64,000 bases of DNA from Ramlibacter tataouinensis TTB310 (lineage in GTDB: Bacteria; Pseudomonadota; Gammaproteobacteria; Burkholderiales; Burkholderiaceae_C), in the NCBI RefSeq assembly GCF_000215705.1, contig NC_015677.1, positions 3,050,001 through 3,114,000 of the forward strand, in the 5' to 3' direction. Positions 1 to 64,000 of the stretch are shown here, in pieces. Made by a program: the position numbers and the translations under genes. The notes below the pieces were generated by a model that saw only the letters and a list, made by a program, of their open reading frames with translations, did not search any database and was not told where the DNA came from. Position 1 is the stretch's first letter. Every line of letters begins with the position of its first letter.

Positions 1-339
1 CTGCACCAGCGCCGCCTCGGCCGACTTGCGGGCGCGGATGAAGCGCCCGCTCAGCAGCTGGGCGATGGCGTCGACCAGCGAGGCGTGCATGGCGCGCTCC
101 TTCTGCTGGGCGCGCCAGCGCAGCGCCTGCCGCGGCAGGTCGAACAGCGCCGCCAGCGCGCGCAGCGCGGCGTGCAGGAAGACGAAGACGGCGAGCAGGC
201 CCAGCACCACCAGGTTGAGCGACAGGTCCAGCCGGTGGGGCGGCCAGAACAGCGTGACCGTGCCCTGGTTGTTGCCGGCGAACAGGGCGATCGCCACGGC
301 GACGCCGAACAGGGCCAGGAGCCAGAGAGCAGCGCGCAT
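1..339 (-). CDS. hemY: HemY-like protein, N-terminal part (cut by window edge)
   Basis: This is the first 113 codons of a membrane protein that runs off the left edge. The start is the ATG at 339, 12 bases after the hemX stop. The N-terminus has two hydrophobic stretches (residues about 3-20 and 39-60) around a short loop containing NNQGTVTLFWPPHRLDLSL, which is typical of betaproteobacterial HemY proteins. HemY of this type is an inner-membrane protein with a periplasmic TPR-like domain, encoded at the end of hemCDXY operons. It should not be confused with the protoporphyrinogen oxidase that shares the symbol. Its exact role in heme synthesis is unsettled. The identification rests on these residues and on operon position. 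Confidence 0.8.
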   Translation of the reverse strand, partial: MRAALWLLALFGVAVAIALFAGNNQGTVTLFWPPHRLDLSLNLVVLGLLAVFVFLHAALRALAALFDLPRQALRWRAQQKERAMHASLVDAIAQLLSGRFIRARKSAEAALVQ

Positions 340-350
340 CCGGTCTCCCC

Positions 351-1436
351 TCAGCGGCCCGCCGCCGCCGCGTCCAGCAGCGCCAGGGTTTCGTCGATGC
401 GCGGCAGCTCCACGTTGCGCAGCTGCGCCTGCAGCTGCTGCAGCGTGGCGGCGGCCGCCTGCGTGCGGCGCGAGCTCGGATCGAAGTACTTGGCCAGCGC
501 CGTGGCGGCCGACGCGACGTCGGCGCGCGCCAGGTCGGTCTGGCGCGCCAGCAGCGACAGCCGCGCATCCAGCAGCTTGAGCTTGAGGTTCTCCCGCAGG
601 AAGAAGCTCTGTTCGGGCGACAGCAGCGCCGCCTCGGGCTGGTCGATGCGGCTGACACGCACCAGGGCGCGCGCTTCCTCGCGCAGCAAGGCCCCGAGGC
701 GCCGCCACCAGGGCTCGGTCGCGGGTTCCGGCTCGCGCCGTGCCTGCGCCGCGGCCGAGGCCGCGCCCACCGCGTTGGCCACCGGCAGCTCGTCGACCTG
801 CCGCGCCAGCTCGTCCAGCCGCACCAGCAGGCCAGCCACGTCGCTCAGGCTGGTGGCCTTGATGCGCTCCATGTCGCGGCTGATGGCGCTGCGCAGCCGG
901 GCCAGCCGCGGCTGGTTGGCGCGGGCCAGGCGCTGTTCCGCCGTGGCCAGGGCCGCCAGCAGCGGCTCGGCGCTGAGCGTCAGCTGGGCCTGCTGCTGCG
1001 CCAGGCGCAGGGCCGATTCGATGTCGACCACCAGGTTCTCGTCGCGCGAGCGGCTCAGGTTCTGCATCAGCTCGTCGAGCTGGGCGCGCTGCTGCGTGAC
1101 CTCGTTCAGCCGGGTATCGGCCACGGCCTGGCGCGCGGCGGTGTCGCGCGCCAGTTCCTGCGCCTGCCGGGCCAGGGCGCGGGCTTCGATCGCGTTGGCG
1201 CCCGACTCGGCGCTCTGCCGCGCCAGCTGCTCCTGGATCGCGCCCAGCCGCTGCCACAACGCGACGCTGGCGGCCAGGGCCAGGCCCGTCAGCAGGAGCA
1301 GCAGGTAGAACACCGGGCGCGCAACCCGCAAGCCCGCGCGGTCCTCGGGCTCCAGCGGGTCGATGGCGGGCAGCGGCGCCGGGGCGGCGGCCGGGGGGAC
1401 GGCCAGGGGCTCGTCACTAGGAGGCGTCACACTCAT
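351..1436 (-). CDS. hemX: HemX-like uroporphyrinogen-III C-methyltransferase family protein
   Basis: A 361-residue protein starting at the ATG at 1436, which overlaps the hemD stop (ATGA), so the two are probably translationally coupled. The first 40 residues are rich in Pro and Ala. A single membrane segment follows (about 44-62, VFYLLLLLTGLALAASVALW), then a long helical, Gln/Ala/Arg-rich stretch that looks like coiled coil, and a conserved C-terminal helical domain (SFFLRENLKLKLLDARLSLL). HemX proteins of this kind are annotated as uroporphyrinogen-III methyltransferases but lack the SUMT catalytic fold. They are more likely membrane-anchored scaffold or regulatory proteins of the heme pathway. 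It lies between hemD and hemY in one operon. Confidence 0.85.
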   Translation of the reverse strand: MSVTPPSDEPLAVPPAAAPAPLPAIDPLEPEDRAGLRVARPVFYLLLLLTGLALAASVALWQRLGAIQEQLARQSAESGANAIEARALARQAQELARDTAARQAVADTRLNEVTQQRAQLDELMQNLSRSRDENLVVDIESALRLAQQQAQLTLSAEPLLAALATAEQRLARANQPRLARLRSAISRDMERIKATSLSDVAGLLVRLDELARQVDELPVANAVGAASAAAQARREPEPATEPWWRRLGALLREEARALVRVSRIDQPEAALLSPEQSFFLRENLKLKLLDARLSLLARQTDLARADVASAATALAKYFDPSSRRTQAAAATLQQLQAQLRNVELPRIDETLALLDAAAAGR

Positions 1437-2200
1437 CCGCGCGATTGTAGGAAGGCGAGCAACGCCGCAAGCGTCGGACGGGATTGCGCCACCTCGCCGA
1501 ATCCGGCCGCGCGCGCCGCCTGCGCGATGCGCGGGTGGGTGGCCACGGCGCGGGCGCGCGACCAGTCCTGGTCCGGCACAAGCGTCCGCAGGTGGCCCAG
1601 GGCCTGCGAGCTGCTGAACAGCCACCAGCTGCCGTCCTGCGCCGCCGCGCCGGCGCGCGAGCACTGCACAGGGCTCCAGACCGGCCGCTGGCGCACATAG
1701 CTGGCCACCTGGGCCACCTCGGCGCCCGCCTGCCGCAGCTGCTGCGCCAGCCAGTCGCGGCCGGCCGGCTCGCCACCGGCGTCGCCACCGCGCACGATCA
1801 GCACCCGGTCGCCGGGCTGCAGCTGCCCGCGCACCACGCTCCACAGCGCCTCGGAATCGAACTGCGGCGCGGCGTCGCACGGCGCATCGATGCGCGCTGC
1901 GGGCCAGCCGGCCGCCAGCAAGGCGTCGCGGGTGCCGGGGCCGGTGGCCCAGGCCCGGGTCCGCAGGGCTTGCAGCGCCGCGGGAGCGCCGGCCTCGAAA
2001 AAACCCGCCGCGGCCTGGGCGCTGACGAACATGGCGGCCGCGCACTGCGGCAGCGACTGCCAAGCTCGCGCCACGGCCTGCGCGTCGGGTGCGGGGGCGA
2101 TGGCTATCAGCGGCAAGGCCTCGGCGGCGATGCCATGGTCCCGCAATGCCTGCACCCAGCGCGCGGCCTCGCGCAGGGGTCGCGTCACGATCACCGACAC
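1433..2200 (-). CDS. hemD: Uroporphyrinogen-III synthase
   Basis: A 255-residue protein that closes and inverts ring D of hydroxymethylbilane to give uroporphyrinogen III in the cytoplasm. The N-terminal VIVTRPLREAARWVQALRDHG and the later FVSAQAAAGFFEAG and LLFSSSQALGHL-like segments match the two-domain HemD fold. The family is poorly conserved, so the call leans on its position directly after hemC (23-base gap) and on the 4-base overlap with hemX. The length is normal for the family. The whole hem group is transcribed away from ppc. Confidence 0.88.
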   Translation of the reverse strand: MSVIVTRPLREAARWVQALRDHGIAAEALPLIAIAPAPDAQAVARAWQSLPQCAAAMFVSAQAAAGFFEAGAPAALQALRTRAWATGPGTRDALLAAGWPAARIDAPCDAAPQFDSEALWSVVRGQLQPGDRVLIVRGGDAGGEPAGRDWLAQQLRQAGAEVAQVASYVRQRPVWSPVQCSRAGAAAQDGSWWLFSSSQALGHLRTLVPDQDWSRARAVATHPRIAQAARAAGFGEVAQSRPTLAALLAFLQSRG

Positions 2201-2223
2201 GCGCGGCCCACCTTGCGCCCGCG

Positions 2224-3180
2224 TCAGTGCGCGCCGGCGGCCCGCAGGCGCGCCGCCACCTCGACGCCCAGCGCGGCGGCCGCTTCCAGGCTGCCGGCCG
2301 GCGCCCGCCCCTCGGCACGCACCAGCGTACCCGGCCGCTGGGGATCGCCCCAGGCCGCCTGCAGCGCCAGCGCACCGTCGGCGGCGAAGGTGGCATGGGC
2401 GGCCAGCGGCATGGAGCAGCTGCCGCCCATGGCCCGGCTGACGGCGCGCTCGGCGCTCACCGCCAGCCAGCTCGGCTGGTGGGCCAGGGGCGCCAGCGCG
2501 GCCCGCAGCTGCGCGCGCTCGCTGCGGATCTCGATGCCCAGCGCGCCCTGCCCCGCGGCGGGCAGCATGTCCTGGGGCTCGAACACCTGGCGGATGCGCT
2601 GCGCGAGCCCCAGGCGCTTGAGGCCGGCCGCAGCCAGCACGATGCCCTCGTAGCCGCCGTCGTCCAGCTTGCGCAGCCGGGTGTCCAGGTTGCCGCGCAG
2701 CGGCTCGATGCGCAGGTCCGGCCGCAGCGCCTGCAGCAGCACCTGCCGGCGCAGGCTGGAGGTGCCCACCACGCTGCCTTGGGGCAGCTCGGCCAGGCTG
2801 TCGAAGCGGTTGGAGACGAAGGCGTCACGCGGGTCCTCGCGTTCCATGACGCAGGCCAGCAGGAAGCCCTCGGGCAGTTCCATGGGCACGTCCTTGAGCG
2901 AGTGCACCGCCAGGTCGGCCCGGCCCTCCTCGAGGGCGATCTCCAGTTCTTTGACGAACAGGCCCTTGCCGCCGACCTTGCTCAGGGTGCGGTCCAGGAT
3001 GCGGTCGCCCTGGGTGGTCATGCCCAGCAGGCCCACCTGGTGGCCGCGCTGGCGCAGCAGGGCCTGCACATGCTCGGCCTGCCACAGCGCGAGCCGGCTT
3101 TCCCGTGTGGCGATGACAAGCTTGCTCAAGATTCGAAAAACCGGTGCGTCGGTGGTCTGGAGGGAGGGCGATGCTAGCAT
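2224..3180 (-). CDS. hemC: Porphobilinogen deaminase (hydroxymethylbilane synthase)
   Basis: A 318-residue enzyme that polymerises four porphobilinogens into hydroxymethylbilane. The N-terminal [20 protein letters not shown] motif, the HSLKDVP motif and GTSSLRRQ are all present. The cysteine that carries the dipyrromethane cofactor lies in [14 protein letters not shown]. The ATG at 3180 adds about 18 residues before the usual family start. A TTG at 3129 ([11 protein letters not shown]) would give the normal N-terminus, so the start is uncertain. It is the first gene of hemCDXY and is divergent from ppc across only 43 bases. Confidence 0.95.
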
Positions 3181-3223
3181 GCGCGCTGCCTAACAATTAA
3201 GCACACACGAGAGGGAAACCCAC

Positions 3224-6079
3224 ATGTCCGCGCCCGCGAACCGACCCGCCGCCCCGCCACCCGAGGCGCCGGCCGCCACGCCCGGCCGGCGCGCGCGCGA
3301 CAACGAGAAGCCGCTGGCCGAGGACATCCGCCTGCTCGGCCGCATCCTGGGCGACGTGATCCGCGAGCAGGAGGGCGTGGCGGCGTTCGAGCTGGTCGAG
3401 CGCATCCGCAAGCTGTCGGTGGCGTTCCGGCGCGACGCCGACCAGGACGCCGACCGCGCGCTCAAGACCCTGCTGAAGTCGCTGTCGGGCGACCAGGCCG
3501 TCAGCGTGATCCGCGCCTTCACCTACTTCAGCCACCTGGCCAACCTGGCCGAGGACCGCCACCACATCCGCCGGCGCGTCATCCACGAGCGCGCCGGCGA
3601 CACGCACGAGGGCAGCATCGAGGTGGCGCTGGCCCGGCTGCGCTGGGCCGGCATCAGCCCGCGCGCCATCGCCACCAGCCTGGCGCACAGCTACGTCTCG
3701 CCGGTGCTGACGGCGCACCCGACCGAGGTGCAGCGCAAGAGCATCCTGGACGCCGAGCGCGGCATCGCGCGCCTGCTGGCCGAGCGCGACGAGGTCAAGG
3801 CGCGCGCGCTGCCCAAGGACGCGCTGGCGCCGCGCGAGCTGGCGGCCAACGAGGCGCAGATCCGCGCCCGGGTCCTGCAGCTGTGGCAGACGCGGCTGCT
3901 GCGCTTCACCAAGCTGACGGTGGCCGACGAGATCGAGAACGCGCTGTCCTACTACGAGGCGACCTTCCTGCGCGAGATCCCCAAGCTGTATGCCGGCCTG
4001 GAACGCGAGCTCGGGCGCGAGAGCGTGGCCAGCTTCCTGCGCATGGGCATGTGGATAGGCGGCGACCGCGACGGCAATCCCCATGTCGGCGCCGACACCC
4101 TGGACTACGCCCTGCGCCGCCAGAGCGAGGTGGCCCTGCGCCACTACCTGACCGAGGTGCACTGGCTGGGCGCGGAGCTGTCGCACTCGGCCATGCTGGT
4201 GGACGTCACGCCGGCCATGCGGCGGCTGGCCGACAGCAGCCCCGACGTCAACGAGCACCGCATGGACGAGCCCTACCGCCGTGCCCTGGCCGCCATGTAC
4301 GCCCGGCTGGCGGCCACCCTCAAGCTGTTCACCGGCGGCGAGGCCGCGCGCCACGCGCTGGCGCCGCAGAACCCCTACCCGGCCGCCGCCGATTTCCTGG
4401 CCGACCTGTGCACCATCCGCGACTCGCTGCTGGCCGACCACGGCGAGGCCATCGTGGCGCAGCGCCTGCACCCGCTGATCCGCGCGGTGGAGGTGTTCGG
4501 CTTCCACCTGGCCACCATGGACCTGCGCCAGAGCTCGGACCAGCACGAGGCGGTGGTCGCCGAGCTGCTGGCCACCGCGCGCATCGAGGCGCACTACGGC
4601 AAGCTGCAGGAGCAGGCCCGGCGCGACCTGCTGGTCAAGCTGCTGTGCGACGCGCGGCCGCTGCGCGTGGTCGGCGCCGCGTACTCCGACCATGCGCAGC
4701 GCGAGCTGGCCATCTTCGAGACGGCGCGCCGGCTGCGCGCGCAGTACGGCCGCGAGGCGATACGCCACTACATCATCAGCCACACCGAGAGCGTGAGCGA
4801 CCTGCTGGAGGTGCTGCTGCTGCAGAAGGAGGTGGGCCTGATGCGCGGAACCCTGGACGATGCGGGCGTGGCCGACCTGATCGTGGTGCCGCTGTTCGAG
4901 ACCATCGAGGACCTGCGCAACGCCGCGCCCATCATGCGCGAGTTCTACGCCCTGCCGGGCGTGGTGGCCCTGGTGCAGCGCTCGCACAGCGGCGGGTATG
5001 GCGAGCAGGACATCATGCTGGGCTACAGCGACAGCAACAAGGACGGCGGCATCTTCACCAGCAACTGGGAGCTGTACCGGGCCGAGATCGCGCTGGTGGA
5101 GCTGTTCGATTCGCTGCCGCCGGCGCACCGCATCCGCCTGCGCATGTTCCACGGCCGCGGCGGCACGGTGGGCCGCGGCGGCGGTCCCAGCTACCAGGCC
5201 ATCCTGGCCCAGCCGCCCGGCACGGTGCGCGGGCAGATCCGCCTGACCGAGCAGGGCGAGGTGATCGGCTCCAAGTACGCCAACCCCGAGATCGGCCGGC
5301 GCAACCTGGAAACCCTGGTGGCCGCGACGTTGGAGGCGACGCTGCTGCAGCCGACCAAGCCTGCGCCGCCGGCCTTCCTGGAAGCGGCCGAGGCGCTGTC
5401 GCGCGCCAGCATGAAGGCCTATCGCGCGCTGGTGTACGAGGCGCCGGGGTTCACCGAGTACTTCCAGGGCGCGACGCCGATCCGCGAGATCGCCGAGCTC
5501 AACATCGGCTCGCGCCCGGCCTCGCGCAAATCTTCGCAGCGCATCGAGGACCTGCGCGCCATCCCCTGGTCCTTCAGCTGGGGGCAATGCCGCCTGACGC
5601 TGCCCGGCTGGTACGGCTTCGGCTCGGCGGTGCATGCCTTCCTGCACGAGAACGCCGCCCAGCCGCGCAAGGAAGCGCTGGCCCTGCTGCAGAAGATGTA
5701 CCGCCAGTGGCCCTTCTTCCGCGCCCTGCTGTCCAACATCGACATGGTGCTGGCCAAGAGCGACCTGGCCCTGGCCTCGCGCTACGCCGAGCTGGTGGCC
5801 GACACGCGGCTGCGCAAGCGCATCTTCGCCGCGATCGAGGCCGAGTGGCAGCGCACGGTGGAAGCCCTGCAGCTGATCACCGGCGAGCGCCAGCGCCTGG
5901 CCGGCAACCCGGCGCTGCAGCGCTCCATCCGGCACCGCTTCCCCTACATCGACCCGCTGCACCACCTGCAGGTGGAGCTGGTGCGCCGCTGGCGCGAGGG
6001 CAAGGCCGACGAGCGGGTGCAGCGCGGCATCCACATCTCGATCAACGGCATCGCGGCGGGGCTGCGCAACACCGGCTGA
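3224..6079 (+). CDS. ppc: Phosphoenolpyruvate carboxylase
   Basis: A 951-residue enzyme that carboxylates PEP to oxaloacetate, replenishing the TCA cycle. Family signatures are intact: VLTAHPTE with the catalytic histidine near residue 165, [23 protein letters not shown] near 600, the loop [14 protein letters not shown] near 641, and the C-terminal RNTG that helps form the active and effector site. The first roughly 25 residues are a Pro/Ala-rich extension. A good Shine-Dalgarno (gagaggga) lies just before the ATG. It is divergent from hemC, and a LuxR-type gene follows on the same strand. The length is slightly above that of the E. coli enzyme. Confidence 0.97.
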
Positions 6080-6144
6080 GGAGTTGCACCCCGGCAGGAT
6101 CAACCCGCATACTCCGGAGGATTGATGACTGAGGAAACAAGGTC

Positions 6145-7272
6145 GTGGATACCCAGGTCGTGGAAGACAACGTCATAGGCCTTTTCTACGAAGGTGCCTT
6201 GGACCCCGGGAAATGGCGGGACGGGCTGCGTGAACTGGCCCGGTTCGCGCGCGCCCAGACCGGGATCTCGTTGCGCCACGACATGGGGCCCTCGCAAACC
6301 TTGGTGCTGGACAGCTTCGGGCAGGATCCGTCCACGATCCAGGCTTACTCCTCCTTCTACAAGGACCTCGATCCGCTCACCGAATACTTCAGGACGGCCA
6401 GGCCCGCTTCCGGATCCTGGCTGAATGACTGGCGCCTGCTGGGCGAACGAGGCCTTGCCCGCACCGCGTTCTACAACGACTTCATGTTGAAGCATGGGAC
6501 GCATGCGGTGATGGCCCACGTGTCCTACCAGAGCACGGACTTCGCGGCTTCGATCTCCATCCAGCGGGCACCGGGCCAGGGTGCGTTCGACGCCGCGGAC
6601 GAAGAGCGCTTGTCCCGGTTGACGCCGCATCTCAGCCGGGCGTCCCGCATGTACTTCGACACGGCCGTCTTGCGCAATCGAGGCACGCTGGCGTCGGCGG
6701 TCCTCTCGCACATCCAGGTCCCCGTCCTGGTCGTTGCCGCGTCCAGCCAGCTGCTGCTGGCCAGCCCCGCGGCGGAGGGCCGGCTGCGCAGCGCCGCCCA
6801 TCTGCGCCTGACCCCCCGCTCGTCCCTGATCGCCACCTTGTCCGAGTCGGCACTGGCCCGGGCCATCCGCGCGGCGACGGCCCCCCGGCCGCGCGGCACC
6901 TACCTGCAGCTGCGGGGCGCCGGCTCGGTCCCTCCCCTGGTCGCCTGTGTGGCCCCGATGTCTGCCCGGTCGGAACTGGCGTCCGCCTGGCAGCAGCCGC
7001 TCGCGATCATCCTGCTGGAAGGCGCCGCTGAGCCTGCCAGCCTCGAGGAGGTCCTGCGGCTGCTTCACGGGCTGGCCCCCGCCGAGGCACGCGTGGCCGT
7101 CCGCATCGCGCAAGGCTTCTCTCCGGCAGACATCTCCCAGCAGACCGGCACCTCCGTCCAGACGATCCGCAAGCAGGTCAAGTCCGTCTTCGCAAAGCTC
7201 GGAGCGCGCCGCCAATCCGAAGTGGCGCACCTGGTCGGCAAACTCTCCGGACTGGCGGGATCGCGGCGGTAG
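6145..7272 (+). CDS. LuxR-family transcriptional regulator
   Basis: A 375-residue regulator with a GTG start preceded by GAGGAAAC. The C-terminal region (about residues 308-368, LAPAEARVAVRIAQGFSPADISQQTGTSVQTIRKQVKSVFAKL in part) is a LuxR-type helix-turn-helix. The N-terminal 300 residues form an unassigned sensor region beginning VVEDNVIGLFYEGALDPGKW, a style seen in stand-alone LuxR regulators of Burkholderiales. No luxI-like synthase lies in the window, so quorum sensing is not implied. It has its own 65-base leader after ppc and converges with the DUF4136 lipoprotein gene. The signal and targets are unknown. Confidence 0.85.
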   Translation: MDTQVVEDNVIGLFYEGALDPGKWRDGLRELARFARAQTGISLRHDMGPSQTLVLDSFGQDPSTIQAYSSFYKDLDPLTEYFRTARPASGSWLNDWRLLGERGLARTAFYNDFMLKHGTHAVMAHVSYQSTDFAASISIQRAPGQGAFDAADEERLSRLTPHLSRASRMYFDTAVLRNRGTLASAVLSHIQVPVLVVAASSQLLLASPAAEGRLRSAAHLRLTPRSSLIATLSESALARAIRAATAPRPRGTYLQLRGAGSVPPLVACVAPMSARSELASAWQQPLAIILLEGAAEPASLEEVLRLLHGLAPAEARVAVRIAQGFSPADISQQTGTSVQTIRKQVKSVFAKLGARRQSEVAHLVGKLSGLAGSRR

Positions 7273-7295
7273 CTCGGCCCCGGGGCTGCCGCGGC

Positions 7296-7892
7296 TCAGC
7301 GGCTCGCGCTTGCGGTGTTCCCCAGCGGCAGCTGCCGCGTGCCGGGCGGCGCGTTCGGGAAGTCGCGCAGTGCCGCGTCCAGCAACGTCACCGCGCTGAC
7401 CCCCGAGCTGCCGCTCGCCCGCGACTGGAACACCACCTGACCGCTCGCCAGGTTCCGCAGCTGCACGTCCACGCGCTGGGAGGCCCGCACGCCCGTGCCG
7501 CCGATCGGAAAGCCCAGCCCGATGCCGACGCCGACCCCGCTGCCCCCCCAGCTGCCGCCGCCGATGCCCAGGCCCACCGAGGGCGCGCCCCAGGCCGGCC
7601 CGCCGGCCACGCGGTCCTGGCTGGCCGTCACCTGCACCGACAGGCGGGGCGAGGTGTCGTCGCGTCGCAACCCCGCGCGGGCCAGCAGCGCGTCGGCGGC
7701 CGCTTCCAGCTGGTCCTGGCCGGGCTGGCCGGCCTGCGACGGCAGGCGCTCGTGGCGGTAGGTGGACCCGGCCGGCAGCTGCGGCTGGTTGGTGAAGACC
7801 TGCACGGTCGCCTGGGGCGGCGTGCTGGCGCAACCGGCGAGCATGGCGGCCACGGACATGGCAAACAGATGGCGTCGTCGCAAGGCAGTCAT
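7296..7892 (-). CDS. DUF4136-type lipoprotein
   Basis: A 198-residue envelope lipoprotein. The signal peptide ends in the lipobox LAGC with the lipidated Cys at residue 21, followed by ASTPPQ. The middle is glycine-rich (GLGIGGGSWGGSGVGVGIGLGFPIGGTG), and the C-terminal half (VDVQLRNLASGQVVFQSRASG) matches the DUF4136 style. Such proteins are common in Proteobacteria and have no established function. There is no Asp at +2, so outer-membrane targeting would be expected. It converges with the LuxR-type gene 23 bases away and is divergent from the OpgC-like gene. Confidence 0.8.
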   Translation of the reverse strand: MTALRRRHLFAMSVAAMLAGCASTPPQATVQVFTNQPQLPAGSTYRHERLPSQAGQPGQDQLEAAADALLARAGLRRDDTSPRLSVQVTASQDRVAGGPAWGAPSVGLGIGGGSWGGSGVGVGIGLGFPIGGTGVRASQRVDVQLRNLASGQVVFQSRASGSSGVSAVTLLDAALRDFPNAPPGTRQLPLGNTASASR

Positions 7893-8091
7893 GGCCGTAT
7901 GCTCAGGCCGATGCCGCGGGCGTGCTGTAGGACCGCAGCCGCTGCGTCAAGAGGCCGCGGCTGACCGCGAGACCAACCAGCTCGCGCAGGCAGGGATGGC
8001 GGACTCATCAGCACCGTCGCATGGATGACCGGGACCCCGTCCGACGCGGACTTGCCTCCACAATGGCCGGCGCTGCCCGAGCGCACCCCGC

Positions 8092-9327
8092 ATGCCCCAA
8101 CCCTCCTCCACCCGCCGCTGGGAGATCGATGCGCTGCGCGGTCTGATGCTGGTCCTGATGACCGTGACCCATCTGCCGACGCGGCTGACCGATCCCCTGG
8201 GCCAGCCCTTCGGCTTCGTCTCGGCGGCCGAAGGCTTCGTGCTGCTGTCGGCCTACATGGCGGGCCTGGTGTACGGCCGGCTGGCCTGGCGCAAGAGCAT
8301 CGCCCACATGACGCGGGCCTTCTGGCGCCGCGCGCTGGTGGTCTACGGCTGCCAGGCCGCCACACTGGTGTTCCTGTTCACGGTGATCGCCTTCATCGGT
8401 GTCAAGGTGGACCAGCCGGCGGTCAAGAACCTGATGGCGCTGTATCTGGAGCAGCCGGTGGCGGCGCTGGTGAACGGCCTGCTGCTGATCTACGAACCGC
8501 CGCTGCTGGACATCCTGCCGATGTACGTGCTGTTCATGCTGGCCAGCCCCTGGGCGCTGGCGCTGGCACTGCGCTTCGGCTGGCTGCCGCTGGTGGCGGC
8601 CAGCGTCGCGCAGTGGGTGCTGGCGCAGTTCGGCCTCTCCGAGTGGGTGTACCAGGCGCTGTCCACGTGGCTGCCCACGCCCGTGGCCTACGAGGAGACG
8701 GGGTCGTTCTCGACCTTCGCCTGGCAGTTCCTGTGGATGCTGGGCCTGTGGATGGGCGCCACCCGCAACGACCCGGCCGCGCCGCCGCTGGCCTTTCCGC
8801 GCTGGGCCGTGCTGCTGGCCTGCGTGGTGGCGGCCGTCTGCCTGGTCTGGCGCCATGCCGTGGGCCAGGCGCCGTTCGAGGCGAACGCCACGCTCAACCT
8901 GCTGTTCGACAAGTGGCAGCTCGGGCCGCTGAGGCTGGTCAACCTGTTCGCCCTGCTGATCCTGACCATCCACTTCGGGCCCGCGCTGGCGCGGCGCCTG
9001 CCGCGGGTGCGGGCGCTGGAGACGCTGGGCACGGCATCGCTGCCGGTATTCTGCGCCCACCTGGCCGTGGTGCTGCTGGTGCTGGCCCTGTTCGGACCCG
9101 AGCTCGACCGCTCGTGGTGGATCGACGCGCCGCTGCTGCTGGGCTGCTTCGCCGTGCTGTATGCGGTGGCGCGCGTCAGCCTTTGGCTGGATCAGCCGCC
9201 GGACGACGACGGGCGGCCCCGGCCCGACGACGTGGTCAGCGCGGCGACGTCGACACGGCCCGTGTGGCGAGCGCCGGCGACGGGCTCTCCAGCGGCGCGG
9301 GCGGTGTCGTCACCCGCGCGGCGATGA
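8092..9327 (+). CDS. OpgC-domain integral membrane protein
   Basis: A 411-residue polytopic membrane protein with about ten hydrophobic segments. It opens with WEIDALRGLMLVLMTVTHLP and LGQPFGFVSAAEGFVLLSAYMAGLVYG, hallmarks of the OpgC family of acyltransferase-3-like proteins. The founding member succinylates periplasmic glucans. This gene has no opgG/opgH neighbours here, so the substrate is open. The last 31 codons (Arg/Ser/Pro-rich, VVSAATSTRPVWRAP) overlap, on the opposite strand, the 3' end of the SGNH hydrolase gene. That tail looks unlike family members and may be an extension created by loss of an earlier stop. Confidence 0.85.
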   Translation: MPQPSSTRRWEIDALRGLMLVLMTVTHLPTRLTDPLGQPFGFVSAAEGFVLLSAYMAGLVYGRLAWRKSIAHMTRAFWRRALVVYGCQAATLVFLFTVIAFIGVKVDQPAVKNLMALYLEQPVAALVNGLLLIYEPPLLDILPMYVLFMLASPWALALALRFGWLPLVAASVAQWVLAQFGLSEWVYQALSTWLPTPVAYEETGSFSTFAWQFLWMLGLWMGATRNDPAAPPLAFPRWAVLLACVVAAVCLVWRHAVGQAPFEANATLNLLFDKWQLGPLRLVNLFALLILTIHFGPALARRLPRVRALETLGTASLPVFCAHLAVVLLVLALFGPELDRSWWIDAPLLLGCFAVLYAVARVSLWLDQPPDDDGRPRPDDVVSAATSTRPVWRAPATGSPAARAVSSPARR

Positions 9328-10012
9328 CCGAGCGCCACAGCGCGTAGCCGGCCGCGTTCATGTGCAGGCGGTCGGGGCCGTACAGGTCGGCGCGCGGCGC
9401 ACCAGCCCCGTCGAGCATGGGCGTGAAGACGTCGATGTAGCCGGCGTTGGGCAGCGTGGCCACGTAGCCGGCCAGCAGGGCGTTGGCCTCGCGCGCGCGC
9501 GGCAGCAGCGCGGCGCGCAGGGGGCTGGGCTTGATGGAGATGTAGTCGATGCGCGTGTCCGGCAGCTCGGCGCGGACCGTGCGCACGAAGGCCTGGAAGC
9601 TTTCCAGCACCTGCGCCGGGCTGCGGCCCTCGGCCAGGTCGTTGTCGCCGGCATAGACCAGCACGTGCCGCGGCCGGTAGGCCACCACCAGCTGGCGGGC
9701 GAAGTGGCCGCAGTCGTCCATGGTCGAGCCACCGAAACCGCGGTTGATCACCACCGGCAGCTGGCTGAAATCCTGCGACAGCCGGTCCCATAGCCGGATG
9801 GTCGAGCTGCCTACGAACAGCACGCCGCCGTCGGACGGCCGCGCCAGCTTGTCGGCCGCCTCGAAGGCCGCCAGGCTGGACTGCCAACGGGCGCGCGCCG
9901 CCGCGGCCGCGCTGTCCGCCTGCTGCGCATTCGCCGCCACCGGGACGCCGAGCACGACGGCCAGGCAGGTCGGCAAGAACGAACGCGGCAAGAGGCGAAG
10001 ACGAAGGTGCAT
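9236..10012 (-). CDS. Exported SGNH/GDSL hydrolase
   Basis: A 258-residue protein using the ATG at 10012, with a signal peptide MHLRLRLLPRSFLPTCLAVVLGVPVAANAQ. SGNH blocks are visible: the nucleophile Ser in VLFVGSSTIRLWD, Gly in GFGGSTMDD, Asn in YAGDNDLAEG, and the Asp/His pair in GPDRLHMNAAGY. The family hydrolyses esters (lipids, acetylated sugars, peptidoglycan or glycan O-acetyl groups). A periplasmic esterase beside an OpgC-type acyltransferase is suggestive of acyl-glycan turnover but unproven. A longer upstream reading frame exists, but the signal peptide supports this start. Its 3' end overlaps the OpgC-like gene by 92 bases tail to tail. Confidence 0.85.
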   Translation of the reverse strand: MHLRLRLLPRSFLPTCLAVVLGVPVAANAQQADSAAAAARARWQSSLAAFEAADKLARPSDGGVLFVGSSTIRLWDRLSQDFSQLPVVINRGFGGSTMDDCGHFARQLVVAYRPRHVLVYAGDNDLAEGRSPAQVLESFQAFVRTVRAELPDTRIDYISIKPSPLRAALLPRAREANALLAGYVATLPNAGYIDVFTPMLDGAGAPRADLYGPDRLHMNAAGYALWRSVIAARVTTPPAPLESPSPALATRAVSTSPR

Positions 10013-10103
10013 GGCGACGTCGGGCGGGTAAAGTTCGTGCGATCCGCGGCGCGGGCACGAGTTCCGATTGTTGCGCCTGCTCACGCCACCGCCCCGCCAG
10101 CGC

Positions 10104-10880
10104 TTACTTGCCCCCCGGGCCCTGCTGGGCTGCACGCTCGTACTCGCGCGGCCGGTGCACCGGCACTGTGGCGCGCCGGCGCACCCTCAGGTTGAGCATC
10201 TCCACCGCCACCGAGAACGCCATCGCGGTGTACACGTAGCCCTTGGGCACGTGGAAGTCGAAACCATCGGCGATGAGCACCATGCCCACCATGATCAGGA
10301 ACGACAGGGCCAGCATCTTGATCGTCGGGTTGGCCGAGACGAAGCGGCCGATCGGTCCGGCGGCCACCATCATCATGCCTACCGACAGGATCACCGCGGC
10401 GATCATCACTGCCAGCTCGTCCACCATGCCCACGGCCGTGATGATGGAGTCCAGCGAGAACACCATGTCCACCACCATGATCTGCAGGATCACCGCGCCG
10501 AAGGTGGCCTTGACGGCGGTGTTCGCGTGGTGCTCCTCGCCCTGCAGCGAGGCATGGATCTCGCCGGTGCTCTTCCAGATTAGGAACAGTCCGCCCGCGA
10601 TGAGGATGAGGTCGCGCCCGGAGATCTCCTGGTCCACCCACGGCACGGTGAACAGCGGCGCCGTCAGGCCGATGATCCAGGACAGCAGCAGCAGCAGGCC
10701 CAGCCGCATGAACATCGCCATGAACAAGCCCAGCCGCCGCGCCAGCTCGCGCCGCTCGGGCGGCAGCTTGTCCACCAGGATGGAGATGAACACGATGTTG
10801 TCGATGCCCAGCACCAGCTCCAGCGCCGTCAGGGTCAGCAGGGCGATCCAGGCCTGGGGATCGGTCAGCAGCTCCAGCAT
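10104..10880 (-). CDS. TerC-family membrane protein
   Basis: A 258-residue protein with about seven membrane segments. TerC signatures are clear: ALELVLGIDNIVFISILVDKLP with its acidic residues in the first helices, the matching MVFSLDSIITAVGM repeat, and WIIGLTAPLF. TerC proteins are linked to tellurite resistance and, more generally, to manganese export during metalation of exported proteins. No yybP-ykoY-type riboswitch could fit: only 31 bases separate the start from the preceding AI-2E gene on the same strand, with which it probably forms an operon. The last 20 residues are charged and cytoplasmic. Confidence 0.9.
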   Translation of the reverse strand: MLELLTDPQAWIALLTLTALELVLGIDNIVFISILVDKLPPERRELARRLGLFMAMFMRLGLLLLLSWIIGLTAPLFTVPWVDQEISGRDLILIAGGLFLIWKSTGEIHASLQGEEHHANTAVKATFGAVILQIMVVDMVFSLDSIITAVGMVDELAVMIAAVILSVGMMMVAAGPIGRFVSANPTIKMLALSFLIMVGMVLIADGFDFHVPKGYVYTAMAFSVAVEMLNLRVRRRATVPVHRPREYERAAQQGPGGK

Positions 10881-10911
10881 GGTTTCCTTCCTTGATGTCG
10901 TTCCAACGTGA

Positions 10912-12093
10912 TCAGGTTCCCAGCAGCTCGCCCACCGGCTTGAGGTGGTCCACCCGGTCGCACACCGCCTTGATGACCATCATGATGGGTATGCCCAGCA
11001 GCAGCCCCCACACGCCCCACAGCCAGCCCCAGGCCAGCACGCCGATGAACACCGACACGGCGTTCATGCGGCTGGCCTTGCTGGTCAGCCAGGGCACCAG
11101 CAGGTAGCCTTCCACCGTGTTGATCAGCAGCGAGGCGCCGCCCACGGCCAGCGCCGGCTCGATCTGGCCGAACTGCATGAAGGCCACCAGCGAGGCCGCG
11201 CCGGTCACCAGGATGGAACCGATGTAGGGCACCAGGTTCAGCACGCCGGCAGCCACCCCCCACACCGCTGCATGCTCCAGCCCCAGCATGGCGAAGGCGA
11301 TGCCGGTGGCCAGGCCCACGCCGATGCTGGCCAGCAGCTGCACCAGCAGGTAGCGCTGGATCTGGGCATTGATCTCGTCCAAGGCCTGCACTGTGAGCTT
11401 CTTCTGCGCCAGCCCGGGGCCGGTGATCTTCACCATCTTGCGTCGGAAAGTGTCTCCCGACAGCAGCAGGAAGTAGGTCAGGAAGGTCACCAGCGTGATC
11501 TGCCCCACCAGGCTGAGCAGGCCGATGGTGCCGCTCCAGAGATGGTCGCGGATGTCGAAGGCGGGCTTTTCCACCACCACCCGCTGCACGCCGCGCTGAC
11601 CCGGCCTGCCGGTCTTGGCGTCCTCGGCCGCGCGCTCCAGCTCGGCGGCGGCCTTCTGTACGGTTTCCAGCGGGGTGTCCGGATCGCCGGTGCGCTTGCG
11701 CATCACGTCGCGCAGCTTCTGCGCGGCCACCGGCAGCGAGTCGAGCAGCTCGTTGGCGTCGTCGGTCAGCGCGTAGACCGAGGCGCCGGCCGCGCCCAGG
11801 ATGGACAGGATGAGCACGCCCGCGCCCAGGGCCCGCGGGATGCGCGCCCGGGCCAGGGCTTCGACCACAGGCGCCAGGGCGTAATAGAACACGAAGCCCA
11901 GCATCAGGGGGATGAAGAAGGCGCTGGCCCAGCGCAGCACCGCAAGCACCGCGACCACCGCCAGCACGCCCAGGGCGATATTGGGACCCTCGGCGTCGGG
12001 GTGCAGCGTCACATGCGGCGGCTCCTTGGGGTCCACCTGCTCGGGCGGGGGGACCTCGCTGAGGACTTTGTCGACCTGCTGTTCCTGATCCAT
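10912..12093 (-). CDS. AI-2E-family transporter (PerM-like)
   Basis: A 393-residue membrane protein of the AI-2E transporter/PerM family with about eight hydrophobic segments. The N-terminal 40 residues are acidic and soluble (MDQEQQVDKVLSEVPPPEQ). Family features include LRWASAFFIPLMLGFVFYYALAPVV, the central soluble insert (about 110-200), and C-terminal NLVPYIGSILVTGAASLVAF and NTVEGYLLVPWLTSKASRMNAVSVFIGVLAWGWLWG. Members have been tied to autoinducer-2 export or Na+/H+ antiport, and the substrate cannot be told from sequence. It lies just upstream of terC and 40 bases downstream of algR on the same strand. Confidence 0.9.
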   Translation of the reverse strand: MDQEQQVDKVLSEVPPPEQVDPKEPPHVTLHPDAEGPNIALGVLAVVAVLAVLRWASAFFIPLMLGFVFYYALAPVVEALARARIPRALGAGVLILSILGAAGASVYALTDDANELLDSLPVAAQKLRDVMRKRTGDPDTPLETVQKAAAELERAAEDAKTGRPGQRGVQRVVVEKPAFDIRDHLWSGTIGLLSLVGQITLVTFLTYFLLLSGDTFRRKMVKITGPGLAQKKLTVQALDEINAQIQRYLLVQLLASIGVGLATGIAFAMLGLEHAAVWGVAAGVLNLVPYIGSILVTGAASLVAFMQFGQIEPALAVGGASLLINTVEGYLLVPWLTSKASRMNAVSVFIGVLAWGWLWGVWGLLLGIPIMMVIKAVCDRVDHLKPVGELLGT

Positions 12094-12133
12094 GGGCCTC
12101 TCATGTTCAAACCACCGAGTCCCGTGAATCTCC

Positions 12134-12874
12134 TCAACGCGTCAACGCCTCGCGCACCGCACCGAGCTGGCGCCGCGAAACGGCCAGCACCTCGTCGATG
12201 CCGGCCAGCCGCACCGCCCAGCCCTCGCCCTCTTCGGGGTCGTCGTGCCGTTCCAGCGCCCGCACCGCGCGCCGCGCCACCAGGGCATTGCGGTGCACGC
12301 GCAGGAAATGCGCCGCGTGGCGCTCTTCCAGCTCGCTCAGCGACACATCCAGAATATAGCTCTTGGCGGCCGTGCGAACGGTGACGTATTTGAGTTCCGC
12401 CTTGAAGTACAAAACCTCGACCAGCGGTACGCGCAGGACGACACCGCGGTCCTGGATGACCAGGGTTTCGGAGGTCGGATCGGCTTGTGGCCCGCTTCCC
12501 GCCTTCTTCAGGCGCTCTACTTTTTGTAGTGCTGCCTGCAGCCGCTCCAGCCGCACAGGCTTGGTCAGGTAGTCCGCCGCCTCCAGCTCGAAGGCGTGCA
12601 CCGCGTGCTCGGCATGCGCCGTGACGAACACCACCGGCGGCGGCTGCGGCAGGGATCGCAGCGCCTGCGCCAGCGCCAGCCCGTCGGCGCCCGGCATGCG
12701 GATGTCCAGCAGCGCGGCGTCGAAGTGCTGCCTGCGCAGCAGTTCCATGGCCTGCACCGCATTGCCGGCCTCTGCAGCCATCGTGGCGAGCGGCTGCCTG
12801 CAGTCGCCCAGCAGGGTGCGCAGGCGCGCGCGGGCCAGCGGCTCGTCGTCCACCACCAGCACCTGCAGCGTCAT
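12134..12874 (-). CDS. algR: AlgR-like LytTR response regulator
   Basis: A 246-residue response regulator. The receiver domain (1-120) has the acidic pocket D9/D10, phospho-acceptor D57 in LLDIRMPGADG, and Lys in YLTKPVRLERL. The LytTR DNA-binding domain (about 140-240) has VLYFKAELKYVTVRT, SLSELEERHAAHFLRVHRNALV and VSRRQLGAVREAL. AlgR/LytTR regulators bind direct repeats and control twitching, alginate or stress genes in Pseudomonas. The partner kinase is the upstream algZ. The ATG overlaps the stop of a 21-residue mini-ORF (ATGA), and its Shine-Dalgarno GGAGGT lies inside the repeated unit described separately. Confidence 0.9.
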   Translation of the reverse strand: MTLQVLVVDDEPLARARLRTLLGDCRQPLATMAAEAGNAVQAMELLRRQHFDAALLDIRMPGADGLALAQALRSLPQPPPVVFVTAHAEHAVHAFELEAADYLTKPVRLERLQAALQKVERLKKAGSGPQADPTSETLVIQDRGVVLRVPLVEVLYFKAELKYVTVRTAAKSYILDVSLSELEERHAAHFLRVHRNALVARRAVRALERHDDPEEGEGWAVRLAGIDEVLAVSRRQLGAVREALTR

Positions 12875-12936
12875 TCGACAACCTCCGCCCTGCGGGCTGC
12901 GGTGCCATGAGCCTTCGGAGCGGCCGGGCGGCTCAT
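12871..12936 (-). CDS. Mini-ORF 2 of the algZ-algR relay (21 aa)
   Basis: A 21-codon ORF beginning [19 protein letters not shown]. Its start overlaps the stop of mini-ORF 1 (TGATG, sharing base 12936), and its stop overlaps the algR start (ATGA, 12874-12871). The sequence is almost identical to mini-ORF 1 and comes from a 62-bp tandem duplication. The last codons contain GCGGAGGTT, which is the only good Shine-Dalgarno for algR. A coding role for the peptide is not shown. A role as a ribosome relay coupling algZ to algR is inferred from the perfect stop/start overlaps. Confidence 0.5.
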   Translation of the reverse strand: MSRPAAPKAHGTAARRAEVVE

Positions 12937-12998
12937 CAGAAAACCTCCGCCCTGCGGGCTACGGTGCCATGAGCCTTCGGAGCGGCCGGGCGGCTCAT
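12880..12998. repeat. Tandem duplication, 57-bp units with 62-bp period
   Basis: Unit A is 12880-12936 and unit B is 12942-12998. They differ at a single position (12899 G versus 12961 A) and are separated by five bases. Each unit contains an inverted repeat ATGAGCC/GGCTCAT around a GC-rich loop and, read on the minus strand, an ATG at one end and GCGGAGGTT at the other. The duplication lies exactly between the algZ and algR coding regions. It is too regular to be chance. Confidence 0.9.
12936..12998 (-). CDS. Mini-ORF 1 of the algZ-algR relay (20 aa)
   Basis: A 20-codon ORF ([20 protein letters not shown]). Its ATG overlaps the algZ stop (ATGA, 12998-12995), and a GGAGGTT inside the last algZ codons serves as its ribosome binding site. 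Its own TGA overlaps the ATG of mini-ORF 2. The peptide is basic and Ala/Arg/Pro-rich with no recognisable domain. The arrangement suggests that ribosomes leaving algZ are passed through two short ORFs before reaching algR. I cannot tell whether the peptide itself has a function. Confidence 0.5.
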   Translation of the reverse strand: MSRPAAPKAHGTVARRAEVF

Positions 12999-14038
12999 AG
13001 AGGAACCTCCATGCGCACCTGGTACACCCCGTCCTTGAGCACGGTCTGGAACTGGCCCTGCACGTCGTGCAGCAGGCGCAGCCGGTCGCGCACGTTGTCC
13101 TGCGCGACGCCGTGGCCGGGCCGGCCCTGGCCGGCCGGCACGGTGTTGGTCACCTTGATCACCACGGTGCCGCTGCGCCGCTGGGTGCTGATGCGCACCT
13201 GCGCGCCGGCGGCGCTGGGCTCGACGCCGTGCTTGACCGCGTTCTCCACCAGCGGCTGCAGCACCAGCGGCGGCACCTTGGCGCTGCCGGCCCGCGCGTC
13301 CAGCGACCACTCCACCTGCAGCCGCTCGCCGAAGCGCACCTGCTCGATGTCCAGGTAGCGGCGCGCCAGCGCCACTTCCTCGGCCAGGGTCACGGCCTCG
13401 CCGGGGTCCGCCAGCGCATGGCGGAACAGGTCCGACAGGTCCTCCAGGATGGCCTCGGCGCGGGCGGGATCCTCGCGCACCAGCGTGATGGCGCTGTTCA
13501 GGGTGTTGAACAGGAAGTGCGGCCGGATGCGCGCCTGCAGCTCGGACAGGCGGGCGGCCGTGGCGGCCGGCGTGCGGCCCTTGGCGCGCCACACCAGGGC
13601 GGCCACCAGGGCCGCGGCCAGCAGCGCGCCGGCGAAGGCCGAGGCCAGCCAGGGCTGCTCGCCCGCAGGCCCGGCCAGGCCGGACAGCGCCAGCATCGCG
13701 CAGCCGTACAGGCCGGCCACCGCGCCCAGGGCCACGCCGCCGGCCTGCTGGGCCCAGGGCCGCAGGCGGGCCAGCAGGCGCTTGCAGCTGCAGGCCGCGA
13801 TCAGCCAGGCCAGCGTTGCTGGCAGCACCGCGCCGCTCAGGAGCGACAGGCGGGCCAGCCAGTCGATGAAGCCCGAGGCGCCGAACATCACGCCCACGCC
13901 CGCCACCGCCTCGACGAACAGCACGGCGCGCAGGACCACGCCCACGTGGCAGGCGTCGAACACCAGCACCCGCGACGGCCGCACCGGCACGGCGGCCGGC
14001 AGGTCGGCGAAGCTCGATAAAATTTGCGAGTCCTTCAT
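12995..14038 (-). CDS. algZ: AlgZ/LytS-family sensor histidine kinase
   Basis: A 347-residue kinase. Four hydrophobic segments fill residues about 30-150, followed by the His_kinase domain of the LytS/AlgZ (FimS) type: [18 protein letters not shown] with the phosphoryl histidine near residue 174, and a compact ATPase domain with [18 protein letters not shown] (N box) and [17 protein letters not shown] (G box). In Pseudomonas the pair AlgZ-AlgR controls type IV pili and alginate. Pilus assembly genes occur elsewhere in this window. It is divergent from argH across 41 bases, the classic argH-algZ-algR order. The last codons supply the ribosome binding site for mini-ORF 1. Confidence 0.88.
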
Positions 14039-14079
14039 CGGGCGGCAAGCCCCTCCTCAGGCCCGATTATTCCCCCCTT

Positions 14080-15495
<1,416 letters not shown>

Positions 15496-15509
15496 TCGAA
15501 GGCCGCCGC

Positions 15510-16169
15510 ATGCGCCTGCTCCTCGTCGAGGACGACCGCATGATCGGCGAGGCGCTGCTGGACCTGCTGCGCGCCGAGCACTACGCCTGCGACTGGGTGC
15601 GCGACGGCGAGATGGCCGACACGGCCCTGCGCACCCACCGCTACGACCTGGTCCTGCTGGACCTGGGCCTGCCGCGGCGCGACGGGCTGGAGGTGCTGCG
15701 CAACCTGCGTGCCCGCCGCGACAACGTGCCGGTGCTGGTGGCCACGGCGCGCGACGCGGTGGCCGACCGGGTGGCCGGCCTGGACGCCGGCGCCGACGAC
15801 TACGTGGTCAAGCCCTACGACACCGACGAGCTGCTGGCGCGGCTGCGGGCCCTGTACCGGCGCCGCGCGGGCCAGGGCGAGCCGGTGTTCTCGCACCACG
15901 GCGTGGTGCTCACCCCGGCCACCCGCGAGGCCACGCTGGACGGCCAGCCGGTGCAGCTGTCGGCGCGCGAATGGGCGGTGCTGGAGCCGCTGATCGCCCG
16001 GCCCGGCACCGTGCTGTCGCGCGCCCAGTTGGAGGAGAAGCTCTATGGCTGGAAGGACGACATCAGCAGCAACGCGGTGGAGGTCTACATCCACGGCCTG
16101 CGCAAGAAGCTGGGCGCCGGCCTGATCCAGACCGTGCGCGGCCTGGGCTACGTGGTGCCGCGCGAATGA
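15510..16169 (+). CDS. OmpR-family response regulator (QseB/PmrA/TctD-like)
   Basis: A 219-residue regulator starting at the ATG at 15510. The receiver domain has E7/D8/D9, phospho-acceptor D51 in LVLLDLGLPRRDG, and Lys in DDYVVKPYDTDELLARL. The winged-helix C-terminal domain (about 125-219) has LSAREWAVLEPLIARPGTVLSRAQLEEKLYG and AVEVYIHGLRKKLG. This layout is typical of QseB/PmrA/TctD regulators. Its stop overlaps the kinase start (ATGA). A direct repeat resembling PmrA/QseB boxes lies at the end of the kinase gene before degP and could be a target. Confidence 0.9.
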   Translation: MRLLLVEDDRMIGEALLDLLRAEHYACDWVRDGEMADTALRTHRYDLVLLDLGLPRRDGLEVLRNLRARRDNVPVLVATARDAVADRVAGLDAGADDYVVKPYDTDELLARLRALYRRRAGQGEPVFSHHGVVLTPATREATLDGQPVQLSAREWAVLEPLIARPGTVLSRAQLEEKLYGWKDDISSNAVEVYIHGLRKKLGAGLIQTVRGLGYVVPRE

Positions 16170-17494
16170 CCTCCGCCGCCGCCAGGCCCCATTCCCTGCG
16201 CCGGCGCCTGCTGGGCCTGGTGCTGGCCGCCATCCTGCTGGCCGCGCTGGGCCTCGGCGCTGCCACCTACCGCGGCGCGCTGCGCCAGGCCGACGCGCTG
16301 TTCGACCTGCACCTGCAGCAGATGGCGCAGGCGCTGCGCTGGGGCGTGCCCCTGGGCGGGTTGGCCGACGGCGCGGCGGACGACGGCATCGAGGTGCTGA
16401 TCCAGATCTGGGGCCTGGACGGCACCCTGGTGTTCCGCTCCGGCCCCTCGCCGCTGCCGCCACGCGCGGTGCTGGGCTACTCGGACGCGGAGGTGGACGG
16501 CCGCCGCTGGCGCATCTACACCCTGCACACGCCGATGCAGACGGTGCAGATCGCGCAGGACCGCGACGCCCGCCAGGCGCGCGCCCGCGCGCTGGCGCTG
16601 CAGGCCACCCTGCCGATGGCGCTGCTGGCGCCGCTGCTGATGCTGGCCGTGGGCTGGATCATCACGCGCTCGCTGGCGCCGGTAGAGCGCATGCGCCGCC
16701 AGGTGGCCGCGCGCGCCGACGACGACCTGTCGCCGCTGCCCGAGCAGGGCCTGCCGCAGGAGGTGCGGCCGCTGGTGCACGAGCTGAACCTGCTGTTCGG
16801 CCGGGTCGACGCCGCCTTCGCGGCGCAGAAGAACTTCGTGGCCGACGCCGCGCACGAGCTGCGCTCGCCGCTGGCGGCGCTGCGGCTGCAGGTGCAGGCG
16901 CTGCGCCGCGCGTCCGACGACGCGTCCGGCCGCGAGGCCGCGATCGCCCGGCTGCAGCAGGGCATCGAACGGGCCATCCGCCTGGTGGGCCAGATGCTGG
17001 TGCTGGCGCGGCAGGAGGCCGGCGGCGAGGCAGCGCCCGTGCAGCCGGTGGCGCTTCAGGCGCTGCTCCAGGAGGCGATCGGCGCGGCCCTGCCCCAGGC
17101 CACGGCGCGCGGCATCGACCTGGGGCTCGCGGCCGTGGAGCCCGCCACCGTGCAGGGCCGCGCGCAGGAACTGCTGATCCTGCTGAACAACCTGGTGGAC
17201 AACGCGATCAAGTACGCGCCGCCCGGCGGCCGGGTGGACCTGGGCCTGGCGCTGGAGGACGGCGCGCCGGTGCTCACCGTGGAGGACAGCGGCCCCGGCA
17301 TCCCCGAGGACCAGCGCGAGCGCGCCTTCGACCGCTTCCACCGGTTGGGTTCCGCGGACGAGGCCGCGGGCAGCGGCCTGGGCCTGGCCATCGTGCGCGC
17401 CATCGCGCAGCGCCATGGCGCCAGCGTGCGGCTGGACGCGTCCGCCCGGCTGGGCGGGCTGCGCGCCGAGGTGCGCTGGCCCCGCCGGCCTTAA
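16166..17494 (+). CDS. Sensor histidine kinase (QseC/TctE-like)
   Basis: A 442-residue inner-membrane kinase whose ATG overlaps the stop of the upstream regulator. The first membrane segment (about 14-32) and a second (about 150-170) bracket a periplasmic 2CSK_N-type sensor domain. A HAMP-like linker, the H box AAHELRSPLAALRLQ (His230), the N box LLNNLVDNAIKYAPPGGRV, and the ATPase G1/G2 boxes (VEDSGPGIPEDQ, GSGLGLAIVRAIAQRHG) follow. It phosphorylates the adjacent OmpR-type regulator. The ligand is unknown. A Do-type protease begins 59 bases downstream, hinting at an envelope-stress or metal theme. Confidence 0.9.
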   Translation: MTSAAARPHSLRRRLLGLVLAAILLAALGLGAATYRGALRQADALFDLHLQQMAQALRWGVPLGGLADGAADDGIEVLIQIWGLDGTLVFRSGPSPLPPRAVLGYSDAEVDGRRWRIYTLHTPMQTVQIAQDRDARQARARALALQATLPMALLAPLLMLAVGWIITRSLAPVERMRRQVAARADDDLSPLPEQGLPQEVRPLVHELNLLFGRVDAAFAAQKNFVADAAHELRSPLAALRLQVQALRRASDDASGREAAIARLQQGIERAIRLVGQMLVLARQEAGGEAAPVQPVALQALLQEAIGAALPQATARGIDLGLAAVEPATVQGRAQELLILLNNLVDNAIKYAPPGGRVDLGLALEDGAPVLTVEDSGPGIPEDQRERAFDRFHRLGSADEAAGSGLGLAIVRAIAQRHGASVRLDASARLGGLRAEVRWPRRP

Positions 17495-17506
17495 GCCCCG
17501 CCTAAG
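17490..17506 (+). promoter_or_regulatory. PmrA/QseB-like direct repeat upstream of degP
   Basis: CTTAAG, five bases (CCCCG), CCTAAG. This fits the direct hexamer repeat (YTTAAK-N5-YTTAAK) bound by PmrA/QseB-type OmpR regulators, with one mismatch. The first half overlaps the TAA stop of the kinase gene. The element lies 48 bases before the degP start and directly behind a cognate-looking two-component pair. No convincing -10 follows at the expected distance, so this is a candidate only. Confidence 0.35.
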
Positions 17507-17553
17507 CGGCGGGCACCACCATTGCGGTCATCCATCCACAAGGAGTTGACCCC

Positions 17554-18987
17554 ATGAAGCTTGCATCCCTGACCCCCACCCGGCTGACCCTGGCCCTGGC
17601 GGCCGCCGGCGTGATCGGCGGGGCCGGCGTCTCGGCGCTGGACCTCGGCCGCGCCCATGCGGCCGACGCGCCCGCCGCCACCGCTCCCGCCGCGCCGCCG
17701 CTGACCGGCGTGCCCGACTTCAGCAGGATCACCGAGCGCTACGGCCCCGCCGTGGTCGGCATCAGCGTGGTCGGCAGCGCGCGCCCGGCCGCCATGGGCC
17801 CGGGCGGCATGGATCCGTTCCAGGAGTTCTTCGGCTTCGGCCGCGGCGCCCCGGGGCCCCAGCAGCCCACGCGCGGCCAGGGCTCGGGCTTCATCGTGAG
17901 CCCGGACGGCATCATCCTGACCAATGCCCACGTGGTGCAGGGCGCCAGGGAGGTCACCGTCAAGCTGACCGACCGGCGCGAGCTGCGCGCCAAGGTGCTG
18001 GGCGCCGACCCCAAGACCGACATCGCGGTGCTCAAGGTCGAGGCCAGCAACCTGCCCGTGGTCAAGCTGGGCGACAGCGGCGCCCTCAAGACCGGCGAAT
18101 GGGTGCTGGCCATCGGCTCGCCCTTCGGCTTCGAGAACACGGTGACCGTGGGCGTGGTCAGCGCCATCGGCCGCTCGCTGCGGGGCGACAGCGCCGTGCC
18201 CTTCATCCAGACCGACGTGGCCGTCAACCCCGGCAACTCGGGCGGCCCGCTGTTCAACGCACGCGGCGAGGTGGTGGGCATCAACTCGCAGATCTACAGC
18301 CGCACCGGCGGCTACCAGGGCGTGTCCTTCGCCATCCCCATGTCGCTGGCCAGCAAGGTGCAGGACCAGATCGTGCGCACCGGCAAGGTGGAGCACGCGC
18401 GGCTGGGCGTGACGGTGCAGCCGGTGAACCAGGCGCTGGCCGACTCGTTCAAGCTGCCGCGGCCGGAAGGCGCGCTGGTGGCCCAGGTCGAGCCCGGCAG
18501 CCCGGCGGCGCAGGCCGGCCTGAAGTCGGGCGACATCATCCGCCAGGTGGACGGCAAGCCCATCCTCTCGTCGGGCGACCTGCCGGCGGTGATCAGCCTG
18601 TCCACGCCGGGCCAGAAGGTCCAGCTGGAGGTGTGGCGCCAGGGCAAGGCCGAGCAGGTGGCGGCCACGCTGGGCAGCGCCGATACGCAGGGCGAGCAGC
18701 AGGCGGCGGCGCCGGCCGAGGCGGGCCAGGGCAAGCTGGGCCTGGCGCTGCGGCCGCTGCAGCCCGGTGAGGCGGGCAGTGCCCAGAGCGGCCTGCTGGT
18801 GCAGGGCGCCAGCGGTCCCGCCGCCGCGGCCGGCATCCAGCCGGGCGACGTGGTGCTGTCCATCAACGGCCGGCCGGTCAAGGACGTGGCGCAGGCCCGC
18901 GAGGCCGTGGCCCAGGCCGACAGGTCGGTGGCCCTGCTGGTGCAGCGCGGCGACCAGCGCATCTTCGTGCCGGTGCGCATGGGCTGA
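17554..18987 (+). CDS. degP: Do/HtrA-family periplasmic serine protease
   Basis: A 477-residue exported protease/chaperone. A signal peptide (about 1-36, ending AHAAD) precedes a trypsin-like domain with the intact triad His126 (ILTNAHVV), Asp156 (KTDIAVLK) and Ser229 (NPGNSGGPL). Two PDZ domains follow (about 270-365 and 390-475; GALVAQVEPGSPAAQAGLKSGDII and GLLVQGASGPAAAAGIQPGDVV). Do proteases degrade or refold misfolded envelope proteins. It lies behind a QseB/QseC-like pair with a possible operator in the gap. It could equally be called MucD or DegQ, as the family split is not resolved here. Confidence 0.93.
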   Translation: MKLASLTPTRLTLALAAAGVIGGAGVSALDLGRAHAADAPAATAPAAPPLTGVPDFSRITERYGPAVVGISVVGSARPAAMGPGGMDPFQEFFGFGRGAPGPQQPTRGQGSGFIVSPDGIILTNAHVVQGAREVTVKLTDRRELRAKVLGADPKTDIAVLKVEASNLPVVKLGDSGALKTGEWVLAIGSPFGFENTVTVGVVSAIGRSLRGDSAVPFIQTDVAVNPGNSGGPLFNARGEVVGINSQIYSRTGGYQGVSFAIPMSLASKVQDQIVRTGKVEHARLGVTVQPVNQALADSFKLPRPEGALVAQVEPGSPAAQAGLKSGDIIRQVDGKPILSSGDLPAVISLSTPGQKVQLEVWRQGKAEQVAATLGSADTQGEQQAAAPAEAGQGKLGLALRPLQPGEAGSAQSGLLVQGASGPAAAAGIQPGDVVLSINGRPVKDVAQAREAVAQADRSVALLVQRGDQRIFVPVRMG

Positions 18988-19126
18988 ACCCCTGCGGAGG
19001 ACAGCCGCCGGGCCGCTGGTCCTACGCCCGGCTGCGCCGCCGCCCGATGCGGCGGCGCTCGCGCTGGCGTCACAGTGCCCCTGTCGGGCAGCGGTCGCCG
19101 GCTGCCTGCCTTTGAAGGAGAGCACC

Positions 19127-19576
19127 ATGACGCACGAGCGGATCGCCGCTGCCCTGGCTGCCGCAGTCCTGGGTGCCGCCTCGGGCACTGCCCTCGGCCA
19201 GCCGGCCGAGGGCAGTGCCAGGCTGGACCACTCCGGCCGCAAGCAGGTCGGCCAGGCTTCGTTCTATGCCGACAAGTTCACCGGCCGGCCCATGGCCGAT
19301 GGCACGCCCATGGACCCGCGCGACGACAACGCCGCCAGCAAGACCCTGCCCCTGGGCACCACCGCCCGCGTGACGAATCTGGAGACCGGCCGCAGCGCGG
19401 TGGTCACCATCCAGGACCGCGGGCCTTTCGTGCCCGGCCGCATCGTGGACCTGTCGCCCGCCACCGCCGAACGCATCGGCCTCAGCCGCGAAGACGGCTT
19501 GGCGCCGGTGGAGGTCGCGCCCATCGAGGTGCCGCAGCCTGGCGGGGGCGTGCGGCGCGGCGTCGGCGCGCGCTAG
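19127..19576 (+). CDS. RlpA-like double-psi beta-barrel protein
   Basis: A 149-residue exported protein starting at the ATG at 19127, preceded by GAAGGAG. After a signal peptide (about 1-25) it contains an RlpA-type double-psi beta barrel: GQASFYADKFTGRPMADGTPMDP, LPLGTTARVTNLETGRSAVVTIQDRGPFVPGRIVDLSPATAERIGL. RlpA proteins are septal lytic transglycosylases acting on denuded glycan strands. This one lacks the C-terminal SPOR domain that directs RlpA to the septum and has no lipobox, so it is probably a free periplasmic relative. It converges with the NarL-type regulator 13 bases away. Confidence 0.85.
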   Translation: MTHERIAAALAAAVLGAASGTALGQPAEGSARLDHSGRKQVGQASFYADKFTGRPMADGTPMDPRDDNAASKTLPLGTTARVTNLETGRSAVVTIQDRGPFVPGRIVDLSPATAERIGLSREDGLAPVEVAPIEVPQPGGGVRRGVGAR

Positions 19577-19589
19577 GTGCCCGCCGCGC

Positions 19590-20234
19590 TCAATCGATCA
19601 GGCTGTTCTTGAGCGCGTAGTAGGTCAGGTCGCTGTTGGACTCGAGCGCCAGCTTCTCCAGCAGGCGGGTGCGGTAGGTGCTCACCGTCTTGACCGACAG
19701 CGACAGGTCGCGCGCGATGTCGCTGGCCGTCGCGCCCCTGGCCAGCTTGAGGAAGACCTGGAACTCGCGGTCCGACAGCTGCTCGTGCGGCGGCGCCTCC
19801 AGACCGCGGTTGAGCTGGCGCGCCAGAAGGTCGGCCACCGCCGGCGAGATGTAGCGCTTGCCCAGGGCGACGGTGCGGATGGCGTTGAGGATCTCGTCGG
19901 GCTGGCATTCCTTGTTGAGGTAGCCGCTCGCGCCCTTGCGGATCAGGGAGGTCGCGTACTGCTCCTCGGGATAGGCCGACAGGATCAGGATGCCCACGTC
20001 GGGCGCCTTGGCGCGGATCATGGTCAGCGCGTCGATGCCGCTCTGGCCGGGCATGGACAGGTCCATGAGCAGCACGTCCATGGCGACGTTGCGCACCAGG
20101 TCGATGGCCTCGCGGCCGCTGGACGCCTGGCCCACCACCTTGATGCCGATCTGCTCGGACAAGAACGTGAGCAAGGCCGTCCGCACGATGGCGTGGTCGT
20201 CGACGATGCCTACCTTGATAATCGAATCGTGCAT
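19590..20234 (-). CDS. NarL/FixJ-family response regulator
   Basis: A 214-residue regulator. The ATG at 20234 is preferred over upstream codons because GAAGAAAC lies just before it and the receiver domain begins at once (IIKVGIVDDHAIVRTALL). D12/D13, phospho-acceptor D58 (VLLMDLSMPGQSG) and Lys in GYLNKECQPDEI are present. The C-terminal LuxR-type HTH (about 148-208) has LSDREFQVFLKLARGATASDIARDLSLSVKTVSTYRTRLLEKL. It may pair with the divergent PAS hybrid kinase. Its upstream region carries GGTGTAGGAC (20315-20324, minus strand), also found near the DUF3606 gene. Confidence 0.9.
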   Translation of the reverse strand: MHDSIIKVGIVDDHAIVRTALLTFLSEQIGIKVVGQASSGREAIDLVRNVAMDVLLMDLSMPGQSGIDALTMIRAKAPDVGILILSAYPEEQYATSLIRKGASGYLNKECQPDEILNAIRTVALGKRYISPAVADLLARQLNRGLEAPPHEQLSDREFQVFLKLARGATASDIARDLSLSVKTVSTYRTRLLEKLALESNSDLTYYALKNSLID

Positions 20235-20497
20235 GGCTGTTTCTTCTTCGTGTTCGCCCTGAATATGCATCAGGCAGTCCACCGCTGGGCCAGTGCGCGG
20301 CGTGTCACTGGCTCGTCCTACACCGCTTGAGGGCTTTGTCGTACGAACTCGCCAAGGTCGCGCCGGGATCTCGCTGCTTCTTTTTCAGGAGCGTGCGGCA
20401 CAGCTTCCTGGCGGTCTGGCGCCAATGTGCCGTGCACGCCAGGCCAGGCTTGCACAACCGCAACGGTTAGAATGGCACCGCCTCTGCAGGCCGCCGC

Positions 20498-22828
20498 ATG
20501 CCGCCATCCCCCTTACCTCGACCCGCTGCGGGCTCCGACGCCGAGCGCCTGGACTTTATCGTGGAGACCTGCGGCATCGGCGTGTGGCTCAACCCCATGC
20601 CGCTGGGCGCGCTGAGCTGGAACAAGCACGTCAAGGCGCATTTCCACCTGGCGCCCGAGGCCGAGGTCGACATGGCCCTGTTCTACGAGCGCCTGCACCC
20701 GGACGACCGGGCGGTCGTGGAGCGGGCGCTGGAGGCCTCCCTGACCAGCCGCGCAATGCTCGACCTGATCTATCGCACCCGCGGGCCGGGCAGCGCCCTC
20801 AAGTGGATCCGTGCCGTCGGCCGGCCGACCTTCGATGCCGAGGGCCGTCCGGTCCAGTTCGATGGCATCACCCTGGACGTGACGCGGGAGATGCAGTCCC
20901 AGGCCGAGCTGCGCAGCTTCGCCGACACCGCGCCGGCCATGCTGTGGGTCACGGAACCGGACGGCCGCTGCTCCTTCCTGTCGCAGGGCTGGTACGACTT
21001 CACCGGCCAGGACGCGTCACATGCGCTGGGCTTCGGCTGGCTGGAGGCGGTGCACCCCGACGACCGCGCTGCCGCACGCCAGGCCTTTCTCGAGGCCAAC
21101 GCCGGCTTCCGTGCCTTCCAGCTCGAGCATCGGCTGCGCCGGGCCGATGGGCGGTGGCACTGGGTCATCGACGCGGGGCAGCCGCGCTTCGACGAGGCGG
21201 GGACCTTCCTGGGCTTCGTCGGCTCGGTGACGGACATCCACGAGCGCCGGCTGGCCGAGCAGCGCCTGCGCGACAGCGAGGAGCGGTACCGCGGCTTCGT
21301 CGCCAACAGCACCGAGGGCATCTGGCGGATCGAGTTCGATCCGCCGGTGGACACGCGGCTGCCGCCGGCCGAACAGGTGTCGCTGATCTACCGCCAGGGG
21401 CGCTTTGCCGAATGCAACGACGCATTCGCCCGCATGTACGGCTTCTCGGCCGCCGCCGAGCTGGAGGGCCAGAGCCTGTCCCTGATGCTGCCGCAACAGC
21501 AGGCGGGAGCGCGGGCCTACCTGGAGGCCCTGATCGCCCAGGGCTACCGCGCTAGCGAGGTCGAGTTCGAGCAGCGCGACCGCGGGGGCCGCACCCTGCA
21601 CTTCGCCAACAGCCTCACCGGCGTGCTGGAGAACGGCTGGCTGGTGCGCGCCTGGGGCACGCAGCGCGACATCACCGACCGCAAGCGGGCCGAGCAGGCG
21701 CTGCTGGAGGCTGACCGGCGCAAGGATGACTTCCTTGCGACACTGGCGCATGAGCTGCGCAACCCGCTCGCGCCGATCCGTAACGCCGTGGAACTGCAGC
21801 GCCGGCTGCCGCCCGGGCACCCCGCCCTGCCGCGCCAGCGCGACCTGATCGATCGCCAGGTCAGCCACCTCACCCGCCTGGTCGACGACCTGCTGGACGT
21901 CAGCCGCATCACCCGCGACAAGCTCGAGCTTCGCCGTGTCCCGGTGGCAGTGGCCGACCTGGTGCGCGACGCCGTGGACAGCTGCCGTGCCGACCTGGAC
22001 GCCGGCCGCCATGCGCTGGCGCTGGACCTGCCGGCGCAGCCGCTGACCGTGCAGGGCGACCCGGTGCGGCTGGTGCAGATCCTGGGCAACCTGCTGGGCA
22101 ACGCCGCCCGCTACTCGCCGCCTGGCACGCCGGTGCGGCTGGCGGTGCGCGCCGAGGCACCGGAGGTGGTGGTCTTCACCGTGACCGACCAGGGCGAAGG
22201 CATCGCGCAGGACGACCTGCCGCGCCTGTTCGACCTGTTCTTCCAGGCGCGCCGCGGCAGCGACCGGCCGCACGGCGGCCTGGGCATCGGTCTGTCGCTG
22301 GTCCAGCGGCTGGTTCAGCTGCATGGCGGCACCGTGCGCGCCAGCAGCGCCGGGCCGGGCCGGGGCAGCGAGTTCGAGGTGCGCCTGCCCAACCCTGCAG
22401 CGGCAGCGGACGTGCCGGCCGAGGCGGCCATGCGGCTTCCTGCACCGCAGCCGGCAGGCCCCGCGGCGCGCGTGCTCGTGGTCGACGACAACCGGGACGC
22501 CGCCGACACGCTGGCGGCGTGGCTGGACGTGATGGGCTGCGAGACGGCCACGGCCTACGACGGCCAGGAAGGGCTGGAGAAGGTCGCTGCCATGAAGCCC
22601 GATGCCGTGGTGCTGGACCTGGGCATGCCTCGGTTGGACGGCTGGCAGGCGTGCGAGCGCATCCGGCAGCTGCCCGGAGGCGGCGAGATGCTGCTGGTGG
22701 CGGTCTCGGGGTGGGGTCAGGAGCGTGATCGCCAGCGCACCGCGCGCGCCGGCTTCGACGCCCACCTGGTCAAGCCCATAGCGCCGGACGCCCTGCTCGA
22801 ACTGGTGTACCGCCACCGCCGCCGCTGA
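20498..22828 (+). CDS. PAS-domain hybrid sensor histidine kinase with receiver
   Basis: A 776-residue cytoplasmic-looking kinase with no membrane segments. It has three PAS/PAC modules (about 15-130, 135-255, 260-405; PAC tails such as DGRWHWVIDAG and RAWGTQRDITDRKRAEQ). HisKA with LAHELRNPLAPIRN (His418), HATPase (about 515-635; NLLGNAARYSPPGTP, GGLGIGLSLVQRLVQLHGG) and a C-terminal receiver (about 658-770; VLVVDDNRDAA, phospho-acceptor Asp707 in VVLDLGMPRLDG) follow. It would sense an internal cue and relay phosphate, possibly to the divergently encoded NarL-type regulator. The 263-base gap between them is the likely shared control region. Confidence 0.9.
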   Translation: MPPSPLPRPAAGSDAERLDFIVETCGIGVWLNPMPLGALSWNKHVKAHFHLAPEAEVDMALFYERLHPDDRAVVERALEASLTSRAMLDLIYRTRGPGSALKWIRAVGRPTFDAEGRPVQFDGITLDVTREMQSQAELRSFADTAPAMLWVTEPDGRCSFLSQGWYDFTGQDASHALGFGWLEAVHPDDRAAARQAFLEANAGFRAFQLEHRLRRADGRWHWVIDAGQPRFDEAGTFLGFVGSVTDIHERRLAEQRLRDSEERYRGFVANSTEGIWRIEFDPPVDTRLPPAEQVSLIYRQGRFAECNDAFARMYGFSAAAELEGQSLSLMLPQQQAGARAYLEALIAQGYRASEVEFEQRDRGGRTLHFANSLTGVLENGWLVRAWGTQRDITDRKRAEQALLEADRRKDDFLATLAHELRNPLAPIRNAVELQRRLPPGHPALPRQRDLIDRQVSHLTRLVDDLLDVSRITRDKLELRRVPVAVADLVRDAVDSCRADLDAGRHALALDLPAQPLTVQGDPVRLVQILGNLLGNAARYSPPGTPVRLAVRAEAPEVVVFTVTDQGEGIAQDDLPRLFDLFFQARRGSDRPHGGLGIGLSLVQRLVQLHGGTVRASSAGPGRGSEFEVRLPNPAAAADVPAEAAMRLPAPQPAGPAARVLVVDDNRDAADTLAAWLDVMGCETATAYDGQEGLEKVAAMKPDAVVLDLGMPRLDGWQACERIRQLPGGGEMLLVAVSGWGQERDRQRTARAGFDAHLVKPIAPDALLELVYRHRRR

Positions 22829-22841
22829 AGCGGCTGCGGGC

Positions 22842-23699
22842 TCAGGGCGCGGTGAAGGCGGCGCCCACGGCGATGCGCACCGGCTTGCCCGCGGCCATCA
22901 GCAGCCCGTCCCCGGCGTTGTCCATCAGATCCAGCTTCAGCTGGTACTCGCCCTTGGGCGGCTGCAGCCAGACCTCGGTCTGGCCCTGGCGGAAGTCCAG
23001 CACCTCGGGCCGCTGGCCGGCGCGCTCCAGCGTCAGGCGGAAGTGCCCGGTGCCGGGCACGGCCGGCGCCACGTGCGAGACGTTGTAGCCGCTGGCATGG
23101 AACTGCACCCGGAAAGGCGCCCTCAGCGTCTCGCCGTCGGCCGGGCTCAGCACCTCGATGCGCTTGGGGCCCAGCAGATCGGGCGCCGCCACCTTGTTCT
23201 GCCGGGTGACCGTGACCTTCACCGGCTTGCTGTAGACGAAGTACGGGATGTGCCCCTGGTCGGCCAGCAGCAGGTTCAGCGTGTAGGTGCCGGGCTTGAG
23301 GTCCAGCACATGCTCCATCTGGCCCTTGCCGAAGTGGATGTACTGGTCGGTGAAAGGCAGCGGCTTCTTGAAGTCCAGCGGCAGCGGCTGGTTGACCAGC
23401 AGGTGGTGGTGCCCGGCGCGGCCGGCGGTCTTGCTGGCCGGCACCAGGCCGCGCATGGACAGGCCGAAGCGCGCCACGAAGGGCGACTCCACCGTCATGC
23501 CGTCCTTGAGGTTGGTGAAGTACGCATCCGGCTGGCGGCTGGGCGCGGGCACCACCCAGGGATGGCTGACCACTTCCGATTCGACCGGCGCGGTCGCGGC
23601 CACGGGCTGGCCGGGCGCCTGGGCACCGGCTGGACCGTAAAAAAGAGCCGCAGCCAGCAAGGCATAAGAGAGCACGGGAGAGCGAACCGGCGTATGCAT
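22842..23699 (-). CDS. Exported DUF4399 protein
   Basis: A 285-residue periplasmic protein starting at the ATG at 23699, which has GAGGTG six bases upstream. A GTG at 23708 is also possible. After the signal peptide (ending GPAGAQA) comes a DUF4399-type domain (about 50-150: [47 protein letters not shown], and [41 protein letters not shown], in pieces). A second, related beta-rich half begins [26 protein letters not shown]. The His cluster AGHHHL is typical of the family, whose function is unknown. It converges with the hybrid kinase. Confidence 0.82.
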
Positions 23700-23733
23700 A
23701 CTTTTCACCTCATTAAAAGAGAGAGCACTTCCT

Positions 23734-23760
23734 TATACGCAGCCGCAAAGCTTTTGGTTC
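23734..23760 (-). promoter_or_regulatory. Possible ECF-type promoter for the DUF4399 gene
   Basis: On the minus strand GAACC is followed by CGTATA after 16 bases. This resembles the -35 (GGAAC-like) and -10 (CGT-rich) elements of extracytoplasmic-function sigma promoters. Transcription would begin about 28 bases before the ATG. The match is short and no ECF sigma gene is in the window, so this is weak. The surrounding 182-base gap is the most AT-rich stretch in this part of the window. Confidence 0.22.
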
Positions 23761-23881
23761 TTTTTGTTACAAATAAGCTGGCAACGAACACGGGCTGAGC
23801 AAATTTCCACGCCGTCCCAAATTGCTCAAACCGCTGCCCCGGCGCCCGGCTAGCATTCGCGCCTGCCGAGGAGACCTGGAC

Positions 23882-25051
23882 TTGCCCCACATCACCAACA
23901 TCGAAGACCTGCGCGTGCTGGCGAAAAAACGCGTGCCGCGCATGTTCTACGACTACGCCGACTCCGGCTCCTGGACCGAGAGCACCTACCGCGCCAATGA
24001 AGCCGACTTCAACCGCATCCTGCTGCGCCAGCGGGTGGCGGTGAACATGGAAGGCCGCAGCACCCGCACCCGGATGGCCGGCCAGGAGGTGGCGATGCCG
24101 GTGGCCATCGCGCCCACCGGGCTGACCGGCATGCAGCACGCCGACGGCGAGATCCTGGCAGCGCGCGCGGCCAAGAAGTTCGGCATCCCGTTCACGCTGT
24201 CGACCATGAGCATCTGCTCGATCGAGGACGTGGCGCGCGGCACCGACCACCACCCGTTCTGGTTCCAGCTGTACGTGATGCGCGACCGCGGCTTCATCGA
24301 GCGGCTGATCGACCGCGCCAAGGCCGCCAACTGCTCGGCCCTGGTGCTGACGCTGGACCTGCAGATCCTGGGTCAGCGCCACAAGGACATCAAGAACGGC
24401 CTGTCGGCGCCGCCCAAGCTCACCCTGCCCAACATCCTCAACCTGATGACCAAGCCGCGCTGGTGCCTGGGGATGCTGGGCACCCAGCGCCGCCAGTTCG
24501 GCAACATCGTGGGCCACGTCAAGGGCGTGGAGAACATGGGCTCGCTGGCCGAGTGGACGGCCAAGCAGTTCGACCCGGCGCTGTCGTGGAACGACGTGGA
24601 GTGGATCAAGAAGCGCTGGGGCGGCAAGCTGATCCTCAAGGGCGTGCAGGACATCGAGGACGCGCGCCTCGCGGTGGACTCCGGCGCCGACGCCGTGATC
24701 GTCTCCAACCACGGCGGGCGCCAGCTGGACGGCGCCCCCTCCTCCATCTCCGCCCTGCCGGCCATCGCCGACGCGGTGGGCAGCCGCATCGAGGTGCACA
24801 TGGACGGCGGCATCCGCTCCGGCCAGCACGTGCTCAAGGCCGTGGCCCTGGGCGCGCGCGGCACCTACATCGGCCGCGCCATGCTGTACGGCCTGGGCGC
24901 CATGGGCGAGGCCGGCGTGACGCGCGCGCTGGAGATCATCCACAAGGAGCTGGACCTGTCGATGGCCTTCTGCGGCCGCACCGACATCAACACGGTGGAC
25001 AAGGGCATCCTGCTGCCGGGCAGCTGGCAGCACCTGGAAAGCCGCCAGTAG
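23882..25051 (+). CDS. FMN-dependent alpha-hydroxy-acid dehydrogenase (LldD-like)
   Basis: A 389-residue TIM-barrel flavoenzyme. The TTG at 23882 is chosen because GAGGAGA lies seven bases upstream and the protein then opens PHITNIEDLRVLAKKRVPRMFYDYADSGSWTE as the family does. Key features are the FMN site APTGLTGM, the lysine of LILKGVQ, the catalytic His and substrate Arg in SNHGGRQLDGAPSS, and the phosphate-binding DGGIRSG. Enzymes of this family oxidise L-lactate or related 2-hydroxyacids, passing electrons to the quinone pool or oxygen. Substrate choice is not decidable here. It converges with the CHASE3-like kinase 10 bases away. Confidence 0.9.
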   Translation: MPHITNIEDLRVLAKKRVPRMFYDYADSGSWTESTYRANEADFNRILLRQRVAVNMEGRSTRTRMAGQEVAMPVAIAPTGLTGMQHADGEILAARAAKKFGIPFTLSTMSICSIEDVARGTDHHPFWFQLYVMRDRGFIERLIDRAKAANCSALVLTLDLQILGQRHKDIKNGLSAPPKLTLPNILNLMTKPRWCLGMLGTQRRQFGNIVGHVKGVENMGSLAEWTAKQFDPALSWNDVEWIKKRWGGKLILKGVQDIEDARLAVDSGADAVIVSNHGGRQLDGAPSSISALPAIADAVGSRIEVHMDGGIRSGQHVLKAVALGARGTYIGRAMLYGLGAMGEAGVTRALEIIHKELDLSMAFCGRTDINTVDKGILLPGSWQHLESRQ

Positions 25052-25061
25052 CCGGCGGCGC

Positions 25062-26756
25062 TCAGTTGATGCGCTTGGCCGAGGGGCCGAGCGTGAAGAA
25101 GAAGGTGGCGCCCTCGCCCGGCCGGGCCTGCGCCCAGACCCGCCCGCCGTGGCGCAGCGCGATGCGCTGCACCGTGGCCAGGCCGATGCCGCTGCCCTGG
25201 AAATCGGCTGCCGGGTGCAGTCGCTGGAACGGGCTGAACAGGTGGCGCGCGTGGGCCATGTCGAAGCCCACGCCGTTGTCGCTCACGTAGAAGGCGCGCT
25301 CGCTGCCCGCCTCCAGCGGCTGGCGGCCGACCTCGATGCGCGCGTGTTCCTGCCGCGCCGTGAACTTCCAGGCGTTGCCGATCAGGTTGGCCAGCAGCTG
25401 GCGCACCAGGCGCGGGTCGCCCATGGCCTGCAGGCCGGGCTGCACCACGAGCTCGACCCGTCGGCCGGGCGTGGACTCCTGCAGCTCGGCGGCGATTTGG
25501 CGAGCCAGAGCGCTGACGTCCACCAGCTCGTGCCAGATCTCGGCGCGGCTCACCGTGGCCAGCGCCAGCAGGCCGTCGATCAGTACGCTCATCTGCCGCA
25601 CGCCGGCACGGATGCGGGTGAGGAAGTGGCGCGAGCGGTCGTCCAGCTGCGCGTGCGCGCGCGCCCACAGCTCGTGGCTGAAGCCGTCGATGGTGCTCAA
25701 CGGCGCGCGCAGGTCGTGCGACACCGAATAGGAAAAGGCCTCGAGCTCGCGGTTGGCCCGCTCCAGCGCCTGCTCCAGTTCCTTCTGCGGCGTGATGTCG
25801 GCCCAGTAGCCGGTCCACAGGATCGAACCGTCGGCCTCGCGCCGCAGGATGGCGCTGCTGTGGACCCAGCGCTGCACGCCGTCGGCTCCGGTGACGCGGT
25901 AACGCTGGTCGAAAGGCTGCAGCGTGCGCTCGGCCTCCAGCGCCGCCTCCTGCACCCGCCGCCGGTCCTCGGCGGCCATGGTGCGGAACACGATGCGCGG
26001 GTCCCGCCGCATGGCTTCGGCGCTGAAGTCGCGCACCCGCCGGGTGTTCTCGCCGACGTAGACGCAGCGCCGGCGCCGGCCCTCGTCCCAGCTCTTCATC
26101 TGCCACACGACGATGGGCAGGTTGTCCACCAGATCCGACAGGCGCCGTTCCGCGGCCCGGCGCACGCCGGCCTGGTACACCGCGACCGCATAGGCCGGCA
26201 CCAGGATCAGCAGGCTCAGCAGGATGGCGACGCCCAGGAAGCGCAGCGCCTGCTGCTGGCGCTCCAGCGCGCTCCCCTGGCGCTGCGCCAGCAGACCCAG
26301 CTCCTCGCCGCGCAGGGCTTCGGTCATGTGCTGGACCTGCTCGTCCACCGTGGCGCCCACCATGGACGCCTCCACCGCCGGGACGGGCCCGCCCCGCGCC
26401 CAGTCCCCGGCCAGCCCGCGCAACCGGTCCACGCGCGCCTGCTGGCCCGGGTTTTCCGCCGTCCGCGCCTTCAGATGCTCCAGCACGGACAGGAACCTCG
26501 CGACCTCGGCATCGCGCTCCTGAAGGTGCTTGCGGATGCCGGTCAGCTCCCAGCTGCGCTGGGCCGAGTCCGCCAGGGCGAAGTGCAGGCGGGCCCGGGC
26601 GATCTCGTTGAGCACCTCCTGCGTATGGCCGACCGACTCCGAGGCCGCCTGGCCCTTGACCGCCACGTCGTACAGCGACGCCCACAGCACCAGCAGCAGC
26701 CCGGCGGCAGCGGCGAAGGACAGGTGCATGGCCGCCCGCGGCCAGGTGCGCTCCAC
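25062..26756 (-). CDS. CHASE3-like/PAS sensor histidine kinase
   Basis: The reading frame is open further upstream, but the likely start is the GTG at 26756 (VERTWPRAAMHLSFAAAAG). A TTG at 26762 and an ATG at 26729 are alternatives. With that GTG it is 564 residues: a membrane segment (about 12-28), a helical periplasmic domain of CHASE3 type (about 35-175), a second membrane segment (about 180-200), a PAS/PAC module (about 220-335), HisKA with SYSVSHDLRAPLSTIDGF, and HATPase (NLIGNAWKFTARQEHARIEV, GSGIGLATVQRIALRHGG). No receiver is attached and no regulator is adjacent. The architecture is like bacteriophytochrome-related light or redox kinases but without a chromophore domain. Confidence 0.85.
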   Translation of the reverse strand: MERTWPRAAMHLSFAAAAGLLLVLWASLYDVAVKGQAASESVGHTQEVLNEIARARLHFALADSAQRSWELTGIRKHLQERDAEVARFLSVLEHLKARTAENPGQQARVDRLRGLAGDWARGGPVPAVEASMVGATVDEQVQHMTEALRGEELGLLAQRQGSALERQQQALRFLGVAILLSLLILVPAYAVAVYQAGVRRAAERRLSDLVDNLPIVVWQMKSWDEGRRRRCVYVGENTRRVRDFSAEAMRRDPRIVFRTMAAEDRRRVQEAALEAERTLQPFDQRYRVTGADGVQRWVHSSAILRREADGSILWTGYWADITPQKELEQALERANRELEAFSYSVSHDLRAPLSTIDGFSHELWARAHAQLDDRSRHFLTRIRAGVRQMSVLIDGLLALATVSRAEIWHELVDVSALARQIAAELQESTPGRRVELVVQPGLQAMGDPRLVRQLLANLIGNAWKFTARQEHARIEVGRQPLEAGSERAFYVSDNGVGFDMAHARHLFSPFQRLHPAADFQGSGIGLATVQRIALRHGGRVWAQARPGEGATFFFTLGPSAKRIN

Positions 26757-26850
26757 CCCCAAGATCTGCTTCCTTCCAACAGCAACGGCAACCGGTAGAG
26801 CATGGCACGCGGCCGCACCGGCTGTCCAGCAACCTTCAAAATCCAGGGTC

Positions 26851-28080
26851 ATGGATTCGCCGCGCCGCATCGCCCACCTGGACATGGACGCCTTCTTCGC
26901 GTCGGTCGAGCTGCTGCGCTACCCGCAGCTCAAGGGCCTGCCGGTGGTGATCGGCGGCGGCCGGCGGCGGGTGGACGAGATGATCCGCGAGCGCTGGGCC
27001 GGCCGGCCGCTGTCCGAGATCCCGCCGGAGGCCTTTCCGCGCCTGAAGGACTACGCAGGCCGTGGCGTCATCACCACGGCCACCTACCCGGCCCGCCAGT
27101 TCGGCGTGGGCTCGGCCATGGGCATGATGAAGGCCGCCAAGCTGTGCCCCCAGGCCCTGGTGCTGCCGGTGGACTTCGACGAGGTGCGCCGGTTCTCGCG
27201 CGCCTTCAAGGCCACCATCCGCGAGATCGCGCCGGTGGTGGAGGACCGCGGCATCGACGAGGTCTACATCGACTTCACCGAGGTGCCGGGCGGCCAGCGC
27301 GAGGGCGGCCGGGTGCTGGCCCGGCTGATCCAGAAGGCCATCTTCGAGCGCACGGCGCTGACCTGCTCGATCGGCGTGGCGCCCAACAAGCTGATCGCCA
27401 AGATGGCCAGCGAGTTCAACAAGCCCAACGGCATCTCGGTGGTCCATGGTGAGGACGTGCAGCGCCTGATTTGGCCGCTGCCGGTGCGCAAGATCAACGG
27501 CATCGGGCCCAAGGCCGAGGCCAAGCTGCACCGGCTGGGGCTGACTGCCATCGGCGACATCGCCGCGCGCGAGCGCGAGTGGCTGGTCGGGCATTTCGGC
27601 AAGAGCAACGGCGCCTGGCTGCACGATGCCGCCTGGGGCCGCGACGACCGGCCGGTGGTGACCGAGAGCGAGCCCGTGTCCATGAGCCGGGAAACCACCT
27701 TCGAGCGCGACCTGCATGCGGTGCGCGACCGAGCCGAGCTGGGTGCCATCTTCACCGACCTGTGCGAACGGGTGGCGGGCGACCTGCAGCGCAAAGGCTA
27801 CGTGGGCCGCACCATCGGCATCAAGCTGCGCTACGACGACTTCCGCATCGCCACGCGCGACCAGACGCTGCCGCTGTACACCGCCGACGCCAGGACCATC
27901 CGCCAGGCCGCCGGCCAGTGCCTCAAGCGGGTGGACCTGACGCGCAGGCTGCGCCTGCTGGGGGTGCGCGTGGGCAAGCTGGCGCGCGCGGACTCGGCGC
28001 CGAACCAGGCCTTGGCCCTGTCCGCAACCGCCCCGACGGTGGCAGCAGAGCCCCGCCCCGCGACGATGGACCTGTTCTGA
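26851..28080 (+). CDS. dinB: DNA polymerase IV (Y-family)
   Basis: A 409-residue translesion polymerase starting at the ATG at 26851. The catalytic acidic residues are in HLDMDAFFASVE and RGIDEVYIDF. SIGVAPNKLIAKMASEFNKPNGI and the HhH region INGIGPKAEAKLHRLGL follow, then the little-finger domain. Compared with E. coli DinB there is an insertion of about 30 residues between VVIGGG and RGVITTATYPARQFGV (about residues 34-64). The protein ends MDLF, close to a beta-clamp-binding motif. No SOS box was identified. It is divergent from the CHASE3-like kinase and converges with cueR. Confidence 0.94.
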   Translation: MDSPRRIAHLDMDAFFASVELLRYPQLKGLPVVIGGGRRRVDEMIRERWAGRPLSEIPPEAFPRLKDYAGRGVITTATYPARQFGVGSAMGMMKAAKLCPQALVLPVDFDEVRRFSRAFKATIREIAPVVEDRGIDEVYIDFTEVPGGQREGGRVLARLIQKAIFERTALTCSIGVAPNKLIAKMASEFNKPNGISVVHGEDVQRLIWPLPVRKINGIGPKAEAKLHRLGLTAIGDIAAREREWLVGHFGKSNGAWLHDAAWGRDDRPVVTESEPVSMSRETTFERDLHAVRDRAELGAIFTDLCERVAGDLQRKGYVGRTIGIKLRYDDFRIATRDQTLPLYTADARTIRQAAGQCLKRVDLTRRLRLLGVRVGKLARADSAPNQALALSATAPTVAAEPRPATMDLF

Positions 28081-28095
28081 GCCCGCTCCCGCACC

Positions 28096-28518
28096 TCAGC
28101 GCGGGGGGTGGGCGTGGCCGCCCTCCAGCTCGTCGAGGATGGGGCAGTCCGGCCGCTGGTCGCCCTGGCAGCAATGGACCAGGTGCTGCAGCGTGGCGCG
28201 CACCGCCTGCATCTCGGCGATGCGGCGGTCCAGGTCCTGCACATGGCGGCTGGCGATGCGGCGCACGTCGGCGCTGGAGCGCCGGCGGTTCTGCCACAGC
28301 TTGAGCAGGTCGGCGATCTCCGCCATGGAAAAACCCAGGTCGCGCGCGCGCCGGATGAAGCGCAGCGTGTGGACCTCGCGCTCGGTGTACTGGCGGTAGC
28401 CCGCGTCGGTGCGCTGCACCGCCGGCAGCAGGCCCAGCGACTCGTAGTGGCGCACCATCTTGGCCGAAACGCCCGAGCGCCGGGCCGCCTGGCCGATGTT
28501 GAAGTGGGCGGCATCCAT
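28096..28518 (-). CDS. cueR: CueR-type Cu(I)-responsive MerR regulator
   Basis: A 140-residue MerR-family activator. The N-terminal winged helix reads FNIGQAARRSGVSAKMVRHYESLGLL with GYRQYTEREVHTLRFIRRARDLGFSMAEI, and a long dimerisation helix follows. The metal-binding C-terminus has HCCQGDQRPDCPILDEL, the Cys...Cys spacing of CueR/HmrR proteins. It should sense cytoplasmic Cu(I) (or Ag(I)/Au(I)) and twist the long-spaced copA promoter into an active form. The ATG overlaps the copA stop (TGATG), so copA and cueR form one operon and the regulator is probably autoinduced. Confidence 0.93.
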   Translation of the reverse strand: MDAAHFNIGQAARRSGVSAKMVRHYESLGLLPAVQRTDAGYRQYTEREVHTLRFIRRARDLGFSMAEIADLLKLWQNRRRSSADVRRIASRHVQDLDRRIAEMQAVRATLQHLVHCCQGDQRPDCPILDELEGGHAHPPR

Positions 28519-30938
28519 CAGCGGCCCCCCCGCCAGCGGCGCAGCATCAGCGCATTGCTCACCACGCTCACGCTGCTGAACGCCATCGCCGCGCCAGCGA
28601 TCACGGGGCTGAGCAGGCCGAAGGCGGCCAGCGGGATGCCCACCACGTTGTAGACGAAGGCCCAGAACAGGTTCTGGCGGATCTTGGCGTAGGTGCGCCG
28701 CGAGATGTCCAGGGCGTCGGCCACTAGGGAAGGGTCGCCGCGCATCAGCGTGATGCCGGCGGCATGCATGGCCACGTCGGTCCCGGTGGACATGGCGATG
28801 CCCACATCGGCGGCGGCCAGGGCCGGCGCGTCGTTGATGCCGTCGCCCACCATGGCCACGGTGCGGCCGCCGGCCTTGAGCTCGCCGACGATGCGGGCCT
28901 TGTCCTCGGGCAGCACCTCGGCACGCACCTCGGACATGCCCAGCTGGCGGGCCACCACTTCGGCGCTGCCGCGGTTGTCGCCCGTGACCAGCACCGCCTG
29001 CACGCCCTGGCTGCGCAGCTTGCGGATGGCTTCGGGCGCCGCCGCCTTCAGCGCGTCGCCGAAGGCCAGCAGGCCCGCCAGCTTCGCAGTCCCGGTCACA
29101 TCAGCCACCCAGGACACGGTACGCCCCTGGGTCTGCAGCGTGGCGGCCAGGCCCCCCAGGTCGCCAAGGTCCACCCCCAGTTCCCGCATGAAGCGGCTGC
29201 TGCCCAGCCGCAGTTCCCGACCGTCCACCGTAGCCGCCATGCCGCGTCCGGCGATGGCGCGCACGTTCGATGCTGGTCGCGACGGCCCCGGCTCCTGCCG
29301 CGCGGCCTCGAGCACCGCCCGGGCCAGCGGGTGCTCGCTGCCGGACTGGATCGATGCGGCCAGGGTCAGCAAAGCCCGGCGGTCGCCATCGGTCGCCCGC
29401 ACCTCCACCAGCTGCGGCCGGCCCTCGGTCAGCGTGCCGGTCTTGTCGAAGGCCACGACCCGGACCTGGTGTGCGACTTCGAGCGCCTGCGCGTCCTTGA
29501 TCAGGATGCCGTGCCGCGCGGCCACGCCGGTGCCGGCCATGATGGCGGTGGGCGTGGCCAGGCCCAGCGCGCACGGGCAGGCGATCACCAGCACGGCCAC
29601 GGCGTTCAGGATGGCCGCCTCCCAGTGGCCGGTGAGCAGGCCCCAGCCGAGCAGCGTCAGGGCCGCGATGCCGACCACCACCGGCACGAACACCTCGCTG
29701 ACCCGGTCCACCAGGCGCTGGATGGGCGCCTTCCCGGCCTGCGCGGATTCCACCATCCGCACGATGCGCGCCAGCGTGGACTCGGCGCCCACGGCGGTGG
29801 TGCGCACCAGCAGCAGGCCTTCGGCGTTGACCGAACCGCCCGTGACCGGGTCGCCCTCGTGCTTGGCCACCGGCAGGCTCTCGCCGGTGATCAGCGATTC
29901 GTCGACCTGGCTCGAGCCCTCGACGACCTGGCCGTCCACCGGCACCCGCTCGCCGGGGCGGATCACGACGGTGTCCCCCACCGCGACCTTCGCGACGGCC
30001 ACTTCGGCTTCCGTACCGTCGCCGCGGCGTATGCGGGCGGTCTCCGGCCGCAGCGCGTTGAGCGCGCGGATGGCCTCGGTGGTCTGCCGCTTGGCACGGT
30101 CCTCCAGCCACTTGCCCAGCAGCACCAGCGTGATCACCACGGCCGAGGCCTCGAAGTACAGGTGCGGCGTGCCGTGCCCGGCATGCGCCAGCAGCAGGTA
30201 GACGCTCAGCCCATAGCCGGCCGTGGTTCCCAGCGCGACCAGCAGGTCCATGTTGCCCGTGCGCGCCTTGAGCGCCTTCCAGCCGGCCCGGTAGAAGCGC
30301 GCGCCCAGCCAGAACTGCACCGGCGTGGCCAGCGCCAGCTGAAGCCAGCCGGGCAGCATCCACTCCTGGCCGAACAGCAGGCCAAGCATCGGCAGCACCA
30401 GCGGGAACGACAACGTGGCGGCAACTGCCACGGGCCACCATGGACGACCTTCGCTGCGCCCGGCTGCCCCGGCCTGGGAGCCGGTGGCCACGGTCGGGCG
30501 GGCCCGGTAGCCGGCTTTTTCGACGGCGGCGACCAGCGTCGCCGCTGTCGTCTCGACGGAGGCGACCCTGACCTCGGCCTTCTCGGTGGCGAGGTTGACT
30601 CCGGCGGCCAGCACGCCGGGCACCTTCCTGAGCACCTTTTCGACGCGTGCCACGCAGGAGGCGCAGGTCATGCCCTCGATGTCCAGCGGGATGCTGCGTT
30701 CGGGCACGGCGTAGCCGGCCTTCTGCACCGCCGCACGCAGCGTGTCCAGCGACACGCCGGGTCCGGTCGTCACCGTGGCGGCTTGCGTCGCGAGGTTGAC
30801 GGTGGCATCCTGCACGCCCGGCACGGCGCGCAACGCCTTCTCCACGCGCGCGACGCAGGAGGCGCAGGTCATCCCCTCCACCGGCAGGGTCCAGTCCTGG
30901 GGTGGCCGGTTCGGGACGGTCAGGGTGGCAGTGCTCAT
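28518..30938 (-). CDS. copA: Cu(+)-exporting P1B-type ATPase
   Basis: An 806-residue membrane pump with two N-terminal heavy-metal domains (each [13 protein letters not shown], near residues 22 and 89). Eight expected membrane segments include the ion-binding [12 protein letters not shown]. The phosphorylation site [11 protein letters not shown], the SEHPLA motif of P1B ATPases and [19 protein letters not shown] are present. It exports Cu(I) from the cytoplasm to the periplasm. It is first in an operon with cueR, behind a promoter with a clear CueR operator at 30972-31002. A DUF411 metal-binding protein gene lies just upstream on the same strand. Confidence 0.96.
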
Positions 30939-30971
30939 GGCTCATCTCCATCACAGGTTGGCAATGGAGCC

Positions 30972-31002
30972 AGTCTCAACCCTCCCATCATGGCAAGGTC
31001 AA
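30972..31002 (-). promoter_or_regulatory. CueR-type copA promoter with dyad operator
   Basis: On the minus strand the -35 TTGACC (31002-30997) and -10 GAGACT (30977-30972) are separated by 19 bases, the over-long spacing required by MerR activators. Between them lies the dyad ACCTTGC-N7-GGAGGGT (30999-30979), which differs from the CueR consensus ACCTTCC-N7-GGAAGGT at one base per arm. Transcription would start near 30965, giving a leader of about 27 bases before the copA ATG with GGAGATGAG as ribosome binding site. Confidence 0.82.
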
Positions 31003-31050
31003 GGGCCGTGGCGGCGAATCCATGGGCGGCATGCGGGATTGCGCGTTTGC

Positions 31051-31554
31051 CTACGAGCGCCTGCCTTCGTAGCGCTGGTAGACCGCCGCGCTGCCGTCCC
31101 GGGCCAGCAGCATGACGTTGTAGGCATCCCGGCGGCCGCCGTACAGCGGCGAATCCATGCCCGGCGAGCCCACCGGCATGCCCGGTACCGACAGCCCGAC
31201 GGCCCCGGGCTTCTCCTTGAGCAGCCGGTGGATCTCACGCGCCGGCACGTGCCCTTCGATGGCGTAGCCGCCGATCAGGGCCGTGTGGCACGAGCCCCAG
31301 CGGTCGGCCACGCCCAGCTTGCCGCGGACGGTGTCGTTGCCGGTGTCGTTGACCCTGACCTTGAAGCCGTTGGCCTCCAGGTGGCTCACCCACTCCTTGC
31401 AGCAGCCGCAATCCGGCTCCTTCCAGACCTCGGCGAACACGGCAGGCCGCGCCTGGGCCATCGCGGTGGCCGGCACCGCCAGCAATGCGGCCAGGCCGAG
31501 GGAGAACGAACGGCGGTCCAGCGGGCTGGTTCCGATGCGGGTGGCTGTTGCCAT
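31051..31554 (-). CDS. DUF411 copper-binding-type protein
   Basis: A 167-residue protein exported by a signal peptide that carries twin arginines (DRRSFSLGLAALLAVPATAMA), so Tat export is possible. The mature part shows DUF411 features: VWKEPDCGCCKEWVSHLEANGFKV with a CxCC cysteine cluster, DRWGSCHTALIGGYAIEGHVPAREI and GLSVPGMPVGSPGM. DUF411 proteins commonly accompany copper and silver resistance genes and are thought to bind metal in the periplasm. The start is the ATG at 31554, preceded by AAAGGA. It is upstream of copA on the same strand, but the CueR promoter sits in between. Confidence 0.85.
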   Translation of the reverse strand: MATATRIGTSPLDRRSFSLGLAALLAVPATAMAQARPAVFAEVWKEPDCGCCKEWVSHLEANGFKVRVNDTGNDTVRGKLGVADRWGSCHTALIGGYAIEGHVPAREIHRLLKEKPGAVGLSVPGMPVGSPGMDSPLYGGRRDAYNVMLLARDGSAAVYQRYEGRRS

Positions 31555-31665
31555 GGCAGATTCCTTTCGATCAGGCAGGAGTCGAATTCTCCAGGACGGC
31601 CGAAGTTCCGGATCCCGCCGCTGGGTTTGACGCTGGCTGACGCGGTGCTTACATTGCCTCAAGCC

Positions 31666-31926
31666 ATGACGCTCGCCGAACTCCATCGCATCAAGCAGTG
31701 GCAGCTGGCGCACCGGCGCGACCATCCGCTGGAGTACCACTGCTGGGACGGCGTGCTGACGCTCTGGCTGATGGGCTGGATCGGCTGGCTGCCTGCGCTG
31801 GCTCTGGACCAGCTGTGGGCCCTTCCCCTGTGCCTCCTGGGCGCCGCCAGCCCCAACCTGTACGTGGCCTGGCGCGCCAGCGCCCACCAGCGGCGGCGCC
31901 TGCGCTGCGACTGGCTGCAGGGCTGA
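31666..31926 (+). CDS. Small two-segment membrane protein
   Basis: An 86-residue protein starting at the ATG at 31666 (MTLAELHRIKQWQLAHRRDHPLEYHCWDGVLTLWLMGWIGWLP). Two hydrophobic stretches (about 29-47 and 53-70) suggest a hairpin in the inner membrane, with basic ends facing the cytoplasm (SAHQRRRLRCDW). I do not recognise the family. It lies between the divergent DUF411 gene and the DUF3034 operon, 114 bases upstream of the latter, and may be an independent unit. Confidence 0.65.
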   Translation: MTLAELHRIKQWQLAHRRDHPLEYHCWDGVLTLWLMGWIGWLPALALDQLWALPLCLLGAASPNLYVAWRASAHQRRRLRCDWLQG

Positions 31927-32040
31927 CAGACCGCCAGGCCCCGCAGGTTGCTGCGGTAGCGGCTGCCTGCTTGTCGTGGCGTTGAATCCGATGAGCCAAC
32001 GAGTGCGTAAGTATTCGTAACTCAATCCGGAAGGAGCTCC

Positions 32041-32976
32041 ATGAAGACGACATCGATCGCCAGCGCCCTGGTGCTGGCCTGGTCCGCCTGCGGCACGGCC
32101 GCCCTGGCCGACACCGGCAAGCTGGTGCTGACCGGCGGCGTCAGCAGCATCGACGGCGCGGCCGGCGGTGGCCTGACCCCCTGGGCGGTCATCGGCAGCA
32201 ACGCCACGGAGGGCGAGATCGGCGCCTCGGCGCACATCTCCCGCCTGAGCACCCAGGACTACGGCCTGACCACCTACGGCGCCACCGTCGGCCTGTACGA
32301 CCGGGTGGAGCTGTCGCTGGCCCGCCAGGACTTCGACGCCTCGCCGACGCTGGCCCTCAACGGCATCGCGCCGTTCGGCGTCGCACCGGGCGAGCACCTC
32401 AGGATGGACATCGCGGGCGTCAAGGTCCGCCTGGCGGGCGACGCCATCCTGGAGAGCGATTCGCTGCTGCCCCAGGTGTCCGTGGGTCTGCTGCACAAGC
32501 GCGTGCAACCCGGTTCGCTGGGTTCCGTGCTGGACTTCCTGGGCACGCGCCGCAGCGGCACCGACTTCTACGTCAGCGCCACCAAGCTGTTCCTGGGACA
32601 GGGCCTGCTGCTCAACGCCACCTTGCGCAACACCAACGCCAACCAGAACGGCCTGCTGGGCTTTGGCACTGCCTCGCCCGGCCGCGACAGCCGCCGCTGG
32701 CAGCCGGAACTCTCGGCCGCGCTGCTGCTGCGCCGCAACCTGGCGATCGGCGCCGAGTACCGCCACAAGCCCAACAACCTCGAGGCCTTGGGCCGCGCCG
32801 CCGGCCTGGGCGGCGCGCTGCGCGAGGACAGCTGGAAGGACATCTTCGTCGCCTGGGCGCCGAGCAAGCACCTGTCCCTGACGCTGGCCTATGTCCAGCT
32901 GGGCCGCGTGGTGCCGGGCATCACGTCCGGCCGCGACCAGAGCGGTGCTTACCTCTCCGCCCAAGCGGCGTTCTGA
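32041..32976 (+). CDS. DUF3034 outer-membrane-like protein
   Basis: A 311-residue exported protein preceded by GGAAGGAG. A signal peptide (about 1-23, ending AALAD) is followed by GKLVLTGGVSSIDGAAGGGLTPWAVIGSNATEGEIGASAHISRL in pieces. Then come many alternating amphipathic strands with turns such as GLYDRVELSLARQDFD, ending in QSGAYLSAQAAF with the terminal Phe typical of outer-membrane beta barrels. The DUF3034 assignment is from this pattern. It is first of three genes for exported proteins with gaps of 15 and 4 bases, the next being a secreted hemoglobin and a cupredoxin-like protein. Confidence 0.8.
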   Translation: MKTTSIASALVLAWSACGTAALADTGKLVLTGGVSSIDGAAGGGLTPWAVIGSNATEGEIGASAHISRLSTQDYGLTTYGATVGLYDRVELSLARQDFDASPTLALNGIAPFGVAPGEHLRMDIAGVKVRLAGDAILESDSLLPQVSVGLLHKRVQPGSLGSVLDFLGTRRSGTDFYVSATKLFLGQGLLLNATLRNTNANQNGLLGFGTASPGRDSRRWQPELSAALLLRRNLAIGAEYRHKPNNLEALGRAAGLGGALREDSWKDIFVAWAPSKHLSLTLAYVQLGRVVPGITSGRDQSGAYLSAQAAF

Positions 32977-32991
32977 ACCTGGAGCAAATCC

Positions 32992-33417
32992 ATGAAAAAG
33001 CTGATTCTGGCCATCGCCCTTCTGTCCGCTACCGGCGCCTGGTCGCAAACGGCGTCTGCCGATTCCCTGTACGCCGCGTTCGGCGAGAAGGCCGGCCTGG
33101 TCAGGCTGATGGACGACTTCGTCCAGCGGCTCGAGGCGGACGGCCGCACGGCCCCCCACTTCAAGGACGCCAACAAGCAGCGCCTGAAGGAACAGTTGGT
33201 CGACCAGGTGTGTCAGCTGAGCGGCGGCCCCTGCGTGTATCGCGGCGCTGACATGAAGACGGCGCACGCCAACCTGGACATCCGCAAATCGGACTTCAAT
33301 GCCCTGGTTGAGGTGCTGCAGCAGTCAATGGACGCCCAGGGCATCCCGTTCCGCGTGCAGAACCAGCTGCTGGCCAAGCTGGCGCCCATGCACCGTGACA
33401 CCATCACCGTGCGGTGA
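32992..33417 (+). CDS. Exported group I truncated hemoglobin
   Basis: A 141-residue protein with a signal peptide (MKKLILAIALLSATGAWSQTASA) before a truncated-hemoglobin fold: SLYAAFGEKAGLVRLMDDFVQRL, PHFKDANKQRLKEQLVDQVCQLSGGPCVYRGADMKTAHANLDI in pieces, where the His of AHANL is the expected proximal heme ligand. Most truncated hemoglobins are cytoplasmic, so a periplasmic one is notable. It could bind O2, NO or peroxide-type ligands, or carry heme or electrons. It lies in an apparent operon between the DUF3034 and cupredoxin-like genes. Confidence 0.85.
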   Translation: MKKLILAIALLSATGAWSQTASADSLYAAFGEKAGLVRLMDDFVQRLEADGRTAPHFKDANKQRLKEQLVDQVCQLSGGPCVYRGADMKTAHANLDIRKSDFNALVEVLQQSMDAQGIPFRVQNQLLAKLAPMHRDTITVR

Positions 33418-33421
33418 CGCC

Positions 33422-34099
33422 ATGGTCGGCAACTGGCACGACCGTCGGGCGGCGCTGACCTTGGCGGCCGCACTGGCCCTGGGCACCGCTGCCCACGCCG
33501 CCACCATCACGGTGGCGGTGGTGGACCGCGAGGGCAAGCCGGTGCCCGAGGCCGTGGTGGTGCTGTCGCCCTCCGCCGGCGGCCAGCCGCGCACGCCACT
33601 GCCCGGCCATGCCCTGGTAGTGCAGCAGAAGATGCAGTTCCTGCCGGCCGTCACGCTGCTGCCCGCGGGCGGACGGGTGATGTTCGTCAACGAGGACAGC
33701 TGGGAACACCATGTGCGCGGCACGGCCGCCGGCATCGCCGAACTGAACGCCGCCCCGGCGCACAAGGGCTTCGAGCTGCGCCTGGACGGCAAGTCCGCCG
33801 GCAAGGAGGCCAAGACGGCGGAGGTCACGCTGGACAGGGCCGGCGCCATGCTGCTGGGCTGTCACCTGCACGGCTCCATGCGCGGCCACATCTATGTGGC
33901 GGACTCGCCCTGGGCCGCCAAGACCTCGCCGGACGGCCAGGCGGTGTTCGACGACGTGCCCGCGGGCGCCGTACGGGTTCGGGTCTGGCACGCCGAACAG
34001 CTGATCGACCTGCCGGTCCAGACCGCCAGCCCCGCCGAGGCCGCGCCGGCGCGGCTCAACTTCCAGCTGCAGGTGGTGCCGCGCCGGCGCCGGACCTGA
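33422..34099 (+). CDS. Exported cupredoxin-like protein (methylamine-utilisation type)
   Basis: A 225-residue protein starting at the ATG at 33422, four bases after the hemoglobin stop. After a signal peptide (ending TAAHAA) comes a plastocyanin/azurin-like domain. Candidate copper ligands are a His in EDSWEHHVRG and Cys, His and Met in LLGCHLHGSMRGHIYV, a type-1 blue-copper arrangement. A C-terminal beta-sandwich extension follows (DGQAVFDDVPAGAVRVRVWHAEQL). Family members are often annotated as methylamine utilisation proteins, but no methylamine genes are here. A periplasmic electron-transfer partner for the hemoglobin is an attractive inference. Confidence 0.75.
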   Translation: MVGNWHDRRAALTLAAALALGTAAHAATITVAVVDREGKPVPEAVVVLSPSAGGQPRTPLPGHALVVQQKMQFLPAVTLLPAGGRVMFVNEDSWEHHVRGTAAGIAELNAAPAHKGFELRLDGKSAGKEAKTAEVTLDRAGAMLLGCHLHGSMRGHIYVADSPWAAKTSPDGQAVFDDVPAGAVRVRVWHAEQLIDLPVQTASPAEAAPARLNFQLQVVPRRRRT

Positions 34100-34104
34100 G
34101 GCCT

Positions 34105-34265
34105 AGGGCCTGCCCACGGATGTTTTGCGGGACGCGTTGGACCCACAAAGGCCGCGCGCAAGGCGCGTGGGCGCAGCCGGGCTGGCCGCCCGGCCTAGGA
34201 GGGCAACGCTGCATGGCGCGCTTGTGGGCCCGCTCGCGCCCGCAAAACATCCGTGGACAGGCCCT
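34105..34265. repeat. 161-bp element bounded by 27-bp inverted repeats
   Basis: The ends 34105-34131 and 34239-34265 are inverted copies of one another with a single mismatch (core cacggatgttttgcggg). The inner bases are also partly complementary (CGTTGGACCCACAA against TTGTGGGCC... and CAACGC), so the whole could fold into one long hairpin. No protein is encoded. It starts six bases after the cupredoxin-like stop, and its right end overlaps the phytochrome stop codon (34264-34266). It could be a MITE-like mobile repeat, a bidirectional terminator, or both. No clear target-site duplication is seen. Confidence 0.8.
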
Positions 34266-36474
34266 ACCGCCGCGTCGGCCAGCGTGCGGTGAACACCACC
34301 CAGGGCGCGTGGTACTCGTACACCAGCGTGCCGCCATGGCCGCGCGCGATCTCGCGCGCGATGTACAGGCCCAGCCCCAGGCCGGTCCGGTTGCGGTCGT
34401 TGCCCAGGGACTGCCGCTTGAACGGGGCGAACAGCCTGCCCGTCAGCGCCGGCGGGATGGGGGGCGCCTGGTTGCGCACCTGCAGCACCACCTCGCCGCC
34501 TTCCCGCCGCACCACCAGGACGATGGGCCGGTCAGGCTCGCCATGGTGCCGGGCATTGCTCAGCAAGTTGCCCAGCAGCTGCGCCAGCCGGTCGGCATCC
34601 GCCGGGGCGGTGAAGGCGGGCGCGATGTCGCGCTCGATGGCCAGCCCCGGATGGGCCAGCAGCTCGTCGTCGGCGATGTCATGGGCCAGCTGCGGCACGT
34701 CCACCGGGGCGAACGAGAAGCCCAGGCCCAGGCCGGCCTGCAGGCGCGAGGTGTCCAGCACCTGCGCGATCAGCCGCTGCATGCGCGTGCTGGAACGCTG
34801 GATGCGGTGCCCCAGCGCCGACGCATCCGCGCCCCGCGCCAGCCCGTGCGCCGCCATGCTGATCGTCTGCAGCGGGGTGCGCAGGTCGTGGCCCAGCACG
34901 GCCAGCATCTGGTCGCGCGCACGGCTGAGTTCGGCATGGCGCGCGCCGACGGCCCGGGCCAGCTCGCCCTGCAGCTCCCGGGCCATTTCCAGGTCCGCCG
35001 CGGACCACGGCACCGCCTTGCCCCGCACTTCCTCGCGCCAGGTCTCGAACGAGCCGCGCGGCGTCAACCGGGGTCCGAGCGGGCCGCTGGTGTAGATCTT
35101 CTCCGGGGGGCCCGCCCATGCCACCGTCTCCACCTGCTCGCGCCGCAGCAGCGCCAGCCAGGCGGGCGCATCCCGGTCGAAGCGCAGGGCGAGCAGGCCG
35201 CACCAGGCGCCCAGCGGCTGCGCCAGCGCCGGCGGCACGCCCTGCAGCGAGTCCCGCGCGATCAGCTCGCCGGCCTCGGACGGCAGCGTGGCGTCCAGAT
35301 GGCCCAGCAGCGCCCGCACGGCCTGCGCAGGCGCCGCGCCGTGCACGGACAGCTCCTCGCCCTCGAGCAGCACCACGGCCTGCGCCGAGAACTCGTGCGC
35401 CAGCGCGGGCACCAGCGGCAGCAGCGCCGCCAGCGAATCCTCGGCATGCAGCATGCGCTCGACCATGCGCGCCCGCAGGCTGGCGGCGCTGGCCGCGCGC
35501 GCGGCCAGCTCGCCATGCAGCAGGCTCTGCACGTTGGCGGCGACGATCTGCGCCAGCACCTCGCAGGCCATGCGCACCCCGTAGCGCACGCGCCTGGGCG
35601 CCATGTGATGGCAGGCCAGCATGCCCCAGAGCCGCCCGCCGACCACGATGGACACGCTCATGGACGCTCCCACACCCATGTTGCGCAGGTACTCGATGTG
35701 GACCGGCGAGACGCTGCGCAGGTGGCAGTGGCTCATGTCCAGGGGCTGGGGCGGCGTGCCCAGCACGGGCACCGCCGTCGCGTGGACGTCCGCGATCACG
35801 CGCAGCGTGTTGAGCAGGTAGAGCCGGCGCGCCTGCGCCGGGATGTCGCCGGCGGGGTAGCGGTGGCCCACCAGGGGCGGCAGCGCCGGCGCGCGCGCCT
35901 CGGCCACCACGTCGCCGCTGTCGTCGGGGCGGAAGCGGTAGGCCATGACCCGGTCGAAGCCGGTCAGCGCGCGCACCTCCTGCACGGCGGTCTCCAGCAG
36001 GGCATCGATCGAGCGCTGGCGCCGCAGCTTCTCGATGCCGTGATGCGCCTGCGCCGCGAAGTCCGCGCGCTCCTGCTCGTTGTCGGCGCGCGGCTCGAAC
36101 TCGCCCACCACCAGGCGGCCGACCCGGTGCACGACCATGTCGAAACGGCGGTCGCCCAGCAGCACCTCCCGCTGCAGCGGCAACGGCGGCCACTGCTCGT
36201 CGGCCGCGGCCTCCGCCGCGAACGCCTCCCGCACGGCGGCTACCCGGCCGAAGTGCGCCGGTGCTATAGGCTGGCCGACCGCCGGCAGGCCGACGCCCAG
36301 CAAGGCCGACGCGTTGCTGCTGGCCCAGGCCAGCCGGCCTTGCAGGTCGAAAGCCAGCAACGCTCCGTGCGGCTGGATGTGCCCGGGGATATGGATGGGT
36401 TCGCTGGCGCAGTTGTCGAGCGTGACCGGCTCGGCCGGCCCTTGCACTGCGCCGCTGGTGAAAGTGGCGTACAT
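34264..36474 (-). CDS. bphP: Bacteriophytochrome sensor histidine kinase
   Basis: A 736-residue red/far-red photoreceptor kinase. The N-terminal PAS domain has the biliverdin-attaching Cys22 (LDNCASEPIHIPGHIQPHGALL). The GAF domain has the hallmark HRYPAGDIPAQARRLY and MSHCHLRSVSPVHIEYLRNMGV. A PHY domain follows (about 310-500; HGELAARAAS, GPPEKIYTSGPLGPRLTPRGSFETW). The kinase has LGHDLRTPLQTISMA (His529) and an ATPase domain with NLLSNARHHGEPDRP and RTGLGLGLYIAREIARGHGG. No heme oxygenase or response regulator gene is adjacent, so biliverdin supply and output must be encoded elsewhere. Its stop overlaps the 161-bp repeat element. Confidence 0.93.
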   Translation of the reverse strand: MYATFTSGAVQGPAEPVTLDNCASEPIHIPGHIQPHGALLAFDLQGRLAWASSNASALLGVGLPAVGQPIAPAHFGRVAAVREAFAAEAAADEQWPPLPLQREVLLGDRRFDMVVHRVGRLVVGEFEPRADNEQERADFAAQAHHGIEKLRRQRSIDALLETAVQEVRALTGFDRVMAYRFRPDDSGDVVAEARAPALPPLVGHRYPAGDIPAQARRLYLLNTLRVIADVHATAVPVLGTPPQPLDMSHCHLRSVSPVHIEYLRNMGVGASMSVSIVVGGRLWGMLACHHMAPRRVRYGVRMACEVLAQIVAANVQSLLHGELAARAASAASLRARMVERMLHAEDSLAALLPLVPALAHEFSAQAVVLLEGEELSVHGAAPAQAVRALLGHLDATLPSEAGELIARDSLQGVPPALAQPLGAWCGLLALRFDRDAPAWLALLRREQVETVAWAGPPEKIYTSGPLGPRLTPRGSFETWREEVRGKAVPWSAADLEMARELQGELARAVGARHAELSRARDQMLAVLGHDLRTPLQTISMAAHGLARGADASALGHRIQRSSTRMQRLIAQVLDTSRLQAGLGLGFSFAPVDVPQLAHDIADDELLAHPGLAIERDIAPAFTAPADADRLAQLLGNLLSNARHHGEPDRPIVLVVRREGGEVVLQVRNQAPPIPPALTGRLFAPFKRQSLGNDRNRTGLGLGLYIAREIARGHGGTLVYEYHAPWVVFTARWPTRR

Positions 36475-36562
36475 GGACGGCCCATGCTAGCCGCGTCCCG
36501 TGCTGCCGAGCTAAGCCACAGGCGGTCTTGCCTGTCGGACACCGGAAACGCCGCCTGTCGGA

Positions 36563-37414
36563 TTACTGCCGCGCAGTACGCACGTTGGGCGGCAAGGCGC
36601 CCGGATGGCTGGTGCGGAAAGGATTGATGTCCAGGCCGCCGCGCCTGGTGTAGCGGGCATAGACCGACAGCTTCACCGGCCGGCAGCGCCGGCGGATGTC
36701 CATGAAGATGCGCTCCACGCACTGCTCGTGGAATTCGTTGTGGTTGCGAAAGCTCACCAGGTAGCGCAGCAGGCCGGCCTGGTCGATCTGCGGCCCGCTG
36801 TAGCGGATCTGCACGCTGCCCCAGTCCGGCTGGCCGGTCACCAGGCAGTTGCTCTTGAGCAGCTGGCTGACCAGTACCTCCTGCACCGGCTGCTCGTCGA
36901 ATGCGGCCGTCAGCAGTTCGGGCGCCGGCGTGTACTGGCTGCACTCGATGTCCAGGCGGTCCAGGTTCAGGCCATCCAGCTCATGGATGGGCTCGCGGTC
37001 GAACAGCTCCGGCGTCAGCAGCCGCACGCCGACCGAGGACGCCGCCGGCGCGCCGCGCCACACCGCTTCGCTCACATCGGCGCGGATGCGCTCGCGCACC
37101 TCGTCGGCGGAGGCGAACGGCGTGTTGCTGAAGCTGCCCAGGTAGAGCTTGAAGGACTTGCTCTCCACGATGTTGGGCGTTTCGCAGGGCACGGTGACAT
37201 GGGCGATGGCCACCTGCGGCTTGCCGCGCGGCGTGAGCCAGGACAGCTCGAACGCCGTCCACAGGTCGGCGCCGAAGAAAGGGATGGTGTCGGGGGCCAG
37301 CCCCAGTTCCTCGCGCTTGGGCGCGCGCGCGATGGGAAACAGCAGCGACGCGTCGTAGCGGTCGCGGTAGTCGGCTGCCTTGCCCAGCAGCGATTGTTCC
37401 GGTGTGCGGGTCAT
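36563..37414 (-). CDS. queF: NADPH-dependent 7-cyano-7-deazaguanine reductase
   Basis: A 283-residue enzyme reducing preQ0 to preQ1 in queuosine synthesis. The start is the ATG at 37414 ([21 protein letters not shown]). This is the long, two-tunnel-fold-domain form. The active-site cysteine and acid are in [21 protein letters not shown], with [18 protein letters not shown] and [13 protein letters not shown] in the C-terminal half. The gap to the preceding gene is only 10 bases, which leaves no room for a preQ1 riboswitch; it is likely co-transcribed with yaaA and the oxygenase gene. Confidence 0.95.
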
Positions 37415-37424
37415 GCCCGCGAGG

Positions 37425-38285
37425 TTATTCGAATCGGCGTTCCCGCAGCCACTTGGTGGCGATCCATTTCTCCCCGGCCAGCACCGGCGCGCCGCCATGC
37501 AGCGTGCGGGTGGACGGATGCGGCCGCTCGTAGCTGAAGAACACGCCGTGGCCGCGCTTGGGCGCGACCTCCAGGTGCACGTCGGGGAAGGTGGTGCCAC
37601 CGCCCTTCTCCGGCTCGCCCAGGTACATCACCAGGGTGCCCACCCGCTGGCCGCCGCGCTTGAGGATGGTGGGCGTGCCGGGCTCGGCCGGGTCGAAGTA
37701 GTCGTAGTGCGGCTTGTACTCGGCGCCGGGCCGGTAGTGCAGCACCTGCAGGCCCTCGCCGTTCTCCACCGGCCAGTTCACCAGGCGGGCGATGCGCGCC
37801 TCGATGCGGGCCACCAGCTCGTTCTCGCCGCGCTGGAAGAACATGCCGCTGCTGGTGCGGTCCTCGTTGACCTCCTCGCCGCCGGTCTTGGTCGCCACCG
37901 TCAGCGAGCGCGCCAGCCGCGGCTTGGCCAGCCCGATCAGCTGCTCGCACTCCTGGTCGGACAGCAGGCTGCCGAACACCACCACGCGCGGGTTGTACAT
38001 GGCCTGCAGCACGTGGACGCGGCGGTCGCCCCCGTCCAGGTACAGCGGCGATTCGTCCAGCCGGGGATCGGGCACCGGCACCGCCGGCGGCAGCCCCTTC
38101 TGCACGGCATGCGACTCCAGGTGGCTGCGCAGCGAGCTTTCCATGGCCTCGATCGCCACCTCCTCGTTCCAGCCCGACTTGATCATGGAGTCGAGCACCG
38201 ACTCGGCGCTGTGGCCGGCCTGGGCCTGCTCGACGATCCAGCGGCGCAACTCGGGCGTGACCTGCTGCTGTGTCTGTGTGCTCAC
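37425..38285 (-). CDS. Prolyl-4-hydroxylase-like 2OG-Fe(II) oxygenase
   Basis: A 286-residue protein starting at the GTG at 38285, with GGAGG eight bases upstream. The start overlaps the yaaA stop as GTGA. An N-terminal helical segment of about 60 residues ([22 protein letters not shown]) precedes a P4Hc catalytic domain. The iron ligands are His and Asp in [10 protein letters not shown] and the distal His in [11 protein letters not shown], and Lys in EKWIATKW is the expected 2-oxoglutarate contact. Bacterial P4H-like enzymes hydroxylate proline in proteins such as EF-Tu or small peptides. The substrate here is unknown. It is tightly coupled to yaaA. Confidence 0.87.
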
Positions 38286-39058
38286 GATTCGATCCTCCGG
38301 CGAAAGACGAGGCGGTCCGGCTGGGACGCGGCCGCGTGGAAGGCATAGCCTTCCAGGTTGAAGCCTTCCAGCTTCCTGGGCGTGGTCACGCGGTGCGTGA
38401 TGGCGTAGCGCGCCATCAGCCCGCGCGCCTTCTTGGCGAAGAAGCTGATGATCTTGTAGCCGCCGCCCTTCCAGTCCTCGAACACGCAATCGATGACGCG
38501 CGCCTTGAGGACCTGGCGGTCCACCGCCTTGGAATACTCCTGCGAGGCCAGGTTCACCACCACGGGCGTCCGGTCGGCGGCCAGGCGCCGGTTCAGGTGC
38601 CGGGCGATCTCGGGCCCCCAGAACTGGTACAGGTTGACCGCGCCATTGACCGCCAGGGGCGTGCCCATCTCCAGCCGGTAGGGCTGCATCCGGTCCAGTG
38701 GCCGCAGCACGCCATACAGGCCGCTGAGGATGGCCAGGTGCTGCTGCGCCCAGTCCAGGTCGGCCGGCTTCAGCGTCCTGGCGGCCAGCCCGTCGTACAC
38801 GTCGCCGTCGAAGGCCAGCACCGCCTGTTTGGAATTCTTGACGGTGAAGCGGGGCGACCAGGCCTGGTAGCGCGCCACGTTGAGCGTGGCCAGGCCGTCG
38901 CTCAGCGCCATCAGCTGCGCCACCTGCTGCGGCGACTTGGCGCGCAGCACCTCGATCAGCTCGGCCGAACGCTTGCTGAACTGCGGCTGGGTGGCCGGCA
39001 GGTCGCCGGCCGGGGTGTCGTAATCCAGCGACTTGGCAGGAGACAACAGGAAAAGCAT
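38282..39058 (-). CDS. yaaA: YaaA family peroxide-stress protein
   Basis: A 258-residue cytoplasmic protein, the usual family length, starting at the ATG at 39058. The opening [25 protein letters not shown], the segment [25 protein letters not shown], and [15 protein letters not shown] with [15 protein letters not shown] are diagnostic. YaaA lowers free intracellular iron during H2O2 stress in E. coli, and the fold binds DNA. It is followed with a 4-base overlap by an iron-dependent oxygenase and then queF, and preceded by a small membrane protein gene seven bases away. Confidence 0.93.
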
Positions 39059-39065
39059 GAGCCGA

Positions 39066-39344
39066 TTATCGGCGCCAGGCGCCGGTAAGCAGCCACTGCA
39101 CCGTGGCGGCCACCCCCACCAGCGCGCCGTAGGTGACCATCTTGCCGTCACGGCCGAACCACCACAGGCCGACACCCAGCACCGCCAGGCCCGCCGCGAA
39201 CACCACCGCCACCTGGGCCCAGGCCGGCGGTGCCGCCGGCCGGTTCAGGCCCAGCAGGCGGGCCGCGGCGACCAGCAGCAGCGCCAGCCCCAGGGCGGGC
39301 GCCGCGAAATTGGCGAGGTGGAGCAGGAAGTCGAAAGGGCCCAT
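39066..39344 (-). CDS. Small hydrophobic membrane protein
   Basis: A 92-residue protein starting at the ATG at 39344 ([32 protein letters not shown]). About three membrane segments are seen (14-31, 43-62, 70-87), the last two separated by [15 protein letters not shown] do not recognise the family, although similar small proteins occur next to hemA in Comamonadaceae-like genomes as far as I recall. It is seven bases upstream of yaaA on the same strand and divergent from hemA. Confidence 0.7.
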
Positions 39345-39388
39345 GCGGGAATCGCGGCAGCGCAGGTGCTTGCCACGGCTGCGAATTT

Positions 39389-39394
39389 TATAAT
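39389..39394 (+). promoter_or_regulatory. Perfect -10 box (TATAAT) upstream of hemA
   Basis: TATAAT stands in an AT-rich island (gcgaattttataattcgcg, which is also a palindrome around ATAATT). The best -35-like hexamer TTGCCA (39370-39375) is only 13 bases away, so any -35 is poor. If the -10 is real, transcription begins at about 39401, placing the start codon of the 25-residue upstream ORF (39403) almost at the 5' end of the transcript. Confidence 0.4.
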
Positions 39395-39402
39395 TCGCGA
39401 CC

Positions 39403-39480
39403 ATGAGCGCCCACGGCCATCCTGTCGCCTGCCCCTCGAAGGGGCGGTTGGTGCCCCACGGGCGGCCGGGCGGGCACTGA
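39403..39480 (+). CDS. 25-residue upstream ORF coupled to hemA
   Basis: An ATG at 39403 opens 25 codons ([20 protein letters not shown]...) whose TGA (39478-39480) overlaps the hemA ATG as TGATG. With the candidate TATAAT at 39389 the ORF would be leaderless or nearly so. hemA itself has no good Shine-Dalgarno, so translation of hemA may depend on ribosomes finishing this ORF. The peptide is basic and His/Gly/Pro-rich with no known domain. Peptide function is unproven. Confidence 0.45.
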
Positions 39481-40751
39481 TGGCCGTCTGGGCCTTGGGG
39501 CTGAACCACACGACGGCTCCGCTGGACCTGCGGGGCCGTTTCGCGTTCGCCATCGACCAGATCGAGCCCACGCTCAAGGCGCTGCGTCAGAGCTTCGACG
39601 GCCGCCTGGCGCGCCAGCCCGAGGCCGCCATCCTGTCCACCTGCAACCGCACCGAGATCTATTGCGCCGGCGAGCAGCCGGCGCTGGAGCCCACGCTGGA
39701 GTGGCTGGCCCACTCGGGCGGCGTCTCGCCGGCCCTGCTGCGCTCGCATGCCTACACGCTGCAGGATGGTTCGGCCGCGCGCCATGCGTTCCGGGTGGCC
39801 GCCGGACTGGACTCCATGGTGCTGGGAGAGGCGCAGATCCTGGGCCAGCTCAAGGACGCGGTGCGGGTGGCCGACCATGCCGGCGCGCTGGGCACCACGC
39901 TCAACCAGCTGTTCCAGCGCTCGTTCGCGGTGGCCAAGGAGGTGCGCACCTCGACCGAGGTCGGCGCCCATTCCATCAGCATGGCCGCCGCCGCGGTGCG
40001 GCTGGCCGGCCAGCTGTTCGAGGACCTGGGCGGCATCCGGGTGCTGTTCGTCGGCGCCGGGGAGATGATCGAGCTGGCCGCCACGCACTTCGCCGCCAGG
40101 AACCCCCGCTCCATCGCCATCGCCAACCGAACCCTGGAGCGCGGCGAGAAGCTGGCCACCCGCTTCGGCGGCGAGGTGATGCGCCTGGCCGACCTGCCGG
40201 AGCGGCTGCACGAGTTCGACGCGGTGGTCAGCTCCACCGCCAGCCAGCTGCCCATCATCGGCCTGGGCGCGGTCGAGCGGGCCATCAAGGCGCGCAAGCA
40301 CCGCCCCATGTTCATGGTGGACCTGGCGGTGCCGCGCGACATCGAGCCCGAGGTCAAGCAGCTGGAGGACGTGTACCTCTACACGGTGGACGACCTGGCC
40401 CACGTAGTCCAGACCGGCCAGGCCCAGCGCCAGGCGGCCGTGGCCCAGGCCGAGGCCATCATCGACGCCGGCGTACAGAGCTTCCTGCACTGGATGGAGC
40501 AGCGCCGGGCCGTGCCCCTGATCCAGCAGCTCAACGCGCAGGCGGACCAGTGGCGCGCGCTGGAACTGGCCCGTGCCCGCAAGGCGCTGGCCCGCGGCGA
40601 GGAGGTCGACGCGGTGCTGGACGCCTTGTCCAGAGGCCTGACCCAGAAGATGCTGCACGGCGCGATGGCCGAGCTCAACGCCGGCGACGCCGCCTCGCGC
40701 GAGCAGGCCTCCAACGCCATCCAGCACTTCTTCCTGCGCAAAGAGCGTTAG
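39480..40751 (+). CDS. hemA: Glutamyl-tRNA reductase
   Basis: A 423-residue enzyme that reduces glutamyl-tRNA to glutamate-1-semialdehyde, the committed step of C5 tetrapyrrole synthesis. The catalytic Cys55 is in [28 protein letters not shown], the NADPH-binding [17 protein letters not shown] and the C-terminal dimerisation helices are normal. Translation is probably coupled to the upstream 25-residue ORF. It starts a same-strand run with prfA, prmC and grxD, the usual arrangement. The hemCDXY genes lie at the other end of the window. Confidence 0.95.
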
Positions 40752-40838
40752 CTGCGTTGCCCGCATGGCGCCGCATCCTCGGCGTGTCGGCTTTTTGCGC
40801 CCTTTGCGCCTTCTGCGTTCCTGACCCCGCTTTCTCTT

Positions 40839-41942
40839 GTGAAACCCTTTCTCCGCCAGCAACTCGAGCGCTACCCGGTCCGCCTGCAGGAACTCGACTT
40901 CTTCCTGCAGCAGCCCGAGGTGGCCCAGGACATGGAGCGTTTTCGCGCCCTGTCGCGCGAGCACGCCGAGGTCAGCGAGGTCGCCGGCCTGTACGAGCGC
41001 TTGCGCCGCCGCGAGGCCGACCTGGCCCAGGCGCAGGAGATGCTGGCCGACGCCGACATGGCCGAAATGGCCCGCGAGGAGATCGCCGCCGCCGAGGCCG
41101 AGCTGCCGGCACTGGAGGACGAGCTGCAGAAGCTGCTGCTGCCCAAGGACCCGGACGACGTGCGCAACGTCTTCCTGGAGGTCCGCGCCGGCACCGGCGG
41201 CGACGAATCGGCCCTGTTCGCCGGCGACCTGCTGCGCATGTACACCCGCTACGCCGAGCGCCAGGGCTGGCGCTGCGAGCTGGTCAGCGAGAGCGAAGGC
41301 GAGGTCGGCGGCTACAAGGAGGTGGTGGTGCGGCTGGTGGGCGATGGAGCCTACGGCAGGCTCAAGTTCGAATCCGGCGGCCACCGGGTGCAGCGCGTGC
41401 CGGCCACGGAAACCCAGGGCCGCATCCATACCAGCGCCTGCACCGTGGCCGCCCTGCCCGAGCCCGACGAGGCCCAGGCGGTGCAGATCAACCCGTCCGA
41501 CCTGCGCATCGACACCTTCCGCGCCTCGGGCGCGGGCGGTCAGCACATCAACAAGACGGACTCGGCGGTGCGCATCACCCACCTGCCCACCGGCATCGTC
41601 GCCGAATGCCAGGACGACCGCTCCCAGCACCGCAACAAGGCCAGGGCCCTGCAGGTGCTGGCCGCGCGCATCAGGGAGCAGGAACGCGCCGAAAGGGCGG
41701 CCAAGGAGGCGGCCACCCGCAAGGGACTGATCGGCAGCGGCGACCGCAGCGACCGCATCCGTACCTACAACTTCCCGCAGGGCCGCGTCACCGACCACCG
41801 CATCAACCTCACGCTGTACAAGCTGGGCGCCGTCATGGAAGGCGAGCTGGACGAGCTGGTGGAGGGGCTGCTGCTGGCGCGCAAGGCCGAGCAGCTGGAA
41901 GAACTGGAAGCGGGTTTGGCCCCCTCCCCCCGCCGTCCATGA
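40839..41942 (+). CDS. prfA: Peptide chain release factor 1
   Basis: A 367-residue factor (GTG start) that reads UAA and UAG codons and triggers peptide release. The catalytic GGQ is at residues 233-235 in [39 protein letters not shown] and the C-terminal [19 protein letters not shown] are typical. Its stop overlaps the prmC start (ATGA), and PrmC methylates the GGQ glutamine, a common coupling. The last residues (LAPSPRRP) are an extra tail. The 87-base gap before it contains imperfect TTTGCGCC repeats. Confidence 0.95.
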
Positions 41943-42766
41943 CTCTCGCCCAGGCCCTGGCCTCGGCCCAGACCCTGGGCCTGGCGCGGCTGGACGCCCA
42001 GCTGCTGCTGCTGCATGCCCTGGGCCGGCGGCAGCAGGAGCGCGCCTGGCTGCTGGCGCATGACACGGACGAGTTGCCCGCGGCGGCAGCCGCGGCCTTC
42101 GAGGCGCTGTGCAGCCGCCGCCACCAGGGCGAGCCGCTGGCCTACCTGGTGGGCCACAAGGAGTTCTTCGGCCTGCAGCTGGCGGTGGACCCGCGCGTGC
42201 TGGTGCCGCGGCCGGACACCGAGACCCTGGTCGAGTGGGCCGTGGCGCTGCTGGCGGGCCGCGAGCGGCCGGCGGTGGCTGACCTGGGTACCGGCAGCGG
42301 CGCCATCGCGCTGGCCCTCAAGCGGCGGGTCCCGGGTGCCCGGGTGCTGGCGGTGGACCGCAGCGCGCCGGCGCTGGCGGTCGCCGCCGGCAACGCGGCC
42401 GCGCACGGGCTGGAGGTGGCCTGGCGCCAAGGCTCCTGGCTGGAAGGCCTGGACGGCCCGTTCGACCTGATCGTCAGCAACCCGCCCTACGTGGCGGCGT
42501 CCGACCCGCACCTAGCCGCCTTGCGGCACGAGCCCCTGTCGGCGCTGGCCTCCGGCCCCGACGGGCTGGACGACATCCGCACCATCGTGGCGCAAGCCCC
42601 GGCGCGGCTGGCGCCGGGGGGCTGGCTGCTGCTGGAGCATGGCTGGGACCAGGCCGAGGCGGTGCGCGCCCTGCTGCGCTCGGCCGGCCTGGCAGCGGTG
42701 CGCAGCCGGCGCGACCTGGCCGGCATCGAGCGCTGCTCCGGCGGACAACGGGTTGAATTGGGATAA
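41939..42766 (+). CDS. prmC: Release factor glutamine methyltransferase
   Basis: A 275-residue SAM-dependent enzyme that methylates the glutamine of the GGQ motif in RF1 and RF2. An N-terminal helical domain binds the factor ([16 protein letters not shown]). The Rossmann domain has [16 protein letters not shown], the acidic VLAVDRS, and the catalytic NPPY at residues 181-184 in [16 protein letters not shown]. The ATG overlaps the prfA stop. Length and motifs are normal. Confidence 0.95.
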
Positions 42767-42811
42767 TCCGCACCAACGTCATGACGGGCCCGGCCCGGCG
42801 AGGAGATTCCA

Positions 42812-43147
42812 GTGAGCGACACCCAGCAACGCATAGACCAGCTCGTGAAGGGCAGCGAGGTCCTGCTGTTCATGAAAGGCAGCGCCGCCTTTCCCATGTG
42901 CGGCTTTTCCGGCCGCGCCATCCAGATCCTCAAGGCCTGCGGCGTCGACCCCAAGTCGGTGACCACGGTCAACGTGCTGGAGGACGACGCCATCCGCCAG
43001 GGCATCAAGGAATACAGCAACTGGCCCACCATCCCGCAGCTGTACGTCAAGGGCGAATTCGTCGGCGGGTCGGACATCATGATGGAGATGTACCAGAGCG
43101 GCGAGCTGCAGCAGGTGCTGGGTTCGTCGGCCAGCGCGCAAGGCTGA
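42812..43147 (+). CDS. grxD: Monothiol glutaredoxin (Grx4 type)
   Basis: A 111-residue CGFS-type glutaredoxin with a GTG start and GAGGAG eight bases upstream. The active site reads KGSAAFPMCGFSGRAIQIL, and WPTIPQLYVKGEFVGGSDIMMEMY carries the glutathione-binding residues. Such proteins hold and deliver [2Fe-2S] clusters, often with BolA-type partners. It follows prmC by 45 bases and is probably the end of the hemA run. The next gene has its own promoter. Confidence 0.94.
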   Translation: MSDTQQRIDQLVKGSEVLLFMKGSAAFPMCGFSGRAIQILKACGVDPKSVTTVNVLEDDAIRQGIKEYSNWPTIPQLYVKGEFVGGSDIMMEMYQSGELQQVLGSSASAQG

Positions 43148-43243
43148 CGCCGGCCGGGATCAGCAGTCGCTCCCTGCGGCTGCCAACACTGTCGGCAAAA
43201 GGCCGACACGCGGTTGCGCTTCGCGCTCCCTTCGATTGATGAG

Positions 43244-43259
43244 TGGCACGGCTTATGCT
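43244..43259 (+). promoter_or_regulatory. Candidate sigma-54 promoter of the AAA ATPase gene
   Basis: TGGCACG-N4-ATGCT matches the RpoN consensus TGGCACG-N4-TTGCW at every position but one, with the -24 GG and -12 GC at exact spacing. Transcription would start near 43270, about 41 bases before the ATPase ATG, which has AAGGAG as ribosome binding site. An enhancer-binding protein would be needed for activity. No upstream activator site was recognised. Confidence 0.55.
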
Positions 43260-43310
43260 GGAATCAATCCGGCATGCGCCGCATGCACCGCCCGTTGAAA
43301 AGGAGTGTGA

Positions 43311-44309
43311 ATGGAATCGCGCCAACTCGTGCCGCACGACCCGGCGGCGTTCAAGCTGCCCATCGCCAACCTGCGCAACGTCTTCCGTCCGCACGACGTG
43401 GAGCGCAAGCTGGCCAAGCTGCCGGCGCGCGACCACGAAAACCTGCGCACCACCTACGAGCGCATGCTCGAGCGCGGGCCCGAGCGTTTCCAGGTCAAGC
43501 CCAGCGGCGTGCCCGACATGACGCAGCTGTACGAGCAGCTGCCCAACTTCACCGACGCCCTGGACGACGTCAAGCGCCACGTGGCCCTGTCGCAGGACTG
43601 CCGCGACGGCCTGGAAGTCACGCCCATGCTGCTGCTGGGCCCGCCGGGCATCGGCAAGACCCACTTCGCGCGCAAGCTGGCCGACCTGCTGGGCACCGGC
43701 ATGAGCCTGGTGCCCATGAGCTCCATGACGGCCGGCTGGCTGCTCTCCGGCGCGTCCTCGCAATGGAAGGGCGCCAAGCCCGGCAAGGTGTTCGAGGCCA
43801 TCGTCGACGGCCAGTACGCCAACCCGGTGATCGTGGTGGACGAGATCGACAAGGCCGCAGCGGATGCGCAGTACGACCCCCTGGGTGCGCTCTACGGCCT
43901 GCTGGAGCACGACACGGCCGCCGCCTTCACCGACGAGTTTGCCGAGATCGCCATCGATGCCAGCCAGGTGATCTGGATCATGACGGCCAACGACGAGCGT
44001 TGCATCCCCGAACCCATCCTCAACCGGATGAACGTGTTCGAGATCGAGCCGCCCGGCTTCGAGGCGGCGCGCCAGATCGCGCGCAACCTGTACCGCTCGA
44101 TCCGCGCCGAGCACGGCTGGGGCGCCCGGTTCGAGGAAGAGCCTTCCGACGAGCTGCTCGACCTGCTGGCCGCCCTGGCACCGCGCGAGATGCGCCGGGC
44201 GCTGATGACCGGCTTCGGCAATGCCCGGCTCGATGCCCGCGGCGAGATCCGCGAAGCCGACCTGCCCAAGGCCGGCGCCGGCAAGACCAGGCTCGGCTTC
44301 CTGCAGTGA
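43311..44309 (+). CDS. AAA-family ATPase (Lon-like AAA module)
   Basis: A 332-residue AAA ATPase. An N-terminal segment of about 100 residues (MESRQLVPHDPAAFKLPIANLRNVF) is followed by Walker A GPPGIGKT (residues 110-117), a pore-like loop SMTAGWLLSGASSQWKGAKPG, Walker B VIVVDEIDKA, sensor 1 WIMTANDERCIP, and an arginine-finger region with ILNRMNVFEIEPP. The AAA module resembles that of Lon, but no protease domain is present. The lid region is LAPREMRRALMTGFGNARL. Function is not known. A remodelling or regulatory role is likely. It has its own candidate sigma-54 promoter and converges with the transglycosylase gene. Confidence 0.85.
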   Translation: MESRQLVPHDPAAFKLPIANLRNVFRPHDVERKLAKLPARDHENLRTTYERMLERGPERFQVKPSGVPDMTQLYEQLPNFTDALDDVKRHVALSQDCRDGLEVTPMLLLGPPGIGKTHFARKLADLLGTGMSLVPMSSMTAGWLLSGASSQWKGAKPGKVFEAIVDGQYANPVIVVDEIDKAAADAQYDPLGALYGLLEHDTAAAFTDEFAEIAIDASQVIWIMTANDERCIPEPILNRMNVFEIEPPGFEAARQIARNLYRSIRAEHGWGARFEEEPSDELLDLLAALAPREMRRALMTGFGNARLDARGEIREADLPKAGAGKTRLGFLQ

Positions 44310-44313
44310 GGGG

Positions 44314-44960
44314 CTAGCCCGGTCTGGCCGGCCGGGCGGCCGGCGGCGTGTCGTTGAAGGCCCAGGCCTTGCGCGCGGCCAGCACGGCGTTCGGGTACTG
44401 CGGCTTGCCCCGGCTGCCGTTGTAGCGGCCCAGGGCCATGAACAGGTCGCCGCGCTCGCGGTCGAGGTAGTGCCGCAGGATCACGCAGCCGAAGCGCAGG
44501 TTGGTCTGCATGTGGAACAGCTTGCTGGGGTCGCCGTCGCCGATGACGCGGGTCCAGAACGGCATCACCTGCATGTAGCCGCGGGCGCCCACCGGGCTCA
44601 CGGCGAACTTGCGGAAACCGCTTTCCACCTGGATCAGCCCCAGCACCAGGGGGGTGTCCAGGCCGGCGCGCCGGCTTTCGTACCAGACGCTCTGCAGGAA
44701 TTCCTTGCGCTCCTGCCAGTCCGCCTTGCGGCGCTGCAGGCGCTGGCTCATCGCACCCAGCCAGCGCAGGTAGGCCAGCTGGGCCTCGGTGTCGCGGAAC
44801 TGGGGGACGGGCGGCGCCGAGTACGCGACCGCCGAACTGAGCGCCGTGCGCACGGCATCGGCCAGCGGCTCCTCCAGCTGCCGGCCCGCCTCGGCGCGCC
44901 GCCCGAAGGCGAGCAGGCCCAGCCCGGCGGGTGCCGACTGCAGGCACCGGCGCCGCGAGA

Positions 44961-44964
<4 letters not shown>
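44314..44964 (-). CDS. Lytic transglycosylase (SLT domain)
   Basis: A 216-residue exported protein. A short signal sequence with twin arginine-like basic residues ([21 protein letters not shown]) leads to a goose-type lysozyme/SLT domain. The catalytic Glu lies in [35 protein letters not shown], with [27 protein letters not shown]. It cleaves peptidoglycan glycan strands with formation of 1,6-anhydro ends. Its ATG overlaps the proS stop (ATGA), so the two are cotranscribed, an arrangement common in Burkholderiales. Confidence 0.88.
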
Positions 44965-46706
<1,742 letters not shown>

Positions 46707-46743
46707 TCTCGGAACGCGAGCCGCCGGGCGGAGACTGAGCCGC

Positions 46744-46771
46744 TTGCCGCCCCCGGACCGGCGTGCATAAT
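46744..46771 (+). promoter_or_regulatory. Sigma-70-type promoter of rppH
   Basis: TTGCCG (46744-46749) and CATAAT (46766-46771) are separated by 16 bases. Transcription would start near 46778, giving a leader of about 23 bases. This is the best sigma-70 pair in the 94-base proS/rppH gap. Confidence 0.5.
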
Positions 46772-46800
46772 GAACTCAGTTTAAGAATTGGGGTTTGATT

Positions 46801-47469
46801 ATGCTTGACCGGGACGGCTTCAGGCCCAACGTCGGCATCATCCTGCTGAACCAGAAGAACCAGGTGTTCTGGGGCAAGCGCATACGCACCCACAGCTGGC
46901 AGTTTCCTCAGGGAGGCATCGATCGCGGCGAGACGCCGGAGCAGGCGATGTACCGGGAACTGCACGAGGAGGTCGGCCTCAAGCCGGAGCATGTGCGCAT
47001 CATCGCCCGCACCCGCGACTGGTTGCGCTACGAGGTGCCGGACCGCTACATCCGCCGCGACGCGCGCGGCCACTACAAGGGCCAGAAGCAGATCTGGTAC
47101 CTGCTGCAGCTGGTGGGGCAGGACTGGAACCTGAACCTGCGCGCTACCAACCATCCGGAGTTCGACGCCTGGCGCTGGAACGACTATTGGGTGCCGCTGG
47201 ACGTGGTGGTCGAATTCAAGCGCGGCGTCTACGAGATGGCGCTGACCGAGCTGGCCCGCTTTCTCCCGCGCAGCGATCACCGCAACCGCTTCCTGCGCGG
47301 CGGCATGCGCCATCGCGAAGGCGGCGCCGGCAACGAGCCGCCGCACGAGGCGGGTGCCGAACCGCAGCTTCCCGCCGCGCCGTTCGAGTTACCGCCGGGA
47401 GGCAGCTTCGAGCCCGATCCGCAGACCGCCACCGCGCCGCGGCCGCAGAGAGGCCGCCATGCGCCGTGA
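46801..47469 (+). CDS. rppH: RNA pyrophosphohydrolase
   Basis: A 222-residue Nudix enzyme that removes 5' pyrophosphate from mRNA and primes decay. The ATG at 46801 gives the standard N-terminus [27 protein letters not shown], so the in-frame TTG six bases upstream is not needed. The Nudix box is [23 protein letters not shown], all residues intact. The C-terminal 60 residues are Pro/Gly/Glu-rich and probably disordered, as in other betaproteobacterial RppH. The 3' end overlaps the CNP1-like gene by 11 bases. Confidence 0.95.
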
Positions 47470-47962
47470 GTGGGCGGGCCTGCTGCTGGCGCTAGCCGCT
47501 GCAGGCGTGGGCGCGCAGCCGACGCCCGCGAAGCCGCAATCCCAGGAGAGCGAGGCGCCGACGCCGCCGGCGCTGCAGCTGGATCGGTTGATCCCCGTGG
47601 ACGTGCCGCGCGCCAGCCTGCGCTACGGCATCGACCCTGCCTCCGTCAGCGTCGGGCCGGACGGCATCGTGCGCTACGTGGTGGTGGCCACCAGCGCCAG
47701 CGGCGCCGTCAATGCCATCTACGAAGGCGTGCGCTGCGGCACGGCGGAAGTGAAGGTCTACGCGCGCCACAACCCGGACAGCGGCTGGTCCCCGGTGCGC
47801 GAACCCGCCTGGCAGCCGCTGCATGGCAACGCCTCGCGCCACAGCCTGCTGATCGCCCGCGGCGGCGTGTGCCAGGGCCATGCGGCCAACGGACCGCCGG
47901 AGCAGATCGTTCGTGACCTGGGGGCATCGCCCGACCGGCGCTTTCGCGGCGAGCTGCGCTGA
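47459..47962 (+). CDS. Exported CNP1-like protein
   Basis: A 167-residue protein with a signal peptide ([20 protein letters not shown]) and a CNP1-type domain: [36 protein letters not shown] in pieces, then [19 protein letters not shown] and [18 protein letters not shown], with two conserved cysteines that may pair. The founding member is a cryptic neisserial protein of unknown function. The start overlaps the end of rppH, and it converges with proB. Confidence 0.8.
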
Positions 47963-47972
47963 GCGCGCTCCG

Positions 47973-49127
47973 TCAGCGGGTGACCACCAGGTTGGTGCGG
48001 TGGATCATCTCGGGCTCGGCCACGTAGCCGAGCAGCCGCTCGATGTCGGCGGACGGCTTGCGGCACAACAGGCGCGCCTCGGCGCTGGCGTAATTGGCCA
48101 GTCCCCGCGCCACCTCGGCACCCGAAGGGTCGCGCACCGCGATCACGTCGCCGCGCGAGAAGTCGCCTTCCACCGCCACCATGCCGATGGGCAGCAGGCT
48201 CTTGCCTTCCTGCCGCAGCTTGGCGGCGGCACCCTCGTCCACCATGACCGCGCCGCGCAACTGCAGGTGGTCGGCCATCCAGCGCTTGCGCGCCTGGCTT
48301 TTCTGCGTCGGCGCCACCAGCAGGGTGCCGATGGCCTCGCCGGCGAACAGTCGCAGCAGCGCATCGGGCTCGCGTCCCCAGGCGATCACCGTGGAGGCGC
48401 CCGAGCCGGCCGCGCGCCTGGCGGCCAGGATCTTGGTGATCATGCCGCCCTTGCCCAGGCTGGAGCCGGCGCCGCCGGCCATGGCCTCCAGCGCCGGATC
48501 CCCGGCGCGCGCCTCGTGCACGAAGGCGGCCGAGGGGTCCTTGCGGGGATCCGCCGTGTACAGGCCCTTCTGGTCGGTGAGGATCACCAGCACGTCCGCC
48601 TCCACCAGGTTGGCGACCAGGGCCCCCAGCGTGTCGTTGTCGCCGAACTTGATCTCGTCGTTGACGACGGTGTCGTTCTCGTTGATGACGGGCAGCACGC
48701 GCAGCCCGAGCAGGGTCAGCAGCGTGGTGCGCGCGTTCAGGTAGCGCTCGCGATCGGCCAGGTCGGCATGGGTGAGCAGCACCTGGGCGGACCCCATGCC
48801 GTTCTGGCGCAGCTTGCTCTCGTACATCTGCGCCAGGCCCATCTGACCCACCGCGGCGGCGGCCTGCAGTTCGTGCAGCTGGTGCGGCCGCGTCGCCCAG
48901 CCCAGGCGCTTCATGCCTTCGGCGATGGCACCGCTGGAGACCATGATCACCTCGCGCCCCTCGCCGGCCAGTGCCGCGAGTTGGCGGCACCATTCGCCGA
49001 TGGCCCGCTCGTCCAGCCCCCGGCCGTCGTTGGTCACCAGGCTGGAGCCGACCTTGACCACGATGCGGCGCGCCGCGCGCATCAGCTGCGCGCCGGAAGG
49101 CAGGCTGGAAGCCGGTTTCTCGCTCAT
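47973..49127 (-). CDS. proB: Glutamate 5-kinase with PUA domain
   Basis: A 384-residue enzyme catalysing the first step of proline synthesis, phosphorylation of glutamate. The start is the ATG at 49127. The amino-acid-kinase domain has [59 protein letters not shown], and [21 protein letters not shown]-terminal PUA domain (about 285-370; [21 protein letters not shown]) is present as usual. It follows obgE by 11 bases on the same strand, the standard rplU-rpmA-obgE-proB order. Confidence 0.95.
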
Positions 49128-49138
49128 GTCGGCGGTCG

Positions 49139-50540
<1,402 letters not shown>

Positions 50541-50552
50541 GGTTCCTGCTCC

Positions 50553-50864
50553 TTAGCCAGCGATGGCGCCGATCTGCAGCTCGGTGAACTGCTGGCGATG
50601 GCCCTGGCGCTTCTGGTAGTGCTTGCGACGGCGCATCTTGAAGATGCGCACCTTGTCGTGCTTGCCGTGCGCCACGATGGTGGCCTTGACAGTCGCACCG
50701 GACACCAGGGGAGTGCCAACCTTGAGCTCGCTGCCGTTGCCGACGGCCAGCACCTGGTCGATCACGATTTCCTGGCCTACGTCCGCAGCAATCTGTTCTA
50801 CTTTGATTTTCTCGCCGGAGGCAACGCGATACTGCTTGCCGCCGGTTTTTATGACCGCGTACAT
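50553..50864 (-). CDS. rplU: 50S ribosomal protein L21
   Basis: A 103-residue protein, [24 protein letters not shown], with the C-terminal [24 protein letters not shown] signature. It is first in the rplU-rpmA operon. The 197-base gap to the divergent ispB contains a TATAGT hexamer (50963-50968, minus strand) as possible -10, without a good -35. Confidence 0.98.
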
Positions 50865-51031
50865 GAGGACCTCTTGAGAATGCGAGACACGCCCGTGTGT
50901 CTTTTCAGAACACGCCGCGCCTCTTCTAAGATCTCCCCGGACGGATTTCCGGAGAGCCCAAGACTATAGCATAGTTTGCGGTTACTCACCTTCGGGGTCA
51001 TGGAGCGGCCCGCCGCGCAGGGCCCCCTCCC

Positions 51032-51037
51032 TATAAT
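51032..51037 (+). promoter_or_regulatory. Perfect -10 box (TATAAT) upstream of ispB
   Basis: TATAAT lies 24 bases before the TTG start codon of ispB in an otherwise GC-rich region. No matching -35 is visible. Transcription would begin near 51044, leaving a leader of about 18 bases. Confidence 0.4.
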
Positions 51038-51061
51038 CGTGGGCCACTCCCCCTGCCCGCC

Positions 51062-52045
51062 TTGACCGACTCCGCCGCCAGCACCACCTCCGCACTTGCT
51101 CTCATCGCCGATGACATGCGCGAGGTCGATGCCGTCATCGCGCAGCGCCTGGATTCGGGTGTTCCGCTGGTCGGCGAGGTGTCGCGCTACCTCATCTCCG
51201 CCGGCGGCAAGCGGCTGCGCCCGGCCCTGCTGCTGCTGGTGTGCGGCGCCCTGGGCTACCGCGGACCCCAGCGCTTCAACCTGGCCGCCGTGGTCGAGTT
51301 CATCCACACCGCCACGCTGCTGCACGACGACGTGGTGGACGAGTCCACGTTGCGCCGCGGCCGCGCCACGGCCAACCAGAGCTTCGGCAACCCGGCCAGC
51401 GTGCTGGTGGGCGACTTCCTCTACTCGCGCGCCTTCCAGATGATGCTCCAAGCCAATGACATGCGGGTGATGGAGATCCTGGCGGAGGCCACCAACGTCA
51501 TCGCCGAGGGCGAGGTGCTGCAGTTGATGAACACGCATGACGCCTCGCTGGACGAGGCCGGCTACCTGCGCGTCATTCGCTCCAAGACCGCCAAGCTGTT
51601 CGAGGCCAGCAGCCGCCTGGGCGCCGTGCTCTCCGGCAGCGCGTCGCCGGTGGAACAGGCCTGCGCCGAGTACGGCCAGGCGCTCGGCACGGCCTTCCAG
51701 GTGATCGACGATCTGCTGGACTACGACGGCAATACCCAGGAGATGGGCAAGAACCTCGGGGACGACCTGCGCGAAGGCAAGGCCACCCTGCCGCTGATCG
51801 CGGCCATGCAGCGGGGCTCGGCCCCGCAGCGCGAGCTGGTCCGGCATGCCATCGAGCAAGGGGCTGCCGACGAACTCGACGCCATCGTCGACATCGTGCG
51901 CCAGACCGGTGCCCTGGAGGTCACGCGCGAGGCGGCGGCGGCCGAGGCGCGCCGCGCGATCGCCTGCTGCGATCTGCTGCCCCGCAATGAGCACACGGCG
52001 GGTTTGCTACAATTGGCGTCTTCACTGCTTGAACGACGGCACTGA
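51062..52045 (+). CDS. ispB: Polyprenyl (octaprenyl) diphosphate synthase
   Basis: A 327-residue trans-prenyltransferase (TTG start) that makes the side chain of ubiquinone. The first aspartate-rich motif is LLHDDVVDES and the second is QVIDDLLDYDG. SAGGKRLRPALLLL and GEVLQLMN are also typical. It is divergent from rplU, as in many Proteobacteria. The tRNA-Pro gene begins 40 bases downstream, and between them is a small hairpin (ATGGTC-GTTT-GACCAT). Confidence 0.94.
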   Translation: MTDSAASTTSALALIADDMREVDAVIAQRLDSGVPLVGEVSRYLISAGGKRLRPALLLLVCGALGYRGPQRFNLAAVVEFIHTATLLHDDVVDESTLRRGRATANQSFGNPASVLVGDFLYSRAFQMMLQANDMRVMEILAEATNVIAEGEVLQLMNTHDASLDEAGYLRVIRSKTAKLFEASSRLGAVLSGSASPVEQACAEYGQALGTAFQVIDDLLDYDGNTQEMGKNLGDDLREGKATLPLIAAMQRGSAPQRELVRHAIEQGAADELDAIVDIVRQTGALEVTREAAAAEARRAIACCDLLPRNEHTAGLLQLASSLLERRH

Positions 52046-52085
52046 TGGTCGTTTGACCATGGGTCGCCCGTCGCACCAAGACCAT

Positions 52086-52162
52086 CGGGGTGTAGCTTAG
52101 CCTGGTAGAGCGCTACGTTCGGGACGTAGAGGCCGGAGGTTCGAATCCTCTCACCCCGACCA
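52086..52162 (+). tRNA. tRNA-Pro (anticodon CGG)
   Basis: A 77-nt cloverleaf: acceptor CGGGGTG/CACCCCG with discriminator A and encoded CCA, D-arm with TAGCTTAGCCTGGTAGA, anticodon loop TTCGGGA giving CGG, and T-arm GGTTCGAATCC. The C1-G72 pair, A73 and G37 are proline identity features. It decodes CCG, a frequent codon in this GC-rich genome. The gene ends 142 bases before pilB. Confidence 0.97.
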
Positions 52163-52304
52163 GTTTTCGGCATCGCGTCGGTTCTAACCAACTGCGGGCC
52201 GGCCATTACAGCCGCGCAGATTTACAAGTGCTCAGCCTTTCGGCGATGATGGGCCACTTGTTTACAAATCGCCGAGCGCCGCATCCGGCGCCCTGAGTTT
52301 GCCC
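52163..52304 (+). promoter_or_regulatory. pilB upstream region with inverted repeat
   Basis: This 142-base gap after tRNA-Pro contains the inverted repeat ACAAGTG (52224-52230)/CACTTGT (52255-52261), each arm next to TTTAC (direct repeat TTTACAA at 52221 and 52261). It could be a regulator site or a stem in the leader. No clear sigma-70 or sigma-54 promoter is recognised. Confidence 0.3.
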
Positions 52305-54044
<1,740 letters not shown>

Positions 54045-54081
54045 ACAACGACAAGCAGGACGCTGACAGGAGTATCCCGAC

Positions 54082-55299
54082 ATGGCGACGGCTACCGCAA
54101 CCAAGATCACCGAGTTCGTCTTCGAGTGGGAGGGCCGCGACCGCAACGGCAAGCAGGTCCGCGGCGAGACGCGGGCCGCCGGCGAGAACCAGGTCCAGGC
54201 GTCGCTGCGCCGCCAGGGCGTCACTCCGCTCAAGATCAGGAAGCGCAAGATGCGCTCGGGCCAGAAGATCAAGCCCAAGGACATCGCCATCTTCACGCGC
54301 CAGCTGGCCACCATGATGAAGGCGGGCGTGCCGCTGCTGCAGTCCTTCGACATCGTGGGCCGCGGCAACGCCAACGCCAGCGTCACCAAGCTGCTCAACG
54401 ACATCCGCACCGACGTGGAGACCGGCACTTCGCTGTCCGCCGCCTTCCGCAAGTTCCCGCTGTACTTCGACAACCTGTACTGCAACCTGGTCGAGGCCGG
54501 CGAGGCGGCCGGTATCCTGGAGGCGCTGCTGGACCGACTGGCGGTCTACATGGAGAAGACCGAGGCCATCAAGTCCAAAATCAAGTCGGCGCTGATGTAC
54601 CCCATCTCCGTGGTGGTGGTGGCCTTCGTCGTGGTGGCGGTCATCATGATCTTCGTGATCCCGGCGTTCAAGGAGGTGTTCAGTTCTTTCGGCGCGGACC
54701 TGCCGGCGCCCACCCTGTTCGTCATCGCCATGAGCGAGATCTTCGTCAAGTGGTGGTGGCTGATCTTCGGCGGCATCGGCGGCAGCCTCTATTTCTTCAT
54801 GCAGGCCTGGAAGCGCAGCGAGAAGGTCCAGATGTTCATGGACCGGCTGATGCTCAAGGTGCCGGTGTTTGGCGACTTGGTCTACAAGTCGGTCATCGCC
54901 CGCTGGACCCGCACCCTGGCGACGATGTTCGCGGCCGGCGTGCCATTGGTGGAGGCCCTCGACTCGGTGGGCGGAGCCTCGGGCAACTCGGTCTACCAGC
55001 TGGCCACCGAGAAGATCCAGCAGGAGGTCTCCACCGGCACCAGCCTGACGGCGGCCATGACCAACGCCAACGTCTTCCCCAGCATGGTGCTGCAGATGAC
55101 CGCCATCGGCGAGGAGTCCGGCTCGATCGACCACATGCTGGGCAAGGCAGCCGACTTCTACGAGGCCGAGGTCGACGACATGGTGGCCGGCCTGTCCAGC
55201 CTGATGGAGCCCATGATCATCGTCTTCCTCGGTGGCCTGATCGGCGGCATCGTGGTCGCCATGTACCTGCCGATCTTCAAGCTGGGCCAGGTGGTCTGA
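54082..55299 (+). CDS. pilC: Type IV pilus inner-membrane platform protein PilC
   Basis: A 405-residue polytopic protein of the GspF family that links the PilB ATPase to pilin assembly. Two related cytoplasmic helical domains (FTRQLATMMKAGVPLLQSFDIVGRG and ARWTRTLATMFAAGVPLVEALDSVGGA) precede the membrane segments (YPISVVVVAFVVVAVIMIFVIPAF and MEPMIIVFLGGLIGGIVVAMYLPIF). Its stop overlaps the pilD start (TGATG). Confidence 0.95.
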   Translation: MATATATKITEFVFEWEGRDRNGKQVRGETRAAGENQVQASLRRQGVTPLKIRKRKMRSGQKIKPKDIAIFTRQLATMMKAGVPLLQSFDIVGRGNANASVTKLLNDIRTDVETGTSLSAAFRKFPLYFDNLYCNLVEAGEAAGILEALLDRLAVYMEKTEAIKSKIKSALMYPISVVVVAFVVVAVIMIFVIPAFKEVFSSFGADLPAPTLFVIAMSEIFVKWWWLIFGGIGGSLYFFMQAWKRSEKVQMFMDRLMLKVPVFGDLVYKSVIARWTRTLATMFAAGVPLVEALDSVGGASGNSVYQLATEKIQQEVSTGTSLTAAMTNANVFPSMVLQMTAIGEESGSIDHMLGKAADFYEAEVDDMVAGLSSLMEPMIIVFLGGLIGGIVVAMYLPIFKLGQVV

Positions 55300-56141
55300 T
55301 GCTGGTGTCCCCGGGCATCGATGCCGGGCTCGCGGCTCTGCTGGGCCTGCTCGTCGGCAGCTTCCTCAACGTGGTGATCCACCGGCTGCCCAGGATAATG
55401 GAACGCCAGTGGGCGGCCGAATGCGCCGAGCTCAACGGCCAGCCGGTGTCCGCCACCGAGCCTTTGGATCTCATGCGTCCGCGCTCGCGTTGTCCCCACT
55501 GCGGCCATGCGATCCGCTGGTGGGAGAACATCCCGGTCCTGAGCTGGCTGGCGCTGCGCGGCAAATGCTCGGCCTGCCGGGCGCCCATCAGCCTGCGCTA
55601 CCCCTTGGTGGAACTCGCGACCGCGGCGCTGTTCGGCTATGCCGTGTGGCGCTGGGGCGCGACGGCCAGCGGCCTGGCCTGGAGCGGCTTCGCCGCCGCC
55701 TTGCTCGCGCTGGCGCTGATCGACTGGGACACCACCTTGCTGCCCGACGACCTCACCTTGCCGCTGCTGTGGGCCGGACTGATTGCCGCGGCACTGCGCT
55801 GGAGCGGCGTGCCGCTCATCGACGCGCTGTGGGGCGCGGTAGGCGGCTACCTGTCGTTGTGGCTGGTGTACCAGGGCTTCAAGCTGCTGACCGGCAAGGA
55901 AGGCATGGGCTTCGGCGATTTCAAGCTGTTCGCCGCGTTGGGCGCCTGGTTCGGCTGGCAGGCGCTGGTGCCCATGATCCTGATGGCCTCGGTCATCGGC
56001 GCTGTGGTGGGCATCGCGCTCAAGCTCTCCAGCGGACTGCGCGAAGGCGGCTACGTGCCTTTCGGCCCGTTCCTGGCAGGCGCCGGCCTCACGGCCATGG
56101 TGTTCGGCCCGGCCGCCATCCTGCAGGCCATCGGCCTGTGA
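55299..56141 (+). CDS. pilD: Prepilin peptidase PilD
   Basis: A 280-residue membrane aspartyl protease that cleaves type IV prepilin leaders and methylates the new N-terminus. The cytoplasmic loop has two CxxC pairs (RCPHCGHAIRWW, KCSACRAPISLRYP). The catalytic aspartates are in ALIDWDTTLLPDDL and GFGDFKLFAALGAWFG. About eight membrane segments are expected. The start overlaps the pilC stop, and coaE follows 13 bases later. Confidence 0.94.
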   Translation: MLVSPGIDAGLAALLGLLVGSFLNVVIHRLPRIMERQWAAECAELNGQPVSATEPLDLMRPRSRCPHCGHAIRWWENIPVLSWLALRGKCSACRAPISLRYPLVELATAALFGYAVWRWGATASGLAWSGFAAALLALALIDWDTTLLPDDLTLPLLWAGLIAAALRWSGVPLIDALWGAVGGYLSLWLVYQGFKLLTGKEGMGFGDFKLFAALGAWFGWQALVPMILMASVIGAVVGIALKLSSGLREGGYVPFGPFLAGAGLTAMVFGPAAILQAIGL

Positions 56142-56154
56142 CCCCGCACCGGCC

Positions 56155-56754
56155 ATGCTGCGCATCGGCCTGACGGGCGGCATCGGCAGCGGCAAGAGCA
56201 CGGTGCTGCAGATGCTGGCGGGCCTGGGCGCCGCCAGCATCGACGCCGACGCGATCTCGCGCGGCGTCACCGCCCCCGGCGGCGCGGCCATCCCCCTGAT
56301 CCGGCAGCGCTTCGGCCCGCCGTTCATCGCTGGCGACGGCGGCATGGACCGGGCGCGCATGCGTGAGCACGCCTACGCCCACCCGGCCGCGCGCAAGCAG
56401 CTCGAGGAGATCATCCATCCGCTGGTCGGGCAGGAGAGCGAACGCCAGGCCCTGGCTGCCGAAAGCAGCGGCGCGCGCTGCCTGGTGTTCGACATCCCCC
56501 TGCTGGTGGAGTCCGGACGCTGGCGCAGCCGTGTCCATCGCGTGCTGGTGGTCGACTGCCGCGCCGAGACCCAGGTACAGCGGGTGACGGCCCGCAGCGG
56601 GCTGCAGCCCGACGAGGTGCGTGCCATCATCGCCGCGCAGGCGCCGCGCGCCCTGCGCCTCGCGGCGGCCGACATCGTGATTTGCAACGAGGGGTTGCAG
56701 CTGCCGCAGTTGCAGGCCGAGGTCGAGGAGGTCGCGCGCACCTTCGGGCTATGA
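56155..56754 (+). CDS. coaE: Dephospho-CoA kinase
   Basis: A 199-residue P-loop kinase for the last step of coenzyme A synthesis. Walker A is GGIGSGKS (residues 8-15), and SIDADAISRGVTAPGG and LVFDIPLLVESGRW are family motifs. It sits in the common pilD-coaE-zapD-yacG order, with zapD beginning nine bases after its stop. Confidence 0.95.
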   Translation: MLRIGLTGGIGSGKSTVLQMLAGLGAASIDADAISRGVTAPGGAAIPLIRQRFGPPFIAGDGGMDRARMREHAYAHPAARKQLEEIIHPLVGQESERQALAAESSGARCLVFDIPLLVESGRWRSRVHRVLVVDCRAETQVQRVTARSGLQPDEVRAIIAAQAPRALRLAAADIVICNEGLQLPQLQAEVEEVARTFGL

Positions 56755-56763
56755 TGGCGCGCC

Positions 56764-57519
56764 GTGATCCTCTACGAGTACCCGTTCAACGAGCGCATCC
56801 GCACCTACCTCCGCCTCGAGCACCTGTTCCGCCGGCTCGGCCACTTGGTTCCGCGTGAACACCCGATCGATCACCACTACGCGCTGGCCACCCTCTTCGA
56901 AGTGATGGACGTGGCGGCACGCGCCGACCTCAAGTCCGACGTGATGAAGGACCTGGAGAAGCAGAAGTCTGCGCTCAACGGTTATCGCGGCAACCCGGCC
57001 ATCGCCGAATCGGTGCTGGACGAGGTGGTGGCACAGCTGGACCGATGCTTCAGCGCGCTCAACAGCCAGCCGGGCAAGGCTGGCCAGTCGCTCACGGAAA
57101 ACGAGTGGCTCATGAGCATCCGCAGCCGCGTCGGCATCCCGGGCGGCACCTGCGAATTCGACCTGCCGGGCTACTACGCATGGCAGCACCTGGACGCGGA
57201 ACGCCGGCAGACCGACCTCAAGCGCTGGGCATCGACACTGTCCTTGCTGGCCGAATCGGTGCATCTGCTGCTGAAGCTGCTGCGCGACTCGGGAGCGCCG
57301 CAGAAGGTCATGGCGCCCCACGGCCAGCTGCAGCAGATGCTGCCGCAGGGCCGTACGTTCCAGCTGCTGCGCCTGCGCATCGACCCGCAACTCGGCCTGG
57401 TGCCGGAAATCAGCGGCAATCGCCTGATGGTGTCGGTACGACTGATGCGGCAGGAATCCGCCGACCGCATGCAACCCAGCAGCGAGAACGCTGCGTTCGA
57501 ACTTACCCTGTGTTCCTGA
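56764..57519 (+). CDS. zapD: Cell division protein ZapD
   Basis: A 251-residue cytoplasmic protein (GTG start) that crosslinks FtsZ filaments and stabilises the Z ring. [25 protein letters not shown] at the N-terminus, [22 protein letters not shown] and [16 protein letters not shown] are diagnostic. The length is normal. It lies between coaE and yacG with short gaps. Confidence 0.95.
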
Positions 57520-57527
57520 GGCCGCCC

Positions 57528-57740
57528 GTGCCCGCCAAAGCACCCGATCCCAAGCCCCGCCTCGTGCCCTGCCCCGGCTGCGGCGGCGAGAGCGTGTACG
57601 CGCCGTCCAATCCGTACCGGCCCTTCTGCTGCGAACGCTGCAAGGCACTGGACCTGGGCGCCTGGGCCAGCGAAAGCTTCCGGGTGGGCAGCGAGGCGCC
57701 GCCGGACGACCAGCCGTTCGGCGACGCCAAGCTGCAGTGA
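57528..57740 (+). CDS. yacG: DNA gyrase inhibitor YacG
   Basis: A 70-residue zinc protein starting at the GTG at 57528. The zinc-binding cysteines are in [14 protein letters not shown] and [21 protein letters not shown] (CxxC...CxxxC-type). YacG binds GyrB and blocks DNA binding by gyrase in E. coli. It is last in the coaE-zapD-yacG group, nine bases after zapD. The Asp/Pro-rich tail is normal. Confidence 0.92.
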
Positions 57741-57786
57741 GATCCAGGGCTGCGCGTGCAGGTCCGGTGGAGACAGCGCCGGACCA

Positions 57787-58143
57787 TCAGGCCGGCCCGC
57801 ACAGGCGCAAGCACTTGGCGCGCATGGTCTCGACCCGACGGTGCAGCTGTCCGCGCAACTGCTCCACCCGCTCCATCGCCTCGCGCGAAGGCCGCACCGT
57901 GGCGTCCCACAGCGAATGCATCAGCTCCACATGGGCGATCAGCACTTCGACCACGTCGACGGACAGCTGGGGCAGCGCGCCCCGGTACATGCGGATATCC
58001 TCCAGGCGGCGGTTCACGGCGGCGTAGCGTCCCGGGTCATGCCAGGACTGGACCATGCCGTCGAACTCGGCCTGGTAACTCTCCAGCGCCGCCGCCATCT
58101 GGAAGGCGACAGCCGTGAGCATGGGCTTGATGGAAGCTGACAT
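57787..58143 (-). CDS. Helical protein of unknown function
   Basis: A 118-residue protein, MSASIKPMLTAVAFQMAAALESYQAEF, predicted to be almost entirely helical with heptad-like patterns (VEVLIAHVELMHSLWDATV, AMERVEQLRGQLHRRVETMR). It has no signal peptide or membrane segment. I do not recognise the family. It converges with yacG 46 bases away and has 104 bases of unannotated upstream DNA shared with the DUF3606 gene. Confidence 0.6.
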   Translation of the reverse strand: MSASIKPMLTAVAFQMAAALESYQAEFDGMVQSWHDPGRYAAVNRRLEDIRMYRGALPQLSVDVVEVLIAHVELMHSLWDATVRPSREAMERVEQLRGQLHRRVETMRAKCLRLCGPA

Positions 58144-58247
58144 GGGCCCAGCTTAGCCACCGATGCACCCCTGCGGGAGTCAGCGTTAGCCCGTTACCCT
58201 GGCCGAGCCGTTCCGGGCGGCCGACCGTGCTGATCAGGTTGCCTTAT

Positions 58248-58445
58248 TCATTGGTAGCCTGCCCCCTGGCCCTGGATCAGGTACTCGCGGACCTTGTCGG
58301 CCCGGTCGCCGACGGCCGCCACGGCTTCCCTCAACTTCTCGGGTGTGACGCCCAGGCTGCGGGACCAGTCCTGCACTTCATAGTCCTGGTGGACGTTGAT
58401 GCGCTCGCGGTCCTGGCCTTGGGACTTGCTCCTGTCATCGGACAT
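58248..58445 (-). CDS. DUF3606 small acidic/basic protein
   Basis: A 65-residue hydrophilic protein, MSDDRSKSQGQDRERINVHQDYEVQDWSRSLGVTPEKLREAV in pieces, matching the DUF3606 pattern (charged N-terminus, INVHQDYEVQDW, then a short helical domain). The start has AAAGGAG seven bases upstream. DUF3606 proteins are often part of stress-induced sets in Proteobacteria. The upstream region contains GTGTAGG motifs, one of which (GGTGTAGGAC) also occurs before the NarL-type regulator. Confidence 0.8.
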   Translation of the reverse strand: MSDDRSKSQGQDRERINVHQDYEVQDWSRSLGVTPEKLREAVAAVGDRADKVREYLIQGQGAGYQ

Positions 58446-58493
58446 GACGCTCTCCTTTCGATAGCATCACTCTCAGCCTGTAGGGGCAGGTTG

Positions 58494-58620
58494 GGTGTAG
58501 GACGGCGGCAGATCCGGCGGTCGGCGGCGACGGTTGCCAAGCCCACGGCCACAGGCTTCGACCTCGCATTTCGAGTGATGTAGGAATGCGCCTACTTTTC
58601 GACCGGAAGCAACCCTACAC
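58494..58620. promoter_or_regulatory. Cluster of GTGTAGG / CCTACAC motifs
   Basis: Three related sites occur in the divergent gap: GGTGTAGGAC (58494-58503), the inverted repeat GTAGG-AATGCG-CCTAC (58580-58595) and CCTACAC (58614-58620). They lie between the DUF3606 gene and the small gene at 58654. The same 10-mer GGTGTAGGAC is found upstream of the NarL-type regulator (20315-20324, minus strand). They may be operators or alternative-sigma elements. Confidence 0.4.
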
Positions 58621-58653
58621 CCTCATCCGCAGTTGCTGAATACCTTTCCGGGC

Positions 58654-58896
58654 ATGAGCAAAGATCAGCTTCCAGTGGCGCAAATGATTGGCGAGAGCTT
58701 CGTGGATCGAACCGGGCAACGGTGGTGGGTCAAGGGTGCACGGCCCGGGTCCACGGATCAGTTCATTGTCGAAGCCCAGATGAAGGGCAGCTATCCGCGC
58801 GTGGCCGTGTACGTGATGACGGAGCGCGAGTTCCACGCGCATGCCGGCGCCGCGGAACTGAAGCGCGAACGGCCCGGATCGACCTCCGAGCGCTGA
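58654..58896 (+). CDS. Small protein of unknown function
   Basis: An 80-residue protein from the ATG at 58654 (MSKDQLPVAQMIGESFVDRTGQRWWVKG). A TTG at 58633 would add seven residues. It appears to be a small beta-rich domain (PRVAVYVMTEREFHAHAGAAEL) and I do not recognise the family. The ribosome binding site is weak. It is divergent from the DUF3606 gene, with the GTGTAGG motif cluster between them. Confidence 0.6.
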   Translation: MSKDQLPVAQMIGESFVDRTGQRWWVKGARPGSTDQFIVEAQMKGSYPRVAVYVMTEREFHAHAGAAELKRERPGSTSER

Positions 58897-58966
58897 CCCG
58901 GCATTCCAGCTGCCACCCTCCAAGCGCCGCCAGGGCGGTGCCGGAGGGAGGGGGAGAAACGATCAG

Positions 58967-60151
58967 CTAGCGCAGCTTTCCGCTGCGCAGCCCCAGCGTC
59001 AGGGCGCACAGCGTGAGCGGCACCGCCAGCGCGGCGAAACCCGCCCGGTAGCTGCCGGCCAGCCCGGACACGGCGCCGAACAGCGGCGGGCCCAGCACCA
59101 CGCCCAGGAAGGTGATGGCCAGCGTGCCGCCGGTGGCCATGCCGGCCTTGCCGGCGGGCGCCTGCCGGGCGACCTCGGCCAGGTAGACGCCGTTCCAGCC
59201 GATGGCCGAGGCGCCGAACACGAACAGCACCGAGATCACGACCAGGTCGGCCACCGGCTGGCTCAGCGCGGACGTGGCCGCTGCCGCCATCGCCATGACT
59301 GCGGCCAGGGCCGCCAGCATGCGGCGCGCTCCCATCCAGCGGTCGGCCACATAGCCCCACAGCACCCGCCCGAGCACCGCGCCGATCTGGGAGACCGACA
59401 GCACGAAGCCGGCGGCCACCAGGCCGTAGGCCAGGCTGTCGGTGAGGTAGGTCACCAGGTAGGTGGTGAGCGAGAGCTGCGCGATCGAGAAGATGAAGGA
59501 GCAGCCCGCCAGCATGCGCAGGCGCGGATCGGACAGGACCAGCCGGACCGGCTCCAGGAAGTTGCCCAGGCCCAGGGCACGCGACGGGTCGCGGTCGGCG
59601 TCGAACTCGGCGCGCAGCCGCTGGGCCACCCAGGCACACAGCAGGTTGGCGGCCGCCACCGCCAACAAGGCCGGCTGCCAGCCTGCCAGCAGCTGCAGGC
59701 CGGGCACGATGGCGCCGGCCAGGGCGCCCCCCAGCGGCACGCCGGTCTGCTTGACGGAAAAGACCAGGGACATGCGGTGCGCCGGCGTGGTGCGGGCCAG
59801 CAGGTGCGAGCTCGCCGGGGTCACGGGCCCGTAGCCCAGGCCCACCAGCAAGGCCCCGAGGGCGAGTGTCGGGACGGTCGGGACCGTGCACAGGACCAGG
59901 CCCACGGCGCAGAGCAGCAGGCCCAGCTGGCTGACCCGGATCGGGCCATAGCGCGCGACCGCGGCGCCGGACGCCAGGCTGGCCACCATGGCGCCGGCGT
60001 ACGCGACCGCGATGTAGAGGCCGATGTAGGCGGGCGATACGCCGGCGGCGCCGGCGACCCGGGGCGCGATCGCGGGCACCGCGAGCAAGGCCATCGCCAC
60101 CATGGACTGGATCGCCAGCGTGATCGACAGGGGCGCCCAGCCGTTGTTCAT
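58967..60151 (-). CDS. MFS transporter
   Basis: A 394-residue major facilitator protein with about twelve membrane segments, compact loops and no large insert. Features include the motif-A-like GAAVARYGPIRVSQLG between helices 2 and 3, a motif-C-like GLGYGPVTPASSHLLARTTP, the motif-B-like SVKQTGVPLGGALAGAIVPGLQLLAGW, and the second-half motif GYVADRWMGARR. The substrate cannot be assigned. It is a single gene on the minus strand, 43 bases from the downstream end of the GIY-YIG-like gene. Confidence 0.87.
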   Translation of the reverse strand: MNNGWAPLSITLAIQSMVAMALLAVPAIAPRVAGAAGVSPAYIGLYIAVAYAGAMVASLASGAAVARYGPIRVSQLGLLLCAVGLVLCTVPTVPTLALGALLVGLGYGPVTPASSHLLARTTPAHRMSLVFSVKQTGVPLGGALAGAIVPGLQLLAGWQPALLAVAAANLLCAWVAQRLRAEFDADRDPSRALGLGNFLEPVRLVLSDPRLRMLAGCSFIFSIAQLSLTTYLVTYLTDSLAYGLVAAGFVLSVSQIGAVLGRVLWGYVADRWMGARRMLAALAAVMAMAAAATSALSQPVADLVVISVLFVFGASAIGWNGVYLAEVARQAPAGKAGMATGGTLAITFLGVVLGPPLFGAVSGLAGSYRAGFAALAVPLTLCALTLGLRSGKLR

Positions 60152-60194
60152 TGCCGGGGGGATTCTGCCACCGGCAAGGGCCGGCGGGCCCGGA

Positions 60195-60524
60195 TCACGC
60201 CTGCCACACGCCGTACCCCTGCTTGCGCAGCAGGATGCCCAACTCGACCTCCATCGCGCGGGCCTGCTCGTAGGGCATGGGGTTGTAGCGCTCGTACAGC
60301 TCGGGCCGCAGGCGCAAGCCGAAATCGCGCGCGAAGCGGTTCGCCTGGATGCCGGCCTTGTGCCGGTCGAAACGCAGGTCGGGGTCCAGCCCCGTCATGC
60401 CGACGTAGACCAGCGGCATCCCCTCCCGGTAGCCGGGGTTGGCCTGGCGGAAGCGCGGCACGTCCCAGGCCTTGGATGACAGCTCGACGACGTAGACGTG
60501 GTGATGGCCGGCGCGGCGGGGCAT
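60195..60524 (-). CDS. GIY-YIG-like small nuclease-fold protein
   Basis: A 109-residue protein with the two strands of a GIY-YIG fold, HHVYVVELS and LVYVGMTGLDPDLRFDRHKAG. Here GIY is replaced by VYV and YIG by YVG. The conserved Arg is in LRFDRHKAG and a candidate catalytic Glu in RAMEVELGILLRKQGYGVWQ. An insert of about 20 residues separates the two strands. GIY-YIG proteins are nucleases of repair, restriction or mobile elements. No such partner genes are adjacent, and activity is unproven. Confidence 0.65.
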   Translation of the reverse strand: MPRRAGHHHVYVVELSSKAWDVPRFRQANPGYREGMPLVYVGMTGLDPDLRFDRHKAGIQANRFARDFGLRLRPELYERYNPMPYEQARAMEVELGILLRKQGYGVWQA

Positions 60525-60635
60525 GGGAGGGATTCTGGCGTCTGCTCTTGGCCGGAAGCGGACGTGGCGCGCGTTTCTGCGACAAGCGCCCCCGCCTCAC
60601 ATCGCCTGCGGGGTCGATAGCGGGAGGGGATACCG

Positions 60636-61442
60636 CTAGCCTCGGGCCATGGCGGCAACGAAGTCCTTGGCGGCCGCGCCGACAATTGCGCCCAGTGCCA
60701 GGGCCCTGGCATTGGCGGCCGAGATGATGCCGTCCGCGTAGGTGGAGCGGCCATCCCCGATGCGTGCCGTGAAGGCACTCACGGTGGCGGCCGCAATCCC
60801 TTTGCGCTCGAGGATCGGCAGGGAGGCGATCCCGGCGTCATCCGCGCCGAAGCCTGCGTCGTTGAACAGCACCAGCTGCATGCCCACCTTTGCCGCGTAG
60901 CCGTCGGACGGCGTGCCGCCATGTGAGCCGGTCGACACGATGCCGCCCACATCGCTCTCGCGCGCCAGCGCGACCGAGTCCACCATCACGACCACCCGGC
61001 TGGTGCCCGGCACGGTGGCCTCGGACCTGGTCTCCAGCATGGAGGCGGGACGGGTGCTCGGTTCCGCGGCCGCCCGCAGCAGGTCGGCTGCCTCGCCGCA
61101 GGACATGCCGGGCTCCACCTTGTAGGCGGCCGCGTGCCGGTTGACGGCGCTGATCGTCCCGCGCTCCAGCATGTCGGCACCGTCCCCGATGCGGGCGGTA
61201 CGGGCGTCTACCGCGGCCATCGCGAACCCGAACTGCTCGGCCCAGGCCAGGCCGGCGATCCCCGCCCGGTCACGGCCGAATGCCGCGTCGTGCTGGATGG
61301 CAGCGCGGGCACCGGCCTTGAGCGTGAGGTAGGTCGTGAATATCGCCGCATGCGAGCCGCCGACCAGGACGGAGCCCACCGTCTCGGGACCCAGCCTGGT
61401 CACGGTCGGGACCGCCAGTACCTGCACCTGCTCGATCGACAT
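60636..61442 (-). CDS. Protein with two copies of an unrecognised GSH...ARIGDG domain
   Basis: A 268-residue protein from the ATG at 61442 (GGAG upstream). It is a tandem duplication of one roughly 95-residue domain. Copy 1 (about 27-122) has VLVGGSHAAIF, HDAAFGRDRAGIAGL, DARTARIGDGADMLERGTISAVN. Copy 2 (about 166-260) has IVSTGSHGGTPSD, NDAGFGADDAGIASL, SAFTARIGDGRSTYADGIISAAN. The strictly shared GSH, FG-D-AGI and TARIGDG motifs suggest one active or ligand site per copy. There is no signal peptide. I do not recognise the family. It stands alone on the minus strand. Confidence 0.75.
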   Translation of the reverse strand: MSIEQVQVLAVPTVTRLGPETVGSVLVGGSHAAIFTTYLTLKAGARAAIQHDAAFGRDRAGIAGLAWAEQFGFAMAAVDARTARIGDGADMLERGTISAVNRHAAAYKVEPGMSCGEAADLLRAAAEPSTRPASMLETRSEATVPGTSRVVVMVDSVALARESDVGGIVSTGSHGGTPSDGYAAKVGMQLVLFNDAGFGADDAGIASLPILERKGIAAATVSAFTARIGDGRSTYADGIISAANARALALGAIVGAAAKDFVAAMARG

Positions 61443-61666
61443 CGTCACTCCACCTTACGCCAGCTTGCTCGATGAGAATTGAAAGTCTTACGCTCCGTCG
61501 TCGGTAGACGGAAGCGACCCCCCGGAGGCCGCCGATCGATTATGGACTGGCGCGGCAGCGACGCGGCCGTGGTCGCCGCGACAGCCGCCGCTTACGCAGC
61601 GAGCCTCGCGTCAGCCCGCTGTGTCGGCGTACGCCTCCTCCGCGATGGCACGGTAAACGCCTGGCT

Positions 61667-61978
61667 TCAGTCCCGTCCAGGAGCCTCCCACCCCAGCAGC
61701 TCGGCCAGGCGCCTCCCCACCCAGCTCGCCTCCACCGGAGAAACGGCAGAGCCCTCTGCCTGGAGCGCCCGCTGGATCTTCTCCAGCACCGCTTGTTCAT
61801 CGCCCCCCGATGCGGACAGCGCGGCCGAGGCCTGCTCGGTGAGCGCCTGCGCAAGGTCCTCGCACAGCTCATAGCGCTCGCGCACCGCGCCCATGGGGTG
61901 CGTCAGCCGCGTGCCCGCACCCGTGGTGAACAGGGCCACAAAGGAAGGCGGCACTTCGATCTGGTTGGCATCGTCCAT
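61667..61978 (-). CDS. Small protein of unknown function
   Basis: A 103-residue protein from the ATG at 61978, MDDANQIEVPPSFVALFTTGAGTRLTHPMG. It is helical in its middle (YELCEDLAQALTEQASAALSA) and ends SWVGRRLAELLGWEAPG. Similar small proteins occur in Burkholderiales and are sometimes labelled ATPase with chaperone activity without evidence. No ATPase motif is present here. The 224 bases between it and the duplicated-domain gene hold nothing I can assign. Confidence 0.65.
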   Translation of the reverse strand: MDDANQIEVPPSFVALFTTGAGTRLTHPMGAVRERYELCEDLAQALTEQASAALSASGGDEQAVLEKIQRALQAEGSAVSPVEASWVGRRLAELLGWEAPGRD

Positions 61979-62377
61979 CACGGTGAGGATACCCGCGCGT
62001 TGCAGTGAGGTTCGTCCTGGCCTTGTAGCGGTCACGCGACGCGGCAGGCACGACCTCCATCTTCCGCAAGCAGCTGCTCAACAAAGCAGCACGCCCCGCA
62101 AAGCCAGCAGTGGCGCCGTTTCTGGCCGGACTCCACAAGCTTGTCCCCAAGCTTCTCCACGGTGGACGTGGACAGGCGCCCGGCTCGGGTGTGCTAGGCA
62201 CGTCAGACAACCAGAAGCGATTGGTTCTCGCGAATTTAGACCGGCAAGCGCGCGAACAAGGAAGCAGCAAACGGCTGAGATAATTTAAATGGCATTCCAG
62301 CATGAAAGCTGAATCCATTTAGCATTTCTTTGACTCTCTTCAGAGTACGCGATATTCTGTGCTGCATCGGAGGCCAA
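61979..62377. other. 399-bp gap before hipB; mostly unassigned
   Basis: The left 300 bases contain no supported gene. One plus-strand frame stays open from about 62025 to a TAA at 62281 (IFRKQLLNKAARPAKPAV...) but has no start codon or ribosome binding site, so it may be a remnant. From about 62276 the DNA becomes AT-rich and carries an inverted AAATGG...CCATTT pair (62287-62320) and then the hipB promoter/operator. Confidence 0.5.
62330..62359 (+). promoter_or_regulatory. hipB promoter with overlapping inverted repeat
   Basis: TTGACT (62330-62335), a 17-base spacer and TATTCT (62353-62358) form a good sigma-70 promoter. An inverted repeat CAGAGTA-N5-TATTCTG (62341-62359) overlaps the -10, the place expected for an autorepressing HipB dimer. 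Transcription would start near 62365, 13 bases before the hipB ATG, with GGAGG at 62369-62373. Confidence 0.6.
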
Positions 62378-62701
62378 ATGCTACATTCAACGAGCATTGT
62401 TCAACAGCTGGAGAGCACCCGAAAGGCAGCCCAGCTCACGCAGGCTGAGCTGGCCGAGCGTTCCGGCGTGAATCGGATGACCGTGGGCAGGGTCGAAGCA
62501 GGGCTGGACCCCCGGCTCTCGACCGTTGAAGAGCTGGCCCGGGCCCTGGGCATGGAGATCATCCTGGTTCCCAAGGCGCTTCGTCCCGAGGTGGAGAACT
62601 TCGTGCGCTCGGGAGGCAAGCTGGTCGCCCAGCCCCCGGGCGTGGGCGCGCCCAAGTCCATCGTCGACCTGCTCCCGGTCCGTGCGCCCCGCCGGGGGTG
62701 A
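62378..62701 (+). CDS. hipB: HipB-like XRE antitoxin
   Basis: A 107-residue DNA-binding protein. The ATG at 62378 is chosen because GGAGG precedes it and the longer frame would start inside the promoter. The Cro/XRE helix-turn-helix is LESTRKAAQLTQAELAERSGVNRMTVGRVEAGLDPRLSTVEELARALGMEI in pieces (about 8-60). The C-terminal tail (VAQPPGVGAPKSIVDLLPV) probably contacts the kinase. It should neutralise HipA and repress the operon. hipA begins 12 bases after its stop. Confidence 0.85.
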   Translation: MLHSTSIVQQLESTRKAAQLTQAELAERSGVNRMTVGRVEAGLDPRLSTVEELARALGMEIILVPKALRPEVENFVRSGGKLVAQPPGVGAPKSIVDLLPVRAPRRG

Positions 62702-62713
62702 CACCCCCGCCTG

Positions 62714-64000
62714 GTGAGCACCTCGATCCGTTACCTCAGGCTGTCCCTGCATGCGCCCGACGGCGGCAAGCAAGGCATCGGCTACCTGTCCCAGTACGGC
62801 GACATCCTGCGCGTCTCCTTCGACGAGGCCTACATCGCCGACACGAACCGGCTCACCCTCTCGCTGAACTACCGCGGCGAGGACGAGGCGGCCACGCAGA
62901 AGATCCTGCGCGCCGGGCGCGACGAACGCCTGGTCCGCAACGACGGACGCTGGCCGCATTTCTTCCAGAACCTGCTGCCCGAAGCCCACAACCGCGACCG
63001 CCTCGCGAAGGAACGGGGCTGCTCACCCGACGACGAGTTCGAGCTGCTGGCGGCCGCCGGCCATGACCTGATGGGCGCGGTGGAAGCCGAGCCCACGGCG
63101 CGAGGCGAGGACATACCGCAGGTGGTCCGCCACTGGCACACCTCGCTGGGGCTGGACGTCCTGGAGCCGGGGTTCGTGGAGGAGCCGGTGGAAGACGCCG
63201 CGGCCTTGCCCGGGGTGGTGACCAAGTTTTCCGCGATCCAGGAGGGGCGGCGCTACGTGGTCAAGCGGCATGGGGAAGCCGGCCACTACATCCTGAAGCT
63301 GCCGTCCATCCGGCACCCCGACCTGGTCGCCAACGAATTCGCCGGCTACCAGCTGTGCGCGGCGCTCGGGCTCGACTGCGCCGAGGCAAAGGTCATCGGC
63401 AAGGCGGATGCCGAACTGCCCGAGCAGGTGCCCTTCGACCAGATCCTCGCGGTCAAGCGGTTCGACCGCAAGGACGGCCGTCGCGTGCACATGGAGGAGT
63501 TCGCCCAGGTGCTGGGGTATCCGCCCCGCCACAAGTACGGCAAGGGCATCGCGCAGGACTACACGAGGATGCTGGCCACCCTGAACGCGCTCTCCACGCG
63601 TCCGGCACGGGACGTGCGCGAGTTCCTGGCGCGCTTCGTGGCCTTCATCCTGATAGGCAACACCGACGCGCACCTGAAGAACTGGTCGCTCATGTACCCG
63701 GACGGGCATGAGCCGCAGCTCGCGCCGCTCTATGACCCGGTCTGCGTCAGCGCCTTTTTCGCCGGCGAGGACGAAAGGACCTACGGGGTCAATCGCACCA
63801 TCGACAGGACGCTTCGCGCCTTCACCTGGAACGACCTGGAAACGCTGATCCACAGCGCCGGACTCTCCCGACCCGCACACCTGATGCGCATGTGCCGGGA
63901 CACGGTAAGGAAGGCACAGGCGGCATGGCCGGCTCTCCTGGAGAGCGCGCCTGCCAACGTGCGCGAGTCTGTCACCGGGCGGCTCCATGGCGGTGTGGCG
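62714..64000 (+). CDS. hipA: HipA-like serine/threonine kinase toxin (runs off window edge)
   Basis: From the GTG at 62714 the frame is open for 429 codons to the right edge, so the stop is not seen. An N-terminal HipA domain (about 5-125; FFQNLLPEAHNRDRLAKERG, DEFELLAAAGHDLMGAVEAEP) precedes the kinase core: YILKLPS with the ATP-binding Lys, NEFAGYQLCAALGL, LAVKRFDR, MEEFAQVLGYPPRHKYG, catalytic Asp318 in LIGNTDAHLKNWSL, and metal-binding Asp341 in LAPLYDPV. HipA kinases phosphorylate translation factors such as glutamyl-tRNA synthetase and cause dormancy. It is in an operon with hipB. Confidence 0.87.
   Translation, partial: MSTSIRYLRLSLHAPDGGKQGIGYLSQYGDILRVSFDEAYIADTNRLTLSLNYRGEDEAATQKILRAGRDERLVRNDGRWPHFFQNLLPEAHNRDRLAKERGCSPDDEFELLAAAGHDLMGAVEAEPTARGEDIPQVVRHWHTSLGLDVLEPGFVEEPVEDAAALPGVVTKFSAIQEGRRYVVKRHGEAGHYILKLPSIRHPDLVANEFAGYQLCAALGLDCAEAKVIGKADAELPEQVPFDQILAVKRFDRKDGRRVHMEEFAQVLGYPPRHKYGKGIAQDYTRMLATLNALSTRPARDVREFLARFVAFILIGNTDAHLKNWSLMYPDGHEPQLAPLYDPVCVSAFFAGEDERTYGVNRTIDRTLRAFTWNDLETLIHSAGLSRPAHLMRMCRDTVRKAQAAWPALLESAPANVRESVTGRLHGGVA

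Follow-up and report, generated by a model that had tools for sequence, protein, structure and literature searches.

The window analysed here is a stretch of 64,000 nucleotides of the Ramlibacter tataouinensis TTB310 genome, and the locus under study comprises an algZ-type sensor kinase gene, two mini-ORFs, and an algR-type response regulator gene that follow one another on the same strand (Table 1). As given in a preliminary description of this DNA, the algZ stop, mini-ORF 1 (20 aa), mini-ORF 2 (21 aa), and the algR start were found to be joined by the overlaps ATGA (12998-12995), TGATG (12938-12934), and ATGA (12874-12871; all on the minus strand). The mini-ORFs are carried by two repeat units that differ at 4/62 positions (38, 58, 61, and 62); one of these lies in the first 57, in agreement with the single substitution over 57 bases described earlier. 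GGAGG is present in both units 7 nt before the next start, which bears out the earlier account of the unit as a self-contained combination of start, short ORF, ribosome-binding site, and overlapping stop/start. The 3' end of algZ contains a further GGAGG, which is probably the former Shine-Dalgarno (SD) sequence of algR and now the putative SD of mini-ORF 1, and a GGAGGTNCC-like stretch before the algZ stop is kept in most relatives. The names algZ and algR are fair by domain content, with no equivalog model over its cut-off; in NCBIfam, the regulator scored best against BtsR, though below cut-off, and no model matched the kinase.

Table 1. Features of the algZ-algR junction, in window coordinates
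Feature	Position	Strand	Basis or remark
algZ-type sensor kinase gene	12995..14038	-	His_kinase PF06580; TGA inside ATGA of unit 1
GGAGG in algZ 3' end	13006..13010	-	7 nt before first ATGA; sequence
Repeat unit 1, 62 nt, algZ-proximal	12937..12998	-	
Mini-ORF 1, 20 aa, ending in TGATG	12936..12998	-	
Hairpin 1 of unit 1, ATGAGCC...GGCTCAT	12969..12998	-	compensatory change; folds run on unit 2, no better than shuffles
Hairpin 2 of unit 1, GCCC-GCA-GGGC	12949..12959	-	compensatory change
GGAGG of unit 1, putative SD for mini-ORF 2	12944..12948	-	sequence; SD-like motif before right RTGA in arrays generally
Repeat unit 2, 62 nt, algR-proximal	12875..12936	-	
Mini-ORF 2, 21 aa, ending in ATGA of algR	12871..12936	-	
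Hairpin 1 of unit 2	12907..12936	-	compensatory change; fold no better than shuffles
Hairpin 2 of unit 2	12887..12897	-	compensatory change; fold no better than shuffles
GGAGG of unit 2, putative SD for algR	12882..12886	-	sequence
algR-type response regulator gene	12134..12874	-	Response_reg + LytTR

Within the window, a 30-nt left-arm pattern (up to three mismatches) matched these two units only, whereas 100 shuffles gave 0.00 matches on average. Beyond it, the units belong to a family of dispersed repeats of about 59-65 nt. In the home genome, a single contig of 4,070,193 bases, 13 matches exceeded 70 bits, both algZ-algR units included, and these 13 good copies occupy 12 gene junctions. 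Across the genus, 32/60 genomes (home included) matched at E <= 0.01, with at most 15 candidates scored per genome, and a second genome of the genus, G057, held at least 60 matches (40 of 69 candidates scored). In the GTDB family, at least 68/399 genomes and at least 35/141 genera matched at E <= 1e-5 when two candidates were scored per genome. The class sample yielded 2/369 matching genomes, both of the same family, and the order sample, searched with a 65-nt query, yielded 5/300, again all of that family, with none outside it in either sample (E <= 1e-4, two to three candidates per genome). A pattern scan of named genomes returned 18 stretches, comprising 10 in Ramlibacter, 7 in one 'Comamonadaceae bacterium', and 1 in Variovorax. 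Phage carriage of the repeat was rejected, as a search of 50,697 phage records (E <= 1e-3) gave no match, nor did one of IMG/VR with a single exact pattern.

A profile search of the fetched loci retained 209 hits, of which, after removal of same-place repeats, 157 units could be parsed and 37 could not; the latter lack a recognised loop, SD, left RTGA, or right RTGA and stand outside the frame counts given below. The 157 parsed units represent 149 distinct sequences, with an ATGA-to-RTGA spacing of 59-68 nt. Arrays of 1 to 4 units were present at the fetched loci, so the earlier proposal that units can be added with the coupling chain left intact holds. The two algZ-algR units may have arisen either by tandem duplication or by two insertions, a choice for which the distances between neighbouring units were not decisive: the 10 adjacent pairs of G057 differed on average at 1.2/40 nt, compared with 2.8 for 1116 other pairs (a value inflated by indels), and the two algZ-algR units showed 1 difference compared with 2.9 in the same kind of comparison.

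The copies share a single orientation and lie at the starts of genes, in most cases on a start/stop overlap, where the left ATGA combines the upstream stop with the mini-ORF start and the right RTGA combines the mini-ORF stop with the downstream start. In the home genome, all 13 good copies share this orientation ahead of co-oriented open frames. The right end is ATGA at 12/12 home junctions, and its start opens a frame of at least 190 codons at 11 of them (46 codons at L002); the left TGA closes a long upstream frame at 10/12, the upstream gene apparently ending earlier at L010 and L013. A two-sided ORF test, requiring at least 80 open codons (or an open frame to the locus end) both leading up to the left TGA and onward from the right RTG, was applied to 108 of 112 arrays, four being dropped for short flanks. 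Frames were open to the left TGA in 99/108 arrays, from the right RTG in 95/108, and on both sides in 89/108 (9/12 in the home genome and 32/40 in G057), whereas only 192/2533 control RTGA sites of the same loci (7.6%) were open on both sides. The preliminary description had named a predominance of non-coding sites lacking overlaps as the finding that would speak against it; such a predominance was not seen. An SD-like motif preceded the right RTGA in 103/103 arrays, where it belongs to the element, and it also preceded the left ATGA in 54/108 arrays, compared with 82/648 windows further upstream, an excess that is expected if many of these sites were working start sites before insertion.

Exceptions to this placement were also recorded, and 19/108 arrays failed the two-sided ORF test. 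Three copies (L105, L106, and L113) have no right RTGA, their tail continuing with no obvious ATGA or GTGA start. A diverged home-genome copy, L014 (G000:C1:1717729-1717782), lies at a convergent gene end with CTGA at the upstream stop and no downstream start, and also matches the 65-nt type. Three plasmid records carry copies. One, from Variovorax, precedes an annotated hydrolase, with 62 nt from the element's ATG to the GTG start of the hydrolase. The gene upstream of this copy is divergent, which places the copy off any stop/start overlap. On another Variovorax plasmid (L286, 1501-1560), a copy whose spacing is 60 nt forms, by annotation, an in-frame N-terminal extension of PhnK that begins at the ATGA ending phnJ. 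The third record has no annotation around its copy.

Empty sites were sought by joining the flanks of each home copy without the repeat and querying the joined sequence against 59 genomes of the genus. All 29 relatives' loci returned lacked the repeat, and they cover 6 of the 12 home junctions. At the L004 junction, 8/8 relatives read ATGA at the aligned place; at other junctions, some relatives read TTGA or CTGA or are spaced. At algZ-algR, the repeat was absent from 24/24 same-genus relatives (4 of them among the 29 loci), and 11/24 have the exact -4 overlap, in which the in-frame start precedes the stop by one base, the others having gaps or other spacing. For example, G047 reads GGTATGACGCTGCA where the home genome has CTCTATGA-[58]-ATGA-[58]-ATGACGCTGCA. 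No transposition event was observed among these genomes; with one genome per species, the set contains no closely matching pairs that differ in the presence of a copy.

The side of insertion was assessed at seven junctions that read ATGA...GTGA when filled, an eighth such junction having yielded no relatives. The set comprised 62 loci, with home orthologs included and the filled source loci excluded. An overlap was readable in 51/62 loci and was ATGA in 47 and GTGA in 4, compared with an A:G ratio of 24:12 among unfilled overlaps of the fetched loci; of the 11 loci with no readable overlap, one (L305, G047) is itself filled. One of the four GTGA overlaps, L205 (G030), looks like an eroded copy; it shares its junction with L043 and has the left end GTGA, which suggests decay in place. 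Over all parsed units, GTGA was found at 21/157 right ends and 8/157 left ends. The base before the left ATGA was C in 84/108 arrays compared with 14/36 unfilled overlaps (P = 3e-5; the control, 36, is small). These observations point to the left ATGA being the old joint and the right RTGA being part of the element, or else to a later change from ATG to GTG. A strict target-site duplication was set aside, as the left ATGA occurs with right GTGA.

The two hairpins of the unit are supported by comparison between units, which revealed strong compensatory change. Pairing held in 96.6% of cells in a set of 58 units of 62 nt and in 94.5% in a set of 22 units of 65 nt. Double-changed cells numbered 36 in the 58-unit set, compared with 5.1 in shuffled sets and at most 6 with the partners slid, and 34 in the 22-unit set, compared with 10.5 and at most 4, respectively; stem arms of quite different sequence remain complementary. 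Two further measures were weaker: 19 and 39 of 500 shuffles (58- and 22-unit sets, respectively) attained the observed count of further pair types, and 34 of 500 attained that of double-changed pairs in the 22-unit set. A single unit folded no better than its own shuffles (z -0.41 and -0.74), and in approximately 10 units with GGCGA in the right arm, hairpin 1 is largely lost.

Paired hairpins of this kind, together with a preferred short target, are also what a REP-like element moved by a RAYT-type Y1 transposase would have, with the placement at gene starts left by selection alone. This explanation shares mobility with the one we prefer and differs from it on the mover and on the choice of target. 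A Y1_Tnp match was found in 57/59 genus genomes, both with and without copies. However, no significant copy was found within ~1.5 kb of a Y1_Tnp gene in eight genomes (best E 0.34), G051 and G058 have Y1_Tnp and no match to the unit, and G037, with 17 unit matches, shows no Y1_Tnp, although this genome is only 75% complete. RAYT was rejected as the mover, with no significant copies near its gene in those eight genomes and no evident link to copy load, and no other mobilising enzyme was found. The fixed orientation at start codons also argues against such an element, and we consider this explanation unlikely. By eye, a different palindrome adjoins the Y1_Tnp gene in eight loci (L089-L096); these TTGGGGTCAGATTCCAATT-like palindromes lie, at several of the loci, upstream of an apparent gltB.

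Alternatively, the repeat might be a regulatory RNA, a hairpin that occludes the ribosome-binding site, or a promoter-bearing repeat, kept for control of the downstream gene. The conserved pairing and the position of the SD, which abuts hairpin 2, are in keeping with this. However, the presence of the repeat varies between species at one junction, and cells with G-T and A-C partners were both rare (10 and 5, respectively), with nothing to favor pairing in RNA over pairing in DNA. A scan of 12700-13200 for promoters of the sigma-70 type found no promoter-like site. We regard control of the downstream gene as quite improbable. In the same region, no terminator was found by consensus, and Rfam gave three weak matches in 12600-13300, none over the gathering score and none on the repeat.

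The relay architecture is general and not special to algZ-algR, a result that bears on the earlier proposal of a translational spacer dedicated to this operon, in which the number of units would set the kinase:regulator ratio. The architecture would permit such a device, with two units here and 1 to 4 elsewhere, but the same unit stands at many other junctions and is absent from algZ-algR in every one of the relatives mentioned above. The proposal was not upheld, and a dedicated spacer appears very unlikely.

Unit length showed a bias with respect to reading frame. The ATGA-to-RTGA distance was 2 mod 3 in 134/157 units, 0 in 21, and 1 in 2; in class 2, the mini-ORF closes on the next joint, and in class 0, it continues without a change of frame into whichever gene or unit follows. 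These counts are not independent, as copies share ancestry. The 25 length haplotypes, some of which possibly stem from ambiguous SD parsing, split 14:9:2 (classes 2, 0, and 1), and random re-pairing of segment lengths gave P 0.019 for 14 or more in class 2 and P 0.004 for 2 or fewer in class 1. Before the right RTGA, a stop in the mini-ORF frame was present in 0/134 class-2 units, compared with 9 and 46 of 134 for the other two frames; in class 0, an in-frame stop was present in 2/21. At four loci of G057 (L064, L156, L157, and L170), tandem 63-nt units with the inner starts ATGCTCC share one open frame. We read the bias in length and frame as a probable constraint on ribosome passage and not on the peptide, a reading that the shared ancestry weakens. 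A conserved small peptide as the point of the repeat, which the preliminary description had allowed for in suggesting that the peptide may itself act, is most improbable and was rejected, because despite the open frame in 134/134 class-2 units, synonymous changes were not enriched (62/240 single-change codons, compared with an expected 98/315 changes placed uniformly, on slightly different bases), indicating no coding constraint.

Taken together, the two mini-ORFs are likely to be head-to-tail copies of a short, mobile-looking interspersed element for which gene starts, and chiefly stop/start overlaps, are the insertion sites. The most likely point of insertion is immediately 3' of a (C)ATGA joint. 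Its ATGA would stay as the upstream stop and become the start of a mini-ORF of 20-22 codons, and the right end of the element would supply an SD, 7 nt, and RTGA, the last serving both as the mini-ORF stop and as the start of the gene downstream. On finishing algZ, a ribosome could then reinitiate on mini-ORF 1, then on mini-ORF 2, and then on algR, and each start in the chain would additionally have its own SD. With this relay and these SDs, insertion would cost the host little, and its effect on algR may have been near neutral.

A more specific account is possible, although we hold it with somewhat less than even confidence. The repeats may be selfish elements that target the translation-coupling joint itself, with a trans-acting enzyme that reads a DNA hairpin and inserts the repeat 3' of CATGA. 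The element would carry a full initiation cassette, and selection would hold its length, so that a passing ribosome would in every case arrive at the gene that follows, reinitiating there when the length is 2 mod 3 and reading through in frame when it is 0 mod 3. If this were true, the repeat would represent a previously undescribed family and a second origin of coupling-preserving mobile DNA apart from the mycobacterial interspersed repetitive units (MIRUs), in a lineage far from mycobacteria, and it would show mobile DNA using the start/stop overlaps of operons as a safe target by means of its own ribosome relay. The natural junctions with 0 to 4 units and both frame classes would make termination-reinitiation testable in natural operons.

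The repeat was then compared with known systems. Apart from the Beta-proteobacterial repeat element (BRE), we recognised no description of this element in the open-licence literature, and in the R. tataouinensis genome paper (PMC3164672) the word 'repeat' occurs once, on assembly, with 'intergenic' and 'palindrom' absent. According to the section on BRE in PMC3110155, this element is dispersed and sometimes tandem in Bordetella and Comamonadaceae, some copies overlap ORF ends by a few bases, and 4/13 listed Bordetella loci lie between convergent genes. The full length of BRE in Bordetella is given as 75-91 bp, with partial copies of ~40-60 bp also counted (PMC3110155), compared by description with the 59-68 nt spacing of the 157 units here; unlike for the present repeat, that section describes no coupling or target. 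BRE may be a relative of the Ramlibacter repeat, judged by description and not by sequence.

REPs are extragenic. The repeat resembles REP/RAYT systems in being a short element with palindromic hairpins and compensatory change and in the presence of a RAYT-type gene in the genome. It differs from them in having no RAYT-flanking copies in the eight genomes, in its fixed orientation at start codons in place of extragenic sites in either orientation, and in carrying an SD and a start/stop. Insertion 3' of a fixed short target, as in IS200/IS605-derived elements, may or may not apply to the repeat; the observations that bear on it are the empty overlaps (ATGA 47, GTGA 4) and the C at -1 (84/108 compared with 14/36, a small control). 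Termination-reinitiation coupling at ATGA overlaps, as described in part of PMC6728339, involves the same kind of joint, which is doubled here by the inserted repeat.

The closest known kind is the MIRU. Like MIRUs, the Ramlibacter repeat is short and dispersed, single or in tandem, and occupies start-codon sites, carrying an ORF whose coupling to the following gene is at -4 nt, exceptions to this coupling being the 21/157 parsed units at 0 mod 3 and the 2 in neither class. Supply et al. 1997 reportedly gave the MIRU target as DTGA. The present repeat differs in its hosts, which are Ramlibacter and other Burkholderiaceae (GTDB sense) where those of MIRUs are mycobacteria, and in its length of 59-65 nt compared with 53/77 bp; the likeness is judged from description. 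Hairpins that covary and a mod-3 bias in length are described here for the Ramlibacter repeat. A 2025 review (PMC12548453) portrays MIRUs as apparently mobile, with insertion at start codons and the repeat ORF coupled at -4 nt. Tandem MIRUs also lie between a kinase gene and a regulator gene, senX3 and regX3, where, according to a passage in PMC4213456, they are reported to drive regX3 expression.
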